From Luminiphilus sp. (GTDB taxonomy: Bacteria; Pseudomonadota; Gammaproteobacteria; Pseudomonadales; Halieaceae): a stretch of DNA of 40,514 nucleotides. Positions 1 to 40,514 of the stretch are shown piece by piece. Each line of letters begins with the position of its first letter. Within the stretch, counting starts at the first letter, position 1. Made by a program: the position numbers and the translations under genes. The stretch spans positions 1-40,514 of the forward strand of contig JADHNP010000017.1 of assembly GCA_016779445.1 (NCBI GenBank), written 5' to 3'. The notes beneath the pieces were generated by a model, which made no database searches, was not told the origin of the DNA, and saw nothing but the letters and a program-made list of their open reading frames with translations.

Positions 1-26
1 CGAGCGGGAATAACAATCTGAAACAT
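1..26 (-). CDS. kdsB: 3-deoxy-manno-octulosonate cytidylyltransferase, first 8 codons only
   Basis: Only the start of this gene lies in the window. The minus strand reads ATG followed by codons for MFQIVIPAR, which matches the usual KdsB beginning (an IPAR motif that opens the nucleotide-binding fold). A Shine-Dalgarno-like GAGGT sits 6 nt before the ATG. KdsB activates KDO with CTP for attachment to lipid A, so it belongs next to lpxK. The gap to the lpxK stop is 19 nt, and the small ycaR gene found between the two in many gammaproteobacteria is absent. Identity rests on eight residues plus context. Confidence 0.75.
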
Positions 27-45
27 CAATACCTCGGTCAGTTAT

Positions 46-1056
46 TCAATCCGTGCGCAGGGTTACCGCCAATTTGGCGAGCAATGATGGGGGCAATCGA
101 GTTTCGATTTCCACTACCCATAGACGAGAGGCAATCTCGTTGTTTTTAAGATGATCCAATTTGACGGCATCCTTGGCAGTCATCAACACAAAGTCGGTTG
201 TCAGGTGTTCCAACTGGCTGAGCGAAATCGCCTCATGGTCGGGTAACGCGATACCGGTAACGTTCAAACCACGCCCCGAAAGCATCTCAAAGAACTGGCT
301 AGGTTGTCCCAATGCCGTAATGGCAGTGACAGGCCGCCCGCTCACTTGCACAAGCCAATCGGGCCATGACAACGATTTGCCTGATGAAACTTGCCGCACC
401 GCCCGAATACCGTATTCAAAAGACCGGTCCGGATCGTTGCTATTGCGCTCCAACACCCAGTCAACCGAGCCCAGACGGGCGGCCGGTTCGCGCAATGGCC
501 CGGCCGGAATAATCCGACCATTGCCTAAACCCCGCTTCCCATCCAACACGACCACCTCCAAGTCTCGTGGCAGACTGTAATGCTGGAGTCCGTCATCCGA
601 TAGCACAACATCGACGTCAAACTGATCGACCATGACTGCCAGCGCCGCACCTCTATCACGACAAATCACCACGGGGCAGTCCAACTGATGCTGAATTAAC
701 AGGGGCTCGTCTCCAACATCTGTGGCACTGTCCGAGGCCGATACAATATGCGCTTTTTTACCCACACGTCCACGATAGCCGCGACTGATGACGCCGACAG
801 AGACACCCTGATGGCGCAACCATTCACCGAGCGCAATGAGAACCGGCGTTTTGCCCGTGCCGCCAACTGTCAGACCACCAATCACCCACACCTTTGCGCC
901 CTGTTGCGGCACCCCTTTACCTAAATCAAGCGCGGCCCGTCTTCTAACCTCCCATTCAACCAGTCGTGACAGTGGGATCAGACAGTGGGATGCCCAGTGG
1001 CCTTCGTACCAGATACGATGCAACAGACGCTCGAATGAGGCCCGCAAGTCAATCAC
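46..1056 (-). CDS. lpxK: Tetraacyldisaccharide 4'-kinase LpxK
   Basis: LpxK phosphorylates the 4' position of the lipid A disaccharide precursor at the inner face of the cytoplasmic membrane. The 336 residues match the family length (E. coli about 328). An N-terminal amphipathic segment is followed by a P-loop GGLTVGGTGKTP at residues 60-71. Further family blocks are VLSDDGLQHY, GNGRIIPAGPLREP and a C-terminal LMTAKDAVKL (usually MTEKDAVK). The start is GTG at 1056, and its GTGA overlaps the msbA stop by 4 nt, so translation is probably coupled. Upstream msbA and downstream kdsB make this a lipid A/KDO operon. Confidence 0.95.
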   Translation of the reverse strand: MIDLRASFERLLHRIWYEGHWASHCLIPLSRLVEWEVRRRAALDLGKGVPQQGAKVWVIGGLTVGGTGKTPVLIALGEWLRHQGVSVGVISRGYRGRVGKKAHIVSASDSATDVGDEPLLIQHQLDCPVVICRDRGAALAVMVDQFDVDVVLSDDGLQHYSLPRDLEVVVLDGKRGLGNGRIIPAGPLREPAARLGSVDWVLERNSNDPDRSFEYGIRAVRQVSSGKSLSWPDWLVQVSGRPVTAITALGQPSQFFEMLSGRGLNVTGIALPDHEAISLSQLEHLTTDFVLMTAKDAVKLDHLKNNEIASRLWVVEIETRLPPSLLAKLAVTLRTD

Positions 1057-2873
1057 GATGCGGCGAAACCCTGCTGGTATAGGCTACTGTACAGTCCTTT
1101 TGAGGCAATCAACTCAGCGTGATTTCCCACCGCAACAACCTTGCCTTTGTCCATCACGACGATAAGGTCTGCACGTTCCACCGTTGATAGTCGATGGGCA
1201 ATCACCAATGTCGTCCTGCCTACTGCGGCAGAATCGAGCGAGGCTTGAATCGCCGCCTCAGACTCGTTATCCAGTGCAGAAGTCGCCTCATCCAGAATCA
1301 ACACGGGGGCATCTTTCAGAACAGCACGGGCGATCGCGAGCCGCTGACGCTGACCACCGGACAACCCGCCACCACCATCACCCAACTTCGTGTCCAAGCC
1401 CTCAGGCAGGGCCTCGACAAAATCACGCGCCTGCGCCACCTCCAAAGCCGCTAAAATCGCTACGTCATCCACTTGATCAACTTGCCCGAACGCCACGTTT
1501 GCCCGAACGGTATCGCTAAAGAGCACAATGCTCTGAAATACAACTGCCAATTGACGACGATAGTCGCTCAGGCGCAACTCACCGATGGGGTGGCCGTCGA
1601 GCAGGATCCGCCCTGCGCTAGGGGCATAAAACCGGCACAGGAGCTGAATAAGACTGGTTTTGCCTGCCCCCGAGCGGCCAACAAACGCCACAAGACTGCC
1701 CGCTGGTATGCGTAGATCGATCCGATCAAGGGCGGCCGTCTCGCTACCCGGATAGGCGAAACTCACATCCTCGAAGGTGAGCTCCCCGCTGGCGCGGGAT
1801 AAGGTGGTTTTACCCGTGTCTCGTTCGGGGGGCGTATCGATTTGAACAAACAAATCCTCCGCAGCAGCAAGACCGCGTTGCACAACACTTTGAACATTCG
1901 TCAGCGTCCGGATGGGTTTCCCTAATTGGGTTGCGGCGGCGATAAAAGCCACTAGGGAACCGGCGGTAAAGCCAGCCAGAATTTCCGGATCAAGTGCAAA
2001 CCAAAACAGGGCGCCAAGCGCAAAGGACAAAATAATCTGCGCTATTGGCGTAGAGACCGCCTGGACAAATGCGAGCTTCACACTTTGAATCTGATTGAAC
2101 TGGCTTGCCGCCCTGAATCGCGCACTCTGTTGCTCGGTAGCGGCAAACATTCTGATCTCATCGAAAGCGTGAACACTCTCGTTGCTGAGCTGAGTTACCT
2201 CTCCCATGGATTCCTGAATGCGACGACTGTAACGTCGGAAGTGTCTGCCCACCGCCAGCACCACTCCCGCGATTGCCGGTGCAATTGCGAAAAACACCAG
2301 AGTGAGCTTCCAGTTGAGATACAGCATATAGCTGATGAGCGCGATAACCGTCAGGCCGTCTCTCAATATGGTCTTTAACGCTTCAGAGCAAGCACCACTG
2401 ACCTGCTCAACATTGAAAGTCAATTTCGATACCAGTTCACCATGCGAATACTGATCGATGGCGACCTTGGGCACGCGGATCAACACATCGAACACTTGAG
2501 TTCGAAGTCGATGAACCACTCCACGGGCTACAATATTCATAAAGTAATTTCCCAGAAAATAGCCAGTCGCCCGGATGAAGGCGAGGGCAATAGCGGCCAT
2601 AGGAACCGCCACCCTGGCATAGTCGAGGGTAGATTTGTCGCCCTGCGGCCAGATCCAGTAGGAAATTTTGGAAACGACGCCAATATCGATCTGTGGAGCC
2701 TCACCAAGTGAGTCGAGTAAGAACTGAGTGAGGTCTGCCAACAACACGTTCGCACCCGAGTACAGAGTGAAGCCAAAAATACTCAGCAGAAAAACCCCCG
2801 AATAACGAGCAACGTAGCTCAAAAGTCGGCGATAAAGCGCCCAGTCACTGTGCCTGTTGGTCACTGATTTCAA
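1053..2873 (-). CDS. msbA: Lipid A export ABC transporter MsbA
   Basis: A fused half-transporter of 606 residues: about six membrane helices (residues ~25-330), then an ATPase domain. Walker A GRSGAGKT is at 399-406, the signature LSGGQ at 504-508, Walker B VLILDEATSALD at about 524-535, and the H-loop is in AHRLST. MsbA homodimers flip core-lipid A across the inner membrane. The reading frame opens with TTG at 2873, overlapping the exbD stop as TTGA. An AGAGGA Shine-Dalgarno lies 5 nt before this TTG, and the nearest ATG (2878) is out of frame, which supports the TTG start. MsbA rather than a generic exporter is inferred from length and the lpxK/kdsB neighbours. Confidence 0.93.
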   Translation of the reverse strand: MKSVTNRHSDWALYRRLLSYVARYSGVFLLSIFGFTLYSGANVLLADLTQFLLDSLGEAPQIDIGVVSKISYWIWPQGDKSTLDYARVAVPMAAIALAFIRATGYFLGNYFMNIVARGVVHRLRTQVFDVLIRVPKVAIDQYSHGELVSKLTFNVEQVSGACSEALKTILRDGLTVIALISYMLYLNWKLTLVFFAIAPAIAGVVLAVGRHFRRYSRRIQESMGEVTQLSNESVHAFDEIRMFAATEQQSARFRAASQFNQIQSVKLAFVQAVSTPIAQIILSFALGALFWFALDPEILAGFTAGSLVAFIAAATQLGKPIRTLTNVQSVVQRGLAAAEDLFVQIDTPPERDTGKTTLSRASGELTFEDVSFAYPGSETAALDRIDLRIPAGSLVAFVGRSGAGKTSLIQLLCRFYAPSAGRILLDGHPIGELRLSDYRRQLAVVFQSIVLFSDTVRANVAFGQVDQVDDVAILAALEVAQARDFVEALPEGLDTKLGDGGGGLSGGQRQRLAIARAVLKDAPVLILDEATSALDNESEAAIQASLDSAAVGRTTLVIAHRLSTVERADLIVVMDKGKVVAVGNHAELIASKGLYSSLYQQGFAAS

Positions 2874-3292
2874 CGCATTCCTCTCTCGGATAACGGCTGG
2901 GTCGCTATTGTGAGTTGCTTTAGGTTCAATTGTGCGGCCACATCCAAGGCTGTCACGACATACTGATGTGGTGTCATCGCATCGGCAGACAAGGTCATTG
3001 CTATGTCACTATTGCCATTTATTTTCCGTCGAATCTCGTACTCGAGCCCCGCCGCATCGCTGGGCACCCGTTCCCCATTTAACCGCATCTGGCCATTAGC
3101 ATCGACAATCAGCACCAAAGACGTATCGTCGGATCGGACCCCGCCCTTTGCTTCAGGCAAATTCACTGTCAATTGACTGAACTCTGAAAATCGACTGGTA
3201 ACCATAAAAAATATAAGCAGTAAAAAAACAACGTCAATCAGTGGCGTCAAATTGATGGCAACCTCTCTACGATCAAGACGCCTGAAATTCAC
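2870..3292 (-). CDS. exbD: ExbD/TolR-family biopolymer transport protein
   Basis: This 140-residue protein has the ExbD/TolR layout: a short basic cytoplasmic start, one membrane helix at about residues 16-34 and a periplasmic domain. The helix carries the family pattern NLTPLIDVVFLLLIFFMV with the proton-pathway Asp (D20). ExbB/ExbD complexes use proton motive force to drive TonB or Tol-like partners. The GTG start at 3292 overlaps the exbB stop by 4 nt and the gene's own stop overlaps msbA. The pair commonly sits between comEC and msbA in Pseudomonas-like genomes, where its partner is not obvious. No tonB is present here, so the system it energises is unknown. Confidence 0.9.
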   Translation of the reverse strand: MNFRRLDRREVAINLTPLIDVVFLLLIFFMVTSRFSEFSQLTVNLPEAKGGVRSDDTSLVLIVDANGQMRLNGERVPSDAAGLEYEIRRKINGNSDIAMTLSADAMTPHQYVVTALDVAAQLNLKQLTIATQPLSERGMR

Positions 3293-3912
3293 GATTCATA
3301 TTCCGTCTGCTGCTTGCCATGGAGTGCGTCAACGAGTTTGATGGCCTCCCTCTCAAGGCCCACTACCAGCGCATCAATGCGCGCGGAATAGTGGCGATGC
3401 ATCACCAAGCTCGGGATCGCAACCGCAAGACCCGCCGCTGTAGTGAGCAAAGCCTCTGAAATACCGCCCGCGAAAACATTGGCATTTCCTGTGCCGTGAA
3501 GTTTGATGTCGGCAAAGACGGTGATCATTCCCAGTACGGTACCTAGCAAGCCCATTAATGGTGTCACCGCTGCAATCGTCCCGAGAGCATTGAGGTATCG
3601 CTCCAAACTATGGACAACGTGAACCGCCGCCTCGCGAATACTCTCGCGCATAACATCCCGACCCTGATGTTGATTCACCAATCCAGCCGCCAGTATCTCG
3701 CCCAGTGGCGATTGCTCCCTCAAAGTTTTTAGTTGTTGCGAGTTCAGCCCTTCGCGGCGCAATTGCTGCCATACCGATGCGAGTAAATGTTGAGGGGCAA
3801 TCTTTTCGCTACGTAGCGCAAAGTGCCGCTCGATGCATATCGCGAAAGCGATAACCGAGCACGCCACAATAAGTAGCATGACCCAGCCCCCGGCTGTCAG
3901 CAGTTGATACAA
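3289..3912 (-). CDS. exbB: ExbB/TolQ/MotA-family proton channel protein
   Basis: The protein has 207 residues and three predicted membrane helices: near the N-terminus (residues ~7-26), and two around 105-130 and 150-170 within GTIAAVTPLMGLLGTVLGMI and ALLTTAAGLAVAIPSLV, both typical of ExbB/TolQ. It would form the pentameric stator around ExbD. The frame opens with TTG at 3912. A strong GGAGGG Shine-Dalgarno 6 nt upstream supports this rare start and there is no nearby in-frame ATG. A -10-like TATACT (minus strand, 3938-3943) lies just upstream, so the exbB-kdsB block may also have its own promoter, although the -35 match is poor. Confidence 0.92.
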   Translation of the reverse strand: MYQLLTAGGWVMLLIVACSVIAFAICIERHFALRSEKIAPQHLLASVWQQLRREGLNSQQLKTLREQSPLGEILAAGLVNQHQGRDVMRESIREAAVHVVHSLERYLNALGTIAAVTPLMGLLGTVLGMITVFADIKLHGTGNANVFAGGISEALLTTAAGLAVAIPSLVMHRHYSARIDALVVGLEREAIKLVDALHGKQQTEYES

Positions 3913-3986
3913 AGATTACCCTCCATCCACGAGGCAAAGTATACCGAGCACCTCAGAGCAGCCCCACCTGTGGTTTTAGCAGGTAT

Positions 3987-6257
3987 TTACGGCAATTTGA
4001 GCCAGTAAGGCGCCCCGCTGTTCCGCTGTGTGGTGACCCTCGGGTCATGATTTTCGCCGAAACGAACTTGGATCGCGCCTGTTGTGGCGGTATTAAGTCC
4101 GACGGCTCCCCGTGTCTGGGCCAGCCTATCCACCACTGTCGCGTGGGGGTGTCCAAACCGATTTTCGCGCCCTGAACTGATCAGCGCCCATGTGGGGTCT
4201 ACCCACTTCAGCAAAGTATAGCTACTGGATGAGTCACTGCCATGATGCGGCAACAGCACCACCTCAGAGGAAACCTCCTCTCGCCAGTAACTCACCACTT
4301 CTCTTTCCTGATCAGCGGAGATGTCGCCCAGCGCCAACAAATTATATCCTCCGAATGTAAAGACAAACCCACAGGACTGGTCATTGGCATCCAACACGCT
4401 TTGGCCAGAACCATTAACGACTAAAACTTCCGATGCACCCCACCGCCATCGCTCTCCATTCCGACAGGGTTCACCACCAAAACCCAAATGTCGATTTATC
4501 GGTATTTGATTCGCTAAAAATGCTAATCCACCGCTGTGATCCCTGTCGCCATGACTCACCACCAACACATCGATGACATCGACACCACGTGTATAGAGGT
4601 ACGGCAACACTGTTTTCTCAGCCTGACTAAAACCACCGGAGTAGCCATCACCAGTGTCATAGACCATTGTTTTTCCCCTACTTTCGATAACTACTGCGAG
4701 GCCTTGCCCCACATCGAGCAACGTCACTATCGTCTCGTGTTGTCTCTGTGGCGTGTTCAGCGCAAGCAAAATGACCATGAGATATGCCAATCGAGCAGGC
4801 CGGGGGTGACTGCTCCAACAAAAGACACCGATTAACGCCAGAATGAGGCCGGCCAATGGTAAGGGTTGATGGACCATTACACAGTGCTCACAGGAGCGCA
4901 GCACAGTGCTGAAAAGCGGCATCAGAGCCTCCCAAGTCCAGACACTCAGCTCCAGAAAATGAGACGATAGCGTGGGCGCGAGCTCACTCAGCAAGGCACC
5001 CACTAACCCCGCCGGGACAATAATCAGCGTTACCGCAGGGAGCATGACACTATTGGACACAACACCCAGCCAACTTGCCTCCCCGAACCAAAATAGCGTC
5101 AGTGGTGCCATAAGAAAGACGATCTTGGTCTGCAGCCGCATCAGGCCTGGCACGCCTTTATTTGTCGCATTATCAGTCACGAGTATCCATGTCGCCGCAG
5201 CACTGAGCCAAAAGCTGGCTCCCAGCGCTATCTTTGGCTCCCAGAGCAACATGGCAGTCAGTGCCAGAAGCAGAGATCGCCTGTTCTCGCCCGACCAGCC
5301 CAATAAGTGGGGCGTCTTGACAGCAACCAGCATAAAAAATGCTCTCTGTGCCGGCAAAGGTGCTCCGATAAGCAGGACATAAAGCCCTGAGACAATGAGG
5401 GTGGCAAGCGTTGTCAGGACGTCTGTGCCACGGTCTCGCGGCATTTTCCACAATCGCCTCGGCAGCTTTGCCAAGTGAGCCGTCAGCCCTGCCAGTAGCG
5501 CGATGTGCAGACCGCTGATCACGATCAAATGCACGATGCCGAGTTGCTTTAGATCAGACCACAGTGTCGACGAAATTCCCCGAGAATCTCCCAAGAGCAA
5601 AGCTCGAAGTACGATCCAACCCTGACCCTCGTTGAGAGCCCATTCATTGAGTAGCTTCCCTCGGAAATCGGCAAGCCAATTTCCGTGACCTGACTGGGTC
5701 ACTGGGCCAATCACTGCAGCGGCTGCATCCACACCTCGACTCGCCCACCGACCTTGATCAGGGAGTACTCCTGGGTTCCACTGACTGGTCAGGGGCTTGA
5801 GTCTCACAGATGCTGAGAACAGCGCGCCATATCGCATGGACTCATCCAACGGCTGCGTATCAAGGTGCTGGCTGACTAACAGTCGCTGCGGGCCACTGCA
5901 GCGATCGTCTGAGAGGTCCAATACCTGTAGCTCTGAGGTGACTCGCCAACCACCCCACTCGGCAGGCTCGGTTCTGGGCAAGGTGTCGACCTGTCCCGTC
6001 ATCATCACAACCTCACCAAAACACGCTTCAGGCAGCGATGTATCCAGCCACATCACGCCGTTGAGCGATGCCACAAAAAATCCAAGAGAACCCCAGGCGA
6101 CAGCAACCTGACGCCAACACCATAACGGCGGCAACAGAAACAGAACCAGCAACCCCCAAGAGGGGTCCGGCTGCCCGAGACTCAGGACACTGCCCGTTGC
6201 GATGGCTGTCAGATCTCGGGCTCTCAGGTGGGGAAACACACGGCAATGGCTCGTCAT
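3987..6257 (-). CDS. comEC: DNA uptake channel ComEC/Rec2
   Basis: ComEC carries single-stranded DNA through the inner membrane during natural transformation. The 756-residue protein shows all three parts of the family: an N-terminal DUF4131-like region (to ~residue 180) with two membrane helices; the multi-helix Competence domain (~205-500), including VISGLHIALL at about 247; and a C-terminal metallo-beta-lactamase domain from TLLDVGQGLAVV (~512) with HGDRDH at 569-574. The beta-lactamase metal motif is intact. The ATG at 6257 is the first in frame; the true start is uncertain because the N-terminus is poorly conserved. Downstream exbB follows after 74 bp. Confidence 0.93.
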   Translation of the reverse strand: MTSHCRVFPHLRARDLTAIATGSVLSLGQPDPSWGLLVLFLLPPLWCWRQVAVAWGSLGFFVASLNGVMWLDTSLPEACFGEVVMMTGQVDTLPRTEPAEWGGWRVTSELQVLDLSDDRCSGPQRLLVSQHLDTQPLDESMRYGALFSASVRLKPLTSQWNPGVLPDQGRWASRGVDAAAAVIGPVTQSGHGNWLADFRGKLLNEWALNEGQGWIVLRALLLGDSRGISSTLWSDLKQLGIVHLIVISGLHIALLAGLTAHLAKLPRRLWKMPRDRGTDVLTTLATLIVSGLYVLLIGAPLPAQRAFFMLVAVKTPHLLGWSGENRRSLLLALTAMLLWEPKIALGASFWLSAAATWILVTDNATNKGVPGLMRLQTKIVFLMAPLTLFWFGEASWLGVVSNSVMLPAVTLIIVPAGLVGALLSELAPTLSSHFLELSVWTWEALMPLFSTVLRSCEHCVMVHQPLPLAGLILALIGVFCWSSHPRPARLAYLMVILLALNTPQRQHETIVTLLDVGQGLAVVIESRGKTMVYDTGDGYSGGFSQAEKTVLPYLYTRGVDVIDVLVVSHGDRDHSGGLAFLANQIPINRHLGFGGEPCRNGERWRWGASEVLVVNGSGQSVLDANDQSCGFVFTFGGYNLLALGDISADQEREVVSYWREEVSSEVVLLPHHGSDSSSSYTLLKWVDPTWALISSGRENRFGHPHATVVDRLAQTRGAVGLNTATTGAIQVRFGENHDPRVTTQRNSGAPYWLKLP

Positions 6258-6372
6258 GACTAGTCACCAGTGAAGCTAGGAGCCACTGCCAGTCCAACAT
6301 CACTGGTCAAATTAGAGCCACAAAAGACTATGATAGGGACTTTGAATCTTTTACCGATCCCAGACCGCGCAA

Positions 6373-6891
6373 ATGCTCAAGAAACGACTCAGCAAATGGA
6401 TCCCAACACCGGGTAGATTGCGACAACACCGGTCGCTCAGGATATTTGGCAGTTGGACCGAGGAGACCCGGCTATGGCACCTCAGCCGTCACGGCGCCGC
6501 AAAAGCCTTCGCCATTGGTCTCTACTGCGCCATGTTGCCGATCCCCGGGCAAATGTTTATCGCCGTTGCGATGGCCATTATCTTCACCGCCAATCTGCCA
6601 TTGAGCTTTGCATTGATCTTCGTCACAAATCCGCTGACTATGCCCGCCATTTTCTACGGCGCCTACAAGCTGGGAGCTTGGCTCATCGGAACACAGCCGA
6701 TAGAAGTTGAGTTCGAGGCCTCATGGACCTGGTTCACGCAGAGCCTGGATGAGATATGGGTGCCACTAGTCATCGGATCTCAGGTCTTGGGCGTCATTTT
6801 CGCCGTACTGGGCTATCTGCTAATCGATACCGTCTGGCGGGAAGCAATCCGCCGGCAATGGCGAGCGCGACAACGACGTCGTGGTCAGTGA
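6373..6891 (+). CDS. DUF2062 domain membrane protein
   Basis: This 172-residue protein matches the DUF2062 family, recognised by the block HGAAKAFAIGLYCAMLPIPGQM followed by FVTNPLTMPAIFYGAYKLG. It has a basic N-terminal tail, three or so hydrophobic helices (about 55-85, 90-110, 130-158) and an Arg-rich C-terminus. The function is unknown; members occur beside comEC and lol genes in several gammaproteobacteria, as here. It is transcribed divergently from comEC, with 115 bp between the starts containing a -10-like TATGAT near 6329. Its stop overlaps the end of lolE by 7 bp in convergent orientation. Confidence 0.85.
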   Translation: MLKKRLSKWIPTPGRLRQHRSLRIFGSWTEETRLWHLSRHGAAKAFAIGLYCAMLPIPGQMFIAVAMAIIFTANLPLSFALIFVTNPLTMPAIFYGAYKLGAWLIGTQPIEVEFEASWTWFTQSLDEIWVPLVIGSQVLGVIFAVLGYLLIDTVWREAIRRQWRARQRRRGQ

Positions 6892-8090
6892 TTCAAGGTG
6901 CTGGCAAGGGGCAACCTAGCGGCGCGCAGGGCGGGTATCAATGCTGCCAGCACCGATAACATCATCGCGACCGCGCCGGTAGAAAGAAAATCCTGCCACC
7001 TCATATCCACAGGAATAAAAGATAAGGGATACACATCCGTCTGTAGCAGCGGGATCTCTAGCAAACGCTCCAACAGCAGCGCAGCTGCTGGTGTGTTCGC
7101 CGCAAGCACCCACCCTAGGCCGGCACCCATCACAGCGCCCACTGCGCCGATCACGGCGCCCTGCAGGAAAAATATCGCCACGATATCGCGCTTTACGGCA
7201 CCCATCGTCACCAGCATGGCGATGACTTTACGTCTATCTGTGACCACCAACATCAGTGATGACACCACATTGAAAGCGGCAACAAAAATCACGGTGAACA
7301 AGATCAGGCCTATCAGATCACGAGATAACTGGATGGCAGAATACAAATTGCCGTGCGTTGCCCGCCAGTCATTCACACGAAAAGTTGATGGCACCATTTG
7401 CATCACTTCCCACCGCCACTGAGAGGCCGCGAATACATCATTTAATTCAATCGCCAGACTCTCCACTCCTCCTGACAATGATCCAGAGGTGGGCAGGGTG
7501 CGACCGTTTATCATCGCCAAATTCTCATCTAGCTCGGTACCAGAATGGAGAAGGCCCCGAAGGGTCACATTCATAGATATATATTGTTTGTCAGCTTGTG
7601 CAGGAAGGATAAAAGTGACGGTGTTTCCAATTTGCAGACCAAGACGCGAAGCTAACGATTTACCGAGAATCAAATCCTGCTCGGCAATCGAGGTCAGAGC
7701 AGGTTCTAGCAAATGCGCATAATGATCTAAGGCATCATCACTCATTACCATCAACTTCGAAGCGAAAACCGCGCGCCCGCGCATCAACAACCCATCCACC
7801 GTCTTAAAACGCCTGACGCTCGCTACCCCGGGCTGTTGCGATATGGCATCGATTAGCGCGGACCACTGTTCATCCTCAGCCGATCCGGTAATAAGAATAT
7901 GGGGCACCAAGGAGAGAATTCGCTCGCGCATCTCTTGATCAAAACCGTTCATGACCGATTGCACTGTCAGGAGCAGTGCGATCGCTAAAGCCATCCCAGC
8001 AATGGATACTCTGGATAAAAAAGCAGACAACCCCTTCCCTGGATCCAAGGCTTGCCTCAGCGCGATCATCAACCGTAATCGCCAGGGCAT
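6885..8090 (-). CDS. lolE: Lipoprotein-releasing ABC transporter permease LolE
   Basis: The 401-residue protein has the LolC/LolE topology: an N-terminal helix (~25-50) with the hallmark LLTVQSVMNGFDQEMRERILSL, a large periplasmic domain (~50-255), and three C-terminal helices (~262-290, 308-335, 375-397). With LolC and LolD it extracts lipoproteins from the inner membrane and hands them to LolA. It is called LolE because it is the third gene in the order C-D-E; both permeases are paralogues, so C versus E rests on order. The start ATG overlaps the lolD stop by 1 nt (TAATG). Confidence 0.9.
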   Translation of the reverse strand: MPWRLRLMIALRQALDPGKGLSAFLSRVSIAGMALAIALLLTVQSVMNGFDQEMRERILSLVPHILITGSAEDEQWSALIDAISQQPGVASVRRFKTVDGLLMRGRAVFASKLMVMSDDALDHYAHLLEPALTSIAEQDLILGKSLASRLGLQIGNTVTFILPAQADKQYISMNVTLRGLLHSGTELDENLAMINGRTLPTSGSLSGGVESLAIELNDVFAASQWRWEVMQMVPSTFRVNDWRATHGNLYSAIQLSRDLIGLILFTVIFVAAFNVVSSLMLVVTDRRKVIAMLVTMGAVKRDIVAIFFLQGAVIGAVGAVMGAGLGWVLAANTPAAALLLERLLEIPLLQTDVYPLSFIPVDMRWQDFLSTGAVAMMLSVLAALIPALRAARLPLASTLNH

Positions 8091-8770
8091 TACTGACCCT
8101 CTAGACGCCCGGAGGCCAACGTCAACTTTCGATCCATACGACTGGCAATATCGGGATCATGAGTTACCACAACAAAGGCCGTTTCATAGCGGTGAAAGGC
8201 CTGCATTGCCACTAAGACTTGTTCAGCTGTCGCAGGGTCCAAGTTTCCGGTGGGCTCATCCATTAGGACACAAGAAGGTTCATTTATCAGCGCTCGCGCA
8301 ATAGCGACTCGCTGACGCTCTCCGCCAGACAGCGCTGCAGGTCGATGAGTCGCTCGCGCCGACAAGTTCAATTGATCCAGCAGATGTAGAGCTCGTTCTT
8401 CTGCAGCGGTCTTTGTTACGCCGCCTATCCGAGCTGGCATCGCAACGTTCTCCAATGCGGAAAACTCGGGCAACAGGTGATGCATCTGAAAAACAAAGCC
8501 CAAATTTTGATTACGCCATAGGCTGCGCTCGCGTTCGCTCATATCAGTAAGAAGGCGGCCTGATACGACCACCTCACCGGCATCGGGAGCGTCCAACCCA
8601 CCCAGTAAATTCAGCAACGTAGATTTGCCAGAACCCGAGGCACCCACAATTGCCAGCCAGTCGCCCGACATCACCGTCAAATTCAGCCCGGACAGCACCT
8701 CAATAGGGTGTCGTCCATCGTTATAGCACTTGACAACGCCGCGCGCTGAAAGCACGGGAGTTTCAACCAT
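8090..8770 (-). CDS. lolD: Lipoprotein-releasing ABC transporter ATPase LolD
   Basis: The ATPase of the LolCDE complex, 226 residues from the ATG at 8770. Walker A GASGSGKST is at residues 43-51, the signature LSGGERQRVAIARAL in the middle, and Walker B VLMDEPTGNLD with a final H-loop in VVTHDPDIA. A longer open frame starts at 8836, but the extra 22 residues lie inside lolC and match nothing in the family. The 8770 start has a GGAGG Shine-Dalgarno 10 nt upstream and gives the normal LolD length. It overlaps the lolC end by 8 nt. Confidence 0.93.
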   Translation of the reverse strand: MVETPVLSARGVVKCYNDGRHPIEVLSGLNLTVMSGDWLAIVGASGSGKSTLLNLLGGLDAPDAGEVVVSGRLLTDMSERERSLWRNQNLGFVFQMHHLLPEFSALENVAMPARIGGVTKTAAEERALHLLDQLNLSARATHRPAALSGGERQRVAIARALINEPSCVLMDEPTGNLDPATAEQVLVAMQAFHRYETAFVVVTHDPDIASRMDRKLTLASGRLEGQ

Positions 8771-9998
8771 AGTTAAGGGCCTCCGCCGCAGGGATGCGGG
8801 ATGCTCGCCATGCCGGATATACGCTTGCAGCAGCACTCAGTAACAATGCAGTCACCATCACGGCCAACACGTCACTCCATATGAGTTGCGATGGCAATCC
8901 ACCAATGTAGTAAACCGCTGGGTCAAACAGCACCCAACCGAGGGTCTGTTCGATCCACGTTGATAGCTCAGATACTGAGAGGGCTAGCCAGATGCCCAGC
9001 GCGGCACCCAAGGAGATACCGACCATCGCGAGTATCAATCCATGCCCTAAGAATACCCCCAGCACGCTTCGCTGCGACAATCCCAGCACCTGCAAAATCG
9101 CAATGTCAGCTCTCTTCTCGGTTACCGACATCGTTAGCATGGAAATCAAATTAAACGCGGCCACAAGAATCACCGAGGCCAACAGCACGCCAACCGTCAT
9201 TTTTTCCATCTTAATCGCGGTGAAGAGAGAGCCTTGTGAAGCTCTCCAATCGGTTACGTTGTCGTGCATCGGACTCATTGATGCTAGAAACGTCTTGGCC
9301 TCCTCAATATGTTCTCTGTCTGCCAAGCGGGCCTGCACGCCACGCTGCGCGGCATCGGCAAATAGCCGTTCTGCAGTATTGAAAGACACAAAGCCCTCAA
9401 ATGCATCCGGCTGAGCACCGACCTCAAAAATCCCCGCAACGCGCAGCGTTCGTGCCGCAGGAAAAACACCCAACGGAGTCATGGTCAGCCTTGGCAACAC
9501 CACTTCCACCTCGTCATTAATCCCTACTCCAAGCAAACGCGCCACATCCGCGCCCAGGATCACGGAAAATCGCTGCTGAAAAATCGCTTCAACGCTACCC
9601 GCAACCAAGTGCTCATTTAAGGATAGGACATGCTTAAGGCCTGACTCGGAAGCGCCAGTGAGTTTGATGCCCCTATTGCGCTCACCGCGGCGCATGAGAA
9701 CCGTGCCCCGCTGCATGACACTTGCCGCCACAATATCAGGGTGCGCTGCCGCTTGCTCAGAAAGCGCAAGTAAGGACGAATAAGATATCGACCCCGTCTC
9801 CAATACGAGATCAGGTGCAATAGACAATAACCGTTGGCGCAGTTCCGAAGCAAAGCCATTCATTACTGAGAGCACGACAACCAACGCTGCGACCCCAAGC
9901 ATCATGCCCAACAGCGATGCCAACGCTACAACCCGAGTGAACCGGCGCTGCCCGCCCCCCAGGGTGAAGCGAAGCATAAGTTCCCAAGAGAGAGACAC
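8763..9998 (-). CDS. lolC: Lipoprotein-releasing ABC transporter permease LolC
   Basis: This 411-residue paralogue of LolE has the same arrangement: an N-terminal helix with VVVLSVMNGFASELRQRLLS, a periplasmic domain, then three helices including ASVILVAAFNLISMLTMSV and a C-terminal VYPAWRASRIPAAEALNYG. In E. coli the LolC periplasmic domain recruits LolA. The frame begins at a GTG (9998). An ATG at 9977 would drop seven residues (SWELMLRF region) that align with the usual LolC beginning, so the GTG is preferred though its Shine-Dalgarno is weak. It follows nqrM by 52 bp on the same strand and may be read through from the nqr operon. Confidence 0.9.
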   Translation of the reverse strand: MSLSWELMLRFTLGGGQRRFTRVVALASLLGMMLGVAALVVVLSVMNGFASELRQRLLSIAPDLVLETGSISYSSLLALSEQAAAHPDIVAASVMQRGTVLMRRGERNRGIKLTGASESGLKHVLSLNEHLVAGSVEAIFQQRFSVILGADVARLLGVGINDEVEVVLPRLTMTPLGVFPAARTLRVAGIFEVGAQPDAFEGFVSFNTAERLFADAAQRGVQARLADREHIEEAKTFLASMSPMHDNVTDWRASQGSLFTAIKMEKMTVGVLLASVILVAAFNLISMLTMSVTEKRADIAILQVLGLSQRSVLGVFLGHGLILAMVGISLGAALGIWLALSVSELSTWIEQTLGWVLFDPAVYYIGGLPSQLIWSDVLAVMVTALLLSAAASVYPAWRASRIPAAEALNYG

Positions 9999-10050
9999 AG
10001 TCGTTACCGCAAGAATTGCCGAACGCTACCCCGTAATAGCAGGCGCGACA

Positions 10051-10272
10051 TCAACGCTTTGAGGCCTTCGGATCATATTCGTTAATCACCGCACGCTCGG
10101 AAACACCCTCACAACGCTGTGGGTTGCCGCCACAAATCTTGCATTCCTGGTCGATACCGACCGCGCCTAGTCCGCCACAAGAGCCAGTGATCGGTGACCG
10201 GCCAAAAATCACACCAACAGACATTGCAGCGATGGTCAACACGAAAACAACCAGGGTCACTAAAAATGTCAT
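10051..10272 (-). CDS. nqrM: Na+-NQR maturation protein NqrM (DUF539)
   Basis: A 73-residue protein with one N-terminal membrane helix (residues ~3-23) and four cysteines at 32, 44, 47 and 54 (SCGGLGAVG, CKICGG, RCEG), the family hallmark. NqrM is known to be required for maturation of Na+-NQR and is thought to deliver iron to the cysteine-bound centre between NqrD and NqrE. All four of the NqrD/E cysteines are present in this window. It is the last gene of the nqr operon, 25 bp after apbE, and starts with ATG at 10272. Confidence 0.93.
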   Translation of the reverse strand: MTFLVTLVVFVLTIAAMSVGVIFGRSPITGSCGGLGAVGIDQECKICGGNPQRCEGVSERAVINEYDPKASKR

Positions 10273-10297
10273 TGCTTTCCTCGCTCTCGATTAACAG

Positions 10298-11338
10298 TCA
10301 TTGGGGATTGTCGAGCAAATATCGCTGCATGCCGCGACTGGCAATAGCCCGAGTGCTGTCGCCCGACTGAGTAATGAGATAGATAGCCAAGTCTCGCGCC
10401 TCTGCCATAGCCAGCGCCTCGGTCGATCCCATCACCGTCAATGCCGTGGCCCAAGCGTCCGCCATCATCGCAGAGCCATGCACAACTGTCACGGAAACCA
10501 CATCATGCCGAACAGGATAACCGATACGCGGATCAATCAGGTGCGAGTAACGGATTCCCTCGTGTTCGAAAAAGTTGCGATAATCTCCCGAGGTGGCAAC
10601 GCCAGTATCAACTAAAGAGAGGGCGGCATGAACGCCACCGCGGAGCCCCGGCTCCGGACGCTCAATGGCTATTCGCCATGCATCACCTCTCGGGCTTCTG
10701 CCGCGAACACGCACCTCTCCGCCGATCTCCAGCATATAGCGAGCAACCCCCATTCCATCAAGGGCATCTGCCGCGAGATCAACTGCGTAGCCCTTTGCTA
10801 GAGACGAGAAATCCAACTCGACACCGGGCGTCAATTTACTTAAGCGCCTGATATCGGATTGCCACTCAAGATGTTCGGAACCGACACTCTCCAATGCCGC
10901 CCTAATGTCGTCATCGCTGGGAAATTGCGTCGGACCGGCCGGCCCAAAACCCCACAAATCAGACAGTGGGTTTACGGTAACATCGTAGGCACCTTGAGTG
11001 ACCTCGGCCAAATCCAAAGCAGCTGAGAGAACATAGGCAAAATCCCAGTCCACCTCCACAGGCTTCTTAGCGGAAAGCTCGTTGAAAAGGCTAATCAGGC
11101 TGTTTGGATCATAGTGATTCATGCTTTCGTTAACGGTTGCAAACGCGGCTTCCACCGCCGAATGCACGTCGGCGTCTGTCACGTGATCGGGAGCGTTAAG
11201 ATAGGTAAGCGACCAGCTCGTGCCAAAAACACTGCCGCCTGCTTGAACAGGGCGGTCACTGTCGCCGCAAGCAGCTATACAGCAAAAGGCCAGCACAAGT
11301 GCTGGCCTCATCACGGCTCTGTACCACGCCGATGTCAC
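10298..11338 (-). CDS. apbE: FAD:protein FMN transferase ApbE (Nqr flavinylation), lipoprotein
   Basis: ApbE transfers FMN from FAD to a threonine of NqrB and NqrC in the periplasm. The 346-residue protein carries a lipoprotein signal ending in IAAC (Cys24 from the GTG start), then family blocks [23 protein letters not shown] and [13 protein letters not shown]. The GTG at 11338 overlaps the nqrF stop by 4 nt. An in-frame ATG at 11311 would give a shorter signal peptide (Cys15) and cannot be excluded. Location inside the nqr operon fits its substrates, whose SGAT acceptor sites are both intact. Confidence 0.93.
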
Positions 11339-12558
11339 CCTCCGAAGTCGTCCAGGAAAATGTTTTCCCGCTCGACGCCAAGGTCCAACAGCATATTAAT
11401 AACCGCGGTATTCATCATAGGCGGACCACACATGTAGTACTCACAGTCTTCCGGTGCAGGATGATCCTTGAGGTACTGCTCATAAAGCACATTGTGAATG
11501 AACCCCGTGAGCCCATCCCAATTGTCCTCAGGCTGTGGGTCTGATAGCGCCACGTGCCACTCAAAGTTGTCGTTCTCGGCGTCCAAGCTGTCGTAGTCTT
11601 CTACGTAGAACATCTCGCGAAGCGATCTCGCCCCGTACCAAAAGCTGATTTTGCGCTTGGTCTCAAGCCTTTTGAGCTGATCAAACAGGTGGGAGCGCAT
11701 GGGTGCCATCCCGGCACCGCCACCAATAAACACCATTTCGTTCTCGGTCTCCTTGGCAAAGAATTCACCGAAGGGCCCGTAAACCTTCACTTTGTCTCCG
11801 GGTTTAAGGTTGAACGTCCAACTCGACATGATCCCGGCAGGAATACCCTCACTACCCGGCGGCGGGGATGCAATCCGGATATTGAACTTAACGACCCCTT
11901 TTTCCTCAGGGTAGTTGGCCATCGAGTAGGCTCTTATGGTGGTGTCGGTGCAAGCAGATTCGATATTAAAGAACCCAAATCGATCCCAGTCGCCGAGATA
12001 CTCCTCCTCCACATGGAAGTCACTGTACTTCACTGAGTGGGGCGGGCACTCCAACTGCACATAGCCACCCGCCCGAAAGTCAACGCTCTCTCCTTCGGGT
12101 AACTTCAGCACCAACTCCTTGATAAAGGTCGCAACATTCTCATTTGATACAACAGTGCACTCCCACTGTTTGACACCAAAGACCTCGTCAGGCACCTGAA
12201 TTTTAAGATCTTGCTTGACTGGCGTCTGGCACGACAACCGCCAACCTTCGCCCGCTTCGCGGCGCGTAAAGTGCGACTCTTCTGTGGGCAACATGGCGCC
12301 GCCCCCCTCTTGAACCACACATTTACATTGTGCGCAGGTACCGCCACCGCCGCATGCGCTCGCCAAAAAAAGGTTAGCGTCGGCAAGCGTTTGCAAAAGT
12401 TTACCGCCCGCAGGCACTTCAATCGTGCGCTCGCCATTGATTTCGATACTGATATTGCCACTTGAAACCAAACGGCTACGGGCAGCAATAATGATCATTA
12501 CGAGGGCGAGGATAATCGCCGTAAACATGCCAGTGCCATAAAAGATCGTCATATCCAT
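11335..12558 (-). CDS. nqrF: Na+-NQR subunit F, NADH-oxidising flavoprotein
   Basis: NqrF takes electrons from NADH through FAD to a 2Fe-2S cluster. The 407 residues match the family. There is one N-terminal membrane helix (~8-28); a ferredoxin domain with Cys69, Cys75, Cys78 and Cys110 ([13 protein letters not shown]); an FAD-binding motif RAYSMANYP; an NADH-binding [12 protein letters not shown]; and the C-terminal MCGPPMM with a final LDDFGG. The subunit is complete, and it is the sixth gene of a contiguous nqrA-F block on the minus strand. The ATG at 12558 lies 29 bp after nqrE. Confidence 0.97.
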
Positions 12559-12587
12559 TCGGGCTACTCTCTTAATCTCATTCCGGT

Positions 12588-13196
12588 CTAGATATCAATG
12601 CCGCCAAAGGACATGAAGCCCAGCGACATCAAACCAACAGTAATAAACGTGATCCCCAGACCCTGCAGTCCATCCGGCACGTCACTGTACTTCAACTTTT
12701 CACGAATCCCGGCCAGCGCCACTATAGCCAATGCCCAGCCAACACCTGACCCTGCGCCAAACACCGCACTCTCAGCAAAAGTCAAACTCCGCTCAACCAT
12801 TAACAGCGAAGCCCCCAATATCGCGCAATTGACGGTAATCAGGGGTAGAAATACTCCCAAGGTGGCATATAGCGCGGGCACGTACTTATCGAGGAACATT
12901 TCAAGAATCTGAACAAGTGCTGCAATCACTGCAATGTAGCTCAACAATCCAAGGAAACTCAGATCCACCTCGGGCAGACCAGCCCAGGTCAATGCACCAT
13001 CGGATAGCAAGTTTTGATAGATCAGATTGTTAACCGGTACCGTTATCGACAGCACGACTATGACGGCAACACCCAAACCAGCGGCGGTCTGGATTTTCTT
13101 GGAAACAGCCAAGAAGGTACACATTCCCAAGAAAAATGAGAGCGCCATATTCTCGATGAAAATCGCTCTGACAAAAAGACTGAGATAGTGCTCCAT
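12588..13196 (-). CDS. nqrE: Na+-NQR subunit E
   Basis: A 202-residue membrane protein with six predicted helices and strong identity to the NqrE/RnfA family: [15 protein letters not shown] near the start and [14 protein letters not shown] in the middle. Cys26 and Cys124 correspond to the two NqrE cysteines that, together with two from NqrD, bind the intramembrane iron centre. NqrE and NqrD pack as an inverted pair at the core of the pump. The ATG overlaps the nqrD stop by 1 nt (TGATG). RnfA is an alternative by family, excluded by the surrounding nqr genes. Confidence 0.96.
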
Positions 13197-13855
13197 CAGG
13201 CGCGCTCCTCCGCAGGGTTATGGTGGGCGATCTTGAACTCGGGCGCCTCTACCTGCTCGGTGTTAAAAGACCTGATAGCCCAGATCAGTAACCCAATCAA
13301 AAAGAACGCGCTGGGTGGCAAGAGCAACAGGCCATTGGCTTGATACCAGCCACCCTCAGTTACTAGGGGTAAAATTTCGATGCCAAATAATTTGCCCGTG
13401 CCAAACAGCTCGCGCACGGTAGCTACCGCCAGCAGGACAAATGAATAACCCAACCCATTGCCGATGCCGTCGATAAAACTGGGGACGGGAGGATTTTTCA
13501 TCGCATAGGCTTCTGCACGCCCCATCACGATGCAATTGGTAATGATTAATCCAACAAATACCGACAGCTGCTTGGAGATGTCATACGCTACCGCCTTAAG
13601 TACCTGATCAACCACAATCACCAGCGAGGCAATAATCGTCATTTGGACAATAATTCGGATACTCGAGGGGATAAATTGCCGAATACTTGAAATGAAGAAA
13701 CTTGAGAACGCAGTCACGAGGGTCAGAGCAACGCACATCACCACGGTGACTCTGAGAGACGTGGTCACTGCCAATGCAGAGCAAATACCCAAGATCTGCA
13801 AAGCGATGGGGTTATCTTTGAAAATGGGGTCTGCGAGGGTGTCGCGCATGCTCAT
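13196..13855 (-). CDS. nqrD: Na+-NQR subunit D
   Basis: A 219-residue, six-helix membrane protein of the NqrD/RnfE family. Cys25 ([10 protein letters not shown]) and Cys108 ([17 protein letters not shown]) match the pair that contributes to the iron centre shared with NqrE. The [18 protein letters not shown] loop after the second helix is typical. The ATG at 13855 overlaps the nqrC stop by 1 nt and the gene's own stop overlaps nqrE, so C, D and E are likely translated in a coupled way. Confidence 0.96.
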
Positions 13856-14631
13856 CAGACTTCTCCCTGCCGCAAGTTATCCAAGAGGGGCTTAAACCCC
13901 TGATCTCCCAGCCAGTAACGCACGAGATTATTCACGCCCTTTGTCGTCAGGGTCGCGCCGGAGAGCCCATCTACCTGCCACTGCTCCTGATCAGACCCCG
14001 CAGATACGGAACCCTTCAGGACCTGAATCGCGACCTGATCAGCGCGGTAGACCTGCTTACCCGACCAAATAGCTTTCCACTTTGGATTGTCCACTTCACC
14101 CCCCAGCCCCGGCGTCTCTCCATGCTCGTAGAAGCCCAGTCCCGCAATGGTGTTGCCGTCGGCTTGCAGCGCCATAAATCCATACAGTGTTGACCATAGC
14201 CCATAGCCACGAATGGGTAAGATGATTTTATCGAGATCACCTGCCTCGCCGCGAACGAGATAAACCAGCGCCTGGTGCTCTCTTCGTACCAGTTTTGCCG
14301 GGTCGTCCTCACCGGGGATGGCGCGCGAAAGCTGGGGGTCTTTCGCCGCTTCTCGCTGATCAAATGCCGCTGGATCAATTTCATCGACGAATTCTCCGGC
14401 GTCCAGATCCACCACTCTCGTCTCGACCTGCTCAAACTGCTCTTCCACAGAGAGAGAGGGATCAAGGAGGCCTGCCGCCAGTAATATGTTGCGCTTCAAA
14501 TCCCGAGTTTTATTGGCCTCTTGCGCCGGCTTCAGCACCACCGCTGCGGTAGACACGACAACCGAGCACACCAAACACAACCCAAGGGCAACGGTCAGGA
14601 CCCGCCCAAGACCCTCTCCATTAGCTGACAC
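13855..14631 (-). CDS. nqrC: Na+-NQR subunit C, covalent FMN carrier
   Basis: The 258-residue protein has one N-terminal membrane helix (~10-32) and a periplasmic flavin domain. The flavinylation site SGATLTT is present with acceptor Thr227, and the block [15 protein letters not shown] is typical of NqrC. It receives FMN from ApbE and passes electrons onward to NqrB. The start is GTG at 14631, inside the last 11 nt of nqrB, with GGAG 8 nt upstream. No upstream in-frame ATG fits better. Confidence 0.96.
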
Positions 14632-15820
14632 GTGCTAATCTCCTCTTAATGTTAGCGCTAACCGCAAAGTAATCGAAAAGCGGGGCAAACAAGTTGGCAA
14701 ATAGAATTGCCAACATCATGCCCTCGGGGAACGCGGGATTCACTACTCTGATCAACACACACATGACACCGATTAAAATACCGTATGCCCAACGACCGGA
14801 ATGAGTCATCGCCGCCGACACCGGATCGGTCGCCATAAAAAAGGCACCAAATGCAAAACCGCCAACCACCATGTGCCAGTGCCATGGCATTGCAAATGCT
14901 GGATTAGAGTCAGAGCCGACGGCGTTTAGCAGCAGACTGAAGGCGATCATGCCCACGAAGCAGCCCGCCACTACCCGCCAAGAAGCAATGCCCTGAATGA
15001 GAAGAAAAACCCCGCCGATCATAATCATCAGTGTTGAGGTCTCACCAATAGACCCGGGGATCGCGCCCACGAATGCATCCCACCAGGTGTAGGCCTCAGC
15101 GAGGCCAGACATACCCTCCGAAGCCACGATCCCCAGAGGGGTCGCGCCTGAGTATCCGTCGACAGCGGTCCATACTGCATCACCAGAAATTTGTGCGGGA
15201 TACGCGAAGTAGAGAAAAGCGCGTCCTGTCAGCGCTGGATTCAGAAAATTCTTACCGGTGCCGCCAAAAACTTCCTTGCCAATCACAACACCAAAACTGA
15301 TACCCATTGCCGCCTGCCACAAGGGCAGATCCGGGGGCAGAGTGAGCGTGAATAGAATTGAGGTAACAAAAAAGCCTTCGTTCACTTCATGTCCTCGCCG
15401 CATCGCAAACAGCACTTCCCAGAACCCACCGGCAACGAAAGTCACCAGGTATAGCGGTAAAAAATGCACCAGGCCATACAGCAAATTGTGCCAGCCATTA
15501 TTGGCATCATGGCCCCCTAAAGCAGCCACGACACCGCCACGCCATCCTTCCAGTGAGCCGCCTGAAAGCGCCAGCACATCGTTGGCTTGGAGCCCGATGT
15601 TGTACATGCCGTAAAATATCGCAGGGAACGTCGCGAACCAGACGGTGATCATGATGCGCTTTAGATCTACGCCGTCTCGGACATGCGCATTCGCTCGTGT
15701 CACGCTGGAAGGGGAATAAAAAATCGTGTCAACCGCCTCGTACAGCGCGTACCACTTCTCAAAGCGACCGCCAGGCTTAAAATGCGGTTCCATGGTGTCT
15801 AGCTGTTGTCGCAATCCCAT
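14621..15820 (-). CDS. nqrB: Na+-NQR subunit B, sodium channel and flavin subunit
   Basis: NqrB holds covalent FMN, riboflavin and the quinone site and forms the Na+ pathway. The 399 residues begin [18 protein letters not shown], the standard opening, and continue with [11 protein letters not shown] and about ten helices. The FMN acceptor is Thr227 in [25 protein letters not shown] and [18 protein letters not shown] are family blocks. The ATG at 15820 lies 3 nt after the nqrA stop. Nothing is missing relative to characterised NqrB. Confidence 0.97.
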
Positions 15821-15823
15821 GTC

Positions 15824-17167
15824 TCAGCCTTCCTTCTCAATTCGAGTGAGGTTATCCCTCAGAATTTCGCCGTATTCATATTTGCCGGGACAAACATAGG
15901 TGCAAAGCGCCAGATCTTCCTCGTCCAGCTCTAAACAGCCCAATGCTTGTGCGGTCTCCGTATCGCCCACCAGCAACGCACGTAGCAATTGCGTCGGCAA
16001 AATATCCAGAGGCATCACTTTTTCATAGGCGCCTACCGGCACCATTGCCCGCTCGGATCCATTGGTAGTGGTAGACATGGCCAGCGGCTTGAGTCCGAAC
16101 CATTTGGAAAGGTAAATCCCCATTACGGAGTGCTTGCTCATTCCCGGAGAGAGCCAGCCGAAAAGGACACGCTGTCGGCCCTCTGGCAACACGGATACCT
16201 GCTGGTGATATCTCCCCAAATACGCTGTGTCGGTCTGAACGCCCCTGCCTCCCAAAACCGAACCTGATATCAATCTAGTCTCACCAGCATCGTGTTCACC
16301 CGCGACCAATGCCTGAAGATCAGCACCCAAACGGCTCAATACCCACCTAGGGCGCGTTACCGACGGTCCCGCGAGGGCCACAATCCGATCGGTGAACAGC
16401 GCGCCATCGAGAAACAGGCGACCTACGGCAATCACATCTTGATAACCAATGGTCCAGGCGATGCGCGACAGCGACGCTCCCATGAGGAAATGCACGTGTG
16501 TTCCCGCCAAACCAGCAGGATGGGGGCCTGCGAAATCATGACGAGTGATACGCTCGTGGCCGCTCTGCGGAATCTCGGCGTCTGGCGCTGCACACAAATA
16601 GACCGGGCAAGCCACTATTTTGGCCAGCAACTCTTGCCCCAGTAAAAATGCCTCGGCCTCCCGAGCAATCACCTGGGCCGGCTCCGGCGCATGGGGATGC
16701 GTATCGATAGCAGTAATAAATAATCCAGCGGGGGCAGTTGCTGGATCCGCAACGCGGCTGAATGGCCTTGCTCGAAGGGCAGTCCATTGGCCAGAGAGCA
16801 GGAGCTGATCCCTTATTAGTTCTGCAGACAGGGACCTGGCCTGTTCGGCTGTGTGCCGCTGGAAAGCCGCCGCCTCATCGTCTTCAATGTCTATAACAAT
16901 CGACTGAAACGCCCGTTTGGCACCTCTATTTATGGCTGTTACCCGACCACCTGCGGGGGCGGTATAGCGGACGCCCTCACACTTTTTGTCAGTGAACAAC
17001 AGTTCGCCGCGTTTGACGCTATCGCCCACCTGAACAGCCATTGTGGGCTTCATGCCATGATAGTCTGGGCCTACCAGTGCAACCGCGCGACAGTTTGAGG
17101 ACGTGTCGATCTCTGCCGCGGGCTTTCCCGCCAGTGGCAGCGTCATACCGCGTTTGATTTTTATCAT
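15824..17167 (-). CDS. nqrA: Na+-NQR subunit A
   Basis: NqrA is the cytoplasmic subunit bound to NqrB. From the ATG at 17167 the protein has 447 residues and begins MIKIKRGMTLPLAGKP, the usual family start, followed by GPDYHGMKPTMAVQVGDSVK and YTAPAGGRVTAINRGAKR. The open frame runs on to 17221, but those 18 residues have no family counterpart. A second candidate is the ATG at 17179, which has AAGG just ahead of it. It is the first gene of the nqr operon and is preceded by a leader with nested inverted repeats. Confidence 0.96.
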   Translation of the reverse strand: MIKIKRGMTLPLAGKPAAEIDTSSNCRAVALVGPDYHGMKPTMAVQVGDSVKRGELLFTDKKCEGVRYTAPAGGRVTAINRGAKRAFQSIVIDIEDDEAAAFQRHTAEQARSLSAELIRDQLLLSGQWTALRARPFSRVADPATAPAGLFITAIDTHPHAPEPAQVIAREAEAFLLGQELLAKIVACPVYLCAAPDAEIPQSGHERITRHDFAGPHPAGLAGTHVHFLMGASLSRIAWTIGYQDVIAVGRLFLDGALFTDRIVALAGPSVTRPRWVLSRLGADLQALVAGEHDAGETRLISGSVLGGRGVQTDTAYLGRYHQQVSVLPEGRQRVLFGWLSPGMSKHSVMGIYLSKWFGLKPLAMSTTTNGSERAMVPVGAYEKVMPLDILPTQLLRALLVGDTETAQALGCLELDEEDLALCTYVCPGKYEYGEILRDNLTRIEKEG

Positions 17168-17228
17168 CTCAATGCTCATCTGCCTTACCGAACTGTGGGC
17201 CAGAACATGCCACAAGCCCATAGGTCAC

Positions 17229-17311
17229 CGTAACGAGGGCGACTCTTACTTATGTCATTACGGGGTAAGCCCCCCCAGACGATGGTACGTCTAATACAGG
17301 ACCGGGGGCTT
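17229..17311 (-). promoter_or_regulatory. Structured 5' leader of the nqr operon (candidate cis-regulatory RNA)
   Basis: On the minus strand AAGCCCCC (17311-17304) can pair with GGGGGCTT (17274-17267), enclosing a second perfect hairpin AGACG-TACCAT-CGTCT. A further CGTAA/TTACG pair (17262-17229) follows. No T-run follows the GC-rich stem, so it is not a plain terminator. A conserved RNA called the nqrA-Marinomonas motif has been described upstream of nqrA in marine gammaproteobacteria; I recall it from the literature but cannot compare consensus here. The inverted repeats are seen; a regulatory role is inferred. Confidence 0.5.
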
Positions 17312-17350
17312 CTAATGGCCGGGCCCAGCGGGCTCTCATCGGTCGCGCGT

Positions 17351-17380
17351 ATTCTATTCGACTTGGCCGACCAAGGCCAA
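17351..17380 (-). promoter_or_regulatory. Candidate sigma-70 promoter of the nqr operon
   Basis: The minus strand shows TTGGCC (17380-17375), an 18-bp spacer and TAGAAT (17356-17351, five of six matches to TATAAT). Transcription would begin near 17344, leaving a leader of roughly 175 nt that includes the stem-loops at 17229-17311. The -35 half also lies in an inverted repeat TTGGCC-N6-GGCCAA (17363-17380), which could be an operator. The -35 match is weak. Confidence 0.35.
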
Positions 17381-17402
17381 CCCGTGCCGCATGAGGTTTC
17401 AG

Positions 17403-18887
17403 CTACGCAGGAAATACCCCGTTAGCAGGGTAGGTTTGGTAGCAGATGCCGGCCATACGCTCCAATACACGATAGACCTGACAGCTATAACCGTACTCAT
17501 TGTCATACCAGAGGTATAGCACCGCTTGATTGCCATTGACGATGGTGGCTTTTGCATCAAAGACACAGGCGGACCGCGAGCCGACAAAGTCGCTGGAGAC
17601 GACTTCTGGCGAATTGGAGTAATCGATCTGCTTTTTCATTTTCGAATGGAGTGCTGTCTCCCGCATATATTCATTAAGCGCTTCCCGGGTCGTCTGCTGG
17701 GAAAGCGTCAGGTTAAGGATTGCCATGGAGACATTGGGTGTGGGAACCCGGATCGCGTTACCGGTTAGCTTCCCCTCCAACCCGGGCAAAACCTTGGATA
17801 CCGCCTTGGCCGCCCCTGTCTCGGTCAGCACCATATTTAACGGTGCACTGCGGCCCCGTCGCTCGGCCTTGTGATAATTATCGATCAGGTTCTGGTCATT
17901 GGTGTAAGCGTGAACGGTTTCGACGTGCCCCGCGACGATCCCATAATGATCATCGGCGGCCTTGAGCACCGGCACGATCGCATTGGTCGTGCACGACGCC
18001 GCCGAGAGAATCTGATCGGAATCGACTATTTCGTGATCGTTGATGCCCGCTACAATATTTTTGACGTCCCCTTTGCCCGGCGCGGTCAGAATCACTTTCG
18101 CAACGCCCTTGGCCTGCAGGTGTCTCGCCAACCCCTCCTTGTCTCGCCAAACCCCTGTGTTATCGACCACGATGCATCGGTCAATGCCGTAGTCAGTGTA
18201 GTCAATATCCTCAGGCGAATCGGCATAAATGACCTTTACCTCATTGCCGTTGGCAACAAAAGACTGTCGCTCCTTATCCACCCGAATCGTTCCCTGAAAC
18301 ACTCCATGGACGGAGTCTCGGCGCAGAAGACTCGCACGCTTCAATAAGTCATCCTCCGCATTGCCACGGCGCACCACCACCGCTCTTAGACGCAGGCTAT
18401 CCCCACCGTCAGTTTTAGCGATGAGGATTCGCGCCATGAGGCGTCCAATACGTCCAAAGCCGTACAACACGACGTCAACGGGCGCATCCACAGGTTTCTG
18501 AATCGAACCGATAAGATAATCAAGCTCCTGAGCCACATACTCCTCAACCGAGAGGCCCGCGCCCGCTCCTTTGTCAAAATAAGCGACAGCCAAGCGTCCG
18601 ATATCTAAATGACAGGGCCCAAGATCAAGCGAATGCACCGCATTGAGAACAGGTGTCGTTTCGAACTCCGATAACTCGTTGTCCTCCATTTGTCTGACCC
18701 AGCGATGGCTTTTCATAATATCCAGTACCGACTGGTTAACGAGAGACCGACCGTATATGTAGCTCTTGACGTTGCGTTCGCGAGACAAGCGACCCACCAC
18801 CGGTATCATGGACTCCGAAAGCGCCTCACGCTCTTTCCAATCGGCAAAGTAGTCATCGGGTCTGGATCGTTTGCGTTCTTCAGTCAC
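17403..18887 (-). CDS. Long-form glyceraldehyde-3-phosphate dehydrogenase with N-terminal extension
   Basis: Residues ~136-475 form a GAPDH: NAD-binding GFGRIGR at 143-149, catalytic Cys299 in ASCTTN, His326 in VHAYTND, and WYDNEYGYS near the C-terminus. The first ~135 residues are an extra domain without a motif I recognise, rich in charged residues, making 494 residues against the normal ~335. Long GAPDHs of this type sit between nqrA and mfd in Pseudomonas as well. The start is GTG at 18887 with AAGGAG 5 nt upstream. Both catalytic residues are intact, so an active enzyme of glycolysis or gluconeogenesis is likely; cofactor preference and the role of the extension are unknown. Confidence 0.93.
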   Translation of the reverse strand: MTEERKRSRPDDYFADWKEREALSESMIPVVGRLSRERNVKSYIYGRSLVNQSVLDIMKSHRWVRQMEDNELSEFETTPVLNAVHSLDLGPCHLDIGRLAVAYFDKGAGAGLSVEEYVAQELDYLIGSIQKPVDAPVDVVLYGFGRIGRLMARILIAKTDGGDSLRLRAVVVRRGNAEDDLLKRASLLRRDSVHGVFQGTIRVDKERQSFVANGNEVKVIYADSPEDIDYTDYGIDRCIVVDNTGVWRDKEGLARHLQAKGVAKVILTAPGKGDVKNIVAGINDHEIVDSDQILSAASCTTNAIVPVLKAADDHYGIVAGHVETVHAYTNDQNLIDNYHKAERRGRSAPLNMVLTETGAAKAVSKVLPGLEGKLTGNAIRVPTPNVSMAILNLTLSQQTTREALNEYMRETALHSKMKKQIDYSNSPEVVSSDFVGSRSACVFDAKATIVNGNQAVLYLWYDNEYGYSCQVYRVLERMAGICYQTYPANGVFPA

Positions 18888-19054
18888 TGGAGCTCCTTGG
18901 CATGATCGGACAACGAGAAATCACCCTCTGGCACCCTAAAAGCACTCGGCGTACTTGCAAGACGACAGTGTGGCCGCGCGCCATTATCGATTCGCGACTG
19001 CCACTAGGCAACCTTAAAAGCACTATTGCCATGGCCGTTGTGCGCCACGACCCC

Positions 19055-19060
19055 TACAAT
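19055..19060 (+). promoter_or_regulatory. Possible -10 element for mfd
   Basis: TACAAT (five of six matches to TATAAT) lies 25 bp before the mfd ATG, with no good -35 at 16-18 bp. The 198-bp divergent region between the GAPDH gene and mfd holds little else apart from a 10-bp direct repeat, TAAAAGCACT, at 18937-18946 and 19015-19024. Confidence 0.25.
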
Positions 19061-19085
19061 AGGCGGGAAATGCTAGACCTCCACA

Positions 19086-22000
19086 ATGCTTAAAGATCGC
19101 CTTGCAGACACGCCTTGGCCCAATTCAGTGGGATCGCGAACAGCGATAGGCCCATTGCTGGGCTCAGCGGGCTCAGCGGCGATTGCCGAACTTGCAGCGG
19201 CAGACAGACCACTCATCGTGCTGGTCCCGAGTTCTACCGACGCGCTGGTCCTCGCGCGTGAACTGCCGTTGTTCCTGCAATCCGATATTCCGGTGCTCAC
19301 ACTGCCTGACTGGGAAACTCTGCCCTACGACCATTTTTCTCCTCATCAAGACATCGTCTCACAACGCCTGAGGACATTTTACGAACTACCCAATCTCGCT
19401 CAGGGACTCGTCATACTCCCAATCACCACAGCGATGCTGCGTACCCCACCGAAATATTTCATTGAAGGCAACACGCTGGACTTGAGCGCTGGTGACCAGT
19501 TCGATCTGGAGCGCTTCACAACCGGACTCACACTCAACGGATACCATGCGGTCGAGACCGTAATGGAGCATGGAGAATTTGCTGTGCGGGGCGCCCTCCT
19601 CGACGTCTTTCCAATGGGAAGCGAGTCACCCTATCGCATTGATCTATTCGACAACGAGGTCGAGACACTTCGTACCTTTGACCCTGAAACACAACGGACC
19701 GTTAACCAGGTACCGCATATTAAACTCATGCCCGCACGGGAATTTCCCGTCAACTCGGATGCAATTCGCCGTTTCCAGATGTCATGGTATGACACGTTTG
19801 ATGGCGACGCGGACCTCTGCCCCACCTTTAACGAAGTGACTGCCGGCCGGATTCCTGGTGGTGCCGAGTACTACCTGCCGTTGTTTTTTGATCAATGCGG
19901 CTCGGTTTTTGACTACTTGCCCGCGAATGCTGCTATCGCCGTGATGGGCGAGCATCACTCAGCAGCCCAGCGTTACTGGGGTGAAGTAACGGGACGTTTC
20001 GAGGAGTACGGTATAGACCCCAGACGCCCCTTGCTCCCGCCCGCGCGAAGCTTCCTGCCGGTAGAAGAGCTGTATGCAAAACTGGCCGAACATGCAGTGC
20101 TCGAGCTTAAGACCTCCGGGGAAGCGCCTGTCCATGTGACCATGCCCTTCAAGCCGCCTCCCATGCTCACTCGGCCCGCAGGAGAAAATGGCTATCAGGA
20201 CCTGTTACGCAGATTCGTTGTCGACCATAACGGTCCGGTTTTGTTGTGCGCTGAGAGCGCAGGTCGCAGAGAAATTTTGCTGGAAACACTGGCAAAAGCG
20301 GATCTCAATCCGGAGCCCGTGTCGGATTGGCCTGACTTCTTAGCAAGGCAAATACATTTTGGCATTACCGTCGCCCCCGTCGATCGCGGATTCTACGCCG
20401 GCCCGGGCGCCCCGACACTCGTCTGTGAATCGCAATTATTCGGCCAACGTGTCGCACAACGCCGAAGGCGAACAACACGTGACGAGACGGACACTGATGC
20501 GATTATCCGGGACCTTACCGAACTCCGCGTGGGTTTACCTGTTGTCCATATAGAACACGGTGTAGGCAGATATCTCGGACTGCAGGTGCTGCAGATAGAG
20601 GCAGATGACGCCGAGTTTCTGCTGCTGGAGTACGCTGAAAATAACAAATTGTATGTGCCAGTAGGCTCGTTGCACCTGATTAGTCGCTATACCGCCGGAG
20701 ACCCTGATACTGCCCCGCTCCATCGTTTGGGCAGCGATCAGTGGGAGAAGGCGCGAAAAAAAGCACAGGAGCGAGCAGCGGATGTCGCGGCGCAGCTGCT
20801 CGAGGTCTACGCCAGAAGAGAGTCGCGGCAGGGACATGCGCACACTCTCGATGCGCAAAAATGGCTGAACTTCTGCGAGGATTTCCCTTTTGAGGAGACG
20901 CCCGATCAGGCTGCCGCTATTGAAGCGGTGCAAGCAGATATGTGCGCACCCAAAGTGATGGACCGGCTGATATGTGGCGATGTCGGTTTTGGCAAAACCG
21001 AAGTCGCCATGCGCGCAGCCTTTATCGCCGCCCAGAATGGACGGCAAACGGCCGTGCTGGTGCCTACGACATTACTGGCTAATCAGCATCACGCCAACTT
21101 TCGCGATCGTTTTGCCAACTGGCCTTACACGGTAGAGGTGGTCTCCCGCTTCAAGTCGACCAAAGATCTCAAAAATATTGTCGAACGAGTGCAGTCTGGA
21201 GATATCGATATTCTGGTGGGCACCCACAAACTTCTCCAAAGTGATTTTGGCTTTAAAGACCTAGGCCTTTTGATCATCGACGAAGAGCATCGCTTTGGGG
21301 TCAAGCAAAAGGAAGCGATCAAGGCATTGCGCGCCGAAGTAGACATCCTGACCATGACTGCCACACCGATTCCACGAACATTGAACATGGCGCTGGGCGG
21401 CCTCCGCGACCTCTCTATCATCGCCACTCCTCCCGCACGACGTCTGTCGATCAAAACCTTTGTCAGAGAGCACAGTATTGCACTGGTCAAGGAGGCCGTA
21501 CTGAGAGAGACGCTGCGAGGCGGCCAGGTTTTCTACCTGCATAACGAGGTCAAAACTATTGAGGAGAGTGCGCGTAAGCTACGCGACTTGCTCCCTGAAC
21601 TGTCCATAGGCGTCGCTCATGGTCAATTGCGTGAGCAGGCTATTGAGCGCGTCATGAGGGAATTCTATCACCAGCAGCATCATATACTGGTGTGCTCTAC
21701 CATCATTGAGACGGGGATCGACATCCCCAATGCCAACACCATCATCATAGAGCGAGCTGACCGATTCGGATTAGCACAACTGCATCAGCTGCGGGGACGC
21801 GTTGGCAGATCACATCATCAGGCTTACGCCTACCTCCTCAGCCCGCCCCGAAGCGTCATCACTTCAGATGCGCAGAAAAGACTCGATGCGATCGAAGCCG
21901 CAGGAGATCTTGGCGCAGGTTATCAACTGGCCTCACATGACATGGAAATCCGTGGTGCCGGTGAACTGCTAGGTGCTGAGCAATCCGGGCAAATACATCA

Positions 22001-22535
22001 GGTTGGTTTTTCCCTCTATCTCGAAATGCTGGACAGCGCGGTGTCTGCTTTGCGGCGGGGGGACATACCCGATATTGATCAACCTCTCGACAGTGGCACG
22101 GAAGTCAAGCTGCATGTTCCTGCATTGATCCCTGAGTCATACCTGCCAGACATCACAACCCGACTGGTACTCTATAAGAGGATCGCACAAGCCCATAGCG
22201 ACAGCGCGCTTCGAGACATTCAGGTGGAGATGATCGATCGCTTTGGCTTGCTGCCCGACCCCGTCAAAAATTTATTTACCTGCGCACAACTGCGAGTGAC
22301 AGCGCAAAAATTGGGTATCAGCGAGATCGATATGACTGACGAAGGTGGGAGCATCGAATTTAAGGCATCTACGGCGGTAGAGCCCGCCGCGATCGTAAAA
22401 TTGATTCAAACAGAACCGCTCTGCTATAGCCTGAGCGCAAAAGGCAAGCTGCGGGTAAAAAAAGCACTACCCACTCTGCTCTCAAGAGCGGAATTTGTAG
22501 AAAACCTGATAAACCCTTGGCTCGAGGCAGCATGA
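19086..22535 (+). CDS. mfd: Transcription-repair coupling factor Mfd
   Basis: Mfd removes RNA polymerase stalled at DNA lesions and recruits UvrA. The 1149 residues match the family (E. coli 1148). Visible parts in order: a UvrB-like N-terminal region (~1-340) with LPDWETLPYDHFSPHQDIVSQRL; the RNA polymerase-interacting domain from about 480 (PVVHIEHGVGRYLGL); RecG-like helicase motifs with Walker A GDVGFGKTE (~630) and the box LLIIDEEHRFG (~727), TATPIPRTLNMAL and LHQLRGRVGRSHHQAYAYLL; and a C-terminal TRCF domain. No clear Shine-Dalgarno precedes the ATG. csiV follows with a 4-nt overlap. Confidence 0.97.
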   Translation: MLKDRLADTPWPNSVGSRTAIGPLLGSAGSAAIAELAAADRPLIVLVPSSTDALVLARELPLFLQSDIPVLTLPDWETLPYDHFSPHQDIVSQRLRTFYELPNLAQGLVILPITTAMLRTPPKYFIEGNTLDLSAGDQFDLERFTTGLTLNGYHAVETVMEHGEFAVRGALLDVFPMGSESPYRIDLFDNEVETLRTFDPETQRTVNQVPHIKLMPAREFPVNSDAIRRFQMSWYDTFDGDADLCPTFNEVTAGRIPGGAEYYLPLFFDQCGSVFDYLPANAAIAVMGEHHSAAQRYWGEVTGRFEEYGIDPRRPLLPPARSFLPVEELYAKLAEHAVLELKTSGEAPVHVTMPFKPPPMLTRPAGENGYQDLLRRFVVDHNGPVLLCAESAGRREILLETLAKADLNPEPVSDWPDFLARQIHFGITVAPVDRGFYAGPGAPTLVCESQLFGQRVAQRRRRTTRDETDTDAIIRDLTELRVGLPVVHIEHGVGRYLGLQVLQIEADDAEFLLLEYAENNKLYVPVGSLHLISRYTAGDPDTAPLHRLGSDQWEKARKKAQERAADVAAQLLEVYARRESRQGHAHTLDAQKWLNFCEDFPFEETPDQAAAIEAVQADMCAPKVMDRLICGDVGFGKTEVAMRAAFIAAQNGRQTAVLVPTTLLANQHHANFRDRFANWPYTVEVVSRFKSTKDLKNIVERVQSGDIDILVGTHKLLQSDFGFKDLGLLIIDEEHRFGVKQKEAIKALRAEVDILTMTATPIPRTLNMALGGLRDLSIIATPPARRLSIKTFVREHSIALVKEAVLRETLRGGQVFYLHNEVKTIEESARKLRDLLPELSIGVAHGQLREQAIERVMREFYHQQHHILVCSTIIETGIDIPNANTIIIERADRFGLAQLHQLRGRVGRSHHQAYAYLLSPPRSVITSDAQKRLDAIEAAGDLGAGYQLASHDMEIRGAGELLGAEQSGQIHQVGFSLYLEMLDSAVSALRRGDIPDIDQPLDSGTEVKLHVPALIPESYLPDITTRLVLYKRIAQAHSDSALRDIQVEMIDRFGLLPDPVKNLFTCAQLRVTAQKLGISEIDMTDEGGSIEFKASTAVEPAAIVKLIQTEPLCYSLSAKGKLRVKKALPTLLSRAEFVENLINPWLEAA

Positions 22536-23881
22536 TGCGTCAAAGCGCCATTTTATTTTTATCTGGGATGCTAACCGCCAGCTTATCCGCCGCCCCACTG
22601 CCAGGCGGATTCGATCACTCTGGCTGGTATGAATTTGAAGTCGTCATTCTGATCAATTCCGAGGCAGAGGTATTGGAGAGTCAGACTTGGCCACTACTGC
22701 CCCAGCCCGGTTATCCTAGCCGGTGGCGATGGCTCATGGATAAAACGACACCCCCTCCAGAATCTGACATGGTTAAGGATGCTCGCATTCATCAGAGCCT
22801 GTCAGGGCATACTATGATTTACGAGCCGGAAATCGCGCCGGCACCCTGGTTGCCAACCAACGCCCTAATGACCGAGGACGATCTTGCCTTGATCAATGAA
22901 CTAATTGACTTGGGGCTGGGGTCGTCCCGAGAAGATCGCGAAGCATCATTAACACCTACCGAGTCAGCGTCTTCCGAACAGATAGAAGCGCCCACCTCCA
23001 ACCCAATCCTCCCATTTGAGGCATATGAACCGGAGGCCGGCCCCGTTCCACTGCTCTCGCTGGAATCTCTGGTGTTGGAGGGCGCGCCCGCAAACTTATC
23101 GCAAGAGGTCAGTGTACCTTTTGCGCGCCCGGAGCAGCGAGCAGAGCTCCTCCCAATCGAAGTAGCGGCAAAATCTATTCCCCTGCCCGCGACATTCGAG
23201 CGACTCCCTTTGTCCAAGCTGGCGCCGGGGCTTGAGCGTTACCGTCGGAGCAACAACGACGAGATTATCGCAGCCACCTCATGGCTTCAGGGACCCGGGA
23301 ACGAAAATCTCCCGATTGTGATTGAACCCGAAAGCAGTGACCGATACCCCCTTGCACAGGGATTTATTCAACTTTTGCCACGAGCAAACGGCTGGCGTCT
23401 TGGGCTGAATATTTGGGCTAATACACAAGGCCAGTATCTACCTGATGTCTTCACAATGGATCCACCGCCACCCTCTCCACCGCGCACGACGATAGTGCCG
23501 GGACACGTCACGGGATCTCCTCAAATGTCCGGGACACTCAGCGCTACTTCAACAACACGGCTGAATGACGGGACCATGATCGACAAGGGGTATGCGCAAG
23601 GTGGAGGAGCGAATCAGCGCTTCGAGGGCACCGAGCAATTTGGTGAGGGCGACCTTGAGTCCGGCGTGGCTGCGGTCGACAGCGCCCCGCCGCCTCCCGA
23701 TTGGAATTGGCGTCACGTTATTCACGTTGCAGACACCGTACCCTTGACCGAGAACCGGTTGCGCTACTACGACCACCCAGTGATTAAAGTTTTGGCAATT
23801 TGGCGAGAGCTCAGTTGGTATGAATTATATCTGCGAGGCGCCATGCTGAGAGAGGCTGAGCACGCCCGGCCGGCTGATTAG
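22532..23881 (+). CDS. CsiV-family periplasmic protein
   Basis: CsiV was described in Vibrio as a cell-shape and peptidoglycan-related protein, and family members follow mfd in several gammaproteobacteria. From the ATG at 22532, which overlaps the mfd stop as ATGA, the protein has 449 residues and starts with a signal peptide ending near SLSAAPLPGG. The family blocks are an early WYEFEVVILI and a C-terminal RLRYYDHPVIKVLAIW. The middle (residues ~130-220 and 310-390) is Pro/Glu-rich and looks disordered. An upstream in-frame start at 22517 would add five residues inside mfd and is unlikely. Confidence 0.82.
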   Translation: MMRQSAILFLSGMLTASLSAAPLPGGFDHSGWYEFEVVILINSEAEVLESQTWPLLPQPGYPSRWRWLMDKTTPPPESDMVKDARIHQSLSGHTMIYEPEIAPAPWLPTNALMTEDDLALINELIDLGLGSSREDREASLTPTESASSEQIEAPTSNPILPFEAYEPEAGPVPLLSLESLVLEGAPANLSQEVSVPFARPEQRAELLPIEVAAKSIPLPATFERLPLSKLAPGLERYRRSNNDEIIAATSWLQGPGNENLPIVIEPESSDRYPLAQGFIQLLPRANGWRLGLNIWANTQGQYLPDVFTMDPPPPSPPRTTIVPGHVTGSPQMSGTLSATSTTRLNDGTMIDKGYAQGGGANQRFEGTEQFGEGDLESGVAAVDSAPPPPDWNWRHVIHVADTVPLTENRLRYYDHPVIKVLAIWRELSWYELYLRGAMLREAEHARPAD

Positions 23882-23905
23882 GCACTGTCTCTTGCACGCT
23901 TTACG

Positions 23906-25024
23906 CTAAGCATCTCTGTCGTCTGCACCTAACCGCGGACCACCCGGATCCAGCAACACCGTGCGGGTAGGGAAGGCAATATCTGCACCCATGCGTTCGA
24001 TAATTTCCAGAATATTGAGCAGAATCTCCTGCTTCACGCCGTGGTATGTCACCCAATCTGTAGTCCGGGTGAAAGTGTAGATAAAGAAATCCAAGGAAGA
24101 TGAACCAAAAGAGACAAAATTAACAATTAGGGTGCGCGATTGATCGATCTCCCCGTGTCCTCGCAGCATGGCCTCGACCTCCGAAACAATCTCTGCCATC
24201 ACCGCCGAATCACTATAGCGGACACCGATGGTTTCGTAGATTCGCCGGTTCCGCATCCGCGACGGATTTTCAATTGCCACAGTAGAAAAGACAGAGTTGG
24301 GAACGTAAAGGGGCCGCTGGTCGAAGGTTCTGATGCGGGTTATGCGCCAGCCAACATTCTCTACGGTTCCCTCGACTTCTCGGTCAGGTGATCTAATCCA
24401 ATCGCCTACCGCGAATGGACGGTCGAGGAAAATACTGAGTCCACCCAAAAAATTGGCGAGTAAATCCTTGGCGGCAAAACCCACTGCAATCCCGCCCACT
24501 CCTCCAAATGCGAGCAAGCCCGATACCGAAACACCCAAGGACTGAAGAATCATAATGCCCGCGATGGCCCAAATCACAATGCGGCTGAGGCGCGCCACTG
24601 CGTTAATCGTGGCGCGCTCACCAGACTCCAGCGCTCCCCGGTGTTCACTCAGCAACTCCTCTTCAATCCCTCGACTCAAACGATGCGCCAGCCAACCCAC
24701 CAGCGACAGTATCGCCGTATCTGACAGTCGCAATAAGGCCTCACGAATCCCGTCGAGCACATTGAAAAGCGACAGGGACAACAGCCCCAGAATGACCCAC
24801 ATGACCCATTGGATGGGTGGGAAGACCGAATATAGGAAAACGTCATCCCAGCGCGTCTCAGTGCGATCAGCCGCGATGGTCAGCCCTTTGACCACTCGAT
24901 ATATTGTGTAGTGCCCAGTTATCCCAACCAGTAGCAAAGCCGTGAACACCACGCTGTCTGTCGGCACGTGCAAAACCCCAGCAATGGGCTCCAGCAGATC
25001 TCTTAAAAACAACATCAACAACAC
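23906..25024 (-). CDS. MscS-family mechanosensitive channel
   Basis: The 372-residue protein has five likely membrane helices (about 24-45, 68-90, 98-115, 140-165 and the pore helix 167-190), followed by the MscS beta domain. The pore and adjoining segment read GGVGGIAVGFAAKDLLANFLGG, then IFLDRPFAVGDWI, both hallmarks of the family. It would release ions under membrane tension. It resembles the five-helix YbdG-like branch more than three-helix MscS. The start is unclear: GTG at 25024, TTG codons just after it and ATG at 25015 all share one GGAG. It is divergent from lexA and convergent with csiV (24 bp between stops). Confidence 0.88.
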   Translation of the reverse strand: MLLMLFLRDLLEPIAGVLHVPTDSVVFTALLLVGITGHYTIYRVVKGLTIAADRTETRWDDVFLYSVFPPIQWVMWVILGLLSLSLFNVLDGIREALLRLSDTAILSLVGWLAHRLSRGIEEELLSEHRGALESGERATINAVARLSRIVIWAIAGIMILQSLGVSVSGLLAFGGVGGIAVGFAAKDLLANFLGGLSIFLDRPFAVGDWIRSPDREVEGTVENVGWRITRIRTFDQRPLYVPNSVFSTVAIENPSRMRNRRIYETIGVRYSDSAVMAEIVSEVEAMLRGHGEIDQSRTLIVNFVSFGSSSLDFFIYTFTRTTDWVTYHGVKQEILLNILEIIERMGADIAFPTRTVLLDPGGPRLGADDRDA

Positions 25025-25083
25025 CGCTCCGTAAATTGGGGATCTATCGTAACCCAGCTACCGCCGCCCGGCACCAGAGCAGA

Positions 25084-25099
25084 CTGTACAAAAACACAG
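25084..25099 (+). promoter_or_regulatory. SOS (LexA) box 1
   Basis: CTGTACAAAAACACAG fits the LexA consensus CTG-N10-CAG exactly. It is the distal member of a tandem pair in front of lexA; the centres of the two boxes are 17 bp apart. Autoregulation of lexA through two operators is known from E. coli. Confidence 0.88.
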
Positions 25100-25100
25100 A

Positions 25101-25116
25101 CTGTATATATCATCAG
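25101..25116 (+). promoter_or_regulatory. SOS (LexA) box 2
   Basis: CTGTATATATCATCAG fits CTG-N10-CAG with the AT-alternating core typical of strong LexA sites. It includes a TATATA that may serve as the lexA -10, so a bound repressor would block polymerase. The lexA ATG lies 22 bp downstream. Confidence 0.92.
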
Positions 25117-25138
25117 CCCATAAACTGGAGCTATCACC

Positions 25139-25735
25139 ATGAAGCTGACCGCCAGACAACAGCAAGTACTTGAGGTTATCCGCCAATATGTAGCCGATAC
25201 GGGCTACCCCCCGACTCGGGCTGATATCGCCCACGAGTTAGGGTTTAAGTCTGCTAATGCAGCAGAGGAACATCTCCGCGCCCTCGCGAGAAAAGGGGCA
25301 ATAGAGATGATAGCCGGCACTTCTCGTGGCATCCGTTTAACTGAAAGCACCGGACTCCCGATTATCGGACGGGTTGCTGCAGGTTCTCCGGTGTTGGCAA
25401 CAGAGCATATAGAAGACTACTGCGAACTAGCGTCCGGATTTTTCTCGCCCGGCGCTGACTATCTTCTCAGGGTAACCGGGGACAGCATGAAAGATGCGGG
25501 CATCTTTGATGGTGATCTGCTCGCAGTGCACAACACACAAACAGCCAAGGATGGTCAGATCGTCGTGGCGCGCATCGAGGATGAAGTGACTGTCAAGCGG
25601 CTCAAGCGATCGGGGCAGCATATGCTTAAATTACTGCCGGAGAACCCCGACTATGACCCAATCGTGGTGGATCTTCGCCAAACAGAAGTGGCGATAGAGG
25701 GCATCAGTGTGGGTATCATTCGTCAGCAAATGTGA
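25139..25735 (+). CDS. lexA: SOS repressor LexA
   Basis: LexA represses the SOS regulon and cleaves itself when RecA is active. The 198-residue protein has an N-terminal winged helix-turn-helix ([25 protein letters not shown]), the cleavage site Ala81-Gly82 in RVAAGSP, catalytic Ser116 in GDSM and Lys153 in VTVKRLKR. All catalytic residues are present. The ATG has GGAG 9 nt upstream. Two SOS boxes stand in the promoter. sulA, which often follows lexA in pseudomonads, is not found downstream. Confidence 0.97.
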
Positions 25736-25861
25736 CGCAATAGGTCTTAAAGGCTCAACGCGGGCCGACCATGCAGAAGAGACCTGCTAACCATCCCGTT
25801 GAGGCAGTCGCTTAATGGCATACCTTGGCCAACTCGCTGCACGTAGGGTCGATATTTTGGG

Positions 25862-25896
25862 GGGAGCAGTATCTGAAGCTTTCATTTGCAGCTCCC
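25862..25896. terminator. Long imperfect hairpin in the lexA 3' region
   Basis: The arms GGGAGCAGTATCTGAA and TTCATTTGCAGCTCCC flank a GCT loop, and 13 of 16 positions can pair (one G-T). It lies in the 213-bp convergent gap between lexA and the 83-aa gene. No T-run follows on either strand, so an intrinsic terminator is only one option. I see no gene in the rest of this gap. Confidence 0.4.
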
Positions 25897-25948
25897 GGAG
25901 AAGATAACGAAGCGTATTGCCCCGCTGTAACGCAACGCTAGCGCGGAA

Positions 25949-26200
25949 TTAGTGCAACGTTCGTCTCTCTGACATGTCAGCAGTATCGACTTCGAGGTTG
26001 TTGACCTCAGACAGTCTCGCCGCCGCTTCTATGCCAGCCTGAATCATAACTCGGGCAATTTCCAAATTATTTCCCATCAGGTAAGCATTTGCCTCATCGG
26101 AAAACTGGATGCTGAGCAGTGGCTCTGAGTCGTCTTCGACGCGCTGCAACACCACCTCTCCATCACCTAGATCCACAATTTCAAGCAAGGATGTAGACAC
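25949..26200 (-). CDS. Conserved hypothetical protein, 83 aa
   Basis: A small acidic protein with no signal peptide or membrane helix. It begins with a hydrophobic strand pattern (SLLEIVDLGDGEVVLQRV), then SIQFSDEANAYLM and a helical stretch ARVMIQAGIEAAARL. Similar small proteins lie between lexA and topA in Pseudomonas-like genomes as far as I recall, but no function is known to me. The GTG start at 26200 has AGAGGA 6 nt upstream, which supports translation. It is followed by the convergent end of lexA. Confidence 0.75.
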   Translation of the reverse strand: MSTSLLEIVDLGDGEVVLQRVEDDSEPLLSIQFSDEANAYLMGNNLEIARVMIQAGIEAAARLSEVNNLEVDTADMSERRTLH

Positions 26201-26312
26201 TCAATGTCCTCTCTTTTATTGATCCCCCAGTAACACAACTAAGGGATACTCCACGTTAACACTCTCATCACACATCTGCCACTGAGCCGCCAAGATGTTA
26301 AAAAACAACACG

Positions 26313-26774
26313 CTATGATTCGTCGACGGCGCCTGCAATCAGATCCGCTAGCTCCATCAGCTGCTGCAGCCACACTTCGAAGTGCCGGGCGTCAAAACCG
26401 CGCACATCTGATGCGAGGTGCCCGGGGGCAACCGATAGCGACGCGCGAGTAATGGGCTGTTTGAGGGCCGCTACCCAACCGTCATTCTCTAAAGCGGCGC
26501 AAGCGTTAACCTCAGCAGGACGAACGAGGCCAGCGGGCAACGGTGGCAGATCATTAACAGAGTGCGGGGGCTGCTCCGGGACTTGGTTTACTCGACAGGC
26601 AGCTAGCAGTAACCAACCATAGGCATCCAGAAAATGTCGCCTCACCGCGGGTGCAAAAGCCAAACCGACCTGCTCCCTCGGCTCTGATTCTCCATCAATC
26701 ATGTAACGCCAGCCCGTGAGCAGAATCTTACCGTGATAAATACTCTGATTGGCAAAGGCCAGGGACTGGCTCAA
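26313..26774 (-). CDS. DUF6586-like hypothetical protein
   Basis: A soluble, mostly helical 153-residue protein. The N-terminal part ([21 protein letters not shown]) and a central [16 protein letters not shown] resemble the DUF6586 family encoded next to topA in pseudomonads. The function is unknown. It starts with TTG at 26774, overlapping the topA stop as TTGA, so it is probably coupled to topA. I find no other start with a better fit in frame. Confidence 0.7.
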
Positions 26775-29503
26775 TCCACCGCCTCGGTAGCACTAACGCT
26801 TGCCTTGGCGCGCGACTTTGCCTTGGGTTTTGCTTTGGTTTTCGCTTTAGCTTTTTTCTTCGCCTTCGGTTTTTTTGCAGTGCCGTCCTCGACCCAACGC
26901 CCGTCAACAAAGAGCGCCCGCCAACCACTGGGCTTACCGTCTCGCTCAGACATGACGTATTGCTCTTTGCTTTTTCGGCTATACCGGATCTGTGATCGAC
27001 TTCCCACATCATCAGCGAGTGGCGCATCAAACAGATAATGATATTTCGGATCGATCTCGGCCTGATGTGGTAATAGCTCATCGACAAATGGCGGTCGCGT
27101 CTCACGGTGTTTAGGGAACTGGCTGGCGGCCAAAAAAATCCCCGACGCCCCATCGCGAAGCACGTAGTGGTCTTCAACTTTGACGCACGCCAATTCTGGC
27201 ATGGGGACCGGATCCATTTTCGGAGGCGCTACCTCGCCATTGCGTAATAATTTTCGGGTGTTGGTGCACTTTGATTCACTACAGCCAAAATATTTTCCGA
27301 ATCGGCCGGTTCGTAACTGCATATCTGCGCCGCACTTATCACACTCGATGATAGGGCCATCGTAGCCTTTGATGCGAAACTGACCCTGCTCCACTTCATA
27401 CCCTGAGCAGTCGGGATTGTTGCCGCAAACATGAAGCTTGCGCGCCTCATCAATCAGATAGCTGTCCATCGCAGTGTGGCATTGCCCGCACCGCCGCTTG
27501 CTCAGGAGCAATCGCGACTCGGCTTCATCATCGGCATCAATACTGATGGCCTCATCACCGGGAATCAGGTTTACCGTCTCCTTGCAACGCTCCTTGGGGG
27601 GCAGGTTATAACCAGAGCAGCCGAGAAAAACACCGGTGCTGGCCGTCCTGATCTGCATAGGGCGACCGCAGTCACCACAGGGAATGCCCGTAGGAGTCGG
27701 GTCATTAGGCTGCATGCTATCTGGGCCCGGGTTTGCCGCCTGAGCCAATTTGCCACTGAAGTCGGCGTAAAACTGATTCAACAAATCAGTCCAGGGCAGC
27801 TCACCCTTCGCCACCTCATCGAGGCGCTCCTCCATCAATGCGGTGAAACCATAATCAAGCAAGTCACTGAAACTTACCTGAAGCCGCTCGGTGACAATAT
27901 CACCCATTTTTTCAGCGTAAAAACGCCGATTCTCTAACCGGACGTAGCCACGATCCTGAATGGTGGAGATGATCGCGGCATAAGTGGAGGGTCGTCCGAT
28001 CCCCCGCTTCTCCATCTCTCTTACCAAGCTGGCCTCACCATAACGTGCCGGAGGCTTGGTAAAGTGTTGCTTTGGCAAAAAATCTTTAGCCTCAAGCGCG
28101 TCCCCTGCCGCCAATGGCGGGAGCACCGCTTCGTCACCCTTCCTCGCAGCTGGCGGCTGAACCCGAGTAAAACCGTCAAATTCGACTACTCTTCCCTTTG
28201 CAGTCAGGCGACAATCCGCAGCTGAGACAATCAGCGTCGTCGAGAGATAACGCGCGGGCGTCATCTGACATGCGACGAACTGTCTCCAGATAAGGTCGTA
28301 GAGCCGCTCAGCGTCAGGTTCCATACCGGATAGCAGATTACTGCGGATTTTGACATCAGAGGGCCTTATCGCTTCATGCGCCTCCTGCGCCCCCTCTCTG
28401 GAACCATATCGGTTAGGCGAGCCTGGTAAATATTCGGCAGTGAACTCACCCGCAATCCAATCACGACAAGCCGCCACCGCGTCTTCACTTAAGTTGGTAG
28501 AGTCCGTTCGCATATAGGTAATAAAACCCGCCTCATAAAGACGCTGGGCGAGCATCATTGTCTTTTTAACACTGAAGCCCATTCGGGTGCTTGCAGCCTG
28601 CTGCAAGGTGGAAGTGATAAAAGGCGCGGAAGGTTTAGAGCTGGTTTTACGGGACTCCAAATCAGTCACTTTAAACGCGGCGTTACTCATAGCCGCCACG
28701 GCGGATTCCGCGTCCGCTTGTGTCTTGGGCTCAAATTTTGTCCCGTTGCGGTGCGTAACCATAAATCGCACAGGCTCTATATCGCCAGCTTGCAGCAGCG
28801 CGTGAACCTCCCAATACTCCTCCGGAACAAAAGCGCGTATCTCGCGCTCACGCTCGACAATGAGGCGCACTGCGACAGACTGCACACGCCCCGCTGACAA
28901 ACCTCTAGCCACCTTCGCCCACAGCAGCGGACTGACTTCGAACCCCACAACGCGATCCAAAAAGCGTCGCGCCTGCTGGGCGTGAACTCTCGCTGTATCT
29001 AACTCGCCCGGTCTCTTGAAGGCCTCTTTAATGGCCTTTTGGGTAATTTCATTGAACACCACACGATGGTAACGACTACTGTCGCCACCAATCGCTTCCT
29101 GTAGGTGCCACGCAATCGCCTCACCTTCCCTATCTAGGTCTGTTGCGAGATAGATAGCATCACTGTCCTTCGCAAGCCGCTTCAATTCGCTAACGACTTT
29201 TTCCTTTCCAGGAAGGATCTCATAGCGCGCTCGCCAGCCATTGTCAGGATCAATGCCCATGCGTTTGACCAACTGCTCACGCTTTTTACGTGCCTGATAA
29301 CGCGCTTTTTCATCGGGGGCCATCTTGCGAGTGAGCGCCGCCTGCGCCGCACGCTCTTTGGGGTCTGCAGGACTGGCACTCCCAGAAGTCGGCAAGTCAC
29401 GAATATGACCCACGCTGGACTTTACAATGAAGTCCTTGCCGAGATATTTGTTAATCGTTTTGGCCTTGGCCGGCGATTCTACAATTACCAGTGCTTTACC
29501 CAT
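26771..29503 (-). CDS. topA: DNA topoisomerase I (type IA)
   Basis: TopA relaxes negative supercoils. The 910-residue protein has a TOPRIM domain ([19 protein letters not shown] at residues 4-22; [13 protein letters not shown] at 121-133), the active tyrosine Tyr330 in [15 protein letters not shown], and three four-cysteine zinc ribbons in the C-terminal third (first Cys motifs [24 protein letters not shown]). The last ~35 residues are a Lys/Ala-rich tail ([19 protein letters not shown]), a low-complexity DNA-contacting type of tail. The ATG at 29503 has a well-placed promoter 65-93 bp upstream. A DUF6586-like gene follows by overlap. Confidence 0.97.
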
Positions 29504-29567
29504 AAAATCTGTTTGCCTGCTCTGCTAGACCGGGTCGAAGTGTAGCCCGCGCCTCGGAAGGAGGGCA

Positions 29568-29596
29568 TCTATAAGGGCGATTGTCCGCGGGGTCAA
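29568..29596 (-). promoter_or_regulatory. Candidate sigma-70 promoter of topA
   Basis: On the minus strand TTGACC (29596-29591, five of six) is followed by exactly 17 bp and TATAGA (29573-29568, four of six). Transcription would start near 29561, about 58 nt before the topA ATG. It is one of the best promoter matches in the window. Confidence 0.55.
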
Positions 29597-29647
29597 GTGC
29601 AGCGGTAATAGTCGGCACCGGCTCACCAGACGCCCTTTACTCTCCCT

Positions 29648-30082
29648 TTAGTCAATAAATTCAATTGCTTGCGCGATCTGATCAAGAGCTTCAGGGCCGC
29701 CGCGCTCGTCCCAGAAAATGCTGACATTACGCTCAGAAAGCTCAACTACCTGCGCGCCCCCGGGTAATCGTTGGATCCAATCGGGGGGAGTGAAGTCATC
29801 AAAAACCGACTGCCAATCTGCTTGTATACGGACATACCGAAACTGCCGTCCTGTCACCTGAAGCGCTTTGGGCAATAAACGTTCGTAGCAAACAAGTTCG
29901 GTATCTGGAAAAAATCGAAACCGAGGTGGAATCTCGGGTGGCGGCCTAATTGAGACACGTAACCCGTGCTGACGCGCCTCGTCACGAATCGCCGCCTTTC
30001 GACGTTGTCCTTTGCTTGGCATCGCAGACATCAATGGCGCGATGACGACGGCAAGGCCCAGCAGAATGAGCAGATATACCAA
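29648..30082 (-). CDS. Hypothetical membrane-anchored protein
   Basis: I do not recognise a named family. The protein has one N-terminal membrane helix (VYLLILLGLAVVIAPLM) followed by a soluble domain of about 115 residues that starts with a basic segment (PSKGQRRKAAIRDEARQHG) and ends with FWDERGGPEALDQIAQAIEFID. The longest frame begins at TTG 30103, but AGAGGT lies 7 nt before a second TTG at 30082, which puts the helix at the very start and gives 144 residues. I chose the latter. It lies upstream of topA on the same strand and is divergent from a universal stress gene with 77 bp between starts. Confidence 0.65.
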   Translation of the reverse strand: MVYLLILLGLAVVIAPLMSAMPSKGQRRKAAIRDEARQHGLRVSIRPPPEIPPRFRFFPDTELVCYERLLPKALQVTGRQFRYVRIQADWQSVFDDFTPPDWIQRLPGGAQVVELSERNVSIFWDERGGPEALDQIAQAIEFID

Positions 30083-30159
30083 GCAATTACCTCTGCGAGA
30101 CAATCTCGATTTTTTGGACTACATTATTTACCAGTGTGATACCGCATAACGAGGAGAGT

Positions 30160-30597
30160 ATGCCCTACCAAAACATTCTCGTGGCAGTCGATTTGGGCTC
30201 CACCACTGAGACGGTCGCCGGCCGAGCGTCTGCCCTGGCAAAACAAAACGGTGCGACGCTGCATGTCCTGCATGTTATCGAACCGCTGGCCATTACCTAT
30301 GGCGGTGATATCCCAATGGATTTCTCAGCCATTCAGGAAGAAATTCAAGGCCAGGCAAAAGAGCAATTGGATCGACTCTGCGAGTCACTGGATGTGCCCG
30401 ATTCGCACCGACACTTGGTAACGGGCCGCCCGGAGGCCGAGATCCCCACGCAAGCGAAAGCGATTGACTGTGATCTTATTGTTGTCGGCACACATGCCCG
30501 TTGGGGCCTTGCCTTGCTATTGGGTTCGACGACAGATGGTGTGATGCACAGCGCAGAGTGCGATGTGCTTGCTGTTAAAGTCGATGCCGCCACCTAA
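30160..30597 (+). CDS. Universal stress protein, UspA family
   Basis: A 145-residue single-domain USP: NILVAVDLGSTTETV at the N-terminus, then LHVLHVIEP, and a C-terminal nucleotide-site region VVGTHARWGLALLLGSTTDGVM ending DVLAVKV. The loop reads GTHA-N8-GS, one residue shorter and without the second Gly of the classical ATP motif (G-2x-G-9x-G-S/T), so binding may differ. The start at 30160 has GAGGAG immediately upstream; an earlier GTG at 30136 would place that Shine-Dalgarno inside the gene. Its stop faces the thioredoxin-fold gene (22 bp between). Confidence 0.9.
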   Translation: MPYQNILVAVDLGSTTETVAGRASALAKQNGATLHVLHVIEPLAITYGGDIPMDFSAIQEEIQGQAKEQLDRLCESLDVPDSHRHLVTGRPEAEIPTQAKAIDCDLIVVGTHARWGLALLLGSTTDGVMHSAECDVLAVKVDAAT

Positions 30598-30619
30598 ACA
30601 ACGGCATGAAAAATTGTCA

Positions 30620-30844
30620 TTAACCGGCCAAAAATGCCTTCAGTTGTGCAGTGTCGAAAGGCCAGCCCAGCTCTCTGCCCGTGGTATCTTTTATGACAGG
30701 AATTCGAACGCCGTAACGCTCGAGCAGCGTAAGATCCTCCGCAATATCCACGCTAGTAAAACTGCATTGCGCGGCATCGAGAATCGCTTCTGCATGTTCA
30801 CACAGGTGACAACCGGGTGTGGTGTACAGCGTTAATGGTTTCAT
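30620..30844 (-). CDS. Glutaredoxin-like thioredoxin-fold protein (DUF836 type)
   Basis: A 74-residue protein whose start, LTLYTTPGCHLCEHAEAIL, has a CxxC redox pair at Cys12 and Cys15. The middle RYGVRIPVIKD contains the conserved cis-Pro before the last strand. This fits the small DUF836 glutaredoxin-like family. The substrate is unknown. AAGGAG lies 7 nt before the ATG. The start is only 21 bp from the divergent RNA methyltransferase start, so the two promoters must extend into each other's coding regions. Confidence 0.85.
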   Translation of the reverse strand: MKPLTLYTTPGCHLCEHAEAILDAAQCSFTSVDIAEDLTLLERYGVRIPVIKDTTGRELGWPFDTAQLKAFLAG

Positions 30845-30865
30845 TGCCCGCTCCTTTTACTCGCA

Positions 30866-31633
30866 ATGCCTGACACCCCGACCCCTCGATGGACACCAGA
30901 CGGAGGGATTACGATCTACGGGCGCAAACCCGCGCTAGAGGCGTTGCTGGATCCGACCCTTAAGATCCATTGCCTGCACCTTGCCACCAGTAACCGTTCT
31001 GCGAAAATCATCGCGCAAATCACTGAGATTGCCAACAAACGCCGTATTGAGATACGGCACCACGACCGGCTTGGACTCTCCAGGATATCTAGAAATAGCA
31101 AGCAGGATCAGGGTGTTGCGCTAGATATTATATGCAATGACTTCTGCTCTATAACCGATTTTTTAGCGTCTCCGGTAGAGCGCGTTACGCTACTGGCCTT
31201 GGATGGCGTTACAAATCCGCAAAATGTCGGCATGATTATTCGTTCAGCGGTCGCCGCCGGCGTAGATGGATTGCTTTACCCCGCTAAGGGGGTAGCGGCT
31301 TTGGGGCCGCTTGTCATCAAGGCATCAGCGGGGACGGTGTTTCGCGCACCGATTATTCACTGCGACGAGCTCGATCATGCACTGCCACAACTCAAGCGGG
31401 CAGGCTTTGGCATCGCAATGTTGGAAGCAGGCGCCACCCAATCGCTGTTCGATTACCAACCCTTCGCACCCACAGTTTTTGTTTTTGGAAGCGAGAGCGA
31501 TGGGGTCAGCCAGCGCACGCGGGAACTGACAGACACCCGCGTGAGTATTCCTATGCAAAATGGCGTGGAATCACTCAATGTGGCGGTCACTGCGGCCCTT
31601 GTTGCCTTTCATCTGTCATCGACGAAGAGCTGA
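30866..31633 (+). CDS. TrmH/SpoU-family RNA methyltransferase (RlmB-like)
   Basis: The 255-residue protein has an N-terminal RNA-binding region starting IYGRKPALEALLDP and a SPOUT domain with the three knot motifs: LDGVTNPQNVGMIIRSA (~residues 112-128), VFVFGSESDGVSQ (~208-220) and IPMQNGVESLNVAVTAAL (~229-246). Such enzymes 2'-O-methylate rRNA or tRNA with S-adenosylmethionine; RlmB is the closest named relative, but the target cannot be set from sequence. The ATG at 30866 has no Shine-Dalgarno. A GGAGGG occurs at residue ~13 but is followed only by ATT/ATC codons. It converges on the PQQ dehydrogenase with 6 bp between stops. Confidence 0.88.
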   Translation: MPDTPTPRWTPDGGITIYGRKPALEALLDPTLKIHCLHLATSNRSAKIIAQITEIANKRRIEIRHHDRLGLSRISRNSKQDQGVALDIICNDFCSITDFLASPVERVTLLALDGVTNPQNVGMIIRSAVAAGVDGLLYPAKGVAALGPLVIKASAGTVFRAPIIHCDELDHALPQLKRAGFGIAMLEAGATQSLFDYQPFAPTVFVFGSESDGVSQRTRELTDTRVSIPMQNGVESLNVAVTAALVAFHLSSTKS

Positions 31634-31639
31634 TGCGCG

Positions 31640-33814
31640 TCATTGTCCTCCAGGAGCGGCGGCATCGCCATTTGTCACCGCTAACCACGCTTGCTGGATA
31701 ACGTAGGCCCGGATAGCATCCGTGTCTTCCTTGGTCAGATTCTCGGCGAAGGAGACCATACCCTGCTTTTCCAGCGCCCCTTCACGCACTACTTGATCCC
31801 AAGCCTGTTCGTTTGCCGAAATAGCTGACCAACGTAGGTCGGGAACAACACCCCCGCTCACGGCGAAGGCACCGTGACAAAAATGACAACTTTCCGCAAA
31901 GCGCTGCATTCCGAGCTGATGCTGATCAGGTTCGCCAAACATTGGCGACTTTGGCGTCTTAGTAATGCTGGCCACCAAGGGCTCGGGCATGAACTCAGTG
32001 CCCCCCAGCTTGAACGTGATCACTCTCGCAGGTTCCTTGGCCTTGGCTTCGCCATAAGTAAAGCCCGCTATCAGGTTGGACACACTCCCCCAACCCGACA
32101 ACACGCTAAGGTATTGCTCACCATCGATCTCATAGGTCATGGGTGCTGCAGCCGCATTACCCACTAAATTGTGCGACCACAGTCGCTCACCTGTTGCGGC
32201 ATCGTAGGCTACAAACTCGCCGAATTTATTCCCCTGAAACACCAGCCCTGCCGTAGTACTGAGCACTCCACCATTGAGCGGCAACGGGAAAGGTACTGCC
32301 CAGCGGGGTTCAGCCTTGACGGGATCCCACGCCAGCAAAGTGCCACCATCGAGACCCGATACTGCATCGAGCGTCCCCGCGGGATACTCGACAGGCCATC
32401 CGGCCGCCGCATCGTATCCGATGTTCCAAAACGACTTACTCTCTTCGACATTGCGAGTTTTGTCATAAAAAAACGGGATCTCATTCACCGGGATATACAC
32501 CAGACCTGTGTCGGGGTTGAATGCCATCGGATGCCAGTTATGCGCCCCGGTTGGCCCCGGGACCACCGCGTATAGCCCTAGGTCAACGGCCTCATCCACC
32601 AAAACCGGACGACCTTTGTCATCAAATTCCCCGGTGGTCCAGTTCTGATTCGTAAAAGGCGTAGCCGAGATTAGCTCCCCGTTGGCAGCATCCAGCACAT
32701 AAAAGAATCCATTTTTGGGTGCCTGCATGACAACTCGCCGGGAAGCACCATCCTCTCCAAGCGGCAAGTCCGCCAACACAATCTGCTGCGTGGCCGTATA
32801 ATCCCATCGGTCGCGCGGCGTAGTTTGGTAATGCCACCGGTAGGCTCCGGTATCCGCATCGACGGCGAGAATAGAGGAGAGGAAAAGGTTATCTCCGTCA
32901 CTATTAGGGTCGCGAATGTCGGCATTCCAAGGCGAGCCATTGCCGACTCCAATAAGCACCTGGTCATTCACCGTATCGTAAACAATCGAGTCCCAAGCGG
33001 TCCCGCCACCACCGTCGGTCACCCAGGCGCCCTCGTCTCCCCAAGTCTCGTTAGCCATCTTGGCCAGTATGTCGTCTGAAGCCGCACCATCGGGTTTTTT
33101 CTCGGGGTTAGGCACGGTATAGAATCGCCACGCCAACTCACCACTGGATACATCGTAGGCGCTCACATAACCCCGAACACCCAATTCCGCCCCAGCATTG
33201 CCAATAATCACCTTATTTTTGAAAACCCGCGGCGCTCCCGTAATGGTGTAGGGCTTGGACTGATCCACGGTGACCTCACTCCATATCACCGCGCCTGTCG
33301 CTGCATCAAGCGCCTCGAGGCGCCCATCAAACACGCCTATAAATACTTTTCCGTCATGCACGGCCACGCCGCGATTCACGACATCACAACATCCTTTTGC
33401 AGCGTCCTTCCCCGACACTTCAGGGTCGTACACCCAGATTTCCTCTCCGGTTTTCGCGTCTAAGGCGTACACTACTGACCATGCACTTGAAACATACATC
33501 ACCCCGTCTACCACAATGGGTGTCGCCTCAGCGCCGCGGGGCTTCGCCATCTCGTAAACCCACCCCACACCGAGTTCAGACAACGTATCGCGGTTAATTT
33601 GCCCAAGGGTCGAGTGACGCTGCTCGTCGTAACTACCGCCGTAGGTCAGCCACATTTCAGGCTCCCGCGCTGCATTTTGTATTCTCGCGGTGTCAACCAG
33701 CGCAACCGCTGGAGCGTCGGCGGTGTCAAGACTGGCGGTATCCGACTTCGGTCCACAGGCGTAAATAGTCAACAAGGCAAAGAACACGGTGCTTAAGCGC
33801 GCGAAAGATGTCAT
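31640..33814 (-). CDS. PQQ-dependent quinohemoprotein alcohol dehydrogenase, predicted lipoprotein
   Basis: The 724-residue protein combines an eight-bladed PQQ propeller and a C-terminal cytochrome c. Visible: a lipoprotein signal ending TIYAC (Cys20); the vicinal Cys142-Cys143 next to the PQQ site; the active-site segment PRDRWDYT (333-340); and the haem site CHFCH (643-647) with a likely Met686 ligand. Such enzymes oxidise primary or secondary alcohols in the periplasm and pass electrons to the respiratory chain. The lipid anchor is unusual for the soluble type II enzymes. AGAGGG lies 6 nt before the ATG. No PQQ synthesis gene lies in the window. Substrate unknown. Confidence 0.9.
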   Translation of the reverse strand: MTSFARLSTVFFALLTIYACGPKSDTASLDTADAPAVALVDTARIQNAAREPEMWLTYGGSYDEQRHSTLGQINRDTLSELGVGWVYEMAKPRGAEATPIVVDGVMYVSSAWSVVYALDAKTGEEIWVYDPEVSGKDAAKGCCDVVNRGVAVHDGKVFIGVFDGRLEALDAATGAVIWSEVTVDQSKPYTITGAPRVFKNKVIIGNAGAELGVRGYVSAYDVSSGELAWRFYTVPNPEKKPDGAASDDILAKMANETWGDEGAWVTDGGGGTAWDSIVYDTVNDQVLIGVGNGSPWNADIRDPNSDGDNLFLSSILAVDADTGAYRWHYQTTPRDRWDYTATQQIVLADLPLGEDGASRRVVMQAPKNGFFYVLDAANGELISATPFTNQNWTTGEFDDKGRPVLVDEAVDLGLYAVVPGPTGAHNWHPMAFNPDTGLVYIPVNEIPFFYDKTRNVEESKSFWNIGYDAAAGWPVEYPAGTLDAVSGLDGGTLLAWDPVKAEPRWAVPFPLPLNGGVLSTTAGLVFQGNKFGEFVAYDAATGERLWSHNLVGNAAAAPMTYEIDGEQYLSVLSGWGSVSNLIAGFTYGEAKAKEPARVITFKLGGTEFMPEPLVASITKTPKSPMFGEPDQHQLGMQRFAESCHFCHGAFAVSGGVVPDLRWSAISANEQAWDQVVREGALEKQGMVSFAENLTKEDTDAIRAYVIQQAWLAVTNGDAAAPGGQ

Positions 33815-33850
33815 GGCGGTCCCTCTTTTCTATTAATCAGCTACGCCGCC

Positions 33851-33856
33851 AGTGTA
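33851..33856 (-). promoter_or_regulatory. Possible -10 element for the PQQ dehydrogenase
   Basis: TACACT on the minus strand (four to five of six) lies 36 bp before the start codon, in the 103-bp gap after the VWA gene. The -35 is poor (GCGTTG at 17 bp). It allows a separate promoter but does not prove one. Confidence 0.25.
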
Positions 33857-33917
33857 GCGAAAACCCCATCCAACAACGCCTGAAAAAAGACCACGCGAAT
33901 GGCGACAATGGCCGCGC

Positions 33918-35093
33918 TTACTTGGAAAGAAATGCCATCCCCTCCTCCAAGCCTCGGAGTGTGAGCGGGTACATATTCCCTTCCATTAGTTGTCGGGTAA
34001 TAGGAATCGATTGGGTGTACTCCCATTCGTCCTCAGGAACAGGATTAATCCAAATGCACTTTTCATAGGTCTCGCGCAACCGGCGCATCCACAACTCGCC
34101 CGATTCCTCATTCCAATGCTCTACTGAACCACCTGGCTGCATGATTTCATAAGGGCTCATGGACGCATCACCCACAAATACAACTTTATAGTCGTGGGCG
34201 TACTTGTGCATCAGGTCAAGTGTCGCGGTCCGCTCATTGAAACGGCGTATATTGTTCTTCCATACACTTTCATAAATAAAGTTGTGGAAGTAGAAATATT
34301 CAAGATGCTTAAACTCAGTGCGCGCCGCTGAAAAAAGCTCCTGACACACTTTCACATGAGGATCCATTGAACCGCCCACATCCAGAAATAGCAGCACCTT
34401 CACTGCGTTATGGCGTTCTGGGACCATCTTGATATCGAGTAATCCCGCATTGCGCGCGGTCGACTTGATGGTGTCATCCAAATCAAGCTCTTCGGTGGCG
34501 CCCGTTCTGGCAAACTTTCTTAACCGCCGCATAGCAATTTTAATGTTACGGGTTCCTAACTCGACGCTGTCATCAAGATTTTTGAAATCTCTCCGATCCC
34601 ATACTTTTGCCGCGCGCTTGTTTTTGCTCTCACCGCCAACACGAATACCTTCAGGGTGATAGCCATCGTTGCCAAAGGGCGAGGTGCCCTCTGTACCGAT
34701 CCATTTATTGCCGCCGGAGTGTCGCTTTTTTTGCTCCTCAAGTCGCTGCTTGAATTGTTCAATCAGCTCTTCGAGGCCGCCCAGACTTTCAATCTTGGCT
34801 TTATCCTCCTCCGACAACTGCTTTAGAAATTCCGAGCGCAGCCAATCATCGGGAATCATGGCTTCAATCACATCATCCAGCGCCTCAAGCTCCTGAAAAT
34901 GCAGGCCGAAAGCGCGGTCAAAACGATCATAGTACTTCTCGTCCTTAACAAGCACTGCGCGCGACAGCGCGTAAAAATCGTCCATGTCACCAAACGCCAG
35001 CCGCTGCTCCATCGCCTCAAGCAAATCAAGTAGTTCACGGGGTGTTACCGGAACCCCCGAATCCTTCAGCACATGAAAAAAGTTGATCAACAA
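33918..35093 (-). CDS. CoxE-like VWA domain protein
   Basis: A 391-residue protein of the CoxE/VWA class. The N-terminal half (LINFFHVLKDSGVPVTPRELLDLLEAM) is typical, then an acidic/charged linker, and a von Willebrand A domain with the metal site D238-V-G-G-S242 in LLFLDVGGSMD and a second Asp in VVFVGDASMSPYE. It works with a MoxR AAA+ ATPase, encoded immediately upstream (3 nt away); such pairs assist assembly or metal insertion in target proteins. The frame opens with TTG at 35093 and a second TTG follows. The target here is unknown. Confidence 0.88.
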   Translation of the reverse strand: MLINFFHVLKDSGVPVTPRELLDLLEAMEQRLAFGDMDDFYALSRAVLVKDEKYYDRFDRAFGLHFQELEALDDVIEAMIPDDWLRSEFLKQLSEEDKAKIESLGGLEELIEQFKQRLEEQKKRHSGGNKWIGTEGTSPFGNDGYHPEGIRVGGESKNKRAAKVWDRRDFKNLDDSVELGTRNIKIAMRRLRKFARTGATEELDLDDTIKSTARNAGLLDIKMVPERHNAVKVLLFLDVGGSMDPHVKVCQELFSAARTEFKHLEYFYFHNFIYESVWKNNIRRFNERTATLDLMHKYAHDYKVVFVGDASMSPYEIMQPGGSVEHWNEESGELWMRRLRETYEKCIWINPVPEDEWEYTQSIPITRQLMEGNMYPLTLRGLEEGMAFLSK

Positions 35094-35096
35094 GAT

Positions 35097-35942
35097 TTAA
35101 CGCGCCTCGCGTCGATGCATAAAGGCCAGCCGTTCGAGCAGCTGCACATCCTGCTCGTTTTTTAGCAGTGCGCCGTACAGCGGAGGGATGGCCTTACTCT
35201 GATCGCGGTTCTTCAACACCTCATCGGGAATATCATCAGCCATGAGGAGCTTGAGCCAGTCAATCAATTCAGAGGTTGACGGTTTCTTCTTGAGGCCCGG
35301 GATTTCCCGCAATTCAAAAAAGACCTGAAGCGCCTCTTGCACAAGACTAGCCTGAATGTCGGGATAATGAACGTCGATGATTTCTTTCATCGTTTCCTTA
35401 CTGGGAAAGTTAATGAAATGAAAGAAACATCGGCGGAGAAAAGCGTCGGGCAATTCCTTTTCGTTATTGGAAGTAATGATAATGATTGGCCGGTGCCGGG
35501 CCTTCACGGTCTCACCGGTTTCGTAGACAAAGAACTCCATGCGATCAAGTTCGACCAGCAGATCATTGGGAAACTCGATATCGGCCTTGTCGACTTCATC
35601 GATGAGCAAAACAACTTGCTCATCAGCAGTGAACGCCTCCCACAACTTGCCTCTCTTGATGTACTGACTAATATCCTCAACCTTACCATCCCCCAGTTGA
35701 GAATCGCGCAGCCGCGACACGGCGTCGTATTCATAAAGTCCCTGCTGCGCCTTGGTCGTTGACTTAATATGCCATTGGATAAGTGTCTTACCCAAGCCCG
35801 CCGCTACCTCCTCCGCTAGCATGGTTTTACCCGTGCCGGGCTCTCCCTTTATCAACAGCGGTCTCTGTAGCGCCACAGAGGCATTGACCGCCATGCGCAA
35901 GTCATCTGTTGCGACGTAGCGCTCGGTTCCTTCAAACTTCAT
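35097..35942 (-). CDS. MoxR-family AAA+ ATPase
   Basis: The 281-residue ATPase has Walker A GEPGTGKT at 33-40, Walker B LLIDEVDKAD at 112-121, sensor 1 IIITSNNEKELPDAFLRR and the C-terminal lid. Family members act as chaperone-like partners of VWA proteins, and one is adjacent here. The stop TAA is 3 nt before the VWA gene start. Upstream, the minus strand has a perfect TTGACA (35996-35991) and TATACA (35965-35960), but 25 bp apart, so they do not form one promoter. Confidence 0.93.
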   Translation of the reverse strand: MKFEGTERYVATDDLRMAVNASVALQRPLLIKGEPGTGKTMLAEEVAAGLGKTLIQWHIKSTTKAQQGLYEYDAVSRLRDSQLGDGKVEDISQYIKRGKLWEAFTADEQVVLLIDEVDKADIEFPNDLLVELDRMEFFVYETGETVKARHRPIIIITSNNEKELPDAFLRRCFFHFINFPSKETMKEIIDVHYPDIQASLVQEALQVFFELREIPGLKKKPSTSELIDWLKLLMADDIPDEVLKNRDQSKAIPPLYGALLKNEQDVQLLERLAFMHRREAR

Positions 35943-36009
35943 AAAAAGGCTCTCTCATCTGTATAAATTTCGGGTCGGCAGACTAACCGATGTCAACTGC
36001 ACAAACCAC

Positions 36010-36348
36010 TCAAGGGACGTCGATCAAACCCCGGCGACGCCACCATAAACTCACTACCGCACCCGCAATCGCACTGGCGACGAGCCAGACACCTGGCCAC
36101 ACTGCCGATGAGACACCCTCGCCGAATACGGTATTAAAGATCACAATAATAAGTGCTGGTGCCACAGTTTCTGTGGCCTCTCCGGGAAAAGCCGGGGCCA
36201 GCAGCAGGCCTGCCAAACAGCCAAGCATCGCGGCCGCTCCCCGCCCGGGGCTAACAGAGAACCACAGCCGCTTTAGCAACCAAACGCCGCCGATTGCCGA
36301 AACCCAGTAAAGCAAGAGCGCAATCAGATAGGACTGTGTTGTCAGCAT
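36010..36348 (-). CDS. Small membrane protein, unknown function
   Basis: A 112-residue protein with about four hydrophobic segments (residues 6-26, 36-53, 62-75, 84-102) and a positively charged C-terminus (WWRRRGLIDVP). I do not recognise a family. It lies 14 bp after ycgL on the same strand, so it is probably in the dnaX-recR-rnd-ycgL block. The ATG has no clear Shine-Dalgarno. Coding is supported by the operon position and the consistent hydrophobic pattern, but not by homology that I can name. Confidence 0.65.
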   Translation of the reverse strand: MLTTQSYLIALLLYWVSAIGGVWLLKRLWFSVSPGRGAAAMLGCLAGLLLAPAFPGEATETVAPALIIVIFNTVFGEGVSSAVWPGVWLVASAIAGAVVSLWWRRRGLIDVP

Positions 36349-36362
36349 CCACGTCGCTCCAT

Positions 36363-36638
36363 TCAGCGTCGCCCGATCTGGGGGTCGGGCGGTAATTGCA
36401 GAAAATAACCTCGCGCGCGAATGGCTTCCATTACGGTCGTTGCCGACTGCGCCGCCAAGGTTCGATCAGGTGTCAGCGTAATTGAGAGTACTTTTTCAGG
36501 CGCACGGAACAAAGCGCAAAGATCCGCTGGCCAGCAGTCTGGTTGCAACTCACTCGGGACAAACAAAAATGTGAGCGGGCGGGCCGCTGTCTTGTAGACA
36601 TCCACCTCCAATGCACTTATTTCAGTCGCGTGTGTCAC
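36363..36638 (-). CDS. YcgL domain protein
   Basis: The 91-residue protein fits the YcgL family through DVYKTAARPLTFLFV near the start and a C-terminal ARGYFLQLPPD. Its function is unknown. Members commonly follow rnd in pseudomonads, as here. The GTG start at 36638 overlaps the rnd stop by 4 nt, so the two are coupled. About nine extra residues precede the usual start at EVDVYK. Confidence 0.85.
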   Translation of the reverse strand: MTHATEISALEVDVYKTAARPLTFLFVPSELQPDCWPADLCALFRAPEKVLSITLTPDRTLAAQSATTVMEAIRARGYFLQLPPDPQIGRR

Positions 36639-37741
36639 GCCGTCGCCTCTGAAAGCCAGTGTCGCAATGGATCGACAACCACCTCACCACGCCATCCCAA
36701 CCAAGTGGCGGGACTCATGATCGATATGTCGGACTGTTGCCGGATTAGATGCTCGAGATCAGCTTTTGGCATCAAGATCGCGGGGGCAATGCCCAGTTCC
36801 GTGGCAACCACACCCAACCGTTCCGAAAGCGCACCCAACAACTGGCGCTGCGCGCCAGACAATGGACTGGGGCCAATTTGAGAGCGAAGTGACGGAATAT
36901 CCCCCTCGAGCGCGGCACTGATCGCAGCAACGAGATGCTCTCCCGCCCTACGCACCAATCCACCGGGCATATCGGGTATCTCTGACAACTCGCGCACAGA
37001 GCGCGGCACCGACCGGGCAATCGCAGTCAGTATCTTGTCTCCTAGAATCCAGCTCCGCGGCCGATCAAGCCTGCGCGCCTCGGCTTCCCGCCAGTCAACG
37101 GCTGCCACTAGCGCACACTGTTGCGCGTCCGAGAGTTTATACGCTGACTTGAATTTAGTGATCGGAGCCTTGCCCCCAGGCGTCATACGTGCAGCGTCCT
37201 CTAAAACCCATGGCGCTCTGCCCAATGCAGTTGCCCGCTCGAGCAGCCGACTGCCTATCGGGTGCAGATAGATCACATCTTGGGCGGCATAGTCGGCCTG
37301 ACTGTCAGACAGGGGCCGGTGCAACCAGTCCGACTGGGTCTCATCCTTTGGTAGATCAATTTCGAAAAAGTCGGCCACCATCGCTCGATAACTCATTCCC
37401 GAGTCCATACCCAAAAGAGCTGCAGCACGCTGCGTATCAAATAGTGGTGCTGGCAACACGCCCAACCAATGGGAAAACACCTCCAAATCCTCACTGGCGC
37501 TATGAATAAACTTGGTTTGGGTCGAGTTGATCAACAGTTCCCGAAGCGGCGCTGCGTGACCCACCTGCAACGGATCAACCAGATAGGCCTTATCTCCCCA
37601 ACAAAGCTGCACCAAAGCGACAATAGGGAAAAACGTATCCCGACGCCTGAACTCGGTATCAATTGCGACCGATTCCGCACCGCGATGCGCAGTAATCACT
37701 GCCTCAAGTTCAACCGAACTTTGAATCCACTCCCAATTCAC
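36635..37741 (-). CDS. rnd: Ribonuclease D
   Basis: RNase D trims tRNA 3' ends. The 368 residues match the family. The DEDDy exonuclease core shows Asp28-Thr-Glu30 in VAIDTEFRRRDTFFPIVALVQL and the later ADYAAQDVIYLHPI with the catalytic Tyr; an HRDC domain follows (around 205-275, WREAEARRLDRPRSWILGDKIL). The GTG start overlaps the recR stop by 4 nt, and the stop overlaps ycgL by 4 nt. Confidence 0.94.
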   Translation of the reverse strand: MNWEWIQSSVELEAVITAHRGAESVAIDTEFRRRDTFFPIVALVQLCWGDKAYLVDPLQVGHAAPLRELLINSTQTKFIHSASEDLEVFSHWLGVLPAPLFDTQRAAALLGMDSGMSYRAMVADFFEIDLPKDETQSDWLHRPLSDSQADYAAQDVIYLHPIGSRLLERATALGRAPWVLEDAARMTPGGKAPITKFKSAYKLSDAQQCALVAAVDWREAEARRLDRPRSWILGDKILTAIARSVPRSVRELSEIPDMPGGLVRRAGEHLVAAISAALEGDIPSLRSQIGPSPLSGAQRQLLGALSERLGVVATELGIAPAILMPKADLEHLIRQQSDISIMSPATWLGWRGEVVVDPLRHWLSEATA

Positions 37742-38340
37742 TCGTCTACTACCGTCCGTCCACTTAAAGCGTGTGCCAAGGTGCTCGAGTCGGTATATTC
37801 GAGCTCGCCTCCCAAAGGAACTCCGTGTGCGATACGTGTCACTGTCACTTTGGCATCTTTGGCTTTTTGGCTAATAAAATACGCCGTTGCCTCTCCCTCC
37901 ACAGTGGGGTTGGTCGCCAAGATCACCTCTTCAATCACTCCTTCATCAAAACGAGCGCATAGGCTATCCAGCCCAAGCTGTTCTGGGCCAATACCGTCTA
38001 TAGGTGACAAGTGGCCCATCAGCACATAGTAATGACCTCTGAATCCGCCGCTTTGCTCTATCGCCATGACATCGGCGGGAGCCTCCACCACACACAATGT
38101 CGCAGGGTCGCGCTTGGGGTCAACGCAGATTTCACAAACATTGAGCTCGGTAAAATTACGGCACCGCTCGCAGTTCTGTACCTTGGCCAACGCCGTTTCG
38201 ATGGCCTCAGCGATAAGCTGGGCGCCATCCCGATCACGCTCAAGCAAATGCAGAGTCATGCGTTGAGCAGATTTGGGGCCCACGCCAGGCAAATGACGCA
38301 AACTGTCAATCAAAGCGGCGATAGACGGACTTAACTTCAC
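37738..38340 (-). CDS. recR: Recombination protein RecR
   Basis: RecR works with RecO/RecF to load RecA at gaps. From a GTG at 38340 it is 200 residues (E. coli 201): helix-hairpin-helix LRHLPGVGPKSAQRM (15-27), a four-cysteine zinc finger (Cys57, 60, 69, 72), TOPRIM with VVEAPADVMAIEQSGGFRG, and a C-terminal GGELEYTDSSTLAHAL. A longer frame runs back to 38421 but the extra 27 residues have no family match and overlap the dnaX end. It lies 49 bp after dnaX with no ybaB in between, contrary to the usual arrangement. The GTG has only a distant GGAG. Confidence 0.95.
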   Translation of the reverse strand: MKLSPSIAALIDSLRHLPGVGPKSAQRMTLHLLERDRDGAQLIAEAIETALAKVQNCERCRNFTELNVCEICVDPKRDPATLCVVEAPADVMAIEQSGGFRGHYYVLMGHLSPIDGIGPEQLGLDSLCARFDEGVIEEVILATNPTVEGEATAYFISQKAKDAKVTVTRIAHGVPLGGELEYTDSSTLAHALSGRTVVDE

Positions 38341-38389
38341 TTTACTGAGGTCTCCAAAGCATTCGCCGAAAACATGATCGCAACCCCAC

Positions 38390-40336
38390 TCAGGCCTCTG
38401 AGGCCTGCTCAAGGTCAGCATCTATTTCCGGATGTTCAACATCAACAGCCATCGGCCTAATGCTACCGGGGATGATCTCGCCGTCAAATACACGCATCAG
38501 TGTGTGCAGAGCATCATCACTGGCAATCGCTTGCTCGGCATCGGCGAGCCTTGCGGCAGCGGCCGCTGCGCGTCGATTAGCGGGGGTATGGCCCTGGTGT
38601 CTGTCGACAACTATCGTTGCCATGATCGATTCATCCACCTGCTGCCGCAGTGCTTGCGTCAACTGCGCCGCGTGGCGCTCGTTGAGCAGTGCAGAATCCG
38701 ATTGGGCGATCGTAAAATTCAATTCCTTGCCAGAGCAGTGACTTAATTCGAGGTGCAGGGCAATGTTGTGCAGAATGCCGCCAAAGCGAAGTTCTTCAAA
38801 CAGAACCGGCCAACTGTCCTGGGTGAAATGTGATAGCGCGTGCGCGGGAGGCAACGTCGTGAGATCGTCATCTTTCGGCTCAACGACTTCGCCGGCCGGC
38901 ATCTTCGGTGAGGCCAGCCGCACCTCCGGCTCACGAGACAAAGTGCCCACCGCTTGCCCCTCTGATTCGCGCTTCGCGTGCGCAGGTATCTCACCTGCTG
39001 AATTCACACATCCAGCGTGTTGAAATTCAGTCTGACTGGCGTTCTCCGGTGTTGCGTCATCCCTCGGATCAGTCCCTTCCACCCCGCGCGCTGGATCAAC
39101 ACTAGCCGTTTTTGAAACAGCGTCATCCAAACTTTGCACTGCGGCGGCGCCTGACCGACTGACCTTCTCGACCCGGGGCTCCACCGGCGCCGCCGGTGGC
39201 TCAGGCTTTTTTGCCGGGGGCGCTCCTGCTGGGCCGTCACCATGAATGACCACAGCGGGTCGGAAAGCAATCATCCTCAGGAGGATCATCTCCAGTCCCG
39301 CTCTCGCTGACGAGGCCAGATGCACATCGCGACGACCCGACACTGCCATTTGCCAAAACAATTGGGTGTCATCAATAGTCGCTCTGCTCGCCAGTTCGAC
39401 GATACGTGCCTGATCAGGCCAGCTGGTGTCGAGTGCTCCCGGGACCATCTGTGCCACGGTCATCTGATGCAAAATACTGCTCAGCTCATCTAGCGTTGAG
39501 ACATAATCTGGCGCGTGCTCGGCAATGTTAGCGACCAGCTGCAATACGGCGGCAGCATCTTCCTCCAAGATAGCAGCAACCAGATCCAGCACCCGGCCGC
39601 GGTCCACCGTCCCCAACATTTCGGCCACTTCGGCTCCCTGCAGACGCCCCTCACCGTAAGCGATCGCCTGATCCGTTAGGCTCAAAGCGTCTCGCATGGA
39701 TCCGTCGGCCGCCCGCGCAATCAGTGCTAGTGCCTCCGGCTCGGCGGTGATCGATTCGGCGGTCAAAATGTGTTGCAAATGAGACACAATCTGCTCAGGT
39801 TGCATGTTCTTCAGGTTGAACTGTAGACATCGCGACAATACGGTAGCAGGGAGCTTTTGCGGGTCTGTTGTTGCGAGCAGAAACATGGCGTGGGGAGGCG
39901 GCTCTTCCAAGGTCTTTAAAAGTGCATTGAAGCTGTGATTGGACAGCATGTGCACTTCGTCAATGAGATAAATCTTGTAGCGCGCGCGCGTTGGCGTGTA
40001 CTGCACATTTTCGAGTAGCTCGCGCGTGTCCTCCACCTTGGTTTTGGAGGCTGCATCGACCTCAATCAGGTCCACCGATCGTCCTTCAGCAATCTCCGCA
40101 CACGCGCCACACTCGCCACACGGTGCAGCGGTGATACCGGCATCACAATTGAGACATTTAGCTAAAATGCGCGCGACCGTCGTTTTACCCACGCCTCGGG
40201 TTCCCGTGAACAAGTAGGCGTGATGGAGACGGCCCGACTCGAGGGCGTTGACCAACGCCTGCAGAACATGCTGCTGACCGACCATCTCAGCAAACGTGCC
40301 GGGGCGCCATTTACGGGCCAGAACCTGATAGGACAT
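38390..40336 (-). CDS. dnaX: DNA polymerase III clamp-loader subunits tau/gamma
   Basis: From the ATG at 40336 the protein has 648 residues beginning MSYQVLARKWRPGTF, the standard DnaX start. Walker A GTRGVGKT is at 45-52, the zinc site Cys64/73/76/79 follows, then LIDEVHML and KTLEEPPPHAMFLLATTD. A Pro/Ala/Glu-rich linker starts near residue 365, and the tau-specific C-terminus follows. A complete frameshift signal at codon 377 predicts a 378-residue gamma form. An open frame from 40387 overlaps the SRP RNA and is not the real start. Confidence 0.96.
   Translation of the reverse strand: MSYQVLARKWRPGTFAEMVGQQHVLQALVNALESGRLHHAYLFTGTRGVGKTTVARILAKCLNCDAGITAAPCGECGACAEIAEGRSVDLIEVDAASKTKVEDTRELLENVQYTPTRARYKIYLIDEVHMLSNHSFNALLKTLEEPPPHAMFLLATTDPQKLPATVLSRCLQFNLKNMQPEQIVSHLQHILTAESITAEPEALALIARAADGSMRDALSLTDQAIAYGEGRLQGAEVAEMLGTVDRGRVLDLVAAILEEDAAAVLQLVANIAEHAPDYVSTLDELSSILHQMTVAQMVPGALDTSWPDQARIVELASRATIDDTQLFWQMAVSGRRDVHLASSARAGLEMILLRMIAFRPAVVIHGDGPAGAPPAKKPEPPAAPVEPRVEKVSRSGAAAVQSLDDAVSKTASVDPARGVEGTDPRDDATPENASQTEFQHAGCVNSAGEIPAHAKRESEGQAVGTLSREPEVRLASPKMPAGEVVEPKDDDLTTLPPAHALSHFTQDSWPVLFEELRFGGILHNIALHLELSHCSGKELNFTIAQSDSALLNERHAAQLTQALRQQVDESIMATIVVDRHQGHTPANRRAAAAAARLADAEQAIASDDALHTLMRVFDGEIIPGSIRPMAVDVEHPEIDADLEQASEA
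39181..39227 (-). promoter_or_regulatory. dnaX: Programmed -1 ribosomal frameshift signal in dnaX
   Basis: Three elements stand in order on the minus strand: internal Shine-Dalgarno AGGAG (39227-39223), a 10-nt gap, slippery A AAA AAG (39212-39206, in frame as GCA AAA AAG), a 6-nt gap, and a perfect 8-bp hairpin CCACCGGC-GGC-GCCGGTGG (39199-39181). After a -1 slip the next codons are GCC then TGA, so gamma would end Lys-Lys-Ala at residue 378. E. coli dnaX uses the same heptamer, the same 10-nt Shine-Dalgarno spacing and also stops one codon later. Confidence 0.85.
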
Positions 40337-40359
40337 GCTTGACCATCCGTGAGTAGGGA

Positions 40360-40469
40360 GGCGACTCGGACAGCCACACCCCGGCACCCGAGTCAGTAAC
40401 TACCGTTGCTCCCTTCCGGGCCTGGCGGGGTTCGTCACTTATCGCTGCGAGGGGACCATCCGAGTCACC
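40360..40469 (-). ncRNA. ffs: Signal recognition particle RNA (4.5S RNA)
   Basis: The minus strand contains the SRP domain IV core CCAGGCCCGGAAGGGAGCA (about 40426-40407) with the GGAA tetraloop and the asymmetric loop that binds Ffh. The ends pair perfectly: GGTGACTCGGA (40469-40459) with TCCGAGTCGCC (40370-40360), giving a 110-nt RNA of the small bacterial type. Its 3' end is 23 nt from the dnaX ATG, with no terminator between. Confidence 0.93.
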
Positions 40470-40475
40470 ACAAAG

Positions 40476-40491
40476 CCCACCGCAGGGTGGG
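40476..40491 (-). terminator. GC-rich stem-loop just upstream of ffs
   Basis: CCCACC-CTGC-GGTGGG forms a 6-bp stem followed by CTTTG on the minus strand, six nt before the ffs 5' end. It could end an upstream transcript beyond the window, but the T-run is short. The remaining bases to 40514 show no gene. Confidence 0.3.
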
Positions 40492-40514
40492 GGCGCTAGT
40501 GTCGCGAAATCCCC

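Follow-up and report, generated by a model that had tools for sequence, protein, structure and literature searches.

According to the available parts of the published accounts, about 50% of ribosomes shift frame on Escherichia coli dnaX (PMC5009743), and the role of the gamma product, which has been linked with mutagenesis by Pol IV (PMC5009743), has been disputed in that species (PMC5009743, PMC3290774). Similar sequences are described in all enterobacteria, most other bacteria being said to keep no frameshift signatures, and Pseudomonas aeruginosa dnaX gave only tau in recombinant E. coli (excerpts of PMC3290774). Neisseria and Vibrio are given as further dnaX frameshift cases (PMC3711429, in part), and gamma frameshifting is attributed to many bacteria in the accessible text of PMC5009743. 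Among the titles listed by a literature search, thin on subscription journals, none reports dnaX frameshifting in the Halieaceae, and PMC10885494 makes no mention of dnaX.

The window, by which we mean the whole 40,514-nt stretch of DNA analyzed, belongs to a genome of the Halieaceae, of the genus Luminiphilus or close to it, with an assembly of 2.47 Mb rated 86.8% complete. The small SRP RNA, dnaX, and recR lie in this order on the minus strand at the end of the window, the longest recR open reading frame running into the end of dnaX. The dnaX product scored 749 bits against NCBIfam NF005942 (cut-off 613), with Pfam domain III at residues 235 to 357 and tau domain V at 505 to 622. Within the gene lies a cassette that very probably works as a -1 programmed ribosomal frameshift signal like that of E. 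coli dnaX, from which we infer production of gamma. The features are as follows.

40365..40461, minus strand: small SRP RNA (Rfam RF00169, 68.4 bits), upstream neighbor of dnaX, outside the signal
38390..40336, minus strand: dnaX, DNA polymerase III tau subunit, 648 aa, ATG at 40336 (NCBIfam NF005942, Pfam)
37738..38421, minus strand: recR (TIGR00615, 251 bits), downstream neighbor of dnaX
39223..39227, minus strand: Shine-Dalgarno (SD)-like AGGAG, 10 nt ahead of the slippery heptamer (sequence reading)
39213-39222, minus strand: 10-nt gap from the SD-like motif to the heptamer (sequence reading)
39206..39212, minus strand: slippery heptamer AAAAAAG, read A_AAA_AAG (Lys376 AAA, Lys377 AAG)
39200-39205, minus strand: 6-nt spacer CCTGAG between heptamer and stem
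39181..39199, minus strand: hairpin, perfect 8 bp with a 3-nt loop, starting 6 nt past the heptamer
39192-39199, minus strand: hairpin 5' arm CCACCGGC (sequence reading)
39189-39191, minus strand: hairpin loop GGC (sequence reading)
39181-39188, minus strand: hairpin 3' arm GCCGGTGG (sequence reading)
39201..39203, minus strand: -1 frame stop TGA, one codon past the slip
39201..40336, minus strand: predicted gamma reading (codons 1-377, one-base slip back, GCC for Ala378, TGA)

The sequence-only reading had described this cassette at 39181-39227, with its AGGAG, spacings, in-frame A AAA AAG, hairpin, and TGA, and had predicted products of 648 and 378 residues; on re-reading the minus strand, the coordinates, the frame, and both lengths were correct. 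In the -1 frame the slip site reads AAA AAA GCC TGA, giving a gamma C terminus AKKA at residue 378. The predicted gamma would keep the ATPase, the lid, and domain III, which ends at residue 357, the slip lying at codons 376 to 377.

By analogy with E. coli, the anti-SD of a ribosome translating dnaX would pair with AGGAG and the hairpin would hold it while tRNA-Lys(UUU) sits on AAA AAG. A fraction of the ribosomes would then slip one base back to AAA AAA, add one alanine, and stop at TGA, releasing gamma of 378 aa with domains I to III; the remaining ribosomes would continue to tau of 648 aa. Such a gamma would be usable in the clamp loader but would be missing the core-binding part that tau adds (domain V, 505-622), and the signal would set the proportion of clamp-loader subunits that tether polymerase to those that do not. 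The tau/gamma ratio and the use of the products are presumed here on the same analogy. Pattern searches and ARAGORN, which would overlook a CUU gene with an atypical sequence, found one tRNA-Lys gene with UUU and none with CUU in each of four genomes, the window's being 86.8% complete.

Fifty loci were taken as genus-level relatives, many of them one genome present under both a handle and a name. An in-frame heptamer is carried by 46 of them, which represent 35 distinct cassettes with the window's included (distinct over 68 nt; 33 are distinct over the 50 nt modeled). The four loci giving no cassette are L042 and L071, which are one contig (G011 contig 6) with an interrupted dnaX frame and an intact heptamer and hairpin, the interruption being a sequencing error or real; L050, which ends ahead of the site; and L070 (717 aa, genus membership unsure), which has no in-frame heptamer. 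Relatives keeping the protein and dropping the hairpin or the heptamer, which had been named as the case against the signal, were looked for, and the outcome favors the signal: A_AAA_AAG is kept by 35/35 cassettes, each having an A run of precisely six and then a G, and all eight stem pairs by 34/35, L030 losing the top pair. The -1 stop is at the same place throughout (TGA in 33, TAG in 2). The top stem pair is U-G in 17, C-G in 16, and U-A in 1; at the third pair, 31 cassettes have A-U and 4 have G-U. One of twelve purine-rich SD-like pentamers, the exact AGGAG in 6/35, is present in every cassette, ending 10 nt (30 cassettes) or 12 to 13 nt (5 cassettes) upstream.

Of 25 genus genomes, 20 were matched by the cassette model, with E values no higher than 3.4e-11; the genomes G003, G013, G015, G021, and G023 gave no such match and no DnaX match better than E 1e-19, and these assemblies seem to be without a dnaX gene. 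In the order-wide scan described below, 31 of 34 genus rows showed the heptamer, and L009, L010, and L020, which have short tau frames, showed it when no end margin was applied. Two assemblies each bear two dnaX contigs (G004, C8 and C115; G033, C27 and C42), which are probably mixed strains.

To assess selection at the nucleotide level, the 35 distinct sequences were aligned by codon, and 61 columns of invariant P, V, A, T, or G outside codons 370 to 386 served as the control. No control column (0/61) uses a single codon, the top codon having a mean share of 0.49, whereas inside the cassette three of four such columns do (Pro381 CCG, Pro384 CCG, and Val385 GTG, each 35/35). The third codon positions of the relatives' stem, which the sequence-only reading had proposed to compare, are frozen there and nowhere among the comparable columns. 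Pro380 is encoded only by CCA (31) or CCG (4), both of which pair with U. Lys376 is AAA and Lys377 AAG in 35/35, while AAA and AAG both occur in each of the seven other invariant lysine columns. Six different residues are found at codon 375, which nevertheless always ends in A, and codon 379 encodes E, D, or R, yet the -1 frame stop is always completed. In two cassettes TGA has become TAG while the 0-frame residue becomes Arg, so it is the stop that is kept and not the amino acid. The same sequences double as their own control, and shared ancestry is therefore no explanation for the frozen codons. These frozen synonymous positions are the strongest evidence for the signal, and on the sequence evidence as a whole the heptamer, the SD-like motif, and the stem are kept by selection at the nucleotide level. 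Covariation was dropped as proof of the stem because variation is too scarce, and the synonymous positions carry the weight instead: six of the eight pairs are invariant, one pair has one double change, 226 of 500 shuffles equaled the covariation measure of the stem, and the structure slid by -3 columns had a higher covariation score, though only 64% of its cells pair.

The sequence-only reading had called a full signal notable in this lineage. The signal itself stands as real, but it is not special to this genome, being a genus-wide trait and common in the order. Among nine other genera of the family, 14/14 fetched loci (14 of 16 matched genomes) have an in-frame heptamer, and the -1 stop either keeps its position there or lies at most five codons beyond it. 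The order sample comprised 84 other dnaX genes, 13 of the family and 71 from outside it, its counts excluding open-ended loci, repeats, and 13 listed loci that were broken or truncated, came from Opitutae, or had uncertain kinship. In the linker, 49 genes carry an in-frame heptamer and 2 an out-of-frame one (family, 12 versus 0; outside, 37 versus 2), at codons that vary along the tau linker from 372 to 535, and no in-frame heptamer was found in the N-terminal parts of the 84 genes. In the stretch scanned, 35/84 genes lack an in-frame heptamer, or 31/84 once the last 150 residues are included; without the end margin, 53 are in frame and 4 out of frame. The in-frame site of L124 sits in an A10 run, and those of L067, L122, L130, and L132 sit in A7 runs.

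The slip is followed by the -1 stop within at most two sense codons at 37/50 order sites, compared to 30% of 12,025 control positions, and SD pairing of -6 kcal/mol or better occurs at 42/50 sites versus 57/502 control positions. The stems are weak, with a median of 5 bp versus 4 bp in controls and at least 6 bp in 15/50 versus 73/502. By these counts the order appears to share the heptamer, the SD-like motif, and the stop, the strong stem being mostly confined to the genus of the window. Outside the order, 3 of 28 loci carry an in-frame heptamer, one of them with an SD-like motif, the 28 being the best-scoring out-of-order loci of the class search (180/187 genomes matched) and not a random sample. 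A tree of 95 DnaX N-terminal domains, made by a quick method with 42/92 inner branches open and several long branches, requires at least 11 changes of heptamer presence or absence, with gain and loss not separable; under its state rule a heptamer among the last 150 residues went uncounted, with presence assigned by hand for L109 and L009 and L145 (codon 448) left as absent. No link between the signal and Pol IV was seen: dinB was above the cut-off in 74/78 genomes, and among the four genomes lacking it, G382 and G107 have the heptamer and an SD-like motif, G103 has the heptamer without an SD-like motif, and G050 has no heptamer.

If chance or ordinary coding constraint in the Pro/Ala-rich linker had produced the cassette, the GC richness of the linker and the conservation of the peptide K-K-x-[EDR]-P-P-x-x-P-V itself would fit, but the synonymous positions would not be frozen. 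In 4000 synonymous resamplings of codons 366 to 395, with codon usage taken from three window reading frames including dnaX, the heptamer appeared in 5.1%, a stem of at least 8 bp in 1.1%, and one of four SD-like motifs in 13.4%, while the three together appeared in 0/4000. The cassette is also unique in the genome by both searches made: the stem palindrome (7 outer pairs, any 5 bases between) has a single occurrence in the 86.8% complete assembly, and the covariance model, with 150 of 1768 candidates scored, matched dnaX with 74.2 bits and gave one further match at E up to 0.5, namely this palindrome read on the other strand. Coincidence of this kind has a practically negligible probability. 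RNAfold gave exactly the 8-bp hairpin on a 39-nt stretch (-20.1 kcal/mol, z -2.58); with 28 nt added downstream, z was only -0.68, the fold being no more stable than shuffles.

A signal that is real and selected might instead serve folding, by pausing the ribosome where the clamp-loader domains give way to the tau tail, with little gamma made. The site does lie directly past domain III, and comparable stem-loops pause ribosomes according to part of PMC7282821; however, a pause requires neither the slippery heptamer nor the -1 stop, both of which are in 35/35 genus cassettes, and the preference for the reading frame among the other dnaX genes of the order (49 versus 2) argues against it as well, and we consider a pause unlikely. 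Gamma could also be a product of transcriptional slippage at the A run, the route used in Thermus thermophilus, where dnaX slips on nine As (PMC1088944, in part). An A run is present here too, but at six As followed by G in 35/35 cassettes it is shorter than the 9-A runs described in the available text of that paper, and slippage by RNA polymerase leaves the SD-like motif and the stem unexplained, which makes this route very improbable. Programmed frameshifting by the ribosome is the preferred reading.

Other motifs were seen in the C-terminal parts of the dnaX genes. In-frame linker heptamers C_CCA_AAG and G_GGA_AAG with SD-like motifs are found in L114 (codon 411), L139 (412), L142 (416), and L115 (374); some C_CCA_AAG/G_GGA_AAG sites have stable downstream folds, and they are possible replacements of A_AAA_AAG. 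A9 to A10 runs occur in the tau linker at codons 374 to 441 in L032, L045, L049, L068, L124, L159, L179, L180, L182, and L075 to L078. Over 122 dnaX loci, the C-terminal parts (97,602 nt) contain 13 such runs and the N-terminal parts (127,704 nt) contain 0. The runs are candidates for gamma production through transcriptional slippage, and most of the lineages that have them do not have an SD-backed A_AAA_AAG. T_TTT_TTT followed by GA, with an immediate -1 stop, is present in the tau C-terminal part of L014 (codon 503), L019 (526), and L022 (450), and may be coincidental to the peptide (Phe-Phe-Glu/Phe-Phe-Asp).

Within the genus, the signal is kept nearly letter for letter while DnaX identity falls to about 50%, which points to selection for making gamma in free-living marine bacteria. 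A broader proposal, which we hold tentatively and give somewhat less than even chances, is that in the order of the window, and perhaps beyond, selection keeps the gamma product itself by changing means, that is, a moving A_AAA_AAG, C_CCA_AAG/G_GGA_AAG, and A9 to A10 runs elsewhere. If true, gamma would matter widely in nature, contrary to the view that most non-enterobacteria lack it. Because some lineages of the order have the signal and others do not, the role of gamma becomes approachable by comparison. Annotation based on Rfam RF00382 (DnaX frameshifting element) would miss these sites: with that family (gathering score 35 bits), positions 36000-40514 of the window were unmatched at E up to 1 and the locus L001 at E up to 10, E. 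coli scoring 96.8 bits in the same run as the latter.

Among known systems, Caulobacter crescentus has the same kind of product, but its gamma comes from proteolysis of tau with no frame shift (PMC5009743, in part). T. thermophilus shares a short DnaX form made from one gene by slipping on As, and differs in that RNA polymerase slips on a nine-A run, as described in the accessible part of PMC1088944, whereas the window has six As with ribosomal stimulators; Thermus-type runs of about nine or more As were found in none of the 35 genus cassettes. The likeness to E. coli dnaX that had been pointed out, including the 10-nt SD spacing, holds: E. coli has AGGGAG, 10 nt, and A_AAA_AAG, sharing with the window the gene, the frame of the heptamer, the TGA one codon past the slip, a hairpin close downstream, and the peptide K-K-x-E-P ... 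P-V around the site. The two differ in the spacer (6 nt in the window versus 5 nt), in the hairpin (perfect 8 bp with a 3-nt loop versus a longer, interrupted stem), and in the codon of the slip site (376 versus 429). The cassette model built from the genus finds the E. coli site with 16.7 bits (E 0.0045 over 152 kb). Judged by these shared elements, the site of the window belongs to the known E. coli dnaX-type signals, although RF00382 does not recognize it, and in the genomes sampled such signals are commoner outside the enterobacteria than the review PMC3290774 states.
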